From Cryomorphaceae bacterium BACL29 MAG-121220-bin8 (lineage in GTDB: Bacteria > Bacteroidota > Bacteroidia > Flavobacteriales > Flavobacteriaceae): DNA of 64,000 nt. The notes under the pieces were generated by a model. The model did no database searches. It saw nothing but the letters and a program-made list of their open reading frames with translations, and was not told the origin of the DNA. Of the stretch, positions 1 through 64,000 are shown piece after piece (position 1 is the stretch's first letter; every line of letters starts with the position of its first letter). Both the position numbers and the translations under genes were made by a program. Location of the stretch: positions 62,001-126,000 of the forward strand of contig CAJIYP010000002.1 of assembly GCA_905181705.1 (NCBI GenBank), in the 5' to 3' direction.

Positions 1-1175
1 TATTAGAGTTATCTAATTCTCAGGCAGCTTGGGTACAAATGGCTTTTTATGGAGGTTATTTTTGTATGGCACTTCCAGCGGCATTATTCATGCGAAAATA
101 TTCTTATAAAGTTGGTATTTTAATTGGTTTAGGATTATATGCAACGGGTGCATTATTGTTTTATCCTGCTGCTATTTCACAAGAGTTTTGGTTTTTTTGT
201 ATTGCTTTATATGTTTTAACCTTTGGATTGGCTTTTTTAGAAACTGCCGCTAATCCTTATGCACTAGCTATGGGTGCAAAAGAAACTGCCACCCAAAGAC
301 TTAATTTAGCCCAAGCATTTAACCCCTTAGGACTAATTTTAGGTCTTTTTGTTGCTCAGCAGTACGTAATGAAAAAACTTCAATCAGATGATATTTCTGA
401 TTTTAGTGCCTTAGATGAGGTTTCTAAAACACTTATTAAAACAGCAGACTTGATGGTGATTCGCGATCCTTATGTGATTTTAGGATTAGTTATTATTGGT
501 GTTTTTATATTATTTGTGTTCAGTAAAATGCCAGATTCTAAAGATAAATCCTCAAATATAAATACTGGTATAATTTTTAAGAAACTAGCTAAGAATAGTA
601 GATACAGTCAAGGAGTAATAGCACAAATTTTTTATGTAGGTGCTCAAATAATGTGTTGGACCTATATTTATCAATATGCTGAGGGAATTGGTATTGATAA
701 TGTTTCAGCTGGGTATTATCAAATGGCAGCTTTTGTTTTGTTTGTAATTGGAAGAGCCATTGCAACTTTTTTATTTCGTTTTTTTAATCCAGGAAAACTT
801 CTAATGATTTTCGCTTTATTTGCGATAGTTTCATCTTTAGGAGTTATGCTAATTAACAACTATTTAGGTCTGTATTGTTTGGTTGCTGTATCTTTATTTA
901 TGTCACTAATGTTTCCTACCATTTATGGAATAGCGCTTGGTAATTTAAGTGAAGAAGAAAGTAAAATTGGTTCTGCTGGTTTAGTTATGGCAATTGTTGG
1001 AGGCGCATTGATGCCAAAGCTTCAAGGAATGATAATAGATATTGGTGGATACAATGTAGATGATGTTAGTATATTGGGAATGTCTGAGATGAATTTTTCA
1101 TTTATTCTGCCACTTATATGTTTTGTTTTTATTGCATTTTACGGAATGAAAAACAATACTACTATTAAAAATTAA
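1..1175 (+). CDS. FucP-like sugar:H+ symporter (MFS), 5'-truncated
   Basis: This is a major facilitator superfamily permease of the FucP / glucose-galactose (FHS) family, which imports a hexose with protons across the inner membrane. The open frame runs to the window edge: codons from base 3 read LELSNSQAAWVQMAFYGGY, a typical early FucP segment. The Met at base 39 is therefore internal and the N-terminus lies outside. Hydrophobic helices run throughout, and the family hallmark 'FLETAANPY' followed by 'RLNLAQAFNPLG' is present. The C-terminal half ends cleanly at TAA. The substrate (fucose, glucose, galactose or another sugar) cannot be told from sequence. It probably belongs to a carbohydrate locus lying to the left. 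Confidence 0.9.
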   Translation, partial: LELSNSQAAWVQMAFYGGYFCMALPAALFMRKYSYKVGILIGLGLYATGALLFYPAAISQEFWFFCIALYVLTFGLAFLETAANPYALAMGAKETATQRLNLAQAFNPLGLILGLFVAQQYVMKKLQSDDISDFSALDEVSKTLIKTADLMVIRDPYVILGLVIIGVFILFVFSKMPDSKDKSSNINTGIIFKKLAKNSRYSQGVIAQIFYVGAQIMCWTYIYQYAEGIGIDNVSAGYYQMAAFVLFVIGRAIATFLFRFFNPGKLLMIFALFAIVSSLGVMLINNYLGLYCLVAVSLFMSLMFPTIYGIALGNLSEEESKIGSAGLVMAIVGGALMPKLQGMIIDIGGYNVDDVSILGMSEMNFSFILPLICFVFIAFYGMKNNTTIKN

Positions 1176-1251
1176 TAATCACTACCAATCATTTAATAAT
1201 AAGATTTCAAATTATATTTTAATTTAAGTTGTTTTAATTAGATTTAATATT

Positions 1252-1749
1252 TTATAGTTTTTCGTTTTCATATTCCTCACTAACAAATGCAATATTTGTT
1301 ATTTTATTAGATTTATGATTTATCCAGTATCTTTCAAAATTTCTAGACAAAGTAACTTCAGAACCATTGTAAACTTCTTGAGAGAAAAGTGCATCAACAT
1401 AAGAAGTATTTTCATTAACTTTTACGGCCATAATTGATGTTAAATTTCTATTAATTGAATCATAATTTTCTTTAAAGCCCTCCCATCTCTCAATAGTTGG
1501 AGCTACCTTAAATACGTTTCCAGGTTCTCTTCTTGTAACAGAATCGGAGAAGTTTTTAATAATTTCATCAAAATTGCCTTCAGCATAACCCAAAATAACA
1601 TCTTTAATCATTGATGCGTATTCATTTGAACCTTGCTGAAGTTTATAATTGTTATCACCTCCATTAAAAAGACCACCGTAAGATGGTTTAGGTGATGTCT
1701 CACAGCCAATGAAAGCTGTAATTAAAATAAGTAATAGTATTTTTTTCAT
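1252..1749 (-). CDS. small lipoprotein, possible SnoaL/NTF2-like fold
   Basis: The 165-aa product starts with a hydrophobic segment ending in the lipobox 'AFIGC', so it is probably a lipoprotein. The mature part pairs helices ('YASMIKDVILGYAEGNFDEI') with a C-terminal set of beta strands carrying 'YWINHKSNKI'. That layout resembles SnoaL/NTF2-like proteins, but this is inferred from pattern only. It is the last gene of a three-gene minus-strand operon, 5 bp after the preceding stop. No catalytic motif is recognised. Confidence 0.6.
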   Translation of the reverse strand: MKKILLLILITAFIGCETSPKPSYGGLFNGGDNNYKLQQGSNEYASMIKDVILGYAEGNFDEIIKNFSDSVTRREPGNVFKVAPTIERWEGFKENYDSINRNLTSIMAVKVNENTSYVDALFSQEVYNGSEVTLSRNFERYWINHKSNKITNIAFVSEEYENEKL

Positions 1750-1754
1750 AATAT

Positions 1755-2543
1755 TTAGTTTTCAAATTTTCCGTTTTTAGCATCATAAATCAATCTAGTT
1801 ATAACTCTATGTCTGACAGTTCTCAAATCAGAGGCACTTCCGTATTTTTTAGAATTATTTTGTCTTATTTTTTCTGGAATATCAGTCCACCATAATTCAT
1901 TTGCATCTTGAATACTTGCAAAATTATCAATAGTCATAAAATCCCAAGCACCTTGGGCCCTGGATACAGAACCATTTCTGGTTAGAGCATGCCAACCTTT
2001 TAGTTTCGGAGCGTGTTTTTCTAAAGTACCCTTCATGTTTTTTTCAAACTCTATATAATCATTTAGTTTTCCATCTTCTGCTTTTATTAAATTGTAAGTA
2101 GCTATATAGTTAACCACTCCTTCTTCTGCATGACTAAATCCAGTCACATATGTTGTGTACGCGGTATATAATTTGTCAAATAAAATATTTCCTTTTGACG
2201 AAATCCAGCTACGACTTTCTTTACTTAAATTTGGATAAGTTTCAGTCCAGATATCGGACCATGATATAGACTGATCGATGTTGATCCATAAAACCATGTG
2301 AGTAAAACCAGCATTGTATCTTGAGTTTTGATTAACTCTTCTAAATATCCAATTTTCTAATTTTCCATTTTTAACTGCAGTTTCAGCAACTTTCCCTACA
2401 TAATCAGTCATAAAAGCTTCATATTCTTCTATGTTTTCTTTTTCTACTTTAATAAAATCAAAATGGATTTTTTGACCTTCATCTAACTGCGAGTAAGAAA
2501 AAGAAACTGAGAGTATTAATAATAATGTAAATATATTTTTCAT
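1755..2543 (-). CDS. secreted protein of unknown function, paralogue of the upstream gene
   Basis: The product is 262 aa when started at the Met that opens 'MKNIFTLLLILSVSFSYSQ', a clear signal peptide. A longer frame starts 10 codons upstream but would place non-signal residues in front and overlap the preceding gene, so the internal start is preferred. The mature protein shares a pattern with its upstream neighbour: an early strand, a helix with 'AVKNGKLENWIFRR', then aromatic-rich strands, and a second half of similar size. This suggests two ferredoxin-like (dimeric alpha-beta barrel type) halves, which is inference. The function is unknown. It lies 20 bp after the paralogue and 5 bp before the lipoprotein, so co-transcription is likely. 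Confidence 0.65.
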   Translation of the reverse strand: MKNIFTLLLILSVSFSYSQLDEGQKIHFDFIKVEKENIEEYEAFMTDYVGKVAETAVKNGKLENWIFRRVNQNSRYNAGFTHMVLWINIDQSISWSDIWTETYPNLSKESRSWISSKGNILFDKLYTAYTTYVTGFSHAEEGVVNYIATYNLIKAEDGKLNDYIEFEKNMKGTLEKHAPKLKGWHALTRNGSVSRAQGAWDFMTIDNFASIQDANELWWTDIPEKIRQNNSKKYGSASDLRTVRHRVITRLIYDAKNGKFEN

Positions 2544-2563
2544 AATTTTTTGTTTATAATTAG

Positions 2564-3352
2564 TTAATCCCATGAGGAATCTATGGCTTCATAAATTGAA
2601 CTTGACACTGCAGTATTAAACCCACTTAATTCATTTTCAGCAACATATTTTTGAAAATTTTGAAAATTAGGATTTACAGCCATTCCTCCGTTTTCTTTGT
2701 AAGACCTTTGGTGTAATATTTGTTCTATAGAATCGAATCCATCAAAGGATATGCCGTTAAATTTAGTTGATTCTTGATCGATGTATGAAGCTGATGTGAT
2801 AAGGGTTGCAACAGCCCAGTTGGAACCTTTTACATCTTCAAGTTGAGGTTTTACAACTAGCTCTCCCCAAGCTCTGTTGTTTTCAATAAATTTTTGTTTG
2901 TCAGGATAGGAAAATTTAAACTTGTTAAAAACCATATAATTGGATGGTTCTGAATCGAGAATACTTCCATTTACCTGCCAAAGTTCATTGTCACTTGATG
3001 ATTTCCAAGTCCATTTACTAGTATCAGGAGCTTCAAGGCCTAGTTTTTTTGCAATATCAGAGCCCCATATGCTTCCACCTTTTGCATATTGTTCTGGACT
3101 ACTGTAGTGGTGAAAAAATACAAAAACATTTGATTTAGAAAACGATCTAAACATTGCCCAGCCAGCCCACTTACCGTCTTTAACGGCCTGTACAGCTAGT
3201 GGTTTATAATAGTCTTTATTAGCTTGAATAAAAGCGTTGGTATTTCCCTCAATTTCAATAACATGCATTCTAATTAAATAGGGGTCTTGTTCTTGTGCTT
3301 TATTATTTAAAAATGGAATAATCAAAACAAGAATTAATAGTATTTTTTTCAT
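2564..3352 (-). CDS. secreted protein of unknown function, first gene of a three-gene operon
   Basis: The product is 262 aa, with a signal peptide 'MKKILLILVLIIPFLNNKAQ' followed by a mature start EQDPY. The block 'AVKDGKWAGWAMFRSF' aligns by eye with 'AVKNGKLENWIFRRV' of the next gene, so the two are probably paralogues. It contains no cysteine-rich or catalytic motif that I recognise. It leads the operon and faces the 443-bp AT-rich gap that must hold its promoter. Similar stand-alone secreted proteins are common in marine Flavobacteriia, but I cannot assign a role. Confidence 0.65.
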   Translation of the reverse strand: MKKILLILVLIIPFLNNKAQEQDPYLIRMHVIEIEGNTNAFIQANKDYYKPLAVQAVKDGKWAGWAMFRSFSKSNVFVFFHHYSSPEQYAKGGSIWGSDIAKKLGLEAPDTSKWTWKSSSDNELWQVNGSILDSEPSNYMVFNKFKFSYPDKQKFIENNRAWGELVVKPQLEDVKGSNWAVATLITSASYIDQESTKFNGISFDGFDSIEQILHQRSYKENGGMAVNPNFQNFQKYVAENELSGFNTAVSSSIYEAIDSSWD

Positions 3353-3795
3353 AATTTATTTATTTTTATTTTAAATTAATAAAAAATACTTAAATGAATG
3401 TTTTAATTAAAAAAAAAAGCAATTTTTTATAATATTAATAACTTATTGAATAAAATTTTAAATTTTTATTAATTAATTGAATTAAAAATTATTTTTTCAT
3501 AATGTGAGTTTTTAATTAAAAAAAACTTTTTAATAAATGTCTTTACAGATGATTTTTATTATCGTTAAAAAAGAATAAGATTTAATACTTTATAACTTTA
3601 AACAAATAGCTTCCATACTATAAAAACAGATATTACTTGAGAAGGGTAGAGTCAATTAAAAATTACTATTGAGATTTTTTGGTTTTTGTTATAACTTAGT
3701 GATAGTTAATTAAAAAATTAATATTTACCGTTTTGAGTAAGTCTATGCCTTAGACTCCATATAAACAGAACCTTAATTCATTAATAAATTTACAC
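3353..3795. other. AT-rich intergenic region between divergent genes
   Basis: The 443-bp gap separates the minus-strand secreted-protein operon from the plus-strand beta-propeller gene. It is extremely AT-rich, with long A and T runs near 3410-3425 and 3514-3530. It holds copy A of a dispersed repeat (3601-3690). Promoters for both sides must lie here, but I found no good TTG-TAnnTTTG pair. No additional reading frame or RNA gene is evident. Confidence 0.6.
3601..3690 (+). repeat. dispersed intergenic repeat, copy A
   Basis: This stretch aligns with 5161-5255 and 22921-23022 in the same orientation. Shared landmarks in order are an ACTTCC-like block, AAAACxGATxTTA, GAGTAGGGTAG, CCAATTAAAAATTAC and TATTGAGATTTTTTGG. 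Copy A is the most diverged at its left end (AGCTTCCATACTATAAAAACAG). It sits about 105 bp before the beta-propeller gene. Confidence 0.65.
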
Positions 3796-5081
3796 ATGAG
3801 AAAAAAAATAATTTTAGGCACACTTCTTACAGGGTTAATTCTTTTGGGAATCTATTTTTATAATTTAGGGCAGAGACCAGATAGAGAATATCCGTCGTTT
3901 ACACTTCATCCTGAAAAAAAAGCCGCAACAGTTCATGACAGTATCCCTTTACAGGATGTTGTGCTAGCAGGTAATAATTGGGACGGGGTCATTACCATTT
4001 TTGACCCAAATACTTTTAAAATCATAAAAAAAGTAAGTGCCATGCCCGACGAGAGGAAAGATTTGAAGAAATCTATTCAGGCCTAAGAAGTCTTGCTTCA
4101 GGTTTTATCAGGGAATATATTGGTGAAGGCAATGATCAATTGGTTGACGACATGTTTACGTCAAATGATGGTAGGTATATTTATGCGTCAAGACCAAGTT
4201 TCGCAGACGTTGTTGCTATTGATGTCAATTCAGGGCAAATTGTTTGGCGAACACCTGTAGAAGGTATTAGATCTGATCATTCGGCTATATCTCCAGATGG
4301 TAAAATCTTTTTAGTTTCTGCCTCAACCGCACGAAAGGTACATGCCATTGATGTTTCAACGGGTGAAATCATTGGCAGTTTTGAATCTGGAGACCAACCC
4401 CATGAAAATACATACTCCGAAGATGGTAAAAAAATATACCATGCTAGTATCGGCAAAGTCTTTTTCTCGTCGCCAAATCTCGACTTCTTGAAAGGGGACC
4501 GTTGGTTTCAGATTGTTGACGCTAACACCTATGAAGTAATACGCCGTGTTGATATGAAGCAAAAATTGGAAGAAGCCGGTTTTGATTGGATTGACCGAGC
4601 AATTCGTCCAATGGCCATTACCAAAGATGAGAAATTTGCTTATTTGCAAATTTCATTGTTCCATGGTTTTTTTGAATACGATATAGAGAATGATAAAATA
4701 ACCCGAAAATTAGATTTACCTATTCCGAAAACAAATAAAAGTTTATCCCCTGGAGACCACCTTTTAGCCTCAGGACATCATGGTATTTCTCTCAGCGGAG
4801 ATGATAAAACTATATGTGTAGCGGGTACTATGGACGGCTATATCGCCATAGTGGATAGGGAAACCTTTAAATATAGCATCATTAAACTTTCTGATGATCC
4901 AAAAGAAGCAAAGCCATACTGGTCAACTTCAAGCAAAGATGGCACAAAGGCTTATGTATCTATAAGTGGGCTTGACAAAGTTTCAGTGGTTGATTATGCT
5001 ACAGCAAAAGTAGTTGCCGAAGTTCCAGTCGGGAACCATCCTCAAAGGGTTCGAAATGGACAACTGCGGTTAAGATACTAG
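3796..5081 (+). pseudogene. YncE-like beta-propeller protein, frameshifted
   Basis: The gene encodes an N-terminal membrane anchor or signal ('MRKKIILGTLLTGLILLGIY') followed by a seven-bladed-propeller-type protein of the YncE / cytochrome-D1-like group. Typical blade phrases are 'DVVLAGNNWDGVITIFDPN', 'DMFTSNDGRYIYASRPSF' and 'HGISLSGDDKTICVAGT'. The frame changes near 4050-4060. The first frame stops at 4084-4086, while the second frame is open from about 4047 (IYSGLRSLASGF) to the stop at 5079-5081. One missing base explains this, so the product is either a pseudogene or a sequencing error. Composition is visibly richer in G and C than the neighbours, and direct repeats flank it, which suggests acquisition. 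Such proteins are usually periplasmic, sometimes next to redox enzymes; none is here. Confidence 0.75.
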
Positions 5082-5160
5082 TACAGTAAGGCAAAATCAT
5101 AAAGCAAACTAATGGATTGCACAAAAAATATAATTAATAGACACGGAGTTTAGAGGTTAT

Positions 5161-5255
5161 ACATCATTATATAAACAACTTCCATTAAAAGAAAATCGAT
5201 CTTATTTGAGTAGGGTAGTACCAATTAAAATTACAATTGAGATTTTTTGGTTTTT
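5161..5255 (+). repeat. dispersed intergenic repeat, copy B
   Basis: This is the second copy of the repeat seen at 3601-3690, in the same orientation, and begins 80 bp after the beta-propeller stop. It is nearly the same as copy C in the block TTAAAAGAAAAxCGATCTTATT, followed by GTAGGGTAGxACCAATTAAA. Its right end overlaps the last codons of the minus-strand gene 5231-6529. Confidence 0.7.
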
Positions 5256-6529
5256 AATTTAGAAAATGCATAATTCCTAATGTCAATTGCTAATTTTTCA
5301 TTTAATAAATTAATATATATTTTGGAATTACTTTTTTTGAAACTTTTTATATTTTTATCGTTTGGACCCTTAATAATAATCTTTGCAAAATAATAATATG
5401 TCCAATTTAAATCTAAACATTGTATGTTAGACCGTTTTAAGACTTCTATTTCATTTAATGAATCAATAGATTCTTCATTTTGACCATTAATCAATAAGTG
5501 AATACTTTTGAAAATATCAAATCCTAACCATTCATTTATGTTTTCCCAACTATTATTAATCCTTTCTTTTTCATCATAATATTCTATTATTTTTTTAAGT
5601 AAATCATAGTTTTTTTTAATCAAACATATTGGTAATAATCCAGATATTAATTTAATGGAATTTTTGTTTTTAATTTTAAAATAGTCTAAAAAATTAAACT
5701 CTTCTAAAAATAACTTGTAAGTAAAATATCTCGCCTTTACATATTCGTTTTCAAGTAATTTATAATTTATGTTTAATGAACTTATATTGATGTTGTCTAA
5801 ATTTTTAAGTGAGAATAAATGATAGTTGTTTAGATATAGTTTTTTAAAAGAAACATCTGTGTAGTTAAATTCATTTTCATTTATGTTCGATAAAACAATA
5901 TTAAAATTTTTAGAATTAGAGTAGTCAATGTGGTAATGTATAAATGTCTGTATAAAGGACTTAGATTTCCCCAAATTTATCAAGACACTTTTATTTTTTA
6001 TAGAATTAAATCCGAAACTAATTTGATTACAAAACTTAGTTTTTAAAAGTATATCCTCATTATTTACAATGCTACAACAATCTTCGTCATAAGTATTAGA
6101 CTCAAATAATTTTAATAATAAATCATATTCATTATTAACTACAAATTTGTTAAATGCATTTGCAATTAAATCATATTTATCGTATCCTGAATAGTTTTTT
6201 AAATCATTTATTATATTACGATAATCCTTTTTGTTTAATAAATTAATTATTCTGTTTCCAAAGTTCCAATCATTAAATTTTTGATTAGAATTTTTAAAAT
6301 CATAATAATTTTTATAACCACAATATTCTGAAAATATATCTAAAGTTGATTTTCTATTTTTTAAACTATGTTTTGAAACAACACCATATATACGTCTAAT
6401 CGTATTGTAGCTTATAACTTTGTTTGTTTTGTAATATATTTCTAAAGAAAATCTTTTGGAGCTACCTAAGTCAATTATTTTTTCGCCGAACTTTGTTTCC
6501 GCAATATTAAATAACTTATTCATAAACAT
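5231..6529 (-). CDS. putative Bacteroidota regulator with N-terminal HTH-like segment
   Basis: The product is 432 aa, unusually rich in Asn, Lys and Ile. Residues of roughly 10-80 hold a pattern seen in many Bacteroidota proteins: 'SYNTIRRIYGVV', then 'STLDIFSEYCGYKNYYDF'. In those proteins this part resembles a small helical DNA-binding segment. The remainder is helical with repeated short pairs and could be TPR-like. No signal peptide is seen, so it is likely cytoplasmic. It is divergent from the beta-barrel gene, with four GTAC boxes between, which fits a regulator controlling its own locus. Its last eight codons are contributed by repeat copy B, so the original C-terminus may have been replaced. 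A second Met two codons in is an equally good start. Confidence 0.55.
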   Translation of the reverse strand: MFMNKLFNIAETKFGEKIIDLGSSKRFSLEIYYKTNKVISYNTIRRIYGVVSKHSLKNRKSTLDIFSEYCGYKNYYDFKNSNQKFNDWNFGNRIINLLNKKDYRNIINDLKNYSGYDKYDLIANAFNKFVVNNEYDLLLKLFESNTYDEDCCSIVNNEDILLKTKFCNQISFGFNSIKNKSVLINLGKSKSFIQTFIHYHIDYSNSKNFNIVLSNINENEFNYTDVSFKKLYLNNYHLFSLKNLDNINISSLNINYKLLENEYVKARYFTYKLFLEEFNFLDYFKIKNKNSIKLISGLLPICLIKKNYDLLKKIIEYYDEKERINNSWENINEWLGFDIFKSIHLLINGQNEESIDSLNEIEVLKRSNIQCLDLNWTYYYFAKIIIKGPNDKNIKSFKKSNSKIYINLLNEKLAIDIRNYAFSKLKTKKSQL

Positions 6530-6593
6530 TCACATATAAATTACTGATTTACAATGATCTAATTTATGAATTGATTTCGTTAATACAATATGT

Positions 6594-6666
6594 GTACTAA
6601 ATATGTACTAATATTTTACTGTTTTCTGTTGAAAAAATAAAACATATGTACTAAACAAGTACCAAA
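6594..6666. promoter_or_regulatory. four GTAC boxes in two 11-bp-spaced pairs (candidate operators)
   Basis: TGTACTAA begins at 6594, 6605 and 6648, and AGTACCAA begins at 6659. Within each pair the boxes are 11 bp apart, about one helical turn, and the pairs are 54 bp apart. They lie between the divergent 432-aa putative regulator and the beta-barrel gene, 54 bp from the beta-barrel ATG. A similar pair (TGTACCAA at 9808 and TTTACTAA at 9819, again 11 bp apart) precedes the lipoprotein gene at 9865. The regulator is not known. Confidence 0.5.
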
Positions 6667-6719
6667 TAAAATAATATTAAGATTGAATTTTAAACCTAAA
6701 CAATTAACTTTTTATTATT

Positions 6720-7250
6720 ATGAAAAAATTATTTCTATTATTCACTTTATTTCTTTTTACATTTAATTCTTATTCTCAACTTGGAATTAGCTTAGGTTAT
6801 GGTAGTTCCAAAGCAAAAATTTCTGAGGGTAGCGCTAGTATTTCTGGTGATGCAGTTTCTGGGTTGAGTCTTGGTTTAATATATGGAATTCCTATTTCAG
6901 ATGCAATTAAACTTGAAACCGGATTATCTTTTGGATTTGCAAAAGCTGATGGTGAATCTTCAAATTCTTGGGGAATACCATTAACAGCAAAATTTTACAC
7001 AAATGGTTCTGATGGTTTTCATATTAGAGGAGGTGTTGGCTACTCAGCCACAATGGCGGACGTTGATACTGATATTATAAAAAAAGGTGCTTTTTCTGCT
7101 GGATTCGGTTTAGGTTATGATATTTCTGAAAATTTTGCACTTACAGCAACTTATTCTTCTCAAATTAGTAATAGCGCTGGTAGTTATTGGAATGATGATG
7201 TAAAAATAAAGGGAAGTGGATTTGGAGTTGGTCTTCAATACTTTTTTTAA
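6720..7250 (+). CDS. small outer-membrane beta-barrel protein
   Basis: The 176-aa product has a signal peptide 'MKKLFLLFTLFLFTFNSYS' cut before QLGISLGYG. The mature part is a run of alternating beta strands rich in Gly and Ser, such as 'GLSLGLIYGIPI', 'LETGLSFGFAKADG' and 'HIRGGVGYSATMA'. It ends in an aromatic residue ('GVGLQYFF'), as expected for insertion by the Bam complex. The size fits an eight-stranded barrel of the OmpA/OmpX-like class. It is transcribed divergently from the 432-aa protein and is followed by the CsgG-type operon after 57 bp. The role is unknown: adhesion, or envelope structure. Confidence 0.75.
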   Translation: MKKLFLLFTLFLFTFNSYSQLGISLGYGSSKAKISEGSASISGDAVSGLSLGLIYGIPISDAIKLETGLSFGFAKADGESSNSWGIPLTAKFYTNGSDGFHIRGGVGYSATMADVDTDIIKKGAFSAGFGLGYDISENFALTATYSSQISNSAGSYWNDDVKIKGSGFGVGLQYFF

Positions 7251-7307
7251 AAAATATAATAGATTATAATTGCGATAAAACTATTTATTAATTAATAAAA
7301 AGCCCAT

Positions 7308-7484
7308 ATGAATTATTTTAAATACTTGATAATTTTTTTATTCATTTTCTCAATATATTCTTGCAGAACAACCAAGAATGTAATTAAGCCAATAAATTCG
7401 GATACAAGTACTGATATGGATATAAACTCACTTTCTTTTTATGAAAGTGAGTTTTTTTACACAAATAACAAATCAATTATATGA
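7308..7484 (+). CDS. 58-aa lipoprotein leading the CsgG-type operon
   Basis: This small frame encodes MNYFKYLIIFLFIFSIYSC followed by RTTKNVIKP, a clear lipobox with a short mature tail. Its TGA overlaps the ATG of the CsgG-like gene in an ATGA arrangement, which supports a real translated gene. A strong terminator-like hairpin (7424-7458) lies inside it, so it may act as a leader whose translation decides whether transcription continues. No homology is claimed. Confidence 0.5.
   Translation: MNYFKYLIIFLFIFSIYSCRTTKNVIKPINSDTSTDMDINSLSFYESEFFYTNNKSII
7424..7458 (+). terminator. intrinsic terminator-like hairpin inside a small ORF
   Basis: The left arm AAACTCACTTTC (7424-7435) pairs perfectly with the right arm GAAAGTGAGTTT (7443-7454). 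The loop is 7 nt, and the arm runs into a T tract that ends at 7458. A 12-bp perfect stem with a U tail is the best terminator-like structure in the window. It precedes the CsgG-like start by about 20 bp and lies within the 58-aa lipoprotein frame, so it could be an attenuator. Confidence 0.65.
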
Positions 7485-8462
7485 ATAAGATTATATCAAT
7501 TTTTTTACTATTCTTCTTTTTGATTTCAGGATCTTTAAATGCACAATCTAAAAGAGAGTTAAGAAAACAGAAAAAAGCTGAAAAATTAAAAGCTGAACAA
7601 TTAGCAAATAATCCAACTCCTGTTATTATTAGTCCCTTTAAAACCTGATGTTCCTGTTGGTTTGAAAAGAAAAGTAGCTATTGCTAGATTTTCTAATGAA
7701 ACTTTGTATGGAAAAGGTGTGTTTTATTCAAAAGAAAATGACCCTTTGGAGAAAATGTCAACGGATATTCTTAGTTCTAAGCTTGCTCAATCGGGAAAGT
7801 TTATTCTTCTAGAAAGATCAGATGATTTTAATGCTGATAATAGTTATGGTTTTAAAAAAGAAGATTTATTAGGTGTAGATTATATAATTGTTGGATCTGG
7901 TTCATCTGGATCACAAATTGCTCAAGAAATTATGTCAAGATCTAGAGAACAAGTTGCAATCGCCACTGTAAATATTAGATTAATTGATGTTAAGTCAGGT
8001 CAAATTGTATATGGAGAAGAGGGTAGTGGCCAGTCTTCGACACAAAACAAGACATCTTTTGGGGTTGGATCTACTGCTAGTTACGATACCTCAATTAATG
8101 ACCAGGCTATTTCTGCAGCAATTTCTAAACTTATTGATAACATTATAAATAAACTTACTGATTCACCTTGGAAATCGTTCATTCTTGATAAAGACGGAAA
8201 TACATACTTTATTGCTGGTGGTAAATCTCAGGGAATTAAGATAGGTGATGTGTTTGATGTGGAAAAAAAGGGAAGACAAATTAAAAATCCTCAAACTGGA
8301 GGAATGATTTCTTTACCAGGAACAAAAATTGCAAAAATTAGTGTAATACAATTATTGGATTCTCCAGTTCCTAATAATGAGCTTTCTATATGTGTTGTTA
8401 GTGAGGGTTCAATTGATGAAACGGAGTATTCAAATTTAATAATTAAAGAAAATGAAAAATAG
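7481..8462 (+). pseudogene. CsgG-family secreted protein, frameshifted after the signal peptide
   Basis: The start ATG at 7481 encodes MNKIISIFLLFFFLISGSLNAQ, a signal peptide, then a charged linker. It meets a TGA at 7646-7648. From about 7630 the +1 frame continues with PLKPDVPVGLKRKVAIARF and the whole CsgG/HfaB-type domain: 'KLAQSGKFILLERSD', 'GVDYIIVGSGSSG', 'NIRLIDVKSGQIVYGEEGSG', and helices near residues 150-170. One extra base around the CCCTTTAAAA stretch (7634-7643) explains the break. It may be a mutation, a sequencing error or, less likely, recoding. CsgG relatives form outer-membrane or periplasmic assemblies, and the downstream PEGA-like, DUF4810 and DUF799 genes are typical partners. 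Confidence 0.75.
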
Positions 8463-8796
8463 TTTTAAAATATTATTCTTATTTACAATTACAACTCTAC
8501 TAATTTCATGTAGTGTAGGAAAAAGAGCTACTATCTCTCAGCTTAGTAGTAATTCATTACTTCATTTTGTTACTGATAATCCAGTCTTTTTAGAATCTAA
8601 TTGGGCTATAACTATTGATGACAGCGAAGTTCCAACAATTATTAAAGTAGATAAAAATAATACTCGTTTTTCAAATGATACAACATATGAAATTTCGAAT
8701 GGGACGCACACAATCAATATTTTTAAAAACCAAAAGTTTTATGCCTCAAGAAAAGTTTTTATTGGAAGTAGAGAAACTAAAACAATCAAATTATGA
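8452..8796 (+). CDS. lipoprotein with PEGA-like domain
   Basis: The 114-aa product has a signal peptide ending in the lipobox 'LLISC'. The C-terminal part has short beta strands around 'YEISNGTHTINIFKNQKFYA' and ends 'VFIGSRETKTIKL'. This resembles the PEGA repeat of surface proteins; the assignment is by pattern only. It overlaps the end of the CsgG-like gene by 11 bp and the DUF4810 gene by 4 bp, so the genes are translationally coupled. Confidence 0.65.
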   Translation: MKNSFKILFLFTITTLLISCSVGKRATISQLSSNSLLHFVTDNPVFLESNWAITIDDSEVPTIIKVDKNNTRFSNDTTYEISNGTHTINIFKNQKFYASRKVFIGSRETKTIKL

Positions 8797-9128
8797 GATA
8801 TATTTTATTTTTTATAGCTATAAACATATTTGTTTCATGTTCTACTAGTAAAAACTTATACTATTGGGGAAATTATGAAAATACTTTTTATCAAAAAGTT
8901 AATAAACCAGGAGATGAAACTTCAGAGAAGCATATTGAAGAGATTAAAAGTATCATAGAAAAAGCTAATAAAAATAATGTAAAATATAAAGTTGGTCCTG
9001 GTGTTTACGCAGAATTAGGTTATTACATGTTAGCTAAAGGTAACAGGGAAGAGGCAGACAATTATTTCGCAAAAGAATTATCATTATTTCCAGAATCAAA
9101 AACAACAATTAAGTTTATCTCAAAATAA
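8793..9128 (+). CDS. DUF4810 lipoprotein
   Basis: The 111-aa product has a lipobox 'IFVSC'. The family signature is visible: 'LYYWGNYENTFYQ' near the N-terminus, then 'GPGVYAELGYYMLAKG' and 'AKELSLFPESK', which read as a TPR-like pair of helices. DUF4810 genes are known to sit between CsgG-type and DUF799/GNA1162 genes in Proteobacteria, and the same order is kept here. The molecular role is not established. The start overlaps the preceding stop as ATGA. Confidence 0.85.
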   Translation: MRYILFFIAINIFVSCSTSKNLYYWGNYENTFYQKVNKPGDETSEKHIEEIKSIIEKANKNNVKYKVGPGVYAELGYYMLAKGNREEADNYFAKELSLFPESKTTIKFISK

Positions 9129-9129
9129 T

Positions 9130-9792
9130 ATGAAAAATATATTAAAACTTTTATGCTTTATTATTATTGTAAATTTAACTTCATGTTCTAGTGCAGCAAA
9201 AATTACTAAATTTTCAGAATTTCCTGAAATTTACAAAGAAAGACCTGAGACAATATTGTTTATACCCCCAATTAATAATACAACTGCAGCTAATGCTAAA
9301 GATTTATTAAGAACAACAATAGCACCTGTTCTTTCGGAAAAAGGTTATTACGTTTTACCTATTGAACCAATATTTGATTTTTTCAAGTTAAATGGAGCTT
9401 ACAGTATTGCAGAGACATCAGATCAACTTCCGCTTGAAAAATTTTCTGAGTTTTTTGCTGCAGATGCAGTTTTGATGTTAACTATAAACGGTTGGGATAA
9501 GAAATTTTATGTTGTAGGGGGACACGTTCGAGTTGATTTAATGTATGAATTGATTAGTACAAAAACGGGAAAAACTTTATGGGAGGTAAGAAAGAATGTT
9601 AAAGTTGATACATCTTCATCAAACCAAAATGCATCTTTGTTAGTCAATATTTTGTCAACTGCGGTAAATACAGCTGCAACTCAGTATGTTGATATTGCTA
9701 AATATGCTCACGTATTAGCGTTAGCTACAATTCCCTCTGGATTTAGGTCTCCAAATTTTATGAAAGATAAAGAAGTCCAAATAAAATTATGA
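9130..9792 (+). CDS. GNA1162-family (DUF799) lipoprotein
   Basis: The 220-aa product has a signal peptide and lipobox 'LTSC'. Family blocks are 'ILFIPPINNTTAANAKDL', 'PVLSEKGYYVLPIEP', 'FFAADAVLMLTINGWD' and 'ELISTKTGKTLWE'. The fold is related to the nucleotide-binding-like domain of TolB N-terminal and CsgG proteins. GNA1162 of Neisseria is a surface lipoprotein; that is family knowledge. It is the last gene of the CsgG-type operon and starts directly after the DUF4810 stop. An oligomeric envelope complex with the CsgG-like protein is plausible but unproven. Confidence 0.85.
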   Translation: MKNILKLLCFIIIVNLTSCSSAAKITKFSEFPEIYKERPETILFIPPINNTTAANAKDLLRTTIAPVLSEKGYYVLPIEPIFDFFKLNGAYSIAETSDQLPLEKFSEFFAADAVLMLTINGWDKKFYVVGGHVRVDLMYELISTKTGKTLWEVRKNVKVDTSSSNQNASLLVNILSTAVNTAATQYVDIAKYAHVLALATIPSGFRSPNFMKDKEVQIKL

Positions 9793-9864
9793 TTCTTAGT
9801 GTAAACATGTACCAATCATTTACTAAATTTTAATTTTCAAATAAATAACAAAAAACTTTAAATT

Positions 9865-10338
9865 ATGAAAAATATAAAAAAATTATTTTTACTGCTATCA
9901 ATAATATCGGTGACTATATCTTGTTCAAAAGATGATGGACCAATAAAAGGTTGTATGGATCCTTTAGCTGCCAATTATAATTCAGCTGCAGAGGAAAGTG
10001 ATGGCAGTTGCCAATATAGTTTAGTTGGTAATTGGTATTTTAGTAAATATGTTGTTAATTCTCAAAATGCATTAGTATTATTTAAAGATGGTGATGTTTG
10101 GCTTGACGTAACATCTAGTAATACTTATGATTTATGGGGAGAACTTATATCTACTGGTGAATTCCTTTCTTCAAAAGGAACTCTTGCTACAAGTGGGGCT
10201 AATAAATCCACTCTAACGTTGTCAAATAATGATGGTTCAGTCTCAACTTTTACAATAACCCAAATAAACGGAAGTTCTGTTAGCTTCAATGGAACAAATT
10301 ATGGTGATAATGAGGATATTACAATTGTTAAGCTCTAA
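9865..10338 (+). CDS. lipoprotein with GC(M/T)DP-type motif and lipocalin-like domain
   Basis: The 157-aa product has a lipobox 'VTISC' followed by SKDDG. The segment 'GCMDPLAANYN' ending in 'DGSCQY' is the short Cys-paired calcium-binding-like motif common in Bacteroidota surface proteins. The rest, 'LVGNWYFSKY' to 'EDITIVKL', looks like a small beta-barrel of the lipocalin-like kind. A pair of GTAC-type boxes (9808-9826) precedes it. A decayed second copy of its 3' end and upstream region seems to lie at 10421-10528. Confidence 0.7.
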   Translation: MKNIKKLFLLLSIISVTISCSKDDGPIKGCMDPLAANYNSAAEESDGSCQYSLVGNWYFSKYVVNSQNALVLFKDGDVWLDVTSSNTYDLWGELISTGEFLSSKGTLATSGANKSTLTLSNNDGSVSTFTITQINGSSVSFNGTNYGDNEDITIVKL

Positions 10339-10713
10339 AAAAAATATACTTTTAATAGTTTTTAAAATTAAATTCTATTTTTCTGAAATAGCTAAATAAA
10401 CCACGGAAGATTTAAATTAGCATGGTTTTACAAATAATGGAGCTAATTCTAAATATAAAGATGATATAGAAATAAAGATCTTTAATTAGATTTTCAAATA
10501 ACAAAAAACTTTAAATTATGAAAATAATTTAAAATTAATCCATTATGTTGTTATAACAAAAAAGTGTACCCACACATTTTTCATAATATAATAGTAATCA
10601 ATAATTTATCTTTTTTTTAATTTGATTAATATTGCTAAAAATATTGTATGTTTAAATCCGTCTTTATAATTACAATATTGACAGCTTTTTTATTTAGGTA
10701 AATATTACATATT
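10339..10713 (+). other. intergenic region with remnant of a duplicated lipoprotein gene
   Basis: The 375-bp gap is not empty. Codons 10421-10489 read as a short tail 'GANSKYKDDIEIKIFN' with a stop, similar in layout to the end of the 157-aa lipoprotein. Bases 10490-10524 repeat the region just before that gene (9833-9871), including AACAAAAAACTTTAAATT and ATGAAAA, with 4 bp lost. The copied ATG at 10519 is followed by a stop after four codons. This looks like a tandem duplicate that was deleted internally. The rest must hold the susC promoter; none was clear. Confidence 0.5.
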
Positions 10714-13700
10714 ATGAAGATAATTTACAGTATAATTATTTTATTGATTTTAACTCCACTTATCGCTTTTTCTCAATCCAAGTTAATTACAGGAACTATT
10801 AATGATGAATTAGGATTACCTCTACCGGGAGCTACTATTCAGGTTAAAGGTTCAAACAATCTTGGAGCTATCACTAATTTCGATGGCCTTTTTACTTTAG
10901 AGGTTCCTTCCGATGCAAAACAAACTCTTGTATTATCCTACATAGGTTATGTTACTGAAGAAGTAGATGTCTCTGAGAAATCAATATTTTCAATTAATTT
11001 ACAGCTGGACAATCAGCAGCTAGAAGAAGTAGTTGTAATTGGTTATGGTACAGTTTTAAAGAAAGATATTTCAGGTTCTATTTCATCTGTTCTTGTTAAT
11101 GATAAAGTTGCTACTCAATCAAATTCTGTAGACCAGCTTCTTCAAGGTCGTGCTTCGGGAGTACAGGTTATACAAAATAGTTCTACACCTGGATCTGGAA
11201 TTAGTGTTAAAATAAGAGGAACTAACAGTTTAAGAGGAAATAATGAACCTCTCTATGTTATTGATGGAATTATTATATCTTCTGCTGGTGAAGACGTACT
11301 GCCTACAGGTGTAGGAAATACTGGACAAGAAACTCAAAATGGTTTAAATGGTATAAATCCAAGGGATATAGAAAGTATTCAAGTATTGAAAGATGCTTCA
11401 GCAACTGCAATTTATGGATCAAGAGGAGCTAACGGAGTTGTTTTAATTACTACTAAAAAAGGTACTAGCGGTAAACCTAAAATAACTACTTTTCTTACTA
11501 ATTCAGTTAGGTCAGTATATAGAAAAATTAATGTTTTAGATGCATTAGGTTATGCAAATTATGTTAATGAAATTGATCAGTTAACAGGTTTAAATCCAAG
11601 ATATTCTTTCACCGAAGAAGGTATTTTTGTTGGAGGTGAAGGAATTCCGGTTCTTACTCAACAATACAACTGGCAAGATGAAATATATGTAGATGGTTTT
11701 AGTCAAAAATTTGGTTTGTCAGCTTCAGGTGGGGGAGATAACGGAAATTATTATATATCTGCAGGATTTGATAATCAGAATGGTGTAGTTACAAATTCTA
11801 CATTTAAAAGCAGTGACATTCGAATTAATTTAAACCAAGATCTTAACGAAAATCTCAAATTAAGTGCTAGAATAAGTGGTTTTATTAATAACTCAAACTT
11901 TGCTGAAGGTGGAGATTTAGATGGAGGTGCTAATAGAAGTTTTGTAAGAAATGTTATTGCATATAGACCAGTTATATCTCATGATTTAGAAGATATTAAT
12001 TCTGAAGATGACTACACAACAAACCCCTTTTCATGGAAGAAAGACTTTTCTGATGTTTCAAAAGAAATACGTTTTATAGGTTCTATAGGTCTAACATATA
12101 AACTTCCTCTTAGAGGCTTGACTTACCAAATTAAATATGGTGGTAATATTAGAACAAAAGATAGAAGACGTTTTTACGGGGTTTCTACTTATCAAGGTTT
12201 AAATGCTAATGGGGCATTACAAATAATGACTAAAAATGCTAAAACTCATCAGTTTAATAATATAATTAGATTCAACAGAAGGTTTAATAGAAAACATAGG
12301 GTTAACGCAATGCTAGGAGTTACCTACGATGTGAGAAGTGTAGAGAATAGTATATATGCTGTTGAGGATTTTCTTACCATGCAATTAACAACAAATCAAC
12401 CAGCTTTTGGTAATGTAATAACTAGGCCATTAACATTTGTAAGAGCAGATCAACAAATATTCTCCATTTTAGGACGTGTTAATTATACATTTAAGAACAA
12501 GTATATTTTAACAGTAACTGTTAGGCGTGATGGAGTATCCAAGTTTTCTAAGAACAATAGATATGGAATGTTTCCATCTGTAGCTTTAGCTTGGAGTGCA
12601 GGAAGTGAGGATTTTATTAAAAATTTAGATGTTTTTGAAAGTTTAAAACTTAGATTGGGATGGGGTCAGATTGGAAACCACGGAATAGGTCCTTATGGCA
12701 CCTTGTCTAATTATGGCGTTTTGAATAATTTATATGGAAATTCCACTGGAGGCACTAACGTCCCAATTGCATTACGAAACCTAGCAAATCCTGATCTAAC
12801 ATGGGAAACAACAGAACAAGTTAATTTTGGTTTGGACTTCGCAATATTAGATGATATTGTTTCAGGAAACATAGATGTGTACAATAAAACCACAAAGGAT
12901 TTATTACAAAATTCTGATATTCCACCATCATCTGGCTTTACCCGAATTTTAGTAAATAAAGGATCAATTACCAACAATGGTATTGAACTTGCTTTAAATT
13001 TTAATCCAATTTCAACTGATGATATAGAACTTAGTTTTGGAGGTAATATTTCATTTAATAAGACAGAAATTGCAAATCTGGATTCACAACCTCTACAAGG
13101 TTTTTATGAAAATGGTGTTATGACAGATCGAAGATTTTATTACGGTAATACAATTAGTAGAGGAGCTATATTTAGATATCCAGCAAATGTTTTTATTGAA
13201 GGTGAAGAGTCAAGTCTTTTTTATGGTTTTAAAACGAATGGTATTTATCAAACAAATGATACTGATTTTACAAACGGAGCTGTTCCTGGAGATGTAAGAA
13301 TAGTTGATCAATTAACTGAAGATTCAAATGGAGATGGTACATTAGACTCTGGCGATGGAGTGATCGATGAAAAGGATAGAACTTTTTTAGGAAATCCAAA
13401 TCCTGATTTTGTATATGGATTTAATTTTAATTTAAAATATAAACACTGGAATCTAAGTGCTTTATTTAATGGTGTATATGGAAATGACATCGCTAATGGA
13501 ATGTCATTACAATTAGATAATGCAGAGGGAAGACCAAATGCTAATATTTCTCCTGCGGCCTATTATAATGCATGGAGACCAGATAATCCATCTAACACTC
13601 ATCCAAGAATCGGATACACAACTAAAGGACAGATCGCAATTACTGACCGAATAATTGAAGACGGAAGCTATTTAAGGTTAAATAACCTGACTATTGGTTA

Positions 13701-13902
13701 TGATATTCCTGTAAGTGAAAAAAACTTTATTGATAATTTAAACGTTTACATAGCTGGTCAAAATTTATTTACATGGACTAATTACAGTGGATATGATCCT
13801 GAAGTTTCTACCTTTTTATACACTGGGTTAATTAACGGAGTCGATTGGAATGGGGGAGTTAATGCTAGAAATATTTTATTGGGACTTAATATTAAATTCT
13901 AA
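10714..13902 (+). CDS. SusC/RagA-type TonB-dependent glycan receptor
   Basis: The 1062-aa product has a signal peptide, then a carboxypeptidase-regulatory-like domain (about 25-105: 'GTINDELGLPLPGATIQVKG'). The plug domain follows (about 115-235), with 'VRI/VKIRGTNSLRG'-type and 'DASATAIYGSRGANGVV' blocks. A 22-strand barrel makes up the rest, ending 'ILLGLNIKF'. It imports oligosaccharides across the outer membrane with TonB energy and pairs with SusD. The gene is intact and 56 bp before susD, and the PUL context (GH3) suggests a beta-linked gluco-oligosaccharide substrate. The length is normal for the family. Confidence 0.95.
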   Translation: MKIIYSIIILLILTPLIAFSQSKLITGTINDELGLPLPGATIQVKGSNNLGAITNFDGLFTLEVPSDAKQTLVLSYIGYVTEEVDVSEKSIFSINLQLDNQQLEEVVVIGYGTVLKKDISGSISSVLVNDKVATQSNSVDQLLQGRASGVQVIQNSSTPGSGISVKIRGTNSLRGNNEPLYVIDGIIISSAGEDVLPTGVGNTGQETQNGLNGINPRDIESIQVLKDASATAIYGSRGANGVVLITTKKGTSGKPKITTFLTNSVRSVYRKINVLDALGYANYVNEIDQLTGLNPRYSFTEEGIFVGGEGIPVLTQQYNWQDEIYVDGFSQKFGLSASGGGDNGNYYISAGFDNQNGVVTNSTFKSSDIRINLNQDLNENLKLSARISGFINNSNFAEGGDLDGGANRSFVRNVIAYRPVISHDLEDINSEDDYTTNPFSWKKDFSDVSKEIRFIGSIGLTYKLPLRGLTYQIKYGGNIRTKDRRRFYGVSTYQGLNANGALQIMTKNAKTHQFNNIIRFNRRFNRKHRVNAMLGVTYDVRSVENSIYAVEDFLTMQLTTNQPAFGNVITRPLTFVRADQQIFSILGRVNYTFKNKYILTVTVRRDGVSKFSKNNRYGMFPSVALAWSAGSEDFIKNLDVFESLKLRLGWGQIGNHGIGPYGTLSNYGVLNNLYGNSTGGTNVPIALRNLANPDLTWETTEQVNFGLDFAILDDIVSGNIDVYNKTTKDLLQNSDIPPSSGFTRILVNKGSITNNGIELALNFNPISTDDIELSFGGNISFNKTEIANLDSQPLQGFYENGVMTDRRFYYGNTISRGAIFRYPANVFIEGEESSLFYGFKTNGIYQTNDTDFTNGAVPGDVRIVDQLTEDSNGDGTLDSGDGVIDEKDRTFLGNPNPDFVYGFNFNLKYKHWNLSALFNGVYGNDIANGMSLQLDNAEGRPNANISPAAYYNAWRPDNPSNTHPRIGYTTKGQIAITDRIIEDGSYLRLNNLTIGYDIPVSEKNFIDNLNVYIAGQNLFTWTNYSGYDPEVSTFLYTGLINGVDWNGGVNARNILLGLNIKF

Positions 13903-13958
13903 ACTAAAAAGTTAAAATAAACTGAAAAAAATTGAAAAGAATATTTAGTTCAAAAATT

Positions 13959-15479
13959 ATGAAAAATTATAAAATAATATTACTAACGTTTATTGGATTG
14001 ACATTTTTTAATTGTGATTTAGATGAAAATCCAATATTTCTTGACGCAAAAGCTACGTACTCAAATCTTGAGATAGCTAAAGGAGCGTTAGATGGGATCT
14101 ACCAATCTATGTCCGTTTACGGAGCTCAAGAACAACGTATTTTCGCAGTAAATGGTTTTTCAGGACTCTTTGTAACTAGGAAAAATGGAAATAGTTCCAA
14201 TAACGTAAACAATATTAATCTTTTCTCTTTAAAGCCTACTTATGACAGAGATTCAGATGCCATGTGGCGTACTCTTTATGTTGCCATTGGAAGAGCTAAT
14301 GGAGCTATTGCTAACATTAACACTACAGAATCACCAACCACGGCATCAGATTTAGGTTTTAATGATATTAAAGGTCAAGCTTACCTTGTAAGAGCTTGGT
14401 TATATTTATCATTGGTACGTTTGTGGGGTGATATTCCTCTTAGGCTAGAGCTTCCCGATAATAAAAATTTGAGTAAACCAAAGTCATTAGCAAAGGATGT
14501 GTATGCACAAATTATAGATGATGCACAAACTGCAGCTATTCTTATAAATGGGGCTACTGGACCTGGTTACCCTAAACAGTATGCAGCTAACATGTTGTTA
14601 GCTAAGGTATACATGACATTAGCGACTTCTCCAGATTTACAGACAGATGGTATTTCTGAATCTCAATATTGGCAATTAGCTTATGACCAAGCTATTATGG
14701 TCTATGGTCAGTATAGTTTAGTTTCTGATTATAGTTCTTTATTTACCGATAAGTTTGAGAATTCTACTGAATCAATTTTTGAGTTGCAAATGAGTCAAGA
14801 TGCAGCAAACTCTCAAATGGGAAGAAATTACACTCCCTATAAGTATAAATTAGGTCAGCATTTTGGTTGGCTTTGTGTAAGTGCAGATGTTTTACTAGAT
14901 CACATGGCAGCATATCCAAATGATCCGAGAATAGAAGGAACTTACCTATATCAATACAATAGAGCTGATAACGGAAACCTTGTTAAGATTTACCCAGCTT
15001 TATCAAACAGAAATCAGTTTGGAAAAGCAAATCCTTACTTATTTAAGTTTGTTGAAAAAGACACTCAACATAGCAATCAATACGGAAGTCAAAACTTAAT
15101 TATATATAGATATGCGGATCTTCTAATTATGTTAGCTGAAATTTCTAATGAATTACAAAATGGAAAACAATTAGGATATGTTACTGAAGTTTTAGACAGA
15201 GTAGGGATGTCAAATGCAGCATATCAAGAAGATCAAAGTTCCTTTAGAGATGCTATAATGAGGGAATATAGGTATGAACTTCTTGGAGAAGGAGAAGATT
15301 CAAATAACAATAGAAGAAGAGGATTTGATTATTTTTTAATACATACTATTAATAAACACAATAATAATCCAATTTTTTCTCCAAAAGTAGATTTGTTATT
15401 GAGCACAGATCAAACACAGGTTATGCAATTGCCAATACCTCTTTCTGAAATTAATACAAATGAATTAATTGATAATTAG
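13959..15479 (+). CDS. SusD/RagB-type glycan-binding lipoprotein
   Basis: The 506-aa product starts at the ATG of 'MKNYKIILLTFIGLTFFNC'. An upstream TTG in frame would add nine residues ahead of this signal, so it is not used. The lipobox Cys is followed by DLDENP, as usual for SusD. TPR-type helices and the C-terminal RagB domain are present: 'YRYADLLIMLAEISNE', 'REYRYELLGEGED', and an end 'MQLPIPLSEINTNELIDN'. It sits on the cell surface as the lid of the SusC barrel. It follows susC by 56 bp. Confidence 0.95.
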   Translation: MKNYKIILLTFIGLTFFNCDLDENPIFLDAKATYSNLEIAKGALDGIYQSMSVYGAQEQRIFAVNGFSGLFVTRKNGNSSNNVNNINLFSLKPTYDRDSDAMWRTLYVAIGRANGAIANINTTESPTTASDLGFNDIKGQAYLVRAWLYLSLVRLWGDIPLRLELPDNKNLSKPKSLAKDVYAQIIDDAQTAAILINGATGPGYPKQYAANMLLAKVYMTLATSPDLQTDGISESQYWQLAYDQAIMVYGQYSLVSDYSSLFTDKFENSTESIFELQMSQDAANSQMGRNYTPYKYKLGQHFGWLCVSADVLLDHMAAYPNDPRIEGTYLYQYNRADNGNLVKIYPALSNRNQFGKANPYLFKFVEKDTQHSNQYGSQNLIIYRYADLLIMLAEISNELQNGKQLGYVTEVLDRVGMSNAAYQEDQSSFRDAIMREYRYELLGEGEDSNNNRRRGFDYFLIHTINKHNNNPIFSPKVDLLLSTDQTQVMQLPIPLSEINTNELIDN

Positions 15480-15506
15480 AGTTATTAAAAATATTTTAAA
15501 ATAATT

Positions 15507-17849
15507 ATGATGAGATTAAAACTATTATTTCTATTAACATTTTTGACTGGTTTTACAGTTTTTTCGCAAGAAAATTCTTCTTATAAATTGTATTTAGATA
15601 GTTCAAAATCACATGAAGATCGATTAACCGATTTAATGTCTAGAATGACTTTAGAAGATAAAGTTTATCAAATGAACCAATTTGTTGGACTAGATCATAT
15701 GCGAAAAGCAGAAAAAAAATTGTCTCCTGAAGATTTATTAAACAATGATGCGCAAGGTTTTTATAAAGGAGTGTTCAGTAAAGATGTTATGAAAATGACA
15801 GAAGAAGGAAAAATAGGTTCTTTTTTACACGTTTTAACTGCTGAAGAAGGTAATTTATTACAAGAACTTGCTAATAAATCTAGATTAAAAATACCAATAT
15901 TAATAGGAATTGATGCTATTCATGGAAATGCATTGTTTAGTGGAGCTACTGTATATCCCTCTCCAATAACACTAGCTTCCACATGGAGCGATAAGTTTTT
16001 ATTTGATGTAGGAAGACAAACTGCATTAGAAATGAGAGCAACTGGATCACATTGGGCATTTACTCCAAATATTGATGTTTTAAGAGATCCTAGGTGGGGT
16101 AGAGTTGGTGAAACTTTTGGCGAAGATCCATTTATGGTTGGTAACCTTGGAGCATCTATGATCAATGGGTTTCAATTAAATGATTTTACTGGAACAAATA
16201 AGGTTATTGCATGTGCAAAACATATGATAGCAGGTAGTGAACCAATTAATGGTTTGAATGCTGCGCCGATGGATATTTCTTTAAGAACTTTAAAAGAAGT
16301 CTACTTACCTCCATACAAAAAAGCAATTGATGCAGGTGTTTATTCTATAATGGCTGCCCATAACGAATTAAATGGAATTCCTTGCCACATGAGTAGTTGG
16401 CTAATGACAGATTTATTTCGTAATGATTGGGGTTTTGAAGGTTTTTATGTAAGTGACTGGATGGATATTGAAAGAATTGAAACCTTGCATCGTGTGGCTA
16501 AAAATTTAAAAGAAGCTTCTTTTTTAGCTGTAAATGCTGGAATGGATATGCACATGCATGGAGTAGACTTTCCAGAAGCTGTTATTGAACTAGTTCAAGA
16601 AGGAAAACTTCCAATTTCTAGAATTAATGAAGCATGTTCAAAAATTTTAATGGCTAAATTTAAATTGGGGTTATTTGAAAATAGATTAGTTGATATTGAA
16701 ATGATTTCTCAAAGAATTTTCACTCCTTCCCATAAATTTACTGCTTTAGAAACTGCTAGAAAGGGAATTATATTGTTAAAAAACTCAAATTTACTTCCCT
16801 TAAATAAAGTAAAAACCCCTAAAAAGATTTTAGTTACAGGTCCAAATGCAAATAACCAATCTATATTAGGAGATTGGCATGCTGCTCAACCTGAAGAAAA
16901 TGTAACTACTATTTTTGAGGGAATAAAGAAATTAGGAGAATCAAAAGGATACAACGTATCATTGCATAATTCAGGAGAAAACATTAGAAAAATATCTGAC
17001 GTAAATATTAAGAATACTTTAGAAGCTTCTAAAGATGCAGACTACGTAGTTGTTGTTGTTGGTGATAATTCTATGAGATACAAGTGGAAAGATAAAACTG
17101 CTGGTGAGAATATGGATAGAGCAGAGCTAAATTTAGCTGGTAAACAACTACAACTAGTAAAGTCATTAAAAAAAATAAACAAAAATATTATTGTTGTATA
17201 TGTAAATGGAAAACCAATAAGTGAACCGTGGATACAGGATAACATCCCATCTGTAATTGAGGCATGGGAGCCTGGAAACTTAGGAGGTCAAGCGGTTGCA
17301 GAAATAATCTTTGGAGATATTAATCCAAGTGGAAAACTACCTTTAACCGTCCCTAGAAGTGTTGGACAATTACAGATGATTTATAATCACAAACCATCTC
17401 AGTATTTTCATAAATATGCATTCGAAAAGAATAAACCACTATACCCGTTTGGATATGGATTAAGCTTCACAAAATTTAACTATACAAAACCTAAACTCCT
17501 GAATTCAAAATTTGATAAAAATGCAATTATTAAAGTTCAATTAGAAGTTACAAATATTGGAGATATGGATGGAGATGAAGTTGTTCAGCTATATATTAGG
17601 GATAAAGTCAGTTCTGCTACAAGACCAGTAAAAGAATTAAAGGGTTATAAAAGAGTTCATTTGAAAGTCGGAGAAACAAAAAAAGTAACTTTTGAAATTA
17701 TTCCGGAATCCTTAGCTTTTTATGATATTGATATGAATTACGTTGTAGAACCTGGTGCTTTTAACATTATGACAGGTTCATCTTCTAATTACAAAGATCT
17801 AAAGAGTGTTGAATTAAATATTTTAAATAAAATTAATTTTAATAATTAA
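15507..17849 (+). CDS. glycoside hydrolase family 3, beta-glucosidase type
   Basis: The 780-aa product has a signal peptide ending 'GFTVFSQ', so it is periplasmic or exported. The GH3 N-terminal TIM barrel shows 'PILIGIDAIHGN', 'DPRWGRVGETFGEDP' and the nucleophile Asp317 in 'GFYVSDWMDI'. The C-terminal alpha/beta domain includes 'GENMDRAELNL', typical of the acid/base region, and a fibronectin-III-like tail follows. Length and domain order match bacterial exo-acting beta-glucosidases. The start has two ATG codons in a row; the first is chosen. It cleaves oligosaccharides imported by the SusCD pair; a laminarin or other beta-glucan substrate is inferred, not shown. Confidence 0.92.
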   Translation: MMRLKLLFLLTFLTGFTVFSQENSSYKLYLDSSKSHEDRLTDLMSRMTLEDKVYQMNQFVGLDHMRKAEKKLSPEDLLNNDAQGFYKGVFSKDVMKMTEEGKIGSFLHVLTAEEGNLLQELANKSRLKIPILIGIDAIHGNALFSGATVYPSPITLASTWSDKFLFDVGRQTALEMRATGSHWAFTPNIDVLRDPRWGRVGETFGEDPFMVGNLGASMINGFQLNDFTGTNKVIACAKHMIAGSEPINGLNAAPMDISLRTLKEVYLPPYKKAIDAGVYSIMAAHNELNGIPCHMSSWLMTDLFRNDWGFEGFYVSDWMDIERIETLHRVAKNLKEASFLAVNAGMDMHMHGVDFPEAVIELVQEGKLPISRINEACSKILMAKFKLGLFENRLVDIEMISQRIFTPSHKFTALETARKGIILLKNSNLLPLNKVKTPKKILVTGPNANNQSILGDWHAAQPEENVTTIFEGIKKLGESKGYNVSLHNSGENIRKISDVNIKNTLEASKDADYVVVVVGDNSMRYKWKDKTAGENMDRAELNLAGKQLQLVKSLKKINKNIIVVYVNGKPISEPWIQDNIPSVIEAWEPGNLGGQAVAEIIFGDINPSGKLPLTVPRSVGQLQMIYNHKPSQYFHKYAFEKNKPLYPFGYGLSFTKFNYTKPKLLNSKFDKNAIIKVQLEVTNIGDMDGDEVVQLYIRDKVSSATRPVKELKGYKRVHLKVGETKKVTFEIIPESLAFYDIDMNYVVEPGAFNIMTGSSSNYKDLKSVELNILNKINFNN

Positions 17850-17869
17850 AAAAATCTAATAACGTAACT

Positions 17870-20800
17870 ATGAAAAAATTATATTTTGTTCTAACTTTTT
17901 TATTTATTTCATCAGTTGTATATAGCCAAAATGAGTTCACCAATGCTGGAGGAAATAATCTTTGGTCGAATGCAGCAAATTGGTCTGAGAGCAGCTTCCC
18001 TAATGCAGCAGATGCGAAAGTTGTAATAAAGGCTGATTCTGTAATTGTTGATGGAGATTATACAGTTGCTCAAATAAAATTTCCTAGTAAAGATGCTGGA
18101 GGTGTAGATGTCACAACTTTTACTAATTTAAATAATGGCACCCTAACAATCACAGGAAATGGAGTTTCACAGGTATTGCAGTTAAATAAAAATCCTCAGT
18201 CTGTTATATTTAATCTTCCAGTTATTTTCGATTCATCGGAAGATGCTCAGGAAACTTGGATATTTAATAGTGGAAATCAAAAAATTACATTTGGTGAAGA
18301 TCATAGTTTAACAATAAATGACGAAATTTTTTTTACTTCAACTCAAATAACTTCGGAAATTCTTTTTAATGGAAAAACTTTAGGAGCGGGTAATCTAAAA
18401 TTTGGAGCAAAATCTAATGCTAAATTTGGAACAGCCTATGATGGTTCTGAATATACAGGAACCTTGATTGTTGCTGGTGATAGTGCAAATAGTGGTAAAA
18501 ACGTTACCCTAACTTCAAATGTCGCTGACAATGGAACCTTTGTTAAATCTGGTGCTTCAATTAGTGTTATTAAAAACGGTGGTACGGTTAATGTAAATGG
18601 AGAAAATACTTTAAAAGGTAATATAGTTCTTACAGGGCAATTTGGTCTCGCTTTAAATATCAATAAGAATCAAGATGATGTAGGTACCATTACAATGGGG
18701 AGCGGTATTTTAACTTTAAAAGCACCAACAGCCTTAACTAAAATAGCTTTTGCAAATAACTCCTCAGCGGATTGGGGTACTGGAAAACTTGTTATTACTG
18801 GTGCTAATAATAAGGAGGTTTCTTTTGGATCTGACGCTAATGGTTTGACAGCAGATCAGTTGTCACAAATATCTCTTAACGGAGCTAACGCTATGATTAA
18901 TGCTTCAGGTCAAATTTATTCTTCCTCTGTTTTAATTTCAACTTTTACCAATGCTGGGAAAGATAATCTATGGTCTAATGCTGCTAATTGGTCTGTAGGA
19001 ATTCCAACTGGAGATACTGCTAAGATTACCATTGACGCAGACCTAATTGTTGATAGTAACAAAACGGTTGCCCAAATTAAAAACAATGGAAAAACTTCGG
19101 CTGATTCATTAACCATTACTTCTATAAACAGCTCAAAACTTACTGTTACAGGTGCTGGTGTAACCCAACCTATTCAAAACAATAAAGCTTCTTCTAGTTT
19201 TGTTTTTAATCTTCCAGTTGTTTTTGATTCTGAAGGTGAAACTGAAACTATGAAAATAAATGCAGGTGGAGACGAAAGTTCGGGTTTTGCTAACATCACA
19301 TTTTCAAGTACTCTGACTTTAAATGATGAACTAGCCGTTTCAGGATCAAATAAAAACCATGATTTAAATTTAAATGGATCTTTATTAGGTGCAGGTAATT
19401 TAAAGTTTGCAAATAAAGCTCAAGTTAATTTTGGAGCTAGCTACGACGGATCCTCACATACTGGTGATATTATTGTTGCTGGAACAGGAACAAATAATGA
19501 TAATTTGATTACTTCAAATGTTTCAGATGATGGTGCTTTACTAGCTTCTGGAAATCAAATTGATGTTCAGGGAGCTGGCGCGAAAATTAACGTTAACGGA
19601 GCAAATACATTAAAAGGAAATATTAAAACAGCAGATTCGTTAACTACAACATTAACTATAAATAAAAATCAATCCGCTATTGGTACAATTACAATGGGAA
19701 ACGCTGGAACTTTAAATCTAGTATTAGCTGGAGATGTAACATCAGCTGCTTTTGCAGATAACTCCTCAGCGGATTGGGGAACTGGATCACTTGTTATCAC
19801 AGGTGCTGGAAATAATGAGGTTTCTTTTGGGACAGACGCAAATGGTTTAACTGAAGCTCAGTTAGCACTTATATCGCTTAATGGATCTACACCAGTTATT
19901 AATGCTTCAGGTCAAATTTCTACTTCTTTTATTTCAGTATCTACTTTTAACAATGCAGGTGAAGATAATCTATGGTCAAATGCTGCCAATTGGTCAGCAG
20001 GAATACCCAATGTTGACACTGCTAAAGTGACTGTCGATTCGGATCTTATTATTGATAGTAGTGTAACGGTTGGACAAATTAAAATGTCTAATGCCACTTC
20101 GGATGCTTCAGTAACTATTACAGCAACTAACAGTTCAGTACTTACTGTTACAGGTGCTGGTGTAGCCCAACCTATTCAAAACAATAAAGCTTCTTCTAGT
20201 TTTGTTTTTAATCTTCCAGTTGTTTTTGATTCTGCTGGTGAGACTGAAATTTTTCAACTTAATAGTGGAGGAGACCAAAGTATCACATTTTCAAGTTCTC
20301 TGACTTTAAATGATGAACTAACCGTTCAGGGAAAAAATAAACTTCATGATTTAAATTTAAATGGATCTTTATTAGGTGCAGGTAATTTAAAGTTTGCAAA
20401 TAAAGCTCAAGTTAATTTTGGAGCTAGCTACGACGGATCTTTACATACTGGTGATATTATTGTTGCTGGAACAGGAACAAATAATGATAATCTTGATTAC
20501 TTCAAATGTTTCAGATGATGGTACTTTACTAGCTTCTGGAAATCAAATTGATGTTCAGGGAGCTGGCGCGAAAATTAACGTTAACGGAGCAAATACATTA
20601 AAAGGAAATATTAAAACAGCAGATTCGTTAACTACAACATTAACTATAAATAAAAATCAATCCGCTATTGGTATAATTACAATGGGCAACGTTGGAACTT
20701 TAAATCTAGTATTAGCTGAAGATGTAACATCAGCTGCTTTTGCAGATAACTCCTCAGCGGATTGGGGAACTGGATCACTTGTTATTACTGGTGCTGCAGA

Positions 20801-21650
20801 CAATGAAGTTTCTTTTGGGACAGATGCTAATGGTTTAACTAACGCTCAGCTAGCACTTATATCGCTTAATGGATCTACACCATTTATTAATGCTTTAGGT
20901 CAAATTTCCACATCTAACACTGTTTTTAATCTACCTGTTAACAACAATAAAGTCTCAGTAACTAGTGCTAGTTGCATTGGTACTAGTGATGGGTCGATAG
21001 GACTTAGTGTGGAGGACAACGCGTATGATTATAGTATTACTGTTACAGGCAAAGACGATCCAATAGTAATTTCTGGGGAGAACAAGACATCTTCTGTTAC
21101 AGGATTAGCTAAGGGAACTTACAGTGTTTGCTTTAAAGTTACTGGACAAGCAGAGTATGAACAATGCTTTGAAGTGGTAATAGGCGAACCCAAAGCACTT
21201 AGTGCGTTTATTGATGTAGACAACGACAAAAGAACTACTAACATTCAATTAGGAGGCTCTAAGAGCTATAACGTGGATGTGAATGGAGAAAGATTTAAGG
21301 TAAGTGGAGATAAGTTCAATACCACTCTTCCAACCGGTCTTAGTATTATCAAGATAAGCACGGATTTAGATTGTCAAGGAATAATAGAAAGAGAGATCTT
21401 TATTTCAGAGGATATTTTCTATTATCCTAATCCAACTAAAGGAGAAGTGGATGTCTTTGTAAATGGTGAGGATAGGGGAGTGAAGATGAGTGTATTTACC
21501 ACCAAAGGAGATCTGGTGTTTACTAGAGATCAAGAGATATTAGATAGTAGAAAAACAGAATTAGATTTAACTGGTGTTCCAGCAGGAACTTACTTAGTAA
21601 CCTTGGAAGGAACAACCGTTAGAAAAACCTTTAAAATTGTAAAAAGATGA
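17870..21650 (+). pseudogene. giant repeat surface protein with T9SS tail, single-base frameshift
   Basis: The signal peptide 'MKKLYFVLTFLFISSVVYS' is followed by three long units of about 330 residues, each opening with a 'NLWSNAANWS' block. They contain beta-strand-rich text that looks like a beta-helix. The C-terminus has a 'SIGLSVEDNAYDYSITV' module and a type A T9SS sorting domain starting 'YYPNPTKGEVDV' and ending 'RKTFKIVKR'. The frame breaks at about 20492: copy 2 reads GATAATTTGATTAC, whereas copy 3 has one extra base, GATAATCTTGATTAC. The product would lose its sorting tail unless this is a sequencing error. It is probably a secreted glycan-binding or adhesin protein of the PUL. Confidence 0.8.
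17936..20930 (+). repeat. three tandem ~1-kb intragenic repeats
   Basis: Units begin near 17936, 18944 and 19946. The second and third are almost the same over long stretches (for example 19381-19700 and 20368-20685, offset 987 bp), while the first is diverged. High identity between two neighbouring units points to recent duplication or conversion and makes assembly collapse or slippage likely. The frameshift at 20492 lies in one such near-identical stretch. Confidence 0.85.
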
Positions 21651-22389
21651 AAAACAACCTATTAAAATACTTTAGTTTTCTTTTTACATTAACTCTTATT
21701 AGCTGCGGTGGTGGCGGAGGAGATGATGGAGGCGGCTTCATGGTGGTGGAGGTGGTGGCCCTGTAGTTAACCCCCCAGGAAAATCTACTTTAACAGCACC
21801 TGCTAACAGCGAAACTTGTGAGACTGGAACTAGCGTATCGGCTACTCAAAGTGAAGTTACTTTTACTTGGACTGCTTCTTCAGACACCAATACTTATGAC
21901 CTAAAGATTACAAATTTAAATACTAGTGTTGTTATTAACAGAACAGCTCTTACAAGTACTAGCACAAAAGTAACTTTAGACAAAGGAGTTCCTTATTCAT
22001 GGAACATTACTTCAAAAAGTACAGCTAGCACGACAACTACTGCTAGCGATACATGGAAGTTTTATTTACTTGGACCAGGAATTGTTAACTATGCTCCTTT
22101 CCCTGCAGATTTAAAAACTCCTGCATCGGGATCCACAGTTACAAGAGATGGGGATGGCAAGGTGACCTTTACATGGGACGGCTCTGATCCCGATGGAGAC
22201 TCACTTAACTACACACTGTATGTAGATGCAACAGACGGGAAACAAACACCACCCACAGCGCAGACAGATTTAACAGTAAAAACATTAGCTGTAGCATTAG
22301 ACGCTGCTACTACGTATTACTGGAGAGTGAAAACATCGGATGGAACAAACAGTAGTTACTCCATTGTTTATTCATTTAAAACAGAATAG
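21647..22389 (+). pseudogene. lipoprotein with Gly-rich linker and two Fn3-like domains, frameshifted
   Basis: The start ATG overlaps the previous stop (ATGA). It encodes a signal peptide with lipobox 'LISC' followed by GGGGGDDGGG. The frame then runs into a stop at about 21766. From about 21737 a second frame continues with a run of Gly, 'PVVNPPGKSTL', and two beta-sandwich units ('EVTFTWTASSDTNTYDLKI' and 'KVTFTWDGSDPDGDSLNY'), each ending in a 'YSWNI' or 'YYWRV' strand. One lost base in the G-rich linker explains it. Fn3-like lipoproteins in PULs usually bind glycans on the cell surface; that role is inferred. Confidence 0.7.
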
Positions 22390-22534
22390 ATTTATTATTA
22401 TACATAACTATAAGCAGCTCACATATTTTATAATTATTTATGATTAGATATATTATTAATTACAATAAATAAAAATTATTATGTTTTACTTAAGTATATA
22501 TAATTCACTATATTAAAAATTAAACCAATTTATT

Positions 22535-22861
22535 ATGAACAAACTCTTAATATTATTTTTTTCTTTAACGTTTTCACTTTCTGTTTTTTCACAAGATAAA
22601 TTACAGGAAAAAGCAAAGAAAATTTCTGTTGAAATGACCACGGTTTTATCTCTTGATGAAGAAACTTCTGAAAAGATATATTATATTCAGCTAAAAAGAT
22701 TTACCGATGCTCAAAAAATTCGAAAAATTCATAAAGAAAATAAAGAACAAATGAATGTAGAATTAAAAAAAATGCAAGGTAAATTGTGGCATAATCTTAA
22801 GGGTGTAGTTGGAAAAGATAATATGAAATCCTGGCAAACTTATAAAAAACGTAAAAATTAA
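22535..22861 (+). CDS. small secreted helical protein
   Basis: The 108-aa product has a signal peptide 'MNKLLILFFSLTFSLSVFS' cut before QDKLQEK. The mature part is almost all helix with Lys-rich heptads ('LDEETSEKIYYIQLKRFTDA'), like small periplasmic Spy/CpxP-type proteins of Bacteroidota. No specific family is assigned. It stands alone, 146 bp after the PUL lipoprotein, and may be a PUL-linked periplasmic factor. Confidence 0.6.
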   Translation: MNKLLILFFSLTFSLSVFSQDKLQEKAKKISVEMTTVLSLDEETSEKIYYIQLKRFTDAQKIRKIHKENKEQMNVELKKMQGKLWHNLKGVVGKDNMKSWQTYKKRKN

Positions 22862-22920
22862 TTTATCAAATAAGTAAAATCACTTTACCTTTTTTGTTTT
22901 TACTGTAATCATAATCTTTG

Positions 22921-23022
22921 TATTATACATAGTTATACAAACACTTCTTTAAAAGAAAACCGATCTTATTAAAGTAGGGTAGCACCAATTAAAAATTACT
23001 ATTGATATTTTTTTGGGATTTT
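22921..23022 (+). repeat. dispersed intergenic repeat, copy C
   Basis: This third copy of the repeat lies in the convergent gap between the 108-aa gene and rlmF. It carries CTTCTTTAAAAGAAAACC, GATCTTATTAAAGTAGGGTAG and CACCAATTAAAAATTAC in the same order as copies A and B. It ends with TATTGATATTTTTTTGGG. All three copies point the same way. Confidence 0.7.
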
Positions 23023-23136
23023 AGTAATACTGATTGTACAATAATCGTACAAGTTTTAAAACAAAAACCCTAATCACTTTTTTATAAAGCAGTCAGGTTT
23101 TTACTAAGCAGAGAGAAAGGGAACGCTAACTGTTGA

Positions 23137-24024
23137 TTAAGATTTATTGATCTCAAACCACCACATCACATAACGTCCTTTTTTATTACCTAAGTTCGCT
23201 GGAATTATATAAAAATTTGCTTTTACTTTATTTAGTTGTTTTTCTATTATAATTAAGCTATTTGCTTTAGCTACAAGAGTAGAAAACACTTTCACTTGTT
23301 GTTTAAACATCAGACTCTCTTTTATTAATCTTTTAATAAACAGTACTTCCCCTCCGTTACACCAAAGTTCATTTGCTTGTCCCTCAAAATTAAGTTTGAA
23401 TTCTGTATTAATACTTTTGCTACCTAAATTGTTAAGTTTTCTAAGTGACCCTTTTATAGCCTCTTCTTTAGAAATATGAAAAGGTGGATTACAAACTATA
23501 AAATCAAATAGATCACAGGATTTAATAATATTCTTAAATAAAAAACTCTTATTTTCTTGATGATACAACTTAACCTTATTTTTTAATTCATCGCTATGTT
23601 GGATATTATTATTTGCTATTTCTATTGCTTTTTCATCACTATCAATTCCAATCATTTTCCAGTTAAAATATTGAGCACCCAAAATACAGTAGATTCCATT
23701 AGCTCCAGTACCTATGTCTAACCCCCTTAGTTGCTCGTTTTGAGATGTATTGAATTTTTCAGAAAGAAAATCACGTATATGCAGTAGGTAATCTAACCTT
23801 CCGGGAATAGGCGGAATTAGATAACCAATAGGTAAATCATAATTTTCAAGTTTGAAATCGGCAAGTAGTATAGCCTTGTTCAATGCATAGACTGCAATTG
23901 AAGAACTGAAATCGATTGTTTCTTCATTAGAGGGATTTAAAATGATATGTTTTTGTAATAAGGGGTGGAATTTGATTAACCTTTTAAAATCGTAGCGATT
24001 ATAATATGGATTTAATGGATGCAT
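23137..24024 (-). CDS. rlmF: 23S rRNA (adenine1618-N6)-methyltransferase
   Basis: The 295-aa product is RlmF, which methylates A1618 of 23S rRNA. It starts with the family opening 'MHPLNPYYNRYDF', then 'IPPIPGRLDYLLHIRDFL'. The SAM-binding 'GLDIGTGANGIYCILGA' and the amino-methyltransferase motif 'CNPPF' follow. It ends 'GRYVMWWFEINKS'. It is cytoplasmic and a single gene, flanked by repeat copy C and by a partial match to the repeat's right end (24047-24080). Its length is near the usual size. Confident. Confidence 0.92.
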   Translation of the reverse strand: MHPLNPYYNRYDFKRLIKFHPLLQKHIILNPSNEETIDFSSSIAVYALNKAILLADFKLENYDLPIGYLIPPIPGRLDYLLHIRDFLSEKFNTSQNEQLRGLDIGTGANGIYCILGAQYFNWKMIGIDSDEKAIEIANNNIQHSDELKNKVKLYHQENKSFLFKNIIKSCDLFDFIVCNPPFHISKEEAIKGSLRKLNNLGSKSINTEFKLNFEGQANELWCNGGEVLFIKRLIKESLMFKQQVKVFSTLVAKANSLIIIEKQLNKVKANFYIIPANLGNKKGRYVMWWFEINKS

Positions 24025-24046
24025 TATTTGCGAAGTTAAACCGTTT

Positions 24047-24080
24047 TGATTAAAAATAACTGTTGAGATTTTTCGCGGTT
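24047..24080 (+). repeat. partial match to the right end of the dispersed repeat
   Basis: ATTAAAAATAACTGTTGAG followed by ATTTTTCGCGGTTTT resembles the right half of copies A-C (ATTAAAAATTACTATTGAG, then ATTTTTTGGTTTT). The left part with GTAGGGTAG is missing, so this may be a degenerate copy or chance. It lies 77 bp before the sulfatase start. Confidence 0.35.
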
Positions 24081-24117
24081 TTAACAGAGTTAAAAATTGT
24101 AACTACTGTTAACTATT

Positions 24118-24222
24118 TTGATTACACTAAGAATTGAGTTAAATTAAATATTAATTATGAAAAAACTAATTCTACTATTACTGTTTATTCCACTTGTTTC
24201 TGTTGCCCAAAGTCCAAATATA
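24118..24222 (+). repeat. duplicated promoter/leader, sulfatase copy
   Basis: This stretch covers the bases before the sulfatase and its signal peptide codons. It matches 25507-25610 before the esterase: ATTxCACTAAGAATTxAG, TTAAATTxA, then ATGAAAAAACTAxTTCTACT and ATTACTGTTTxTTCCxxT. The two genes share upstream DNA and an almost identical signal peptide, so one leader was copied to the other gene. Confidence 0.7.
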
Positions 24223-25464
24223 GTATACATTTTAGTAGATGATTTAGGATATGGCGATTTGAGTTCTTATGGTGCAATAGATGTTAAAACTCCAGTTATT
24301 GATAAACTAGCAAGTGAAGGTAAACTTTTTACTAGAGCATATGCAAACAGTAATGTTTGTTCACCAAGCAGAGCTGCAATTTTATCAGGAAATTATCCTG
24401 ATAGAGTAGGAGTGCCAGGTGTGATAAGACAATTTGAAGATAATGATTGGGGAAATTTAAGTGATGATTTTGTTTCTTTACCTGATGAGCTAAAAAAGTC
24501 AGGATATAAAACTGCTCTTATTGGAAAATGGCATTTAGGTTTAGAATCTCCAGATATACCAAATAAGAAAGGATTTGATTTTTTTAAAGGTTTTTTAGGT
24601 GACATGATGGATGATTATAATCATCATTTAAGAGATGGTGTTAATTGGATGAGAGAGAATGATGTTGAAATTAATCCAAAGGGACATGCAACTGATTTAT
24701 TTACTCAATGGTCAGTTGATTACATTAATCAAAATAAAGATTCTAAAAATCCATTCTTTTTATTTTTAAATTATAATGCCCCTCATTCACCCATTCAACC
24801 TCCCAAAAAATGGTTGAATTTGGTTAAAAAAAGAGAAAACAAAGCTGATTTAAGTCGTCAGAAATTAATTGCTTTTATAGAACATTTGGATAATTCAATT
24901 GAAAAGGTTTTAATTTCTCTTGAAAAAAATCATCTTATTGAAAACACTATTATTGTTTTCACTTCTGACAATGGAGGTGCGTTGCATCATTCAGCTTCCA
25001 ACAAACCTCTAAACGGAGGAAAAGGTAACATGATGGAAGGAGGGATAAGGGTTCCGTGTATAGTAAAGTGGCAAAGTGTTGTAAAACCAGGTATTGTTAA
25101 TGAGCCTATCATGTTGATGGATTTTTATCCAACACTAGTAAATATCACAAGAAAATTTGAAAATTTAGAACTACCGTCAAAAAATATTCTTCCTTTATTA
25201 AAAAATAATATGCTGTCATATAATGATAGGTTTATGGTCTGGGTTCGAAGAGAAGGTCATGTTTTCGGAGGAAGAGCTTTTTACGCTATTTCTGATGGTC
25301 GTTATAAATTATTACAAAATTCCCCCTTTGAACCATATGTTTTATATGATTTGAATAATGATCCGTTGGAAAAAAATCCTATCAATAACAAGAAGATTAG
25401 AAATAAGCTTCAAAAAGAGCTTACAAAACATATACAGATTTCGGGAAATATTCCTTGGCAGTAA
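24157..25464 (+). CDS. secreted S1-family sulfatase
   Basis: The 435-aa product has a signal peptide 'MKKLILLLLFIPLVSVAQ'. It shows the sulfatase start 'PNIVYILVDDLGYGDLSSYG' and the active-site motif 'CSPSRAAILSG', in which Cys68 becomes formylglycine. Metal-binding blocks 'GKWHLGLE' and 'FTSDNGGALHHSASN' are present. Periplasmic enzymes of this type remove sulfate from algal polysaccharides. The gene is intact. No maturase gene is in the window. It forms a unit with the esterase 81 bp downstream and suggests a sulfated glycan substrate for the nearby PUL. Confidence 0.92.
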   Translation: MKKLILLLLFIPLVSVAQSPNIVYILVDDLGYGDLSSYGAIDVKTPVIDKLASEGKLFTRAYANSNVCSPSRAAILSGNYPDRVGVPGVIRQFEDNDWGNLSDDFVSLPDELKKSGYKTALIGKWHLGLESPDIPNKKGFDFFKGFLGDMMDDYNHHLRDGVNWMRENDVEINPKGHATDLFTQWSVDYINQNKDSKNPFFLFLNYNAPHSPIQPPKKWLNLVKKRENKADLSRQKLIAFIEHLDNSIEKVLISLEKNHLIENTIIVFTSDNGGALHHSASNKPLNGGKGNMMEGGIRVPCIVKWQSVVKPGIVNEPIMLMDFYPTLVNITRKFENLELPSKNILPLLKNNMLSYNDRFMVWVRREGHVFGGRAFYAISDGRYKLLQNSPFEPYVLYDLNNDPLEKNPINNKKIRNKLQKELTKHIQISGNIPWQ

Positions 25465-25506
25465 TTTCTAGCTTTTATAAAGTTAAAGTTTACTAAATTT
25501 ATTCAC

Positions 25507-25610
25507 TATTTAGATTGCACTAAGAATTAAGTTAAATTTAAGATTATGAAAAAACTACTTCTACTATTACTGTTTGTTCCTTTAGTTTCTTTTGGGCAAG
25601 ATTGTCCTCC
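25507..25610 (+). repeat. duplicated promoter/leader, esterase copy
   Basis: This is the second copy of the leader found at 24118-24222. It carries ATTGCACTAAGAATTAAG and TTAAATTTAAGATT directly before ATGAAAAAACTACTTCTACT, so the ATG-proximal bases and the signal peptide codons are shared with the sulfatase. Differences are mainly third-position and small indels. Confidence 0.7.
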
Positions 25611-26484
25611 CTGTGAAGTTATCGCTAATGCTGATATGGAAATTACATCGATTAAATCAAGTTGGCCAAAGATTAAAAATAAAAGTATTGTTAAGATAAA
25701 TAGTCTTACAAATATCCTTTATGAAAATCAAGACGATTATTGGGAACAATCGAAAAGATCTTCATGGTGGATGAAAGAAGGTCGAGATCCCTGGACTGAA
25801 GATGCAATATGGGGAGATGGCTATATTGAGCCTAATTTAAATTTTAATTCTTGTGTAAACGATAATTTAAGATGGAAGTGTGGTTATTCTTATGTGTTGA
25901 GGTTTCCTGAAAATTTTAAAAAAAATAAAAAATACCCTCTGGTTGTTTTTTTACACGGAGGAGTAACTGCAAATCAAGGCGGATTAAATGGAAGGGTTCG
26001 AACTGTAAATAGTTTTTTTATCCCTGAAAATGATCAATATATAATTGCCTCTCCAATCAAACTAGGAATTGATTGGAGTCCAAAAAAAATACAAGATGTA
26101 ATTGCAGATATAGAGTCTCAATTGAAAATTGATAAAAAGAGGATTTACCTCACAGGACTTAGCATGGGTGGAAGAGGAACTTTTATAGTTGCGGCTGAAT
26201 TACCTGATTTATTTGCTGCTATCATGCCATTAAGTCCTCATCACACGCCTTATTCATATGTTAAATTAGCTAGTAAGGTTTCGGATTTACCAATATTTCT
26301 ACATCATAGTACAAACGACAAAACATCTAAATTTTCTATTGCAGAAAAAATGTCAGAAGAACTTAAAAAGTTAAATGCTAACATTATTTTTGATGTTGGT
26401 GAATTTGGTCATTCAGGATGGAATAAGATTTATAAAAATCCTGACAATATAAATTGGTTACTTTCTTGGCAAAAATCAAAATGA
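25546..26484 (+). CDS. secreted alpha/beta-hydrolase, esterase type
   Basis: The 312-aa product has a signal peptide 'MKKLLLLLLFVPLVSFGQ' nearly the same as that of the sulfatase. The catalytic triad can be placed: Ser in 'LTGLSMGGRGTF' (GxSxG), Asp near 'HHSTNDKTSKF' and His in 'VGEFGHSGW'. An oxyanion 'LVVFLHGGVTANQGG' block is also visible. It resembles the prolyl-oligopeptidase / PHB-depolymerase-like esterases that remove acyl groups from glycans. It likely acts with the sulfatase on decorated polysaccharide. The exact substrate is unknown. Confidence 0.85.
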   Translation: MKKLLLLLLFVPLVSFGQDCPPCEVIANADMEITSIKSSWPKIKNKSIVKINSLTNILYENQDDYWEQSKRSSWWMKEGRDPWTEDAIWGDGYIEPNLNFNSCVNDNLRWKCGYSYVLRFPENFKKNKKYPLVVFLHGGVTANQGGLNGRVRTVNSFFIPENDQYIIASPIKLGIDWSPKKIQDVIADIESQLKIDKKRIYLTGLSMGGRGTFIVAAELPDLFAAIMPLSPHHTPYSYVKLASKVSDLPIFLHHSTNDKTSKFSIAEKMSEELKKLNANIIFDVGEFGHSGWNKIYKNPDNINWLLSWQKSK

Positions 26485-26531
26485 AAAAATTAATTAAACT
26501 ATTACTGTCTACTTCCCAATACAGAAATTAG
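26481..26531 (+). pseudogene. orphan signal-peptide start, remnant of a third leader copy
   Basis: The ATG at 26481 overlaps the esterase stop (ATGA) and reads 'MKKLIKLLLSTSQYRN' then TAG. The first nine residues match the starts of the sulfatase and esterase (MKKLILLLL, MKKLLLLLL). It runs into the mnmE 3' end after about 28 bp. It looks like the beginning of a third gene of this cluster that has been lost or cut at the junction with core DNA. Confidence 0.5.
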
Positions 26532-27882
26532 CAAATATATTTCCTAACACATCATCATTAGTTATTTCACCTGTGATTTCAGCTAGATATTCAATTGATC
26601 TTCTAATGTCAACAGAAAGAAGGTCACCTGAAATATTTTCTTTTAAACCAATATTAACTTCTTCGATAGCTTTTAAAGCTTTAATTAAAGCCTCGTAGTG
26701 TCTTGAATTACTTATTATTATATCGTTGTATGGGTTTAGAATATCAACTTCATTTACAAGTCTTTTTTTAAGTTTTGAAACAGAATCTGAATCAGTAGCA
26801 GAAATTTCTAATAATTCAAAATCATTTAAGTCATCTAACAAAGTTTGATTTTGATTTTTTAAATCAATTTTATTTCTGACTAATATTATTGACAAGTCAT
26901 TTCTTTTAAAACTATTTATACTAGATTCTATTTCTCTAAAATTAGTATCGTTGCAATCAAATAGATAAAGTAATATTTTAGCTTTCTTGATTTTTTCTTT
27001 AGTTTTTTCAATTCCCTTAGATTCAATTACATCAACTGTTTCTCTCAATCCAGCAGTGTCAGTAAATCTAAAATTGATTCCTTCAATCACTAATGAATCT
27101 TCAATACTATCCCTTGTTGTTCCGGGAATATCAGAAACTATAGCTTTATCTTCATTTAAGAGTGTATTTAAAAGAGATGATTTACCAGCATTAGGTTTCC
27201 CTGCAATTGCTACGGAAATACCATTTTTTAAAACATTTCCAGATTGAAAGGAATCAATAAGAATTTTTAATTCTGATTGAATTTTTTTAGTAAGTTTTTT
27301 GAATTCTTCTCTTTCAGCAAACTCTACATCCTCCTGAGAAAAATCCAACTCTAATTCTATCATTGATGAAAAATGCAATAATTCAGCTCTTAATTTTTTT
27401 AAATCATTACTAAATCCACTTTTCATTTGTTGCATAGCTAACTTATGTGAACCTTCATTTTCAGAAGCAATTAAATCAGCAACAGCTTCAGCTTGATTTA
27501 AATCCATTTTTCCGTTTATAAATGCTCTTAAGGTAAATTCTCCTGGATTTGCTGAACGAATACCATTATCTAAATACAGATTGATTATTTCTTTTTGAAT
27601 ATAAGTTGACCCGTGACATGATATTTCAATTGTATCTTCACCAGTGTAGGAGTGAGGACCCTTAAATAGTGTGATTAGAACCTCATCAATTTCACGATTA
27701 TTTTTTAATAAATGTCCTAGATGAACTGTATGGGATTTTTGATCTGACAAAACTTTATTTTTTTTACTTCTAAATAACTTATCGGTAATTAAAATTGCAT
27801 CTTTCCCAGAAACTCTAATCACTGAAATGGCTCCAAGCCCATTGGGGGTTGCCAATGCTATTATCGTTTCTTGGTTGATCAT
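26509..27882 (-). CDS. mnmE: tRNA modification GTPase MnmE
   Basis: The 457-aa product acts with MnmG to modify the wobble uridine of tRNAs. The N-terminal tetrahydrofolate-binding domain has 'DTIEISCHGSTYIQ'. The central G domain shows 'GKPNAGKSSLLN', 'DIPGTTRDSIED', 'DTAGL' and 'RNKID'. The C-terminus is the diagnostic 'CIGK'. Length is normal. It overlaps the remnant at its 3' end and touches the next gene at 27882. Confident. Confidence 0.96.
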   Translation of the reverse strand: MINQETIIALATPNGLGAISVIRVSGKDAILITDKLFRSKKNKVLSDQKSHTVHLGHLLKNNREIDEVLITLFKGPHSYTGEDTIEISCHGSTYIQKEIINLYLDNGIRSANPGEFTLRAFINGKMDLNQAEAVADLIASENEGSHKLAMQQMKSGFSNDLKKLRAELLHFSSMIELELDFSQEDVEFAEREEFKKLTKKIQSELKILIDSFQSGNVLKNGISVAIAGKPNAGKSSLLNTLLNEDKAIVSDIPGTTRDSIEDSLVIEGINFRFTDTAGLRETVDVIESKGIEKTKEKIKKAKILLYLFDCNDTNFREIESSINSFKRNDLSIILVRNKIDLKNQNQTLLDDLNDFELLEISATDSDSVSKLKKRLVNEVDILNPYNDIIISNSRHYEALIKALKAIEEVNIGLKENISGDLLSVDIRRSIEYLAEITGEITNDDVLGNIFANFCIGK

Positions 27883-29006
27883 TAAATCGTTTTAGTGAAA
27901 GTACACCTTTTCTTGTGCAGCACACTCTCATAGTTTTTCCAAAATGCTTGAATTGACTTATTTTCAACAAGCTCTGGATTTGTTTCTACTTCTTTAATTC
28001 CTCTTTTATTAAACATGCTTTGAAGGTCATTAAATAAAATAGCAGTAACTCCTTTATTTTGATAGTCCGGATGTACTCCAATGAGATATAATGAAGCTTT
28101 ATCATTAAATCTTTGTGCTTTCAATATCCTTAAAAACCCAAAAGGGAATAGTTTTCCGTTCATTTCTTTTAAAGCTCTTGAGAAGGAGGGCATTGTTATT
28201 GCAAAAGCTATTAACTTTCCGTTTTCATCAGCCACACTTTTAATAAATTCAGGGTGAATATATCTTAGGTATCTGTTCTTATAATGGTCAACTTGATATT
28301 GTTGTATTGGAACAAAAGTTTGAAGGGAATTATAAGTTTTGTTTAATAAATCAAACATTTCATCTATATAAGGAACGATGTCGTTAGTCCTTTTAAAATT
28401 TAGTGCTTTTAACTTATATCTTCTCATAATTAAATCTGAGAATTTTTTAACTTTTTTAGGAGCATCTTCTTCTGAATAAATTTGAATTCTATATTCAACC
28501 CATTCTGCAAGTTTTTTCATTTTTAGTTTCTCAAGATGATCCTTTTGATAGGAATTGTGATACCAGGTTATCATCGTATTTAGTTCATCAAAACCATGAG
28601 TTAATAAACCAGCTTTATCCATATTAGAAAAACCAACAGGTCCCTCAATAAAAGATAAATCTCTTTTGTTACCAAATTCAATAACAGATTCTAGTAATTT
28701 TTTTGAAACTTCTAAATCGTCAATCACATCATACCAGCCAAAACGAACTTTGTTTTTCCCTTGCTCTTTTACCTCAACCCAATTAACAATTGCAGCTATT
28801 CTACCAACAATCATATTGTTTTTAATGGCTAAATAATATTCTGCCTCTGCATTTTTAAAAACAGGATTTTTTTCTTTATCCATCATCTCTAATTCTTCAT
28901 TGATGATAGGGGAGACCCAGTATTTGGAATTCTTATAAAGCTTTGAAGGAAACATTACAAAATCTTTGTAATCTTCTTTAGAAACAGCTTTTTTAATAGT
29001 TATCAT
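27882..29006 (-). CDS. GNAT-fold protein, YghO-like
   Basis: The 374-aa product has a long N-terminal part starting 'MITIKKAVSKEDYKDFVMFP', then 'IVGRIAAIVNWVEVKEQ' and 'FIEGPVGFSNMDKAGLL'. The C-terminal half has an acyl-CoA N-acyltransferase look with 'LYLIGVHPDYQNKGVTAILF'. Proteins of this group, such as E. coli YghO, have unknown substrates. It starts 4 bp into the end of the upstream outer-membrane gene (ATGA overlap) and ends at the mnmE start. Confidence 0.75.
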   Translation of the reverse strand: MITIKKAVSKEDYKDFVMFPSKLYKNSKYWVSPIINEELEMMDKEKNPVFKNAEAEYYLAIKNNMIVGRIAAIVNWVEVKEQGKNKVRFGWYDVIDDLEVSKKLLESVIEFGNKRDLSFIEGPVGFSNMDKAGLLTHGFDELNTMITWYHNSYQKDHLEKLKMKKLAEWVEYRIQIYSEEDAPKKVKKFSDLIMRRYKLKALNFKRTNDIVPYIDEMFDLLNKTYNSLQTFVPIQQYQVDHYKNRYLRYIHPEFIKSVADENGKLIAFAITMPSFSRALKEMNGKLFPFGFLRILKAQRFNDKASLYLIGVHPDYQNKGVTAILFNDLQSMFNKRGIKEVETNPELVENKSIQAFWKNYESVLHKKRCTFTKTI

Positions 29007-30085
29007 TTATTTCTTCTATTGTTTTTTTTTATGGATTTCCTTTCTGCTTTATCTGATTTTTTTTGATTTTTTCTTGATTGTTTTTGAGATTTTTTCTCAG
29101 ATTTTTTATTGTTTTTTGAAAGCTTTTTATCGTCTTTTCTCTTTTTTTTCTCTTCTGGATCAACTAGCGGTATGTCCCTGTGCCAGTCTAATCTTGTTGA
29201 AAATCCTACTTTTAAAAAAAGATTGTTTGGAGAATCTTTAAAATTTGAACCTACACTAAAATCAAACTGATAGTTTTTACTTGCTAAATAAGCAAGTCCA
29301 ACCTTTATTAAATTATCAGCATATACATCGTTTTTGAATAATTCATATTCGATTATTGAAGACCATATAGGATTAGTAAAGTTGTGGGTTAAGGTTGTTA
29401 TATTATTTATTAAAATATTTTCACTTCCAATTCTATCATATATAAAGTTATTAACCAAAACCCATTTATTTAAAAAATGATGTTGAGTAATGATACTTCC
29501 TTTCAAATTTATTTCTTCTTCACTAGTTTGATAGTTTGTATTTTTTTTCATTTGAGTGAATGGATCATTATAAAAATATCCATCTTGTGGAATGTAATTT
29601 CCGCCAACATAGACCGAAACTGCTGGGATTAAATCAATCCATCTTATAGAATTGTTTGCTTTCCAACTAGTTAGGCTTGTTCTGTGCCATTTCTCATTTT
29701 TATATGGATCAAAAACAAGGTATTTGACTCCAATACTCTGGCTGTTTAAAAAATTAGTTTTGATTTCACTTCCTTTTGAAACTGTGATATTATTAACACT
29801 TTTATTTTGATTATAGGAGCCACTTAAAATTAATTCTAACTTTTCCATAGCTAGCCCATATCTAATAGTATAGTTTAATCGTTGTTCCTCAATGTATGAA
29901 AAGTTTAAATTTTTGTGACTTAGATCAGAAAAATTTGCTCCTAATTCAAATTGAAGAACATTTTTTCCAACTGCAAACGCACCCTGTGATGACCCAGGTC
30001 TATTTGAATTTATTACTTCTGTATATTGTGATAAAAGAGGAGTTGACATTAATATAAATAAAATAAAAGTTAGTGTATATTTCAT
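29003..30085 (-). CDS. outer-membrane 'transporter'-type protein with Lys-rich tail
   Basis: The 360-aa product has a signal peptide 'MKYTLTFILFILMSTPLLSQ'. It contains 'INSNRPGSSQGAFAVGKNV', typical of a Bacteroidota family annotated as phenol-degradation MetA-like transporter. Beta strands run to about residue 310. The end is a low-complexity Lys/Ser/Arg tail (about 315-360) of unknown use. It heads the operon with the GNAT protein and mnmE. Confidence 0.7.
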   Translation of the reverse strand: MKYTLTFILFILMSTPLLSQYTEVINSNRPGSSQGAFAVGKNVLQFELGANFSDLSHKNLNFSYIEEQRLNYTIRYGLAMEKLELILSGSYNQNKSVNNITVSKGSEIKTNFLNSQSIGVKYLVFDPYKNEKWHRTSLTSWKANNSIRWIDLIPAVSVYVGGNYIPQDGYFYNDPFTQMKKNTNYQTSEEEINLKGSIITQHHFLNKWVLVNNFIYDRIGSENILINNITTLTHNFTNPIWSSIIEYELFKNDVYADNLIKVGLAYLASKNYQFDFSVGSNFKDSPNNLFLKVGFSTRLDWHRDIPLVDPEEKKKRKDDKKLSKNNKKSEKKSQKQSRKNQKKSDKAERKSIKKNNRRNK

Positions 30086-30184
30086 ATTTTGAAAAGATAT
30101 AAAATTTAATATTACTTAATTAGTGTTTGTTGAACAAAATTTTAACATCATTAATTGTATTTTTACCTATCTAAACAATTAGAA

Positions 30185-30415
30185 ATGATTACTTTTTTTA
30201 AAATTATTCTTTTTTTTATTTTATTCTTTTATGCAGTTAGACTTTTAACACCCTTAATTTTAGCTTTTTTTATAAAAAGATTTCAGAAAAAAATGAAGAA
30301 AAAGTTTGAAAATATGGGTAATACTAATTTTGATAATAAATCAGAAAAAACAAAATCTAAGCCTAAGCCTAATGATAAAGTAGGTGAGTACGTAGATTTT
30401 GAGGAAATTGATTAA
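30185..30415 (+). CDS. DUF4834-family membrane protein
   Basis: The 76-aa product is read from ATG at 30185 ('MITFFKIILFFILFFYAVRL'); an upstream ATG would add ten polar residues. It has one N-terminal membrane helix and a basic cytoplasmic part ('KRFQKKMKKKFENMG'). The tail is 'KVGEYVDFEEID'. It is recognised as DUF4834, function unknown. It ends 1 bp before the YfhO gene and probably leads the glycan operon. Confidence 0.7.
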   Translation: MITFFKIILFFILFFYAVRLLTPLILAFFIKRFQKKMKKKFENMGNTNFDNKSEKTKSKPKPNDKVGEYVDFEEID

Positions 30416-30416
30416 T

Positions 30417-32810
30417 ATGAATAATTTTTTAAAAAATAGCATTCCACATATAATTTGCATTTTTGTTTTAGCACTTTTATCTCTTGCGTATTTTTATCCA
30501 GTTTTACAAAATAAGGGAATAGAACAATCTGATATTTCTCAGTTTGTGGGAATGTCAAAACAAATAGTAGAGCATCGTGAAAAATTTAATGAAGAACCTT
30601 ATTGGTTAGATAATGCTTTTTTAGGAATGCCATCTTTTCAGGTTAGTGCTATTTATCCAAACGATGTTTTAAGAGTGATAGATCATTCTATTAGATTTCT
30701 TCCAAGACCATCTGACTATTTATTTTTATACATGTTATCTTTTTACTTGTTAATTATTTCTTTAAAGATTAATTATCGCTATGCATTATTCGGTTCTATT
30801 GCTTTTGGGTTCTCTACTTATTTGATAATAATATTAGGGGTTGGACATAATACTAAGGCTCTTGCAATTGGATACTTACCATTGGTTATTATGGGTGTTT
30901 TAATGATTTTTAAGAAAGATTTTTTGAAAGGTTTTTTAATAACATCAGTTGCATTAGGGCTCCAAATTCATTCTAATCATTATCAGATGACTTATTACAC
31001 ACTTTTTGTAATCATGATTATGTTTTTAGTCTTTTTAATAGATTTCATTAAAAAAAATGACTTTAAGGCTTTTATATATTGTTTTTCTGTATTCACTCTA
31101 AGCTCTGCTATGGCGTTAATGATGAATGCCCCAGGACTTTTATCCACCAAAGAATACTCTGAATTCAGTACTAGAAGCAAAAGTGAAATAACAATCAATC
31201 CTGATGGTTCAAAAAAAGCATCTCTTTCTGGACTTTCTAAAGATTACATAACAGAGTATAGTTATGGTATTCTTGAAACTTTAAATCTTTTCATTCCAAA
31301 ATTTATGGGCGGTGCTAGTTCTGATAGAATCAGTGAGGATTCAAAACTCATGGATTTTATTAAAACTCTAGACCCCAGCCAAGCTCAACAGGTTTATCAA
31401 TATTCGAGACTCTATTGGGGAGACCAACCAATTGTAGCTGCTCCAGCATATATAGGAGCTTCGATTTTATTTATTTTTTTTCTAGGTCTTTTTTTAGTTA
31501 AGAGTATTAATATGAGATGGCTTTTGCCCTCAATTATATTATCTGTTTTATTATCCTGGGGAAAGAATTTCGAGCTTTTAACAAATTTAATGATTGACTA
31601 TTTCCCATTTTACGATAAATTTAGAGCAGTTTCTTCTATTCAAATTATATTAGAATTTTGTATTCCATTAGTGGCAGTTTTTGCTATTCATAAGTTTTTT
31701 TCAAATAAAGTAGAGGAAAAAATAAAATTGAAAACTTTGTATTTAGTAGTTTCTATTTGCTTCATTTTAACATTATTTATTTACTTGTTTGGAAGTGATT
31801 TATTTGATTTCAGATCTAATTTTGAAATATTTTCGCAGTATCCAGATATTTTAAATTTACTAATAGAGGATAGAAAATCTCTAATGAAAGCAGATTCATT
31901 AAGATCTTTAATAATCCTTGTCCTTTTGTTTGGAATTCTTATTTCATATTTAAAAAATATTTTAAATAAAAATATTGCCATCTATGGGGTCATTATGCTT
32001 GTTCTTTTTGATTTATGGAGCATTAATAAGCAGTATGTAAATGCGGATCAATTTGTAAAAAAATCTAATCTACAAATCCCTTTTAAAATTACTAATGCAG
32101 ATAAAGCAATATTACAAGATAAAACAGATTTTAGAGTTTTTGAACCACAAAGAGGTTTTTCTAATGCTAGAACATCATTTTTTCATAAATCAATAGCTGG
32201 TTACCATGCAGCAAAGCCTAAAAGGATACAAGATCTTTATGATTTTTATATTGTTAATGATAATTTTAATGTATTAAACATGTTAAATGTTAAATATATA
32301 ATTAAGGATGATCCAGAAAATTCCATTGGAGTAACTAGAAACCCTGATAATTTTGGAAATGCTTGGTTTGTAAAAAATATTGCTCATGCAGAAAATTCTG
32401 AACAGGAATTATTATCTCTTAATAAATTAGATTTAAGGACGAATTCAATTTCGCAAAATAAATATTTGAAACAAAAATCTTATAAACTAGATAGTTTAAA
32501 TACGATTTCCTTAGAGTCTAGAAATGCAAATAAATTAGTTTATAAATCAAATGTTAGTTCCAATCAATTTGCTGTTTTTTCAGAGGCATTTTATTATAAA
32601 GGTTGGCAAGCATATATTGATGATGTAGCGGTAAATCACTATAAAGTAAACTATCTATTAAGAGGGATGGAAATTCCAAAGGGAATACATGATATTAGAT
32701 TTGAGTTTAATCCAACGATTGTTAAAAGAGGTTCATTCATTTCTGTATTTGCGTATTTAATTCTTATTCTTGTTCTAGTTAAATTTATTAAAGAGAAGTT
32801 TTATGTATAA
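30417..32810 (+). CDS. YfhO-family integral membrane protein
   Basis: The 797-aa product starts at the ATG at 30417, directly after the previous stop; an upstream TTG in frame is rejected. It has more than ten hydrophobic helices, a GT-C-like loop 'GIEQSDISQFVGMSKQIVEH', and a C-terminal soluble part ('FSEAFYYKGWQAYIDDVAV'). YfhO proteins are believed to glycosylate cell-envelope polymers. It overlaps the next gene by 8 bp and leads the glycosyltransferase/flippase set. The donor and target are unknown. Confidence 0.85.
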   Translation: MNNFLKNSIPHIICIFVLALLSLAYFYPVLQNKGIEQSDISQFVGMSKQIVEHREKFNEEPYWLDNAFLGMPSFQVSAIYPNDVLRVIDHSIRFLPRPSDYLFLYMLSFYLLIISLKINYRYALFGSIAFGFSTYLIIILGVGHNTKALAIGYLPLVIMGVLMIFKKDFLKGFLITSVALGLQIHSNHYQMTYYTLFVIMIMFLVFLIDFIKKNDFKAFIYCFSVFTLSSAMALMMNAPGLLSTKEYSEFSTRSKSEITINPDGSKKASLSGLSKDYITEYSYGILETLNLFIPKFMGGASSDRISEDSKLMDFIKTLDPSQAQQVYQYSRLYWGDQPIVAAPAYIGASILFIFFLGLFLVKSINMRWLLPSIILSVLLSWGKNFELLTNLMIDYFPFYDKFRAVSSIQIILEFCIPLVAVFAIHKFFSNKVEEKIKLKTLYLVVSICFILTLFIYLFGSDLFDFRSNFEIFSQYPDILNLLIEDRKSLMKADSLRSLIILVLLFGILISYLKNILNKNIAIYGVIMLVLFDLWSINKQYVNADQFVKKSNLQIPFKITNADKAILQDKTDFRVFEPQRGFSNARTSFFHKSIAGYHAAKPKRIQDLYDFYIVNDNFNVLNMLNVKYIIKDDPENSIGVTRNPDNFGNAWFVKNIAHAENSEQELLSLNKLDLRTNSISQNKYLKQKSYKLDSLNTISLESRNANKLVYKSNVSSNQFAVFSEAFYYKGWQAYIDDVAVNHYKVNYLLRGMEIPKGIHDIRFEFNPTIVKRGSFISVFAYLILILVLVKFIKEKFYV

Positions 32811-33384
32811 AGTTTTTCCTAAAAGAAGATATAAAAACACTTTAAAAATGCTCAAAAGTGTATGTCCACCACCCTCAACTGTTTTTGATTTAGGTGTAAC
32901 AAACCCATTTTCTGAAATAATGAGAGAAAACGACTATAAAGTCTTTAATACTAGTGGAGAAGATTTAGATGAAAATCCAAATATAAGTTTACCAAAAGGG
33001 GTTGATATGGTTACTGGTTTTGAAATACTAGAACACTTAGTTTCACCTTATCCTTTACTCAAGAATCTTCCTGTCAATAGAATTTTTTTAACTGTTCCTG
33101 TAAATTTATGGTTTGCAAAGGCATATAAGAGTAAAACAGATCCGTTTGATCGACATTATCATGAGTTTGAACCATGGCAGTTTGATATGTTATTAGAAAA
33201 AGCAGGTTGGAAAATAATTAAAAAGGAGTTTTGGAAAAACCCCTCTTTTAAGTTAGGATTGAGACCTTTTTTAAGAAATTTTACTAACAGATATTATGCG
33301 GTTTATGCAGAAAGAGATAAGGCAGGAAAATGGCCAAATAAAGAAAAATATACAAATTATTATAGAGGAGTACTAAACCTTTAA
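32803..33384 (+). CDS. SAM-dependent methyltransferase-like protein
   Basis: The 193-aa product has a Rossmann start 'PSTVFDLGVTNPFSEIM' and an 'FEILEHL' block where class I methyltransferases keep the second strand. A late region 'FDRHYHEFEPWQFDMLLEKA' matches this type. The glycine-rich loop is weak (DLGV rather than DxGxG), so activity is not assured. It overlaps YfhO and sits before two glycosyltransferases, suggesting a role in glycan methylation. Confidence 0.65.
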   Translation: MYKVFPKRRYKNTLKMLKSVCPPPSTVFDLGVTNPFSEIMRENDYKVFNTSGEDLDENPNISLPKGVDMVTGFEILEHLVSPYPLLKNLPVNRIFLTVPVNLWFAKAYKSKTDPFDRHYHEFEPWQFDMLLEKAGWKIIKKEFWKNPSFKLGLRPFLRNFTNRYYAVYAERDKAGKWPNKEKYTNYYRGVLNL

Positions 33385-33395
33385 GGATATTAGCA

Positions 33396-34583
33396 ATGAA
33401 AATTGGAATGATTCTTGACGCACCCTATCCAACAGATCCAAGGGTAACGAATGAAGCTAAAGCATTGATTAGCTCTGGAAATGAGATATTTTTGTTTTGT
33501 CTTTCTTATAAAAAAAAATTTAAAAAAAAAGAAGTTATTAGTGGCATCAATATTGTTAGAATTTATTGTTCTTGGTTAGCTTATAAGTTATCCGCTTTAG
33601 CATACACATTTCCCTTTTATAAATGGATTATGTCAAAAAAAATAAAAAATTTTATAAATGATAATGATATTGAAGTTTTACATATTCACGATATTCAAAT
33701 TGCAAGTTCAGTTTTTCTTGCTAATAAGTCATTCAATCTTAATGTAACTTTAGATTTACACGAGAATAGACCTGAAATCATGAAGTTCTACAAACATGTA
33801 GATAGTTTTTTAGGAAGATTATTTATATCTCCTAAAAGATGGAAAATGGCAGAAGAAAAATATTGTAATGAATCTGAAAATATAGTAGTAGTTACAGAGC
33901 TTGCTAAAAATGAACTAATCCAAAGAGTAAAGTTAAATAAAGAAAAAATTGTTGTCTTCTCAAATACCGTTTCAAAGAGTTTTTACATTGATTACAAATT
34001 AGATAATGCAATCATTAAAAGATATAGTGATTCGTTTGTTTTATTATATTTAGGTAATACTTCAAAAAGAAGAGGTTTAAAAACTGTTTTAAATTCTATT
34101 CCAGAACTAATTAAGTCCATTCCAAATTTTAAGTTTGTAATAGTAGGTTGTAGTTCTTATGATAATGAACTTAAAAGAATAGTAGAGAATTATAAAATCT
34201 CGAAATATGTAGATTTTGAAGGATGGAAATCTGAAGATTTATTTCCATCATATATTAAAGCTGCTAAATTAGGTGTTTCCCCTTTGCATAAAAATATTCA
34301 TCACGATACAACTTATGCAAATAAAATATTTCAATACATGTCTTTGGGTTGTCCAATTTTATGTAGCGATGTAAAGGCTCAAGTACTCCTTCTGGACACT
34401 TATAAAGTAGGTTTGTTATTTGAATCAGAAAATGTATCAGATTTTAAAAATAAGATTCTAAAGCTTTTTAATGATAGTAATTTGGTTTTACAATTTAGTG
34501 ATAACTGTATTAATTCTATTAATAATCATCTTAATAACGATATTATATCGAAAGATTTAGTTAACTACTATGAAAAAAAATAA
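33396..34583 (+). CDS. glycosyltransferase, GT4-like
   Basis: The 395-aa product has a GT-B fold. The N-terminal part is 'GMILDAPYPTDPRVTNEA'. The donor side shows 'FVLLYLGNTSKRRGLKTVL' and the acceptor-anchor 'ANKIFQYMSLGCPI'. It transfers a sugar to a lipid- or protein-linked glycan on the cytoplasmic face. It follows the methyltransferase after 11 bp and overlaps the next gene by 14 bp. The sugar is not known. Confidence 0.85.
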   Translation: MKIGMILDAPYPTDPRVTNEAKALISSGNEIFLFCLSYKKKFKKKEVISGINIVRIYCSWLAYKLSALAYTFPFYKWIMSKKIKNFINDNDIEVLHIHDIQIASSVFLANKSFNLNVTLDLHENRPEIMKFYKHVDSFLGRLFISPKRWKMAEEKYCNESENIVVVTELAKNELIQRVKLNKEKIVVFSNTVSKSFYIDYKLDNAIIKRYSDSFVLLYLGNTSKRRGLKTVLNSIPELIKSIPNFKFVIVGCSSYDNELKRIVENYKISKYVDFEGWKSEDLFPSYIKAAKLGVSPLHKNIHHDTTYANKIFQYMSLGCPILCSDVKAQVLLLDTYKVGLLFESENVSDFKNKILKLFNDSNLVLQFSDNCINSINNHLNNDIISKDLVNYYEKK

Positions 34584-35823
34584 AATTCTTATTATTTCAT
34601 ATTATTGGCCACCCTCTGGGGGATCTGGAGTTCATCGTTGGCTTAATTTTTCTAATGCATTAATCAAAAGAGGTTGGGATGTAACAGTTTTTACTGCAAA
34701 AAACCCTAACTATTTAATAATTGATAATAAATTATGCAATCAGGTAGATAAGTCAATAAAAGTTTTAAAAATACCAATACTAGAACCGAATAATTTTCTA
34801 AACATTAAAAAAGCTAATAATACTAAGCCTTTAGGTATTGCTAACAGACTAATGATATGGGTTCGAGCTAATATTTTTTTTCCTGATTCAAGAATGTTTT
34901 GGATAAAGAAAGTTGCAAATAAAGCAACCAACTATATAAATAAAAATAACATAGATTGTTTAATAACTACAGCACCTCCTTTTAGTACACATTTAATTGG
35001 TTTAAAAGTTAAAAAAAACACAGGTATTAAGTGGATAGCCGATTTTAGAGATCCATGGTCAGAATTTTTTCAATTTAAACTCCTACCATTGTTGTCATTT
35101 CAAAAAAAGAAACATAAAATTTATGAAAATAAATGTTTAAAATCTGCAGATACAATTATAACCACATCTCCCAGTTTGACAAAAAAATATTCTTTAATTA
35201 ATTCCAATTCTAAAACTATTTATAATGGATTTAATTCCTTTATTAAGGGTAGAAAATCTAAAAAGTTTTTGATAATGTACACTGGTATTATGAAATCGGT
35301 TCAAAACCCACAAAATTTATGGGAGGTTTTGAGAGAAATTTGCCTTGAAAATGAATCGTTTTTTAAAGATTTATCTGTTAGACTTATTGGAGATTTTGAT
35401 GAAGATATAATGGAAGATATTAATATAAAATTGATGAAATCAAATGTTAAGTTTGAAAAATATTTAGAAAAAGAACACTTAGATAAAGAAGTTTGTAAGG
35501 CAAGTGTCCTTCTTTTAAGTAGTGTTAATATAGATTCAGTCAATAACATTATTCCTGGAAAATTATACTATTATTTTTCAGTAAAGCGTCCCATATTAGC
35601 GTTTTCTAATTTAAACAGTGATGTTCACAATATTATAAATCAAACAAAAACAGGAAGAGTGTTTACATATTTAAATAAACTTGATTTAAAAAATCATATT
35701 TTAGAACTTTATTCCAACTACAAGACAGGAAATGATAATTTTAGTACTTTGGGATTAAGTAATTATACTTATAATAAATTATCATTGAGCCTTGATGATA
35801 TTTTAAAAAAAACTATTGATTAA
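34570..35823 (+). CDS. glycosyltransferase, GT-B fold
   Basis: The 417-aa product starts 'MKKNKILIISYYWPPSGGSG', a usual GT4-type opening. The middle has 'WIADFRDPWSEFFQFKLLPL' and the second domain begins 'FLIMYTGIMKSVQNP', with 'GKLYYYFSVKRPILAF' near the C-terminus. It overlaps the GT4 gene by 14 bp and its stop overlaps the flippase start, so the three form one translational unit. The substrate is unknown. Confidence 0.85.
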   Translation: MKKNKILIISYYWPPSGGSGVHRWLNFSNALIKRGWDVTVFTAKNPNYLIIDNKLCNQVDKSIKVLKIPILEPNNFLNIKKANNTKPLGIANRLMIWVRANIFFPDSRMFWIKKVANKATNYINKNNIDCLITTAPPFSTHLIGLKVKKNTGIKWIADFRDPWSEFFQFKLLPLLSFQKKKHKIYENKCLKSADTIITTSPSLTKKYSLINSNSKTIYNGFNSFIKGRKSKKFLIMYTGIMKSVQNPQNLWEVLREICLENESFFKDLSVRLIGDFDEDIMEDINIKLMKSNVKFEKYLEKEHLDKEVCKASVLLLSSVNIDSVNNIIPGKLYYYFSVKRPILAFSNLNSDVHNIINQTKTGRVFTYLNKLDLKNHILELYSNYKTGNDNFSTLGLSNYTYNKLSLSLDDILKKTID

Positions 35824-37277
35824 TGGGAATAGTAATTAAGCAAACATCTAAAAATATAATTACAATTTCTTTGGCTTTATTTATTGGCGCTATAAATACT
35901 CTTTATTTTTATCCTGAGTTCTTAAAGGATGAATATTATGGTTTGGTAGTTTTTTTACTGGCCACATCTAACTTATTACAGCCATTAATGTCATTGGGAG
36001 CTCAACATACAATAATTAAGTTTTATAGCTCTTTTAATGATACTAGATCAAAAGATGATTTTCTTTCTAGTATCATATTTATTCCTTTAATTGTTATACT
36101 TCCAGTCACATATTTGGTTGTTCAATTACATGATTCTTTAGGAACTTTTTTATCAATGAAAAATCCGATAATTGAATCTTATGTTTGGGTAATATTCTTG
36201 GTTGCTTTTGCAACCTCATATTTTGAAGTTTTTTATGCTTGGTCAAGAGTACAATTGAAATCTGTTTTTGGTAATGCTCTTAAAGAAATTTATCCTAGAG
36301 TTTCTGTTTTAACTCTTCTTATATTGGTTTCATTTGGATTAATTCAAAAAGAAGATTTCGTTTGGTGGTTAACTGGCTTGTATTACTTAAGATTATTGAT
36401 TATGGTTATGTATTCACTTTCTGTATACAAACCAAAATTTTCATTATCTCTTCCTGAAAATTTCAAAGAGATAATCTCTTATTCAATATATATATTATTA
36501 GCAGGTTCTGCTGCGAGTCTTTTGATTGATATTGATAAATATATGATTCCACAAAAGGAGGCTATTTCTCAAACCGCATACTATGCAGTTGCGGTTTTTA
36601 TAGCTACAGTTGTTGAAATCCCAGGAAGAGCTATGTTTCAAATATTAAATCCGATGGTTGCTAAGGCGATTAATAATAATGAAGTTTCTAATTTAAATGA
36701 TTTGTATCAAAAGAGCTCATCAAATCTTTTAATAATTTGTGGTTTTTTCTTTCTTTTAATTAATCTTAACATTAATTCTTTTTACGAGTTAATGAATAAC
36801 CAATTTTATTCTGATGCTATATGGGTAGTTTTGATTATTTCCTTCGCAAAGTTAATTCAAATGAGTTTTGGTTGTGGTCCAGCTATTTTAGCAACCTCTA
36901 GTTTTTATAAAATAACCTTACCCTTTTCAATATCTATGGCTATTTCTGTATATTTTTTAAATGATTATTTAATTGATATATATGGGATAAATGGAGCTGC
37001 TATTTCAACTTTACTTGTTTTGTTTTTATTTACAATATTAAAAGTTTTATACATAAATTATAAACTTAAAATACATCCCTATAATTTTAATACAATTAAA
37101 ATTATTACATTAATTTTTTCAATTTATTTTGGACTTAACTTAATTGATTTAAACTTTTCTCCCTTTTTTAATATAATAGCTAAAAGTATAATTGTTTCGA
37201 TGTTGTATATCTCATTAGTTTATTTTTTAAAACTTTCAGATATAATTAATAAAACAATTGATTCAATAATCAAATAG
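35823..37277 (+). CDS. polysaccharide flippase (Wzx/MATE-like)
   Basis: The 484-aa product has about 12-14 hydrophobic helices, starting 'TISLALFIGAINTLYFYPEF'. The sequence 'VEIPGRAMFQILNPMVAKAI' and the layout match the oligosaccharide flippase / polysaccharide biosynthesis family. It would move the undecaprenyl-linked glycan built by the upstream enzymes to the periplasmic face. The ATG overlaps the preceding TAA. Its 3' end overlaps convergent uvrA by 8 bp. Confidence 0.88.
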   Translation: MGIVIKQTSKNIITISLALFIGAINTLYFYPEFLKDEYYGLVVFLLATSNLLQPLMSLGAQHTIIKFYSSFNDTRSKDDFLSSIIFIPLIVILPVTYLVVQLHDSLGTFLSMKNPIIESYVWVIFLVAFATSYFEVFYAWSRVQLKSVFGNALKEIYPRVSVLTLLILVSFGLIQKEDFVWWLTGLYYLRLLIMVMYSLSVYKPKFSLSLPENFKEIISYSIYILLAGSAASLLIDIDKYMIPQKEAISQTAYYAVAVFIATVVEIPGRAMFQILNPMVAKAINNNEVSNLNDLYQKSSSNLLIICGFFFLLINLNINSFYELMNNQFYSDAIWVVLIISFAKLIQMSFGCGPAILATSSFYKITLPFSISMAISVYFLNDYLIDIYGINGAAISTLLVLFLFTILKVLYINYKLKIHPYNFNTIKIITLIFSIYFGLNLIDLNFSPFFNIIAKSIIVSMLYISLVYFLKLSDIINKTIDSIIK

Positions 37278-40047
37278 TTAATTTTTCTTTTAAAAAATCA
37301 GATAATCTAGATTTGTTTTCCTTAACTAAGTTTTCTGGAGTTCCTTGAAATATAACTTGCCCTCCATTGTATCCCCCGTCTAATCCTAAATCGATTATAT
37401 AGTCTGAACTTTTAATTAAATCTATGTTATGTTCTACAACAATTAGAGAGTGTCCATTTTCTATTAATGAATTAAATGATTTTAAAAGTTTTTTAATATC
37501 ATGAAAATGTAAACCTGTGGTAGGTTCATCAAAAATAAATAGTGTTTTTTTTCTATTAGAACCTTTTAGTAAAAATGTAGCTAATTTAATTCTTTGAGCT
37601 TCTCCTCCAGAAAGAGTAGAGGAGGACTGACCTAGTTGAACATAACCCATTCCAACATCTTTAAGCGGTTGTAGTTTTTTAACTATTCTGTTTTCATTTT
37701 GTTCTTTAAAAAAATCAATACTTTGATCAACGGTCATTTTAAGAATGTCATCAATATTTTTATCTTTAAACTTTACTCTTAAAACTTCTTCTTTAAATCT
37801 CTTGCCTTTACAGTTTTCGCATATTAAGTTAACATCTGCCATAAATTGCATTTCGATTTTCACTGTACCTTCCCCTTTACAATTAGTACATCTACCTCCA
37901 TCAACATTAAAGGAGAAGTGTTTGGCTTTGTATTGATTTGCTTTAGAGAGACTCTGGCTGGCAAAAAGATTTCTAATATCATCATAGACTTTTAAATAAG
38001 TAACTGGATTTGATCTTGAAGATAATCCTATTGGGTTTTGATCTACATATTCTATTTCTTCAATTTTATCGATATCTCCACTTATTTCATCAAATTGACC
38101 AGGTTTTTCTTTAAAAATTCCTTTTTCTTTTAGTAATGCTGGATATAATATTTTTTTAACTAATGTGGTTTTTCCACTTCCAGAAACACCTGTTACAGCA
38201 GTTAAGTTATTTAATGGAAATACAACATTAATATTTTTAAGATTATTTTCTCTTGCACCTTTTAATATTACTTTACCAGAAGAATATCTTCTTTTATTAG
38301 GAACTTTTATAGATTCTATGTTATTTAAGTATTTAGACGTGAGACTATTAGATTTTAATATTTCTTTTATTGTTCCTTGTGCTACAACTTCACCTCCATT
38401 TGAACCAGCTTGTGGGCCTATGTCTATTATTTGATCGGCAGCTTTCATAATATCCTCATCGTGTTCAACCACAAGAACAGTATTACCAATTTTTTTTAAA
38501 TCAATTAATATATTGATTAGTTTTTCAGTGTCTTTGGGGTGAAGTCCAATACTAGGCTCATCTAACACATATAAAGAACTAACTAATGAACTACCTAAAG
38601 AATTAGCTAAGTTTATTCTTTGTGATTCACCACCTGATAAAGTGCTAGATTTCCTGTTAATTGTTAAGTATCCAAGTCCTACATTACATATAAAACTCAA
38701 TCTATTTTTAATTTCTTTTGTAATTCTTTCTGCTAGTTTATTTTCATATTTATTAAGTTTCAATTCTTTCATGAAATTTAATAATAGATCTATTGGCATT
38801 TCAACTAAATCAGTTATTGATTTATTATTTATTTTAACAAAAGAAGCTTCTTCCTTTAATCGATTTCCGTTGCAAACATTACATTTTGTTTTTCCCCTAT
38901 ATCTGGATAACATAACTCTATTTTGAATCTTATAACTTTTAGACTCAAGCTTATTAAAAAAATAATTAATTCCCTTAAAGTAGGAATTCCCTTCCCATAG
39001 TATTTGTTTTTGCTCCTTTTCTAATTTAAAATATGGCTTGTGAATAGGAAATTTAAACTTAGCAGAGTTTTTAATAAAATCATTCTTGTATTTTTTTAGT
39101 TTTTCACCTCTCCATGGAGCTATGGCATTTTCATATATAGATAACCCAGTATTGGGAATTACAAGTTCAGGATCAATACCAATCAAATCACCATACCCTC
39201 CACAGCTTGAACATGCTCCAACGGGATTATTGAAGCTAAACAAATACTCGGATGGTTCTATGAACTTAATCCCATCTCTTTCATATTTGTTATTGAAATA
39301 GTATTTATTATTTGTATTAATATTTTCAATACATAATTCGCCTTTTCCCTCATAAAAAGCTAACTCAATTGAATCTGAGATTCTATTTAAATAATCTTTG
39401 TCTTCTTTATATATTGATCTATCTATTACTAAATTGAACTTTTTAACACTAATTTTTTTAACATCTTCAATTCTTTTAATCTCACCATTAATCTGAATTC
39501 TAGCAAAACCTTGTTTTAGAAACATTTCAAGCAATTCTTTGTCGTTTTCATTACCATTATTCTCTTTTAAGGATAATACCAAAAACTTATCTCCTTGTTT
39601 AAATGTTTGTATTTTTTTAATAACAGAGTCTATGTTGTCTTTTTTAACTTCTTTATTTGAAACAGGTGAATAAGTTCTTCCAATTCTTCCGTATAAAAGT
39701 TTTAAGTAATCATATACTTCTGAACTAGTACCAACAGTTGATCTTGGATTTGAATTATTTACCTTTTGTTCAATAGCAATTGCTGGAGATATGCCAATAA
39801 TTTTATCAACTTTTGGTTTATTTAATTTTCCTAAAAATTGACGCGCGTAAGAAGAAAGACTTTCTATATATCTTCTCTGTCCTTCAGCATATAAAGTATC
39901 AAATGCTAGACTAGATTTTCCGGATCCAGAAAGTCCAGTTAATACAATTAATTTGTTTTTAGGGATATCTAAATCAATATTTTTTAGATTGTGCATATTA
40001 GCACCTCTAATTTTTATAAATTTTGAGTCTAATTTAATGTTTTCCAA
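37270..40047 (-). CDS. uvrA: excinuclease ABC subunit A
   Basis: The 925-aa product is UvrA, the damage-sensing ATPase of nucleotide excision repair. Two ABC modules are visible: 'GLSGSGKSSLAFDTLYAEG' with signature 'LSGGESQRINLA', and 'GVSGSGKTTLV' with 'LSGGEAQRIKLA'. Zinc finger 2 has 'CTNCKGEGTVKIEMQFMAD' and a later CxxC. The first zinc finger keeps only one CxxC ('GACSSCGGYGDL'); the N-terminal pair is replaced, as I recall from other Bacteroidota. Length is normal. Intact. Confidence 0.97.
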   Translation of the reverse strand: MENIKLDSKFIKIRGANMHNLKNIDLDIPKNKLIVLTGLSGSGKSSLAFDTLYAEGQRRYIESLSSYARQFLGKLNKPKVDKIIGISPAIAIEQKVNNSNPRSTVGTSSEVYDYLKLLYGRIGRTYSPVSNKEVKKDNIDSVIKKIQTFKQGDKFLVLSLKENNGNENDKELLEMFLKQGFARIQINGEIKRIEDVKKISVKKFNLVIDRSIYKEDKDYLNRISDSIELAFYEGKGELCIENINTNNKYYFNNKYERDGIKFIEPSEYLFSFNNPVGACSSCGGYGDLIGIDPELVIPNTGLSIYENAIAPWRGEKLKKYKNDFIKNSAKFKFPIHKPYFKLEKEQKQILWEGNSYFKGINYFFNKLESKSYKIQNRVMLSRYRGKTKCNVCNGNRLKEEASFVKINNKSITDLVEMPIDLLLNFMKELKLNKYENKLAERITKEIKNRLSFICNVGLGYLTINRKSSTLSGGESQRINLANSLGSSLVSSLYVLDEPSIGLHPKDTEKLINILIDLKKIGNTVLVVEHDEDIMKAADQIIDIGPQAGSNGGEVVAQGTIKEILKSNSLTSKYLNNIESIKVPNKRRYSSGKVILKGARENNLKNINVVFPLNNLTAVTGVSGSGKTTLVKKILYPALLKEKGIFKEKPGQFDEISGDIDKIEEIEYVDQNPIGLSSRSNPVTYLKVYDDIRNLFASQSLSKANQYKAKHFSFNVDGGRCTNCKGEGTVKIEMQFMADVNLICENCKGKRFKEEVLRVKFKDKNIDDILKMTVDQSIDFFKEQNENRIVKKLQPLKDVGMGYVQLGQSSSTLSGGEAQRIKLATFLLKGSNRKKTLFIFDEPTTGLHFHDIKKLLKSFNSLIENGHSLIVVEHNIDLIKSSDYIIDLGLDGGYNGGQVIFQGTPENLVKENKSRLSDFLKEKLTI

Positions 40048-40232
40048 GTCGTGTAAAAATCAATCTATAAATATAAGTTTTAAATGATTTTTTTTACTAC
40101 TAAATGTTAAACAATTTTATATTTAAAATGATTTTACTAAATTTGATTATAATATTAAATAAAAGCCTATACCCGAAACCTACTTTTTTATATTGAAATA
40201 AATAGAATTCAAATTTAATTTAAAACTTAGGT

Positions 40233-40829
40233 ATGGCTAATTTTATTAACGACTCTGTTCTTCTTAACAGATATAAACATGGTAGTAATTTATCTTTTCA
40301 GACTCTTTTTTTAAGGCACAAAAAAAGGATTTTTAATTATATAAATTCAAAAGTTAAGGATGCAGATATTTCAAATGATATTTTACAAGACACATTTATC
40401 AAAGTATTTAAAATTATCAAAAAAGGATCTTATGATGAACAGGGTAAATTCCTTCCTTGGGTATTAAGAATTTCTCACAATTTAGTAATGGACCATTTTA
40501 GATCATTAAAACGTTCTAAATTGACATATGAAAAGGATTTATATTATACTTTTTCAAATATTAAGTCCGAAACAGAATCTTGTGATGAAAGAATAATTTC
40601 TGATAAAACTTTATCAAAAACTTTATCATCTATGATAGATACATTACCATATTCACAGAGAGAAATAGTAAAATTAAGATTCTATCAAAATCTAAGCTTT
40701 AAGGAAATAGCCGAAATTAACAACATTTCTATTAATACAGCTTTAGGTAGAGTTAGATACTCCTTGAACAACTTAAGAAAGTCAATGAACAGTTCATCTT
40801 TAAAATCAGAACTAATGCAAATGGTGTGA
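40233..40829 (+). CDS. ECF-type RNA polymerase sigma factor
   Basis: The 198-aa product has region 2 ('NDILQDTFIKVFKIIKKGSY', 'WVLRISHNLVMDHFRSLKR') and region 4 ('LPYSQREIVKLRFYQNLSFK', 'IAEINNISINTALGRVRYSL'). It is a small sigma-70 factor without regions 1 and 3. No anti-sigma gene follows, so it belongs to the stand-alone flavobacterial type. It is divergent from uvrA across 185 bp of AT-rich DNA. Target genes are unknown. Confidence 0.9.
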   Translation: MANFINDSVLLNRYKHGSNLSFQTLFLRHKKRIFNYINSKVKDADISNDILQDTFIKVFKIIKKGSYDEQGKFLPWVLRISHNLVMDHFRSLKRSKLTYEKDLYYTFSNIKSETESCDERIISDKTLSKTLSSMIDTLPYSQREIVKLRFYQNLSFKEIAEINNISINTALGRVRYSLNNLRKSMNSSSLKSELMQMV

Positions 40830-40831
40830 TT

Positions 40832-41479
40832 TTAAATAGTGTTCTTTTTAAGAAAAGATTTTCTTCCAATTTTCTGAGTAATTATATCTGTATTAATATT
40901 CCATCCTCTTGCAGGTGAGAATTTTCTTCCGTACCATATTATTTGTAGATGAAGTTTATTCCATAATTTCTCTGGAAAAATTCTTTTAGCATCTTTTTCT
41001 GTAATCTTGACATTTTTTCCACTGGACATTCCCCATCTATACATTAGCCTATGTATGTGAGTATCTACTGGAAATGTAGGTACTCCAAAAGCCTGAGCCA
41101 TTACTACACTTGCTGTTTTATGACCTACAGCAGGTAATGCTTCTAAATCTTCGAAATTATCAGGAACTTTTCCGTTATGTTTTTCAATTATTATTTTAGA
41201 TAACCCATGAATTCCTTTTGACTTCATTGGAGAGAGTCCAACTGGTCTTATTATATTTCTAATTTCTTCAACGGAGAGCTTAATCATATCATTTGGATTA
41301 TCTGCTTTTGAAAAAAGAATTGGAGTGATTTTATTAACACCTACGTCTGTACTTTGGGCAGAAAGCAAAACAGCAATTAAAAGCGTATAAGAATCTTTAT
41401 GGTCTAATGGAATAGGTACTTCCGGAAATAAAACTTCTAAAGTCTCAATTATATAGTCTATTCTTTCTACTTTATTCAT
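40832..41479 (-). CDS. nth: endonuclease III-like DNA glycosylase without Fe-S cysteines
   Basis: The 215-aa product is an HhH-GPD base-excision glycosylase/AP lyase. The catalytic Lys121 is in 'LPAVGHKTAS' and Asp139 in 'FPVDTHIHRL'. The protein contains no cysteine at all, so the C-terminal [4Fe-4S] loop of E. coli Nth is absent. The end is 'YGRKFSPARGWNINTDII', the form I know from other flavobacteria. It is convergent with the sigma factor, 2 bp apart. Confidence 0.9.
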   Translation of the reverse strand: MNKVERIDYIIETLEVLFPEVPIPLDHKDSYTLLIAVLLSAQSTDVGVNKITPILFSKADNPNDMIKLSVEEIRNIIRPVGLSPMKSKGIHGLSKIIIEKHNGKVPDNFEDLEALPAVGHKTASVVMAQAFGVPTFPVDTHIHRLMYRWGMSSGKNVKITEKDAKRIFPEKLWNKLHLQIIWYGRKFSPARGWNINTDIITQKIGRKSFLKKNTI

Positions 41480-41515
41480 AATAATTTTTATAAATTTACT
41501 ACAAAATTATTTTAA

Positions 41516-41974
41516 ATGAGTTTATTAAAAGTAGGTGATAAAATCCCAGAATTTTCATGTTATGATGACAAAGAAAATTTAGTTACTAATAATGATTTAA
41601 TTGGTAAAAAAACAATTATTTTTTTCTACCCAAGAGCTAATACACCAGGTTGTACTGCTCAGGCTTGTAATCTTTCTGAAAATTTCTCTAAATTAACAAA
41701 AATAGGATTTTCTATAATTGGTATTAGTGCAGATAAAATAAAATCTCAATCATCTTTTTCTTCAAAATTTGGAGGATTCCCTTATCCTTTATTATCAGAT
41801 GTTGATAAAAAAATAATTAATGGTTTTGGTGTTTGGGGATCAAAAAAATTTCAAGGCAAAGAATATGAAGGTATTTTGAGAACTACTTTTATTATAAATG
41901 AAGATTTAGAAATTACTAGAGTTATAGAAAAAGTAAAAACAAAAGATCATACTAATCAGATCTTAGAAAAATAA
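41516..41974 (+). CDS. bcp: thiol peroxidase of the BCP (PrxQ) type
   Basis: The 152-aa product reduces hydroperoxides. The peroxidatic Cys46 and the resolving Cys51 are in 'NTPGCTAQACNLSENF', five residues apart as in atypical 2-Cys BCP proteins. The start 'MSLLKVGDKIPEFS' and the length are typical. It is divergent from nth across 36 bp, so the promoters overlap. Cytoplasmic. Confidence 0.92.
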   Translation: MSLLKVGDKIPEFSCYDDKENLVTNNDLIGKKTIIFFYPRANTPGCTAQACNLSENFSKLTKIGFSIIGISADKIKSQSSFSSKFGGFPYPLLSDVDKKIINGFGVWGSKKFQGKEYEGILRTTFIINEDLEITRVIEKVKTKDHTNQILEK

Positions 41975-41976
41975 TT

Positions 41977-43410
41977 TTATTTATAACCAAATAGTTTTTT
42001 GGATTTTATTTGATTTGTAACTTCCTTCGGTAACATTTCTTCCCAACCATTTTCACCTGCTTTTATTTTTTCTAATACTTTAATTGAAAATATACTTAGA
42101 AGAGCTTCGTCATAATCAATTATGTCTAGTAATCGATTATTGTATTTAAAATATTTATAAAGATTTTTCATTTTATTAGCAACATGAATATTGTTACTAT
42201 TTATTATAGATCCATCTTTAGGGTCTTTCATTGGATATAGAAATACTCTAAGGTTCTTAACAAATAATTTTCCAAAAGCCTCCAAAATTCCTCCTCTTAA
42301 CTCATCATAATATTTATCATCAAAAATTTCAATTAAATTATTAACCCCCATAGTTAATACTACTTTCTTATTAGTGTAATTTGAAAAATATTCTGCTAAC
42401 TTGTAATATTCTTTAAAATTTGTAATCATAACCGTATGACCTAATGCACATAGTAACTTAGCTCTGTCCATAAAGTCTGTTTCATTGACATCTCCATTTG
42501 AAGATTTTAAATTAGATAAAGTGATTTCAAATAAAGTGATTTGTTTGTCCTCTTTAAATCCTTTTTCTTTGGAAATAATATCTGTTGATTTTATAAACAT
42601 GTCTTCATTTACAAGAGTAACAGGTCTAAAACTTCCTCTAATGGCCAATATGTTCTTTTTCCAAAAAACTTTAGCAGGTAATATGTTATTTCCATCAGGA
42701 CCAAACATTACTGCCTTTGTCATGTTGTTTTTAACTAGTTCCAAGCTCATTAGTCTATTATCTACTTTCTTAAACAATGGTCCGGAAAAATTTATAGTAT
42801 CTATTTCAATAGATTCTGAATCAATATGATCGTATAAATACCTTAGCAATTTTTTTGGTTCATCGTTTTTATAATATGCACCATAGATTAAATTTAAACC
42901 CATTAATCCAAGCGCCTCTTGCTGAGCTTTAGCTTCAAATAAATGAAACCTAACGTGAATATGAATTTCACTAAAAGCTTCTTTAGGATTTGTCTGAAAT
43001 TTAATACCCATCCATCCGTGACCCTTGTATTTTTTAGCAAAATCAATTGTTGCTACAGTATTTGCATAAGTAAAAAACATTTTGTTAGGATGTTCTTTTC
43101 TGTCCATTCGAGTTTCCAAAAGATTAACCTCATGATCAAGCATTTTTTTAAGTCTTGACTCAGATACATATCCACTATTAGTTTCTTGACCGTATATAGC
43201 ATCACTGAATGCTTTATCGTAAGCACTCATTGTTTTGGCAATAGTACCAGAAGCACCTCCAGATCTAAAAAAATGTCTAGCTACTTCTTGTCCAGCACCA
43301 ATTTCGGCAAAGGTTCCGTAAATATGTTCATTAAGATTTATCCTTAAAGCTTTGGCTTTAATTGAAGGAATATTTTCGAATGGTTGATCTCCTTTTAGGG
43401 AAATTGACAT
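41977..43410 (-). CDS. conserved Bacteroidota protein of unknown function
   Basis: The 477-aa product is cytosolic by its lack of a signal peptide. Conserved-looking parts are 'LNEHIYGTFAEIGAGQEVAR', 'RSGGASGTIAKTMSAYDKAF' and 'FFTYANTVATIDFAKKYKG'. I recall close relatives labelled as nicotinate-nucleotide adenylyltransferase or TonB-dependent receptor; neither label is supported by motifs here. It stands between bcp (2 bp convergent) and the divergent MBL gene. No function is offered. Confidence 0.6.
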   Translation of the reverse strand: MSISLKGDQPFENIPSIKAKALRINLNEHIYGTFAEIGAGQEVARHFFRSGGASGTIAKTMSAYDKAFSDAIYGQETNSGYVSESRLKKMLDHEVNLLETRMDRKEHPNKMFFTYANTVATIDFAKKYKGHGWMGIKFQTNPKEAFSEIHIHVRFHLFEAKAQQEALGLMGLNLIYGAYYKNDEPKKLLRYLYDHIDSESIEIDTINFSGPLFKKVDNRLMSLELVKNNMTKAVMFGPDGNNILPAKVFWKKNILAIRGSFRPVTLVNEDMFIKSTDIISKEKGFKEDKQITLFEITLSNLKSSNGDVNETDFMDRAKLLCALGHTVMITNFKEYYKLAEYFSNYTNKKVVLTMGVNNLIEIFDDKYYDELRGGILEAFGKLFVKNLRVFLYPMKDPKDGSIINSNNIHVANKMKNLYKYFKYNNRLLDIIDYDEALLSIFSIKVLEKIKAGENGWEEMLPKEVTNQIKSKKLFGYK

Positions 43411-43484
43411 TTGTATATATATTATATAGCTAAGTTATAAGAATTTTATCAAGTAAATGATATATTTATAATAAAATAAAATCA

Positions 43485-44249
43485 TTGAAAGTAACTTTTT
43501 TAGGAACTGGTACATCAACGGGCATTCCTCTTATTGGAAGTGATCATCCTGTTTGTCAAAGTTCAAATGAGAAAGACAAAAGGTTAAGATCTTCAGTCTT
43601 AATTCAATGGGATAATTATTCATATATTATTGATACAGGTCCAGATTTTAGACAACAGATGTTAAGATCAAAATGTAATAGAATTGATGGTGTACTTTAT
43701 ACTCATGAACATTCAGATCACACCTCAGGTATAGATGATTTAAGGGCTTTTTGTTTTAAACAAGGCGAAATACCTATATATGGCCATAAAAGAGTTATAG
43801 ATAATTTATTTAATAGGTTTGAATATATTTTTAATAAAGAAAAAAAATACGCAGGAGCTCCAAAATTAAAACCTATTGAAATCACAGAAAACAAAAACTT
43901 TAAAATTTCTAATTTAATTATTACTCCAATAAGTTATTTACATGCTAAATTACAGGTTTATGGATATAGGTTTAATGATTTTGCCTACCTAACTGATATG
44001 AAAACAATTGAAGATGTTGAAATCAATAAACTAGACAATTTAAAAGTATTGGTTTTAAACTGTATTAAAATAGAACCGCATTATTCACATTTAAATTTAG
44101 AAGAAGCTCTTAAGCTTATAAGATTAATTAAACCCAAAAAAACATATTTAACACATATAAGTCATATGTTAGGATTTCATGAAGAGGTGCAAAATAACTT
44201 ACCAGAAGACGTTTTTTTGGCTTTCGACGGACTTGAAATTGAATTATAG
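43485..44249 (+). CDS. metallo-beta-lactamase-fold hydrolase, PhnP-like
   Basis: The 254-aa product starts with TTG; no ATG fits and the first residues 'MKVTFLGTGTSTGIP' are the family start. The metal-binding 'THEHSDHTSGID' motif is present, followed by 'YLHAKLQVYGYRF' and 'THISHMLGFHEE' near the C-terminus. Relatives include PhnP, a cyclic phosphodiesterase, and tRNase Z-like enzymes. The natural substrate is unknown. It overlaps the convergent esterase by 6 bp. Confidence 0.85.
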   Translation: MKVTFLGTGTSTGIPLIGSDHPVCQSSNEKDKRLRSSVLIQWDNYSYIIDTGPDFRQQMLRSKCNRIDGVLYTHEHSDHTSGIDDLRAFCFKQGEIPIYGHKRVIDNLFNRFEYIFNKEKKYAGAPKLKPIEITENKNFKISNLIITPISYLHAKLQVYGYRFNDFAYLTDMKTIEDVEINKLDNLKVLVLNCIKIEPHYSHLNLEEALKLIRLIKPKKTYLTHISHMLGFHEEVQNNLPEDVFLAFDGLEIEL

Positions 44250-44894
44250 TATTTTTTTATTTAGCCAATTTAACATAGACTTAAAGTTTTCAGGTGAAAC
44301 TCCGTGACCAATAGGAAAACTTTCAAAATCAAAATCAATATTATTTTCACTTAAAAATTTAAGTGAATCTTTAGCCTGATTAAACGGAAGAATATCATCT
44401 TCAGTTCCATGCGATATATAAAAAGATAAATTTTTTAAATCTAATTTTGATGGTTTTATTATATTTGGATCAATGCCACCACTCAAAGAAATTATATTTT
44501 TTACTTTTTCAGGGTATGTTAATGCTACTGCATTAATGAGGATTGAACCTTGACTAAATCCTAACAAGGTAACATTGTTTTTATCTGTATTGTAAACTTC
44601 ATTACACTTATCAATACAATTAACAATCATATCTCTTGATTCAATGGCTTTTTTATTGTCGTATGTTTTATTACCTAAATAATCAATAGAAATATTATAC
44701 CAGGCATAGCTCATACTTTGAATAGTTATGGGTCCTCTTATTGAAATCACAGTAAATTTTTCAGGAAGTGCCCTTGAAAAAGAGAATAAATCTTCTTCAT
44801 TACTTCCATAACCATGAACCATTAAAATAAGTGGGGAAGATTCTTTAACAGGGTTTGATTTTTTTATTAAATGAAAAAAAGGTAAATCAATCAT
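44244..44894 (-). CDS. phospholipase/carboxylesterase-family hydrolase
   Basis: The 216-aa product is a compact alpha/beta hydrolase. The nucleophile is in 'VTLLGFSQGSILIN', the oxyanion region is 'LILMVHGYGSNEEDL', and the Asp/His pair is near 'SHGTEDDILPF' and 'FPIGHGVSPE'. It has no signal peptide. It starts 8 bp inside the end of the dihydroorotase-like gene, so it is coupled to it. The substrate is unknown. Confidence 0.85.
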   Translation of the reverse strand: MIDLPFFHLIKKSNPVKESSPLILMVHGYGSNEEDLFSFSRALPEKFTVISIRGPITIQSMSYAWYNISIDYLGNKTYDNKKAIESRDMIVNCIDKCNEVYNTDKNNVTLLGFSQGSILINAVALTYPEKVKNIISLSGGIDPNIIKPSKLDLKNLSFYISHGTEDDILPFNQAKDSLKFLSENNIDFDFESFPIGHGVSPENFKSMLNWLNKKIL

Positions 44895-46140
44895 TTATAA
44901 GGAGTTTTTCATTTACTACAATACCTAAAGGTTTTCCATGCATTTTAGTTCCTAAAAAAGCACTATTTTTTGATTTCGACATTATGTTTGATTTTAAAAA
45001 AGTATACTCATTTCCAATTGTGAAAAGTGTCATATTTGCATTAGACCCTTCCTCCATTTTACAATCATTTATTTTAAATCTAGACCTACCAGATGTTAAG
45101 ATTTTTATTGTCTTATTTAAATCAAACAAATTTAGAAGAGCTCCAAAAAAAGATTCTAAACCTATTGTTCCATATTCTGCATTATCGATGTCCATCTTCT
45201 TGTTGTCAACATCTATTGGCATGTGGTCGCTAGTTACCATGTCAATTGTTCCATCCTCGACTGCTTTAACAAGTGCTTTTCTGTCAAGTTCAGTTCTAAG
45301 GGGTGGTGACACCTTATATCTAGTGTCAAAATCTTTTAGTTTTTCTTCATTGTAAGTCAAATTGTGAATTGCTACACTACACGAAATGTCTAAACCTTTG
45401 TTTTTAGCTTCTCTAATAGCGTCAACTGAGGATTTACATGAAATTGTAGGTATGTGTAATCTTCCACCAGAATATTCTAAAATTTTTATATCTCTATTTA
45501 TTTGAATTTCCTCAGATAAAACAGGTATTCCTTTAATTCCGTAAGAAACACTTACAAGACCTTCGTTAATTATGCCGTTATTTGAAATAGAATTATCTTG
45601 AGCGAATGACATTATTAGCGAATCAAAAGTCTGGGAGTAGAGTAGCGCTGTTTTGAGTAAATTAGGGTTTTCAATAGGTTTTTTATAGTCATAAAATCCA
45701 ACTGCACCATTTTGTTGCATATCATTTAGTTCAGCTAAATCTTTAGATTTACTAGATACTGAAAATGCGCCAAGCGGATGAATCTTAGTAATAATATCTT
45801 TTGATTTAGATTTTATAAATGATATATGTGCTTGAGAATCAATTACAGGGTTGGTGTTGGAATTTAAAACAATATCTGTAAATCCACTTTTAGCAGCAAC
45901 ATTTCCTCCGTTAATAATAGTTTCTCTTTCTTCATATCCAGGTTCACCAAATGAAACACTACTGTCAAACCAACCCATTGAGACATGCATTCCTTCAATA
46001 TTAATTTCTTTAGAACCATCAGAGTTAATTGATTTAGCAATTTTTAAAATTTTACCCTTAGAAATTAAAATATCTTGCTTGGTACCGTGGTATTTACTCT
46101 CGGTATTTATAACTTTTGCAGATTTAAGAATAATAGACAT
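44887..46140 (-). CDS. dihydroorotase-like protein, metal ligands lost
   Basis: The 417-aa product has the dihydroorotase fold, with 'SFGEPGYEERETIINGG' and 'VTSDHMPIDV'. The metal-binding D-x-H-x-H is replaced: residues 59-63 read DSSVS, so both histidines are gone. The later 'GRLHIPTISCKSSV' also lacks one expected His. It is thus probably not a catalytic dihydroorotase but a paralogue, like the inactive partners of aspartate transcarbamoylase. No pyrB is nearby. The name PyrC should not be transferred. Confidence 0.8.
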   Translation of the reverse strand: MSIILKSAKVINTESKYHGTKQDILISKGKILKIAKSINSDGSKEINIEGMHVSMGWFDSSVSFGEPGYEERETIINGGNVAAKSGFTDIVLNSNTNPVIDSQAHISFIKSKSKDIITKIHPLGAFSVSSKSKDLAELNDMQQNGAVGFYDYKKPIENPNLLKTALLYSQTFDSLIMSFAQDNSISNNGIINEGLVSVSYGIKGIPVLSEEIQINRDIKILEYSGGRLHIPTISCKSSVDAIREAKNKGLDISCSVAIHNLTYNEEKLKDFDTRYKVSPPLRTELDRKALVKAVEDGTIDMVTSDHMPIDVDNKKMDIDNAEYGTIGLESFFGALLNLFDLNKTIKILTSGRSRFKINDCKMEEGSNANMTLFTIGNEYTFLKSNIMSKSKNSAFLGTKMHGKPLGIVVNEKLLIND

Positions 46141-46220
46141 GCAATCAAGTTATCTTAAAGCATAATGAAATAATGCTGAACAAATATAAGAATTGATTTG
46201 AATATCTTGAAAAAAGATTA

Positions 46221-46994
46221 TTAAAAACCTTCAAAAACACCTAATCCAAATAAAGCAAAATCATATTTAACAGGATCTTCAGAGTCTAAAACTCTTAATT
46301 TTTTATCTAGTTCTAAAACTGCTTTGTGGTCATTTTGTTTTCTATTTAATATACCAAGTTTCCTAGCTACATTTCCACTATGAATATCAAGGGGACAAGA
46401 AAGAATCGATGGTGAAATTTTCTTCCAAATTCCAAAATCAACTCCATTATTATCTTTTCTTACCATCCATCTGAGAAACATGTTAATTCTTTTACATGCA
46501 GATCCTTTAAAAGGATCACTTATGTGTTTTGTGGTTCTTGATGGAAATTCACCCTCAAAAAAAATATTTTTAAATTTATGAATATTAGAATGCATATTTA
46601 AGTGGGTTTTTTTATCATAAAACACACTTTCTAAATCTTTGTTATTAATATAAATTCTTTGTAATGTTCTTATAAAATATCTAAAATCAATAGGATTAAA
46701 AGTTCTATGAACCACATATGCTTTTTCAATATCCTTATCTTTAGCATTTAGTATAAAATCATGTGGAGCGTTCTCAAATACCTCCATCATTTTATATCCG
46801 TTTTTAATTATAGTTTTTCTTTGTCCCCATGCAATAATGGATGTTAAGAATGCAGAAATTTCAATGTCTTCTTTTTTGGTGTATTGATGAGGAATTTGAA
46901 TTGGATCAGAGTTTATAAATTTTTTTTGATTGTATTGAAAAGATTTTTCATCTAAAAAATCTTTTAATTCAGAATTAGTTAACCCACTTTCCAT
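46221..46994 (-). CDS. TIGR02757 (DUF2400) family protein
   Basis: The 257-aa product matches this family by 'FLTSIIAWGQRKTIIKNGYK', 'DPFKGSACKRINMFLRWMVR' and 'CPLDIHSGNVARKLGIL'. The last block resembles the catalytic helix-hairpin-helix Asp region of HhH-GPD glycosylases ('VDTHIHRL'), an inference only. Function is unknown. It overlaps the ABC gene by 20 bp at its 5' end. Confidence 0.8.
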   Translation of the reverse strand: MESGLTNSELKDFLDEKSFQYNQKKFINSDPIQIPHQYTKKEDIEISAFLTSIIAWGQRKTIIKNGYKMMEVFENAPHDFILNAKDKDIEKAYVVHRTFNPIDFRYFIRTLQRIYINNKDLESVFYDKKTHLNMHSNIHKFKNIFFEGEFPSRTTKHISDPFKGSACKRINMFLRWMVRKDNNGVDFGIWKKISPSILSCPLDIHSGNVARKLGILNRKQNDHKAVLELDKKLRVLDSEDPVKYDFALFGLGVFEGF

Positions 46995-47638
46995 CGACTA
47001 AACTAAGTTTTCTATCAGCCATATCTGCTAATTTCTTATTGTGAGTAACTATAACTATAGTTAGGTTTAATTGATCTCTTAAATCAAAAAATAATTGGTG
47101 TAAATTATCTGCTGTTTTTGAATCAAGATTTCCACTAGGTTCATCAGCAAATAACATACTAGGATTATTTATTAATGCTCTTGCAACTGCAACTCTTTGT
47201 TGTTCTCCACCAGAAAGTTCAGACGGGTTTTGATCTTTTACATGAATTAAATCAAGAGAGTTCAAGAGATCTGTAGCTTTAGATTTAAGTTCATTGATTT
47301 CTAATCCTTTTATCATGCCAGGAATACATACATTTTCTAAAGCAGTAAATTCAGGAAGAAGCTCATGGAATTGAAAAATAAAACCTATTTGGGTATTTCT
47401 AAATTTTGAAATCTCCTTTTCATTTAAATCATTAATCCCTATATTATTTAGGGATAATCTTGAAGCTTTAGATTCATCAAAGTTATCTCAATGTACTTAG
47501 AATATGTAATAAAGTTGTTTTTCCTGCTCCAGATGGACCAACTATTGATACAATTTCCCCCCTTTCTATTTCAATACTGACATTGTTTAATACTTTTTTA
47601 TTATCATATGTTTTTGAAATATTTTGAGCTGAAATCAT
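46975..47638 (-). pseudogene. LolD-like ABC transporter ATPase, single-base frameshift
   Basis: The start is ATG at 47638-47636 ('MISAQNISKTYDNKKVLNN'). The Walker A is 'GPSGAGKTTLLHILSTL'. One extra base at about 47488 puts the frame on a stop, and removing it restores 'DNFDESKASRLSLNNIG' and then 'IGFIFQFHELLPEFTALENV'. The signature 'LSGGEQQRVAVARAL' and Walker B 'MLFADEPSGN' follow. The family moves lipoproteins or other substrates with a MacB/LolCE-type permease; no permease is adjacent. It is a core-type gene, so a sequencing error is a real possibility. Confidence 0.8.
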
Positions 47639-47645
47639 ATATAAA

Positions 47646-50096
47646 TTAACTTTTTCTCTTTTTAACTTGATTGAAATCTATGAAATAATTTATTCTTAAC
47701 GAAATTTGATGATTTATAGGTAGTTCAAATAAATTTTTTGAACTTGTATAGTAAGAGATTCCAGACATGTTATCTTCATTAAATATGTTATTTCTATAAA
47801 GTAAGTAGCCTTACTTCCTGGAGCAAACTCCCAATTAAAACCTAAATCAAAATTCCATAAATTAAAATTAGTATTGGGATTGAAATCAGTGTTGTTTTTT
47901 GAGGACTTTTCTCTTTCACCGTTTGATTTTAAAAGATAAAAAGAATCTATATATTTAGCAGTACTCCAAAACTGCCTTAGTTTTATATTTATTGATTTAT
48001 AGGAATCAAAATTATAATTCAAAGACATGTTGTTTTCAGTTGATTTTATATCTCTATTTCCAAAATATACTTCTAGGTTTTCTTTAAAAATATAACCAAC
48101 ATTATCATAACTTAACGAAAATCTTCAAGTCATAGTTAAAATTTAATTTATTACTAGCTCTAATTCCTAAGCTAGTTTTTACATCAAAATCTTTTTTATC
48201 TTCATTAAAATCTTCATTTAAACCAAAAGAATGAGATAATCCAAAACCATATTGTATCTTTTTTCTAATGTCAGACGAGTACTCAAAATTTAACTCAAGT
48301 TCAGCTGGATCTAATATAAAAATATCTGTTGACCTTGGTTCATCATAGTTTTTGTATTCAGACGTATAGTCAATATCAAATTCAATTTTATTTAAATTTA
48401 AAGTGGTAATATTAACACCTGCTCTTCCACCTCTAGACTTTAATATTTTTGGAAAAAATCTACTTCTCTCACTTATAGATAAATAAGCATCAATTTTTTC
48501 GTAATTTTTAGTTGAATTAAAAGTCATATATCTGCTTCTAAAAGACAATCTCTGATCATTTCTATTATTATAGTATCCAAGGTCGTTTTGGTAATAATTG
48601 GCATCTACTCCATTCCAGCCTAAACTAAATCTGAAATTTCCTGTCAATTCACTAAAATTAACTCCACCTCTAAATCCTTTGATTAATGAGAATTTGGGTG
48701 AATTACTTTGTAAACAAGTCCCTTAATATTATATTTTCTTTTATTATCAAATAAATCTAATACAATAGCACTATTGTTAGAGTTTTTAAATTTACCAGCT
48801 CTATTTACATTGGTGTTTGAAAATGAAAGTGTAGAATAATCATTAATAATTTGTTTACTTAATGAAAATACATTGTAATTGGTTATTGAAGCTATTTTTT
48901 CTTTTCTTTTTTCACTTGTAGATTTGTTTATTATTCGAGCATATGCATTATTAGTAATTGAATTTATAAACCCAACACTTAACCCTGAATTAGTTGTGCC
49001 AGTTATTTTTATAGAGTTTAAAAGTTCAGGTTTTACATCATAATTTAATATTTCTTCATTTTCTTTTAATATATCATTTTCATTAAATTTGATTTCATCT
49101 CCAATTCTTCTACTATAAAAAAAACTTCCGCCTCTAAAACCTAAACCATCAGCTTTTTTAAATAACGAAGCTCCTTCTGTAAAAAAAGCTCTGTTCTCAT
49201 CAAACTCCTGTTCAAATGGACTCAAATTTAATTCCTTATCATCAAAAGTAACTTGTCCGAAGTCAGGGATTAAGGTGGCGTCTAAAGTGAAACTATTGTT
49301 TATTCCATATTTAACATCCATTCCAGCAGAATATGCAGCTAAGGGATTATTTCCATTTTTAAAATCAACCGAGGACTGAGCATATGGATAAAAAAATAAC
49401 CTTAGTGGGGGAGAAATGTTTTGTATTCCTTTAGAAATACCCATAGATTCAGGATATTTAGCATTTTTTTGATCTACAAAATTCCAAGTATAAACTTCTC
49501 CAGATTCAGCAATTTTTCTACCAAAATTTATTCCCCATTTTTGAACTTTTATTGAGGGAAATCGAAGTGCGCTGTAGGGTATCTTCATTTCCATAGTCCA
49601 ACCTTCATCGATAATATTGACTTTAGATTCAAAAACAGTATCGAAATCCCAATCCTCTTCAGACATTTCATTAGATGTGTAAGTATCTCCTAAGGTTCCA
49701 GCACTTGTGACTTGAAATCCTTGATAATTAATGTTATCATCGTAGGTGTTGATAGAAACAAAAAATGTTTCAGCATTAACTTCCCATATATTATCTCTTT
49801 GACTAAATTCAACAGGAATAGGGTTGGGGTTATTAAATTTTCCTGCTATGTATATAGCATCATCGTCATAACCCATGTAAACAAAATTTTCATAACCCTT
49901 CTTTTCACTAGATCCATTGTTAGGCATCCATCTTTCGAATTTTGAGGCAGCAGTTAACTGTTTCCCATTGTTTATCATTAATAATACCATCAATTTTGGG
50001 AGGTGAATCAAATCTCTTAAGATCAATAGTTTTTCTTTCTTGTGAAAAACTTACACATATACAAAGAGTAAAAAAAATACTTAATAAATAATTCAT
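47646..50096 (-). pseudogene. DUF5916-like outer-membrane protein with N-terminal CBM9-like domain, four frameshifts
   Basis: The start at 50096 encodes MNYLLSIFFTLCICVSFSQ, a signal peptide, then 'RFDSPPKIDGIINDKQW', the CBM9-like opening. The gene then breaks at about 49957 (extra base), 48693 (lost base), 48120 (extra base) and 47810 (lost base). Repairing them gives one frame of about 816 aa, through 'DPVFESK'-type CBM9 strands, 'DKELNLSPFEQEFDENRAFF', barrel strands, and an end 'FIDFNQVKKRKS' at TAA 47646. Family members are carbohydrate-linked outer-membrane proteins of unknown role. It may be decayed, or the sequence may be poor here. Confidence 0.75.
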
Positions 50097-50180
50097 TAAA
50101 TAAAAATGTTATTTAAAATACTGAGTGAAATTAATTAAATTTGACAATATAATATGCTAATGGTTTATTTTAATATTTAG

Positions 50181-50711
50181 ATGATAAAAAATATAATATT
50201 GGGTGGTGGTTGTTTTTGGTGTACTGAAGCAATTTTTAATAAAACTAAGGGAGTTGAAAATGTAATACCAGGTTATATAGGTGGAAAAACTTTAAACCCG
50301 ACATACAGGGATATTTGCACTGGTTTAACTGGACACGCCGAGGCCATTAGCATAGATTACAATACTGAAGTTATCAATTTAGAAAATATTCTAGAAATTT
50401 TTTTTTCAACTCACGATCCAACAACCCTAAACAGACAAGGTAACGATTTGGGAACTCAATATAGATCTTCAATATTTACAAATGATAAAAACGAAATAGA
50501 AATGATTTCCAATTTTATTAAAACTTTAGACAGTTCTAATGGATATAAAAATAGAATAGTAACTAGTATTGAAGAAAAATCTACTTTTTATGTAGCGGAA
50601 AATTATCATCATGACTATTTTGAAAATAATAAAAATGTTCCTTATTGTTCTATTGTAATATCACCCAAAATAGAAAAGTTTAAAAAAAACAATAGCAAAT
50701 TTTTGAATTAA
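50181..50711 (+). CDS. msrA: peptide methionine-S-sulfoxide reductase
   Basis: The 176-aa product reduces methionine S-sulfoxide in proteins. The catalytic Cys11 is in 'GGGCFWCTEAIF', and 'GYIGGKTLNPTYRDICTGLT' and 'HDPTTLNRQGNDLGTQYRSS' are family blocks. The start is at the ATG just before the motif, so no signal peptide is present and it is cytoplasmic. A TAAATTTG box (50136-50143) lies 37 bp upstream but without a clear TTG partner. Single gene. Confidence 0.95.
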   Translation: MIKNIILGGGCFWCTEAIFNKTKGVENVIPGYIGGKTLNPTYRDICTGLTGHAEAISIDYNTEVINLENILEIFFSTHDPTTLNRQGNDLGTQYRSSIFTNDKNEIEMISNFIKTLDSSNGYKNRIVTSIEEKSTFYVAENYHHDYFENNKNVPYCSIVISPKIEKFKKNNSKFLN

Positions 50712-50712
50712 A

Positions 50713-51066
50713 TCAGTTTTTAAATAATATTCCAAAAGACAGCCAATTCATCATTTTTTTTGACATTTTTAAAGAAAGATTGAAAAAGAAATTAAAAATA
50801 AACTTATCTTTTTTAAATGTTAAAATGCTAATTAAAGCACCAAAAATAAATCCAAACCACACCAACAAAACTTGGTATACAGGAAATATAATTAAAAGTC
50901 TTAATGGCCAATAAATTATCCCTGGAAGGTTATCAATTGGTAAAAGAGATACGATAGGTCCAGATATTTTAGCGGCAACACTTCCTGTTACTCCAAAAAC
51001 TATGAAGACTATTATCATCTGAAATGGCGTTGAAATACCCCATTTGTCTTTTAATTTTTTTAACAT
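50713..51066 (-). CDS. DUF6787-like membrane protein
   Basis: The 117-aa product has 'KLKDKWGISTPFQMIIVFIV' with the 'FGVTGSVAAKISGPIV' segment. Two membrane helices follow ('WPLRLLIIFPVYQVLLVWFG') and the C-terminus is basic. This resembles the DUF6787 family of Bacteroidota; the function is unknown. It is 2 bp after the hydroxyacid dehydrogenase gene and 1 bp from convergent msrA. Confidence 0.6.
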   Translation of the reverse strand: MLKKLKDKWGISTPFQMIIVFIVFGVTGSVAAKISGPIVSLLPIDNLPGIIYWPLRLLIIFPVYQVLLVWFGFIFGALISILTFKKDKFIFNFFFNLSLKMSKKMMNWLSFGILFKN

Positions 51067-51068
51067 CT

Positions 51069-52022
51069 TTATTTTAAAATACTCGATATTTGATCAGCTA
51101 GTTCTAATCCAATCCTGTCTTGAGCTTCATTTGTTGCAGCTCCAATATGAGGCGTTAAAGAAATGTTAGGATGCATTAATAGTTTGACAGCTGGCTTGGG
51201 TTCGTTTTCAAAAGTATCCAATCCTGCGAAAGAAACTTTTTTTGAATCAAGAGCTTCTAATAATTCCAATTCATTAATAACTCCTCCGCGAGCAGCATTT
51301 ATAATTCCAACCCCATTTTTCATTAAATCAAATTCTTTTTTATCAATTACAAAATTTTTCTGAGCTGGAACGTGAAGACTAATGAAATCAGAGTTTTTTA
51401 ATAAATCTTTCATTACAGATATTTTTATATCAAAATCTACAGATTTACCATTGCTGAAATCTAAAGATAGTGTAGCGTCTTTTAAAAATTTATCAAAAGC
51501 AATTACTTTCATGCCGATTCCTAAGGCAATTTTTGCAGTTTCCTTTCCTATCCTTCCAAAACCTATGATCCCTATAGTTTTGCCTCTTAATTCGATGCCA
51601 TTTGCATAAGCTTTTTTAAGCTTTTTAAAATTAGTATCTCCCTCAAGGGGCATGCTTCTGTTAGATTCATGTAAAAATCGAACACAGCTATATAAATGAG
51701 CAAAAACAAGCTCAGCGACTGAAGCGGATGAAGCAGCAGGTGTATTAATAACATTAATTCCTTTATTTCGAGCATATTCTACATCTATGTTGTCCATTCC
51801 GACTCCACCTCTTCCAATTATTTTAAGATTAGGACATTGATCTATTAAATCTTTTCTAATGGTTGTAGCACTTCTAACAAGAACAACTTCAATATTTTCT
51901 TTTTGAATATGCTTTATAAGTTGCTCTTGTGCAACAGTAATTGTAGATATGTTGAATCCAGCATTTTTTAAAGCATTTTCTCCGCTTTTTGAAATGCCAT
52001 CATTAGCTAATATATTTATCAT
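51069..52022 (-). CDS. serA: D-3-phosphoglycerate dehydrogenase-type 2-hydroxyacid dehydrogenase
   Basis: The 317-aa product is a short D-isomer-specific 2-hydroxyacid dehydrogenase. The NAD-binding 'TIGIIGFGRIGKETAK' and the catalytic 'GGVINELELLEAL' and 'TPHIGAATNEAQ' motifs are clear. It ends at about residue 317 without the ACT domain found in longer SerA forms. Being next to serC, it most likely makes 3-phosphohydroxypyruvate for serine. Confidence 0.88.
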   Translation of the reverse strand: MINILANDGISKSGENALKNAGFNISTITVAQEQLIKHIQKENIEVVLVRSATTIRKDLIDQCPNLKIIGRGGVGMDNIDVEYARNKGINVINTPAASSASVAELVFAHLYSCVRFLHESNRSMPLEGDTNFKKLKKAYANGIELRGKTIGIIGFGRIGKETAKIALGIGMKVIAFDKFLKDATLSLDFSNGKSVDFDIKISVMKDLLKNSDFISLHVPAQKNFVIDKKEFDLMKNGVGIINAARGGVINELELLEALDSKKVSFAGLDTFENEPKPAVKLLMHPNISLTPHIGAATNEAQDRIGLELADQISSILK

Positions 52023-52033
52023 TTATAAATTTT

Positions 52034-53098
52034 TTAAACTTTGTTTTTTAATTCTTTCATAACTTCTACTAAAATATTAACCGATGAAATTTCCATTGCA
52101 TTATAAATAGAAGCTCTATACCCTCCAACAGAACGATGACCATTTACACCACTAATATTTGCTTCCAAACACATTTGGTTAAAAATATCTTTATGTTCCT
52201 GGTTTTTAAGGTTGAAAGTTGCATTCATATAACTTCTGTCTTCAATTTCAGCAAATCCCTCAAATAGCTCATTAGAATCAATTTCATTGTATATTAAATT
52301 TGCTTTTAAAGAATTTTTCTTTTCAATAGCACTAATTCCGCCATTTTTTTTCAACCATTCAAGAGTCAGCATGGATGTATAAACTGCAAATACTGGAGGT
52401 GTGTTGAACATACTTTTTTTATCAATATGAATTTGATAATTTAACATGGAAGGTATTTTTCTAGTTACTTTACCTAAAACATCTTCTTTGATTATTACTA
52501 AAGTTGTTCCTGCAGGGCCCATGTTTTTTTGAGCACCAGCGTAAATCAAACTAAATTTTGAAAAATCTATATTTTTTGAAAAAATGTCTGAACTCATGTC
52601 TGCAACTAAAGGAACTTTGGTTTCAGGAATATTTTTTACTTGAGTGCCAAAAATAGTATTGTTTGTGGTGATATGTAAATAATCTAAATCAGGATCAATA
52701 TTAAAATTCTTAGGAACGTAATTAAAGTTTTTTTCTTTAGATGATGCAACTTCAATCACATCTCCAAATAATTTTGCTTCTTTAATGGCTTTTGTTGACC
52801 AAGATCCAGTATCTAAATATCCAGATTTTGATTCTAGTAAATTATATGCAGTCATTAAAAATTGTAAACTTGCTCCGCCTTGTAAAAAAAGTGCTTTATA
52901 TCCTTTGTTTTGTAAATCTAAAAGTTCCAGAGCAGTTGATGTAGCATTATCCATTATATCAACAAAATCTTTGCTTCTATGTGAAATTTCTATTAAGGAC
53001 AGTCCTGAGTTGTTAATCTCTAAGATTGCATCGGATGCAGTTTTCATAACTTCTTTAGGAAGAATGCTTGGACCTGCACTAAAATTGTGTTTAATCAT
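52034..53098 (-). CDS. serC: phosphoserine aminotransferase
   Basis: The 354-aa product makes 3-phosphoserine with PLP as cofactor. It begins 'MIKHNFSAGPSILPKEVMK', and the PLP Lys lies in 'IYAGAQKNMGPAGTT'. It ends with 'HRSVGGYRASIYNAMEISSV'. It is 11 bp before serA-type gene 51069-52022 on the minus strand, so the two form a serine operon. Length is typical. Confidence 0.96.
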   Translation of the reverse strand: MIKHNFSAGPSILPKEVMKTASDAILEINNSGLSLIEISHRSKDFVDIMDNATSTALELLDLQNKGYKALFLQGGASLQFLMTAYNLLESKSGYLDTGSWSTKAIKEAKLFGDVIEVASSKEKNFNYVPKNFNIDPDLDYLHITTNNTIFGTQVKNIPETKVPLVADMSSDIFSKNIDFSKFSLIYAGAQKNMGPAGTTLVIIKEDVLGKVTRKIPSMLNYQIHIDKKSMFNTPPVFAVYTSMLTLEWLKKNGGISAIEKKNSLKANLIYNEIDSNELFEGFAEIEDRSYMNATFNLKNQEHKDIFNQMCLEANISGVNGHRSVGGYRASIYNAMEISSVNILVEVMKELKNKV

Positions 53099-53168
53099 AT
53101 TTAATTTTAAAAAGTTGCAAATTAATCAAATCATAGATAATTTTAAACAAGTTTTGAATAAGATATCA

Positions 53169-54215
53169 TCAGATTTTTAACAAAAAATTTAAAGTGTCTA
53201 TATTGTCAGCAAAATTTTCAATTTTCGGGCTTTGACTTGAACCAAAGGGTATGCTGTTTTTTGTTAAAAAGTTACTAACGACGCATTGTATAATATCTTT
53301 GTTGTTATTAATGTATTCATTAATATCATTATTTGAATTGTATTTTTCATAAAATAGACACGAAATTGGAGATCCAAGTTTTTGATCTTCCTTTAACATG
53401 ATAAATCCATTTTCAATAAATTTTTGTTCACTCATTAGATAAATTGCTTTATTATAATCGTAATTGTTTGCATATCTATTGTGATTTATTATTTCTTTGT
53501 GTTCATAAAAAGCATTAAATAATAAATCAAAATCGTAATCATTTGGAACTAATAATTTTGAAACGCTTCTACATCCCATTCCAAAATAATAAAATACATC
53601 TTTACCTAAATTAATTAAATCTTGTTTGCTTTCATTTCCATCTAAAATTGCAATTGAATGTCTATTTTTTCTTAAAATTTTAGGATATTTTTTAAAATAA
53701 TATTCAAAATATTTGAAGGAACTGTTACTTCCAGTAGCAATCACTCCGTCAAAATCTTTTATGGGTTTTTCGGTGAACTCAATTTTACTATTAAAACCAG
53801 GATTTAAATAATCTAAAAACTCTATTATCACTGGTAAAATAATTTTATCATCCGATGACATTTTAATTAAACAGTTATAATTTAATATAGTTGAGCATAT
53901 GAAATCATGAAAACCAACCATAGGTAAATTTCCTGCCATAATTATGGCTACTGTTTTTTTAGAACAATCCTTTAGTGGATAATTATTAATCCATAAAGAA
54001 AGATTTTTTTTATTTAATTCTTTGCTCCAATTTTGAAAAGACAGTAAAATATATTCCCTTGTGAACCATTTGTTGTACTGGTTAGCAGTTTCAATTTCTT
54101 GATTAAATCTATCAACCCACAATTGTTGAGTAGAGTTATTACTTTGAATGGAAATATCTTTAAAAAGTTTTCCAAGATTATGAAAAGCATTTATTCTATT
54201 GTCTATTGTATCCAC
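53169..54215 (-). CDS. acyl-CoA reductase, LuxC-like
   Basis: The 348-aa product shows '[20 protein letters not shown]', '[20 protein letters not shown]' and the active-site Cys in '[15 protein letters not shown]'. This resembles the LuxC / acyl-CoA reductase (aldehyde-dehydrogenase-fold) family. No luxD, luxE or luxAB genes are near, so this is not a bioluminescence cluster. It is divergent from the ferredoxin gene, a layout seen in many flavobacteria. The substrate chain length is unknown. Confidence 0.85.
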
Positions 54216-54220
54216 TAAAT

Positions 54221-54250
54221 TTGTTTGGAATTATAATTAAATTACTTTTG
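54221..54250 (+). promoter_or_regulatory. flavobacterial promoter for the ferredoxin gene
   Basis: TTG at 54221-54223, then 19 bp, then TACTTTTG at 54243-54250, which fits the Bacteroidota TTG ... TAnnTTTG consensus. It lies 34 bp before the ferredoxin ATG in the 68-bp divergent gap. Confidence 0.65.
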
Positions 54251-54283
54251 TCTGCAAATCTATATAAAGATAATGTAACTACC

Positions 54284-54637
54284 ATGGCAATAAAAATAAC
54301 TGATGAATGTATAAATTGTGGAGCTTGTGAGCCGGAATGTCCTAATACGGCTATTTATGAAGCCGCATATGAATGGAAATATTCCGATGGAACTAGTTTG
54401 TCTGGAGATATAGTTTTACCAAGTGGTTCTATTTCTAATGCTGATGTTGAACAAGAACCAGTTTCTGATGAATATTATTTTATTGCTTCAGACAAGTGTA
54501 CAGAATGTGTCGGATTTCACGAGGAACCCCAATGTGCCGCTGTTTGTCCTGTAGATTGTTGTGTTTCTGATGAAGACAACGTTGAGAGTCACGATGTTCT
54601 TAGTGGAAAACAAAAATTTATGCACCCTGAAAATTAA
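54284..54637 (+). CDS. 2[4Fe-4S] ferredoxin
   Basis: The 117-aa product starts at the ATG 54284; the open frame extends further up but has no signal of translation. The first cluster is '[12 protein letters not shown]' and the second '[18 protein letters not shown]', with an inserted stretch between as in dicluster ferredoxins of Flavobacteria. It likely gives electrons to a reductase; the divergent acyl-CoA reductase gene may be linked, though this is inferred from position. It is 3 bp before ychF. Confidence 0.9.
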
Positions 54638-54640
54638 TAT

Positions 54641-55732
54641 ATGAAAGCAGGAATTGTTGGCCTACCAAATGTAGGAAAATCTACCCTTTTTAATTGTTTG
54701 TCAAATGCTAAAGCTCAAAGTGCAAATTTTCCTTTTTGTACAATTGAACCAAATATTGGTATAATTAGTGTCCCTGATAATAGACTGGAAAAACTAGAAG
54801 AATTAGTAAATCCAGAAAAAGTTATTCCTGCTAATGTTGAAATTGTTGATATAGCCGGTTTGGTTAAAGGTGCAAGTAAAGGAGAAGGTTTAGGTAATCA
54901 ATTTTTAGCTAATATTAGAGAAACGGATGCAATTATTCATGTTTTAAGATGTTTTGATGATGATAATATAGTTCATGTAGAATCGTCAGTAAATCCGGTT
55001 CGAGATAAAGAAATAATTGATATTGAACTTCAACTTAAGGATTTAGAGACTGTAGAAAAAAGAGTAGAAAAAATAAATAGATTAGTTAAAACTGGTAATA
55101 AAGAAGCTTTAAAAGAATTTAATATTTTAAATAAAATAGTAAAACACTTACATTCTTTTAACCCTGTAAGAAGTTTAGATTTTTCTGAAGAAGATAAATT
55201 GTACGTCGATTCTATTCAATTAATTACAAATAAGCCCGTATTATATGTTTGTAATGTAGACGAACCTTCAGCGGTTATTGGGAATAATCATGTTGAAGAT
55301 TTCAAATCCTCATTAAATGAAGAAAATGCAGAAATTATGATTTTAGCAATCGGGACAGAAGCTGATATTAATGAATTGGATAATTTTGAAGATAGACAAG
55401 CTTTTTTAATGGATATAGGATTATCAGAGCCAGGGTCTGTTAAGTTGATTAAAAAAGCATATGATTTATTAGACCTTCAAACTTATTTCACAGCTGGTGT
55501 GAAAGAAGTTAGAGCATGGACAATAATTAAGGGTATGAGCGCTCCAAAAGCTGCTGGTGTAATTCACTCTGATTTTGAAAAAGGTTTTATCAGAGCTGAA
55601 GTCATTTCATATGATGATTTTGTCAAATATGGTAGTGAGTCTAAGGCAAGAGATGCAGGTAAGTTAAATATTGAAGGAAAAGATTATATTTTGACTGACG
55701 GAGACATTTTGCATTTTAGATTTAATGTATAA
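54641..55732 (+). CDS. ychF: ribosome-binding ATPase YchF
   Basis: The 363-aa product is an OBG-family ATPase that binds ribosomes. The P-loop is 'GIVGLPNVGKSTLFNCLSNA', the Switch II region 'DIAGLVKGASKGEGLG', and the C-terminal TGS domain ends 'YILTDGDILHFRFNV'. It follows the ferredoxin by 3 bp. Full length and intact. Confidence 0.96.
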   Translation: MKAGIVGLPNVGKSTLFNCLSNAKAQSANFPFCTIEPNIGIISVPDNRLEKLEELVNPEKVIPANVEIVDIAGLVKGASKGEGLGNQFLANIRETDAIIHVLRCFDDDNIVHVESSVNPVRDKEIIDIELQLKDLETVEKRVEKINRLVKTGNKEALKEFNILNKIVKHLHSFNPVRSLDFSEEDKLYVDSIQLITNKPVLYVCNVDEPSAVIGNNHVEDFKSSLNEENAEIMILAIGTEADINELDNFEDRQAFLMDIGLSEPGSVKLIKKAYDLLDLQTYFTAGVKEVRAWTIIKGMSAPKAAGVIHSDFEKGFIRAEVISYDDFVKYGSESKARDAGKLNIEGKDYILTDGDILHFRFNV

Positions 55733-55832
55733 AAAAAGATTTCAACAACACCTCTTCTTTATTGTTAATTAATTTATCTGTATACCATTTTATATTTTTT
55801 CTTGATGGAGTATATTAGTGCTTTACTGATTT

Positions 55833-57686
55833 ATGCCTGTTTCATCAACTTATACAGAAGAAAATATTAGATCCTTAGACTGGAAGGAGCATATTAGAAT
55901 GCGTCCAGGGATGTATATAGGTAAATTAGGAGATGGTTCCACACCAGATGATGGTATATACATATTATTAAAAGAAGTCCTAGACAATTCCATTGATGAA
56001 TTTGTTATGGGAGCTGGAAAAACTATTGAAATTTCTATTTCAGATTCTGGAGTTGCTGTTAGAGATTATGGTCGTGGAATTCCACTTGGAAAGGTGGTTG
56101 ATGTAGTTTCTAAAATGAATACAGGAGGAAAGTACGATACTAGAGCATTTAAAAAATCTGTTGGTTTAAATGGAGTCGGCACAAAAGCAGTTAATGCATT
56201 GTCTTCATTTTTTAAAGTAGAGTCTTCAAGAGATGGTAAACTAAAATCTGTTGTTTTTGAGATGGGAAATCTCATCGAAGATCATCCAGTTGAAGATAGC
56301 TCAAAACGAAAAGGAACTAAGGTTGTTTTTAGGCCTGACAATACTATTTTTAAACATTATAAATACAGAGCAGAATATGTCTCTAAGATGCTCAAATACT
56401 ATGTTTATTTAAATCCAGGATTAACTATAGTTTTTAATGGTGATAAATATTTTTCTGATAATGGCTTGAAAGATCTATTAGAGGATAATAATGATATTGA
56501 AAAGCTATTATATCCAATTATACATCTAAAAGGAAATGACATTGAAGTTGCTTTAACTCATAGTAGAATACAATACAGTGAAGAGTATTATTCTTTTGTT
56601 AATGGTCAGCATACAACTCAAGGAGGAACACATCAATCTGCTTTTAGAGAAACTTTAGTAAAGACAATTAGAGATTTTTATGGAAAACAATACGATGCAT
56701 CTGATATTAGAAAATCTATTATTGCTGCAATTAGTATTAAAGTAATGGAACCTGTATTTGAGTCACAGACAAAAACAAAACTAGGTTCAACAGATATGGG
56801 AGGAAAATTACCTACTGTTAGATCATATATCAATGAATTTGTAGGTAAATATTTGGATAACTTCTTACACAAAAATCCAGATTCTGCAGATAAAATACAA
56901 AAGAAAATTGTTCAAGCTGAAAAGGAGAGAAAAGAGCTTTCTGGTATTAGAAAACTAGCTAGAGAAAGAGCTAAAAAATCTAGCTTGCATAATAAAAAAT
57001 TGAGAGATTGCAGAGTTCATTTAAATGACATGAACAAAGAAAATAGATTGGATTCTACATTATTTATAACCGAGGGTGATTCTGCAAGTGGATCTATTAC
57101 CAAATCAAGAAATGTTAATACTCAGGCGGTTTTTAGTTTAAGAGGAAAACCTCTTAATTGTTATTCAATGACAAAAAAAATTGTTTATGAAAATGAAGAA
57201 TTTAATTTACTTCAAGCTGCTCTTAACATTGAAGAGAGTATAGAGTATTTGAGATACAATAATATTGTAATTGCTACTGATGCGGATGTGGATGGTATGC
57301 ATATTAGATTACTGTTGATTACATTTTTTTTACAATTCTTCCCCGAACTAATTAAAGAAGGTCATTTGTACATACTACAGACCCCATTGTTTAGAGTTAG
57401 AAATAAAAAAGAGACTATTTATTGTTATTCAGAAAACGAAAGATTAGATGCGTTTACCAAATTGGGTAATAAACCAGAAATTACAAGGTTTAAAGGATTG
57501 GGTGAAATCTCACCTAATGAATTTAAACATTTTATCGGTGAAAATATAAGATTGGATCCCGTAATGCTGGATGAAAATTTTAGTATTGAGGACTTATTGT
57601 CTTTTTATATGGGTAAAAATACGCCTGACAGACAAAAATTTATAATAGAAAATCTTAAGGTGGAATTAGATAGAATTGATTCATAA
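55833..57686 (+). CDS. parE: DNA topoisomerase IV subunit B
   Basis: The 617-aa product has the GHKL ATPase domain ('[18 protein letters not shown]', 'GRGIPLG', '[16 protein letters not shown]') and the TOPRIM part ('[17 protein letters not shown]', '[14 protein letters not shown]'). It ends just before parC. Topo IV unlinks daughter chromosomes. The start ATG at 55833 fits the family N-terminus '[20 protein letters not shown]'. Confidence 0.97.
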
Positions 57687-60302
57687 ATGGAGGAAGAACT
57701 ATTAGGTCAAGAAGAAATACACAACGAAGATCTAAAAGATTCTTTTACCAGAGTTTCTGGAATGTATAAGGATTGGTTTTTAGATTATGCATCATATGTT
57801 ATTTTAGAACGTGCTGTGCCTTCTCTAGAAGATGGTTTTAAGCCTGTCCAAAGAAGGATTCTTCACTCAATGAAAGATCTAGATGATGGCAGATTTAATA
57901 AAGTAGCAAATGTTGTGGGTCATACTATGCAGTACCATCCACACGGAGATGCTAGTATAGCGGATGCTATGGTTCAAATTGGTCAAAAAGAACTTTTAAT
58001 TGAAACTCAGGGTAATTGGGGGAATATATTAACTGGAGATCGTTCTGCAGCCTCAAGATATATCGAAGCTAGACTCTCTAAATTTGCTTTAGAGGTTGTT
58101 TTTAGCCCTAAAATAACTAAATGGCAGTCTTCTTATGACGGTAGAAGAAAAGAACCTATAAATCTTCCAGTAAAGTTCCCGTTGCTACTTGCTCAAGGAG
58201 GAGAAGGTATTGCAGTAGGATTATCAACAAAAATCCTTCCTCATAATTTTATCGAATTAATAGACTCGTCTATTAAATGCTTAAAAGGTCAGAAATTTAT
58301 TATTTACCCTGATTTCCCGACATCTGGAATTATGGATATTAGTAATTATAATGATGGCTTAAGGGGAGGTAGAGTAAAAGTTAGAGCCAAAATAAACCAA
58401 TTAAATAAAAATACTTTGGTTATTAGTCAGATACCATATACTACTACAACCTCTTCATTGATAGATTCAATAGTCAAAGCAAATGATAGTGGAAAAATCA
58501 AAATTAAGAAAATTGAGGATAACACAGCAAATGACGTTGAAGTGTTAGTGCATTTACCAACTGGTGTTTCACCAGACAAAACTATAGATGGTTTATTTGC
58601 ATTTACATCATGTGAAACATCAATATCTCCCCTTGGATGTGTGATAGAAAATAACAAACCTTTATTTATTGGTGTTTCAGAAATATTAAAAATATCTACT
58701 GAACGTACCAAGGAATTATTGAAGTTAGAATTAGAATATAAAAGAAGTGATTTCGAAAACCAGTGGCACTACGCTTCATTAGAAAGAATTTTTATTGAAA
58801 ATAGAGTTTATCGAGATATTGAAAATGTTGAAACTTGGAAAGGTATAATTGAAGCTATATTTAAAGGGCTAGAGCCTCACACAAAAAATCTTAAAAGAAA
58901 AATTATAGAGGATGATGTAATAAGATTAACTGATATAAAAATTAAAAGAATTTCAAAATTTGATATCGACAAAGCCCAATTGAAAATTGAATCTATTGAA
59001 GCTGAACTTGAGAATATAAATTTTCATTTAAATAATCTTACAAATTTTGCCATAAGTTATTTTAAAAATTTAAAAGCTGTTTACGGTAAAGAAAAACAAA
59101 GAAAGACAGAAATTAGAATATTTGATGATGTTGATGCTAAAAAAGTTGTAGTTAAAAATTCTAAACTCTATGTTAACAGGGAAGAAGGATTTATTGGTAC
59201 TTCCATAAGAAAAGATGAATTTGTAGAAGAGTGTTCAGATATTGATGACATTATTGTTTTTACTGAAGAAGGTAATATGATGGTTACTAAAGTAGGTTCT
59301 AAAAAATTTATCGGAAAAAATATTATTCATGTGGCTGTTTTCAAGAAAAAAGATAATAGAACAGTTTATAATATGATTTATAGGGATGGAAAAAAAGGCA
59401 CGTCTTATATAAAAAGATTTAGTGTTACAGGTGTTACTAAAGATAAAGAATATAACTTAACAAGAGGAACAGAAAATTCTAAAACACTTTATTTTTCAGC
59501 AAATCCCAATGGAGAGGCTGAGATAGTTAATGTTATTTTAAGACAATCTGGTTCGATTAAAAAATTGAAATGGGAATTAGATTTTGCTGATTTAGAAATT
59601 AAAGGCAGAACTTCCAAAGGAAATATAGTAACTAAGTACTCTGTTAACAAGATAGAATTTAAAGAGAAAGGGTTGTCTACTTTAAAACCAAGGAAGATTT
59701 GGTTTGATGAAACCATACAAAGAATAAATGTTGAAAATAGAGGTGAACTTTTGGGGGAATTCAAAGCAGATGATTCTTTGATTATAATTCAACAAAATGG
59801 CGTTTTAAAGACAATTAAGCCTAACTTAAATATGCATTTTCCGGAGGATATGATTATTTTAGAGAAGTGGATAGTAGACAAGCCTTTGTCGGCTATTTAT
59901 TTTGATGGAAATAAAGATAGATATTTCATAAAACGTTTTTTAGCTGGAAGTCAAAATGTAGAGCAATATTTTATCCCTGTAGATTCTAAAATTCAACTAG
60001 AGATCGTTTCCGCTGATTGGAAGCCAGTCATAGAGATTAGTTTTTCAAAAACAGTTAAAGGGATAAAAGAAAATTTGATTGAAAATATTGAAGAATTGAT
60101 TAGTGTAAAAGGTATTAAGGCTTTAGGAAATCAGTTATCTTCTTTTAAGATTAAAAATATAAATTTAATTGAGCCAATTCCACATACTCCAGCTGAAAAA
60201 ACCCCGATAATGGAGCTTGAGGTTAATGTAGAAAATGAAAATTTAGATATTAATATAAAAAATTCTGATAGTCAAGAAGGACAAACAGAGCTAGATTTTT
60301 AA
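57687..60302 (+). CDS. parC: DNA topoisomerase IV subunit A
   Basis: The 871-aa product starts directly at the parE stop. The active-site Tyr125 is in 'GDRSAASRYIEARLSKFA', preceded by 'YHPHGDASIADAMVQIGQ'. A C-terminal beta-propeller follows, and the last part is an acidic tail ('NSDSQEGQTELDF'). It is translationally coupled to parE. The 3' end overlaps the convergent lipoprotein by 4 bp. Confidence 0.97.
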   Translation: MEEELLGQEEIHNEDLKDSFTRVSGMYKDWFLDYASYVILERAVPSLEDGFKPVQRRILHSMKDLDDGRFNKVANVVGHTMQYHPHGDASIADAMVQIGQKELLIETQGNWGNILTGDRSAASRYIEARLSKFALEVVFSPKITKWQSSYDGRRKEPINLPVKFPLLLAQGGEGIAVGLSTKILPHNFIELIDSSIKCLKGQKFIIYPDFPTSGIMDISNYNDGLRGGRVKVRAKINQLNKNTLVISQIPYTTTTSSLIDSIVKANDSGKIKIKKIEDNTANDVEVLVHLPTGVSPDKTIDGLFAFTSCETSISPLGCVIENNKPLFIGVSEILKISTERTKELLKLELEYKRSDFENQWHYASLERIFIENRVYRDIENVETWKGIIEAIFKGLEPHTKNLKRKIIEDDVIRLTDIKIKRISKFDIDKAQLKIESIEAELENINFHLNNLTNFAISYFKNLKAVYGKEKQRKTEIRIFDDVDAKKVVVKNSKLYVNREEGFIGTSIRKDEFVEECSDIDDIIVFTEEGNMMVTKVGSKKFIGKNIIHVAVFKKKDNRTVYNMIYRDGKKGTSYIKRFSVTGVTKDKEYNLTRGTENSKTLYFSANPNGEAEIVNVILRQSGSIKKLKWELDFADLEIKGRTSKGNIVTKYSVNKIEFKEKGLSTLKPRKIWFDETIQRINVENRGELLGEFKADDSLIIIQQNGVLKTIKPNLNMHFPEDMIILEKWIVDKPLSAIYFDGNKDRYFIKRFLAGSQNVEQYFIPVDSKIQLEIVSADWKPVIEISFSKTVKGIKENLIENIEELISVKGIKALGNQLSSFKIKNINLIEPIPHTPAEKTPIMELEVNVENENLDINIKNSDSQEGQTELDF

Positions 60303-60676
60303 TCAGATATTTTTTTAGCTTTTCCTCTATTTCTATTTTCGACATCCCCAACAAAAGAATATTCAAAAACATATTCATCTTTAGAGGTGCTAAGTATTTT
60401 CATTTGAACAGATTTTTGATCTGAAAGATTTTTAGGATTGATTTTTTTTAAAATACATTCACATTCTGAAACCCAATTAACATAAGAAGAATCAATTTGA
60501 TTGTTGAAATAATCAACCTCGATGTCTTTAGTTCTAATGAATCTTGTTTTTAAAACATCTCCTGAGGAAGAAATCGATTCAAATTCGAATGTTCCGTTCT
60601 GAAATTCTTTACAGTTTCTTTCTTGATTGAAACAAGAGATTAGCAGAATGAATAAAATTGAGTATGGTAATTTCAT
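60299..60676 (-). CDS. small lipoprotein, conserved hypothetical
   Basis: The 125-aa product is read from the Met of 'MKLPYSILFILLISC', with the lipobox Cys at residue 15; a longer frame would overlap the XRE gene. The rest has beta-strand text ('GTFEFESISSSGDVLKTRFI') with three more Cys in the mature part, two of them close together ('CECILKK'). The function is unknown; similar small proteins follow parC in other flavobacteria by my recollection. Confidence 0.6.
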   Translation of the reverse strand: MKLPYSILFILLISCFNQERNCKEFQNGTFEFESISSSGDVLKTRFIRTKDIEVDYFNNQIDSSYVNWVSECECILKKINPKNLSDQKSVQMKILSTSKDEYVFEYSFVGDVENRNRGKAKKISD

Positions 60677-60689
60677 GCTCAAAGATAAT

Positions 60690-61040
60690 TCAATTTTTAA
60701 AAATCTTAAAAGAATTGTCTTTGTAAAAAAAAACAATTTCTTTTATTTTATTTTCTGTTGATTCATTAATTGAAACATTTTCGATAGGGGAGGGTAGTAT
60801 CGAGGTTTCTTTTTGAATATTAATAGTCTTATCGCTTTTAACACCTTTTATTAACCAGTCTAATGAAATGTCACTGAACACTGTAATTATTTTAATTATA
60901 AAATCTAAGCTGGGTTTATTTCTACCACTAAGTACATGGGAAACACTTGATCTTTGAACTCCAATTTTTTCTGCAAACTGTGAGGCAGATAAGTTCTTAC
61001 TTTCAAGAATTTTTAACAATCTATTTGTAAATTTTTCCAT
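60690..61040 (-). CDS. XRE-family helix-turn-helix regulator
   Basis: The 116-aa product starts at 'MEKFTNRLLKILESKN' (ATG 61040). The HTH is 'LSASQFAEKIGVQRSSVSHV' plus 'SGRNKPSLDFIIKII', a classic XRE layout at residues 14-60. The C-terminus has 'KIKEIVFFYKDNSFKIF'. A likely operator (TATACAAATGTAAA) lies directly before its start, and related palindromes continue towards the divergent M14 gene. It probably regulates itself and its neighbour. Confidence 0.85.
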   Translation of the reverse strand: MEKFTNRLLKILESKNLSASQFAEKIGVQRSSVSHVLSGRNKPSLDFIIKIITVFSDISLDWLIKGVKSDKTINIQKETSILPSPIENVSINESTENKIKEIVFFYKDNSFKIFKN

Positions 61041-61041
61041 G

Positions 61042-61243
61042 TATACAAATGTAAAATTAATCATTTTATTTAATAAAAAAAGATATAAATAGATTTATTT
61101 TAATTAAAGTTAAACTTTATATAGTTTACACAAACAACTTAAAACAAGGTGTTTATATTTTATTTATACATATATGTGTGTAATTGTAAATTTTTAATGT
61201 TTTTACTAACTAAAATCGTTTAAAAAATGTTTACAATTGTAAA
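61042..61243. promoter_or_regulatory. TTTACAATTGTAAA-type palindromes between XRE and M14 genes
   Basis: A perfect 14-bp palindrome TTTACAATTGTAAA lies at 61230-61243. A 12/14 match, TATACAAATGTAAA, is at 61042-61055, just before the XRE start. Half-sites are ATTGTAAA (61183-61190) and TTTACA (61125-61130). The divergent arrangement, with sites at both ends, fits an XRE-type operator array. The regulator-site link is inferred. Confidence 0.6.
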
Positions 61244-61263
61244 TAATACTATTGTTAGATTTG
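61237..61263 (+). promoter_or_regulatory. promoter of the M14 peptidase gene overlapping an operator palindrome
   Basis: TTG at 61237-61239, then 16 bp, then TAGATTTG at 61256-61263, a good TAnnTTTG match. The TTG lies inside the palindrome at 61230-61243, so a bound protein would block the promoter. The M14 start codon is 17 bp downstream. Confidence 0.6.
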
Positions 61264-61279
61264 TATATGATTATTAATA

Positions 61280-62398
61280 ATGGAAATCAACATTGATCAA
61301 TATGAAGAATTTAAAGTAGAATCTCTTTATGGACGTTATATTACAAACGATTCTATTTTAAAATTTAAAGATTTATTTTCCTATTCAATCCTTGGAACTA
61401 GTGAAAACAATAACCCTATTTACTATTTTAAGTTAGGTTCTGGAAAGAAAAAGATTTTAATATGGTCTCAAATGCACGGCAATGAATCTACCTCTACCAG
61501 AGCATTATTTGATGCATTGTCTTATTTTAGGAATATTGATAAAGAATGTCTCTCTATTGTTTCAATTCATATAATTCCGATTTTAAATCCAGATGGAGCT
61601 TTACTTTATTCAAGAGAAAACTTTAATAAAGTTGATTTGAATAGGGATGCTAAATCATTAAGTCAAAAAGAAAGTATTGTCTTGAAAAATTTATATAAGG
61701 ATATAAAACCTCACTATTGTTTCAATTTACATGATCAAAGAAGTATCTATTCAGTATCAAACAGTAAAAAACCATCAATTTTATCATTTTTATCTCCCTC
61801 TGCTGACCTTTTAAAATCTGAAACGAATTCAAGAATAGTAAGTATGAAAATTATAACATCTATTGCTAAATCCTTAAATAATCTAATTCCAGGTTCTTAT
61901 TCTAGATATAAAGATGATTTTAATTCCAATTGTGTTGGTGATACATTTCAATCTTTAAATACTCCAACGTTACTTTTTGAATCTGGTCATTTTGAAAATG
62001 ATTATATGAGAGAGAACACAAGAAAATATATGTGTTTTGCTCTCATTTTTTCTATAAAATCAATAACTAATAATAGTTATAAAAGCCTAAATCATAAAGA
62101 CTATTATGAAATTCCTGAGAATTCTTCTTTCTTAACTGATGTTTTTTTGAGAAATGTGAAAGTTAAACTGGCTGACAAGATTATTAGAACTAATGTTTCT
62201 ATAATGTATGAGGAAATATTAGATGTTGATTTAAAAAAAATAATTTTAAAACCTTTCATAGAAAACCACGGTTTATTGTTTAATACGTTTGGTCATACGG
62301 ATCTAAATTTTAATAAAATAGAAAAACCTTTTGTTCTGAATGAGAATTCTATAAGTGAATTAATGTTTTATGTTGATAAATTGCGAATAGTTCAATGA
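61280..62398 (+). CDS. M14-family zinc carboxypeptidase-like protein
   Basis: The 372-aa product has the zinc-binding His66 and Glu69 in 'WSQMHGNEST' and a later 'CFNLHDQRSIYSV', the likely third ligand. The possible catalytic Glu region is 'LLFESGHFENDYMRE'. No signal peptide is seen, so it may be cytoplasmic. The promoter overlaps an operator-like palindrome facing the XRE gene. Its peptide substrate is unknown; relatives cut cell-wall or N-terminal peptides. Confidence 0.85.
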   Translation: MEINIDQYEEFKVESLYGRYITNDSILKFKDLFSYSILGTSENNNPIYYFKLGSGKKKILIWSQMHGNESTSTRALFDALSYFRNIDKECLSIVSIHIIPILNPDGALLYSRENFNKVDLNRDAKSLSQKESIVLKNLYKDIKPHYCFNLHDQRSIYSVSNSKKPSILSFLSPSADLLKSETNSRIVSMKIITSIAKSLNNLIPGSYSRYKDDFNSNCVGDTFQSLNTPTLLFESGHFENDYMRENTRKYMCFALIFSIKSITNNSYKSLNHKDYYEIPENSSFLTDVFLRNVKVKLADKIIRTNVSIMYEEILDVDLKKIILKPFIENHGLLFNTFGHTDLNFNKIEKPFVLNENSISELMFYVDKLRIVQ

Positions 62399-62426
62399 TA
62401 TTTAATTTTATCTAAAAATAATTCAA

Positions 62427-62434
62427 TATATTTG
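62427..62434 (+). promoter_or_regulatory. candidate -7 box before the Lrp gene
   Basis: TATATTTG fits TAnnTTTG and lies 24 bp before the ATG. No clear TTG partner is seen at the usual distance, so support is partial. Confidence 0.4.
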
Positions 62435-62457
62435 CTTTTTCAATAAAAAATAATAAA

Positions 62458-62937
62458 ATGAGCAAAATTAAGTTGGATGAAATAGATCATCAAATTTTAG
62501 ATCTTCTTATTGATAATACAAGGACTGCTTTTACTGATATAGCAAAAAAACTATTAATTTCAGCGGGTACTGTTCATGTTAGGGTAAAAAAAATGGAAGA
62601 TGCAGGTATTATTAAAGGTTCATCATTAACTTTAGATTATAAAAAACTAGGTTATACTTTTATTGCATATATCGGAATTTTTTTAGAAAAAACCTCTTTA
62701 ACAAAATTAGTATTAGATGAACTTGAAACTGTTCCATTTGTTACAGTAGCTCATATCACCACAGGAAAATTTAATATATTCTGTAAAGTAAGAGCTAAAA
62801 GCACTGATCATGCAAAAGAAATTATTTTTAATATTGATGATATTCAAGGGGTTTCTAGGACTGAAACAATGATTTCTTTAGAAGAAAGTATAAATGATAA
62901 AAAACGCTTAATGCATAGAATATTTAACGAGCTATAA
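62458..62937 (+). CDS. Lrp/AsnC-family regulator
   Basis: The 159-aa product has an N-terminal winged helix ('LDEIDHQILDLLIDNTRTAF', 'ISAGTVHVRVKKMEDAGIIK') and a C-terminal RAM ligand-binding domain ('VAHITTGKFNIFCKVRAKST'). It matches feast/famine regulators that sense amino acids. It sits between the M14 peptidase and ppc; the target genes are not known. Confidence 0.9.
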   Translation: MSKIKLDEIDHQILDLLIDNTRTAFTDIAKKLLISAGTVHVRVKKMEDAGIIKGSSLTLDYKKLGYTFIAYIGIFLEKTSLTKLVLDELETVPFVTVAHITTGKFNIFCKVRAKSTDHAKEIIFNIDDIQGVSRTETMISLEESINDKKRLMHRIFNEL

Positions 62938-62953
62938 AATAATGTTTCATTAA

Positions 62954-64000
62954 GTGAGAAAATTAACCAAAAAAGAAAGATTTAACGATAAAGTTTTATC
63001 TAATTTCCAAGTATATAATAGTATATTTTCAACTCTTCCCTATGAGAGTATTTCCAATACTGGAGTACTGTTACCTTTATTTGAAAAAATTTGTATTGAA
63101 GGATACGAATCTAATAACAATCCAAGTCAAATAGTTGAAGAGTTTTTCAATACATACTTAAGTAAATGTAATGATGAAGATAAATTAGCTTTACTTTTTC
63201 GTTTCATTCAATATATTGAAAGACAAGTGGTTTTATTTGATGCAGTAGAAGATGCTGCATTTTCAAAGATTAATAACTTAGATGGAAGAGGGACTTTAAG
63301 AAACCTAAAAGAAGAGGTAGAGTCAAAAAATAAAAAAAAGGAGTTCAAAAAATACTTATCCAGATTTCAAGTAAGAACAGTATTAACTGCTCATCCTACT
63401 CAATTTTACCCTGGATCTGTTCTTGGAATTATAACTGACTTAACTAATGCAGTTAAGGAAAATGATTTAGTCAAAATTAAATCGCTTTTGTCTCAGTTAG
63501 GAAAGACCCCTTTTTTTAAAAATGACAAACCTTCCCCCTATGATGAGGCGGTGAGTTTAACTTGGTATTTAGAGAATGTTTTTTATGATTCTATTAGTAA
63601 CATTTATAAGTACTTAAGATCTAATGTTTTTGATGGAAAGGAATTCAACACTGATATAGTAAATTTAGGATTTTGGCCCGGAGGAGATAGAGATGGTAAT
63701 CCTTTTGTTACCACTGAAATTACAATCAAAACAGCTAGTAAACTTAAAAGTGACATTATAAAAAATTATTATCGAGATATTAGAAAATTAAGAAGAAGAC
63801 TTACTTTTAAAAACGTTGAGGATATAATAATTGATTTGGAAAGAAGGTTGTACTCGAGTATTAATGAATTTTCAGAGGGACCAAAAATTAGTTTAATCGA
63901 TCTGAAGAAAAAACTTTACAAAGTAAGAGATATTTTAATCTCTGAACATAAATCTTTGTTTTTGGATCAATTAGAAGACGTTATCAATAAAGTTAATATT
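62954..64000 (+). CDS. ppc: phosphoenolpyruvate carboxylase, 3'-truncated
   Basis: The frame starts with GTG at 62954 (a TAA lies just upstream in frame, and no ATG fits), and continues to the window end without a stop. The product shows 'FRFIQYIERQVVLFDAVED', the active-site 'RTVLTAHPTQFYPGS', and 'LGFWPGGDRDGNPFVT'. These are specific for phosphoenolpyruvate carboxylase, which makes oxaloacetate from PEP and bicarbonate. Only about 349 codons, under half of the usual length, are in view. Confidence 0.93.
   Translation, partial: MRKLTKKERFNDKVLSNFQVYNSIFSTLPYESISNTGVLLPLFEKICIEGYESNNNPSQIVEEFFNTYLSKCNDEDKLALLFRFIQYIERQVVLFDAVEDAAFSKINNLDGRGTLRNLKEEVESKNKKKEFKKYLSRFQVRTVLTAHPTQFYPGSVLGIITDLTNAVKENDLVKIKSLLSQLGKTPFFKNDKPSPYDEAVSLTWYLENVFYDSISNIYKYLRSNVFDGKEFNTDIVNLGFWPGGDRDGNPFVTTEITIKTASKLKSDIIKNYYRDIRKLRRRLTFKNVEDIIIDLERRLYSSINEFSEGPKISLIDLKKKLYKVRDILISEHKSLFLDQLEDVINKVNI

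Follow-up and report, generated by a model that had tools for sequence, protein, structure and literature searches.

Integron gene cassettes are single genes which share a 3' site and are organized in same-strand arrays. In Dehalococcoides, ssrA-specific islands are found in tandem downstream of the tmRNA gene, with 20-bp copies of its 3' end between them and with variable cargo; according to the available part of that study, 15 of the 31 islands are without an integration module and were suggested to be cis-mobilizable (PMC3146451).

The present analysis concerns a repeat in a genus of small-genome marine Flavobacteriaceae, which is the tRNA-facing end of integrative cassettes. The window, i.e. 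the whole stretch of 64,000 nucleotides that was analysed, belongs to a genome (G000) of 1.84 Mb in 4 contigs with 87% completeness. The repeat is about 100 bp long, and a repeat finder located three copies of this one family, A, B and C, all on the plus strand, at 3623-3680, 5192-5249 and 22956-23013. The features of the window to which the text refers are the following.

3581..3681, plus strand: copy A, repeat core, the most diverged of the three window copies
3681..3710, plus strand: stub of a type I segment (first ~28 nt), fused to copy A; junction also present in G012
3758..5077, plus strand: cargo block, 93-94% nucleotide identity with relatives
3796..5081, plus strand: YNCE-like beta-propeller gene; its frame, open in G012 and G013, is broken here near 4050
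5150..5249, plus strand: copy B, repeat core, interpreted as right end of the propeller-gene element
22916..23015, plus strand: copy C of the repeat, aligned core
23015..23106, plus strand: type II segment fused to copy C, direct repeats TGTACAA-taat-CGTACAA, terminator-like hairpin by eye
23108..23122, plus strand: decayed core of a tRNA-Ser 3' end, counted by eye
24046..24075, plus strand: partial, decayed repeat end, then the shared promoter/signal-peptide leader (by eye, weak)
24157..25464, plus strand: sulfatase gene with the shared leader start (Pfam, leader comparison)
25546..26484, plus strand: esterase-like gene with the shared leader start (Pfam, leader comparison)
26509..27882, minus strand: mnmE (Pfam)

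Copies A and B match each other with E = 8.8e-15 in a search within their own genome, and A, B and C each match a copy at tRNA-Ser with E of about 1e-12, which is far beyond chance. The original prediction, made from the letters of the window, of same-orientation repeats on both sides of the beta-propeller gene is borne out on the plus strand, with cores at 3581-3681 and 5150-5249, and the third copy that it placed at 22921-23022 was recovered with its core at 22916-23015. At least four further copies, some of them partial, are present in the same genome, at ~230.6-230.8 kb of contig C2 and at ~611.0, ~612.6 and ~619.3 kb of contig C1, the last being cut off by the contig end. The left flank of several copies (e.g. 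at loci L062 and L118) contains a short module, CATAGGCATATCTTCTTCTTTTAATTCAG, which also occurs in a second kind of gene leader, before genes in loci L054 and L048. A reading of the left flank as a coding remnant (...AELKEEDMP...) was rejected, as only short frames and no nameable gene were found.

Copies of the repeat were collected from the window and 67 loci, most of which had been chosen for a match to the repeat query, the integrase family or the propeller, with a few representing flanks or contig ends; the resulting 59 copies come from 15 genomes. In the cassette end, the cargo gene is followed by the repeat and by a segment of ~93 nt with direct repeats and a terminator, which leads up to a tRNA or tmRNA gene at its 3' end. 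The nearest upstream open reading frame (ORF) lies on the strand of the repeat for 39 of the 59 copies and on the opposite strand for 15, with none present for 5. Ten of these copies run into a segment of type I and 15 into one of type II (~93 nt); over all places found, type I was counted 20 times and type II 18 times. Type I is characterized by the direct repeats GGCAAC-gattca-GGCAAC, type II by CGTACAA-taat-CGTACAA, and the repeat itself contains TTATACA-tac-TTATACA. With a period of 10 to 12 in all three, these direct repeats are putative arm sites of an integrase. Both segment types carry a terminator-like hairpin beside the RNA gene (by eye). Ends at tRNA-Asn have a different kind of segment, which includes the 15-mer GCAAATTTTGTGCAA in 3 of 3 loci; the same 15-mer is found in G337, a genome of another genus, between a tRNA fragment and an integrase gene, and this common feature is taken as a lead only.

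Of the 22 genus genomes, 15 yielded copies of the repeat itself. A query of 201 nt, taken from the tRNA-Ser copy and composed of 127 nt of repeat and left flank and 74 nt of the type I segment, has matches in 18 of the 22 (own genome included) and, weakly, one of 38 others; in G005, G010 and G018, the match covers the type I part only. Family-wide, a 197-nt query matches 11 of 299 genomes at 1e-5, three of them from the genus, and among the eight non-genus matches the repeat core is present only in G337, the rest corresponding to the terminator part of type I; because this search scored two candidates per genome, its misses weigh little. An exact pattern was found in 32 stretches within a collection of 84,980 species, all from metagenome-assembled genomes titled Flavobacteriaceae, Flavobacteriales, Cryomorphaceae or Bacteroidetes. 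Three of these records belong to G060, G061 and G062, which have 2, 3 and 2 matches, respectively. An origin of the repeat in phages or plasmids was rejected on the grounds that it has no match in phages and plasmids and that the exact pattern gave 0 matches in viral contigs. In a literature search of titles and abstract openings, with subscription journals mostly outside its reach, no published description of the repeat was found.

The position of the repeat is tied to stable RNA genes. An intact tRNA or tmRNA gene lies within 300 bp on the 3' side of 21 of the 54 testable copies, which represent 6 loci across several genomes and not 21 independent events, and on the 5' side of 0 of 54. The anchors of the 21 copies are tRNA-Ser(TGA) (6), tmRNA (7), tRNA-Ser(GCT) (3), tRNA-Asn (3), tRNA-Leu(CAA) (1) and tRNA-Ala(GGC) (1); the spacing between repeat and RNA gene is 53-71 or 101-103 bp, and all 21 are convergent. 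The query by which loci were found included 74 nt from the tRNA side of type I and thereby favoured type I copies next to a tRNA; this bias does not extend to the copies at Asn and Leu or to those of type II. With 2 mismatches allowed, the type II 18-mer has 25 occurrences, spread over 12 of 21 genomes, against 1 for the reversed pattern; of the 25, 19 abut an intact tRNA or tmRNA gene, 4 are internal, one of these being window copy C, and 2 are unrelated (coding-like by eye). G009 alone has the 18-mer at Leu-TAA, Leu-CAA, Ala, Ser-TGA, Ser-GCT and tmRNA genes. Inside arrays, copies of tRNA or tmRNA ends of at least 13 nt were detected in G017, G019, G020, G009, G007 and G013. The same scan for RNA-gene ends also returned a tRNA-Asp end in G012, in G007 and G015 the ends of integrase islands of the conventional kind, two RNA-gene pieces uncalled by ARAGORN, and four one-mismatch matches elsewhere, which are taken as chance.

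Three elements, two at tmRNA (G007, G009) and one at tRNA-Ser (G017), have both att-like ends readable, and the far side of each is closed by a copy of at least 13 nt of the end of the target RNA gene. The tmRNA element of G007 measures about 2.1 kb and carries a DUF285/InlB-repeat protein, and that of G009 measures about 2.6 kb and carries a peptidase M15, a BNR-repeat protein and a small ORF. For the element of G017, a near-empty site is provided by G012, as the two genomes are 97.2% identical across 4.9 kb up to tRNA-Ser(TGA). In G017, this tRNA gene is separated from a 13-nt copy of its own end by an insert of 7,712 bp, whose tRNA side carries type II and the repeat; in G012, a type I segment which resembles the G017 segment beyond the 13-nt copy follows directly after the tRNA gene. 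The first 3,295 bp of the insert gave three matches to G012, the longest being 267 bp at 67%. G012 is near-empty and no perfect ancestral site, because its type I segment differs at several positions from the distal one of G017, which is fused to a repeat, and because the G012 contig stops about 130 bp past its type I segment in an assembly that is 72% complete.

One end is shared between targets: a stretch of 197 nt is 100% identical between tRNA-Ser(TGA) in G000 and tmRNA in G011, where the flanking genes of the two genomes are 75% identical at the Ser locus (5.8 kb) and 88% at the tmRNA locus (1.4 kb). Each of these genomes has a type II end at the locus used by the other, i.e. at tmRNA in G000 and at tRNA-Ser in G011. 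On the level of sequence comparison, the identical end at two targets indicates movement between targets. Chimeric contigs misjoined at repeats could mimic some of the shared ends.

Cargo is shared between species as well. From the best 15 BLAST matches per locus (at least 250 bp, 1e-20), 24 pairs chosen by hand, 22 of cargo and 2 of the propeller, were inspected at their borders; they are 81-95% identical at the nucleotide level, mostly in ORF-sized blocks whose flanks differ (by eye). Among the matches listed, cargo is more alike than core loci in seven genome pairs, namely G011/G014 (92 vs 76%), G009/G014 (94 vs 76%), G009/G019 (95 vs 76%), G011/G013 (87 vs 72-78%), G011/G019 (87-90 vs 77-79%), G000/G012 (92-93 vs 78%) and, for the propeller, G000/G013 (94% vs 79% at tRNA-Ser(GCT) and 88% at tmRNA). 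Cargo is no more alike than core for the GMC gene of G008/G000 (77 vs 78%) and the GH76 gene of G011/G013 (76 vs 72-78%). In G008, a GMC oxidoreductase gene is located between two exact 29-nt copies of part of the type I segment (L061 7100-7128 and 8745-8773), possibly a second insertion point besides the tRNA core.

The propeller gene between A and B has a base composition unlike that of its neighbours, as had been predicted: its GC content is 38.8%, whereas the 57 ORFs of the window average 29.1% (s.d. 3.5), and its piece 4140-5081 is the GC-richest among them. The frame, correctly described as broken, lacks one base near 4050 in comparison with the open homologues in G012 (441 aa) and G013 (463 aa); since the sequence is a metagenome assembly, this frameshift may be an assembly error. 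The gene is present in 3 of the 22 genus genomes, with an additional 33-aa fragment in G016, and three genomes of other families give weak matches (27-29%). In relatives, the block is located elsewhere than in the window. Its right homology border falls at window position 5077 in G012 and G016 and at 5070 in G013 (BLAST), i.e. within 8 nt; beyond it follow another gene in G012, a tmRNA 3'-end fragment in G013, a type II terminator with a decayed tmRNA core in G016 (by eye), and in the window the stretch before B. As this border nearly coincides with the end of the gene, it proves little by itself, and the tmRNA ends prove more. On the left, G013 is homologous from 3758 onward and G012 already from 3653, a position within copy A; G012 has copy A in part, plus its type I stub. 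Part of A and the gene thus occur together in two lineages, which makes B a separate end. No B-like copy was seen beside the propeller gene in G012, G013 or G016, a search for a type I or II segment after copy B detected none, and the RNA-end scan found no far RNA-gene core for the propeller cassette of the window. On the other strand, the 3' end of a 432-aa ORF (5231-6529, 20.7% GC, no Pfam match) overlaps copy B.

The suggestion that the repeat might mark an insertion or recombination cassette consequently holds in kind and fails in detail. The gene behaves as a mobile cassette, with a block shared with G013 (3758-5077) lying between A and B and with its occurrence in three genomes and as a fragment, and the repeat marks cassette ends; A and B, however, are best taken not for the two ends of one element but for one and the same end, the right, of two successive elements; in the three relatives, no B-like copy was seen at the gene, and A is present, partially, in G012 only. 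In G013, the gene stands without a left repeat and with the tmRNA fragment at its right, so that a gene without repeats, the case which was to refute the suggestion, is seen in part; the positional relation between repeat and gene gain holds genus-wide.

The window repeats all three point toward the mnmE 3' end, and repeats oriented in this way to mnmE are also present in G011 (four) and G060 (one). With up to 3 mismatches allowed in 18 positions, a search of the window, L048 and L095 gave no duplicated mnmE end, so that mnmE is a candidate attachment gene only. Copy C has kept its type II segment and a decayed tRNA-Ser end with no tRNA nearby, and ARAGORN called no tRNA in the window; 13 of the 15 nt at 23108..23122 match the end of the genome's own tRNA-Ser(GCT), and the offset from the type II segment is equal, too. 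In G016, a 401-aa tyrosine integrase lies beside the mnmE 3' end (L095, G016:C23 3589-4794), with repeated TTTACGT-like motifs between integrase and mnmE (by eye). A recombinase relic beside mnmE in G011, a first by-eye reading, was rejected, as four short frames, each searched separately, gave no Pfam match. Elsewhere in the window, repeats with a period of ~1 kb (18746-20907), whose copies are 78-98% alike over different stretches, span the ORFs 17870-20518 and 20394-21650.

The cargo families identified by Pfam include sulfatase, esterase, peptidases M3, S15, M15 and M48, glycosidases GH18, GH76 and GH78, gluconolactonase, photolyase, fatty acid desaturase, GMC oxidoreductase and a beta-lactamase-family protein. 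A number of genes begin with a shared leader start (MKKLILLLLFIPLVSFGQ), of which 25 copies were found in 8 genomes (window 24157 and 25546; L048, L050, L052, L054, L057, L059, L108, L110 and others) and whose nearly identical first 54 nt encode a signal peptide. Six of the 25 reach a stop within 45 codons and 19 are gene-like, most with unrelated bodies. Identity falls from 75% at codons 1-18 to 32% at codons 20-60, and leucine codons agree in 74% as compared to 38% in 80 control signal-peptide-like ORFs; since the leaders were picked by similarity, only this abrupt fall and the codon agreement are informative. A same-strand repeat follows within 3 kb downstream of 9 of the 25 leaders, in 7 of these 9 without an intervening ORF of 100 aa. 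The occurrence of this signal-peptide start on gene bodies that are otherwise unrelated suggests a modular transfer of secretion signals.

In a cargo sample of some 45 proteins, taken from the window and from arrays, Pfam named no recombinase or relaxase family, from which we infer that the cassettes are non-autonomous, moved in trans and fixed by tandem accretion. A helper recombinase acting in trans is likely. The general Phage_integrase family has 1-4 matches in 16 of 17 genomes, and in 10 of the 17, in assemblies that are incomplete, nothing was found beyond one or two ~300-aa proteins, called Xer-like by size and ubiquity, with none at all in G021. No resolvase domain was matched in those 10 genomes, though all 10 carry the repeat; this domain is present in only 5 of 20 genomes and absent from G000, G009, G019 and G020, and a serine recombinase as in Dehalococcoides was rejected on this basis. 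The repeat has no match in four integrase-bearing stretches (L090, L091, L092 and L095), which are located near tRNA-Val, tRNA-Met, tRNA-Phe and mnmE. In G337 (L197, G337:C52 4504-6151), the cassette end stops at a ~48-nt fragment of tRNA-Met (by eye), beyond which lie genes encoding a tyrosine integrase, an AAA protein and a protein whose ParB match is below threshold. This integrase was matched in 13 of 19 genus genomes, by 11 frames of 302-310 aa (Xer-like) and 2 frames of 201 and 77 aa; it was rejected as a helper for the genus, given that the genus matches are mostly Xer-like and that the best match of all, at 27% identity, was in G061.

We consider it probable that integrative cassettes of a non-autonomous kind, which are moved in trans and pile up in tandem, have the repeat as their conserved right end. 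Each cassette would hold one or a few genes, in most cases directed at the repeat. A tyrosine integrase provided in trans would bind the direct repeats as arm sites and recombine the core of the cassette with the tRNA end, thereby leaving the RNA gene whole, and every new arrival would shift the older cassettes outward. Old arrays, such as the one of the window that faces mnmE, would decay to blurred cores, truncated repeats and frameshifted cargo; A and B would be the right ends of two successive cassettes, with the propeller gene as the cargo of the second. Observed are the end, its anchors, the tandem order of cassettes and the presence of one end in different species and at different targets; arm sites, helper integrase and accretion order are inferred. 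The same end types at several RNA genes with different cores argue against one integrase with a fixed core, and the left ends of the cassettes vary.

Homologous recombination alone, which we regard as unlikely, is the best surviving alternative. Repeats, terminators and leaders would here serve as islands of identity by which blocks are swapped at tRNA loci, with no site-specific recombinase involved today. This would agree with the Xer-like recombinases being the only ones found, at most, in 10 of 17 genomes, with the same ends at different tRNA genes, with the shared 5' leader as a second block of homology, and with junctions at which a repeat runs directly into a leader, as at L050 17093. 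However, the duplication of tRNA/tmRNA ends on the far side of elements and a constant distance to many RNA genes are signatures of site-specific integration. Decidedly unlikely, in our view, is a genus-wide parallel to integrons, in which cassettes of one gene, all alike at the 3' end and often also at the 5' start (promoter and signal peptide), would be captured at the 3' ends of many tRNA/tmRNA genes by a host recombinase such as XerC/XerD, with no element-borne integrase.

A truly integron-like system would require the repeat to be an attC-like site that is folded single-stranded and recombined by an integron integrase. The single-gene cassettes, their genes usually directed toward the repeat, and the tandem same-strand arrays would fit, but the arrays start at tRNA ends and the copies fold no better than shuffles (z 0.25 to 1.81; 9 folds of 3 copies, as RNA or DNA), which makes this system very improbable; the same folding result from 3 copies, along with the lack of an Rfam match in the window, led us to reject a structured RNA or attC-like hairpin. 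A dispersed repeat (MITE or IS remnant) or an RNA element unlinked to gene gain would be multi-copy, intergenic and partly decayed as well, and is scarcely credible in view of the fixed position relative to tRNA/tmRNA ends, the lack of folding excess, the 0 Rfam matches in the window at gathering scores and the absence, at the 40-nt threshold of the repeat finder, of inverted pairs involving the window copies.

Stacked at the ends of RNA genes, these very small units probably pass single useful genes between species, and they represent a visible route by which streamlined uncultured ocean bacteria come to single enzymes (sulfatase, glycosidases, peptidases, photolyase). The repeat may be used as a DNA tag for listing the cassette pool from metagenomes. 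Furthermore, the use of one end at many RNA genes raises the question of how an integration system can change its target without changing its arms.

Unlike integron cassettes, the cassettes described here have a site without folding excess and are anchored at the end of a tRNA or tmRNA gene. They resemble the Dehalococcoides islands in their tandem position at tmRNA with end copies and variable cargo, and differ in that they are often of one gene, with a common ~200-bp end; in the available part of that study, the islands are all at one gene and the module-bearing ones encode CcrB-like serine recombinases, whereas the present cassettes use at least six kinds of RNA genes and no recombinase was found in the cargo searched (PMC3146451). 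Like CIMEs and accretion tandems, they have att sites at both ends (in G007, G009 and G017) and, in the sample of some 45 proteins, no integration or transfer genes, and they lie in tandem at the 3' end of the target; CIMEs, as the accessible text presents them, are decay products of one ICE or IME, in contrast to a uniform-ended family over many species and targets (PMC5704250). The additive flexible islands of Methylophilaceae likewise belong to streamlined aquatic bacteria, with repeated copies of the last 20 bp of a tRNA and cargo from 1 CDS upward, and are described, in the sections at hand, at one tRNA-Lys and with no conserved end other than the tRNA, as opposed to the shared end and many targets found here (PMC10872708). 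Tycheposons, too, are tRNA-anchored cargo elements of marine bacteria, and anchoring at tRNA ends is what we observe; according to the same partial source, they measure 4-200 kb and have their own tyrosine recombinase, compared to sizes down to 2 kb and no such enzyme among the cargo proteins searched (PMC10872708). Thus, tRNA-anchored accreting elements are known already, and the new elements are an end shared by multiple targets and cassettes of one gene.
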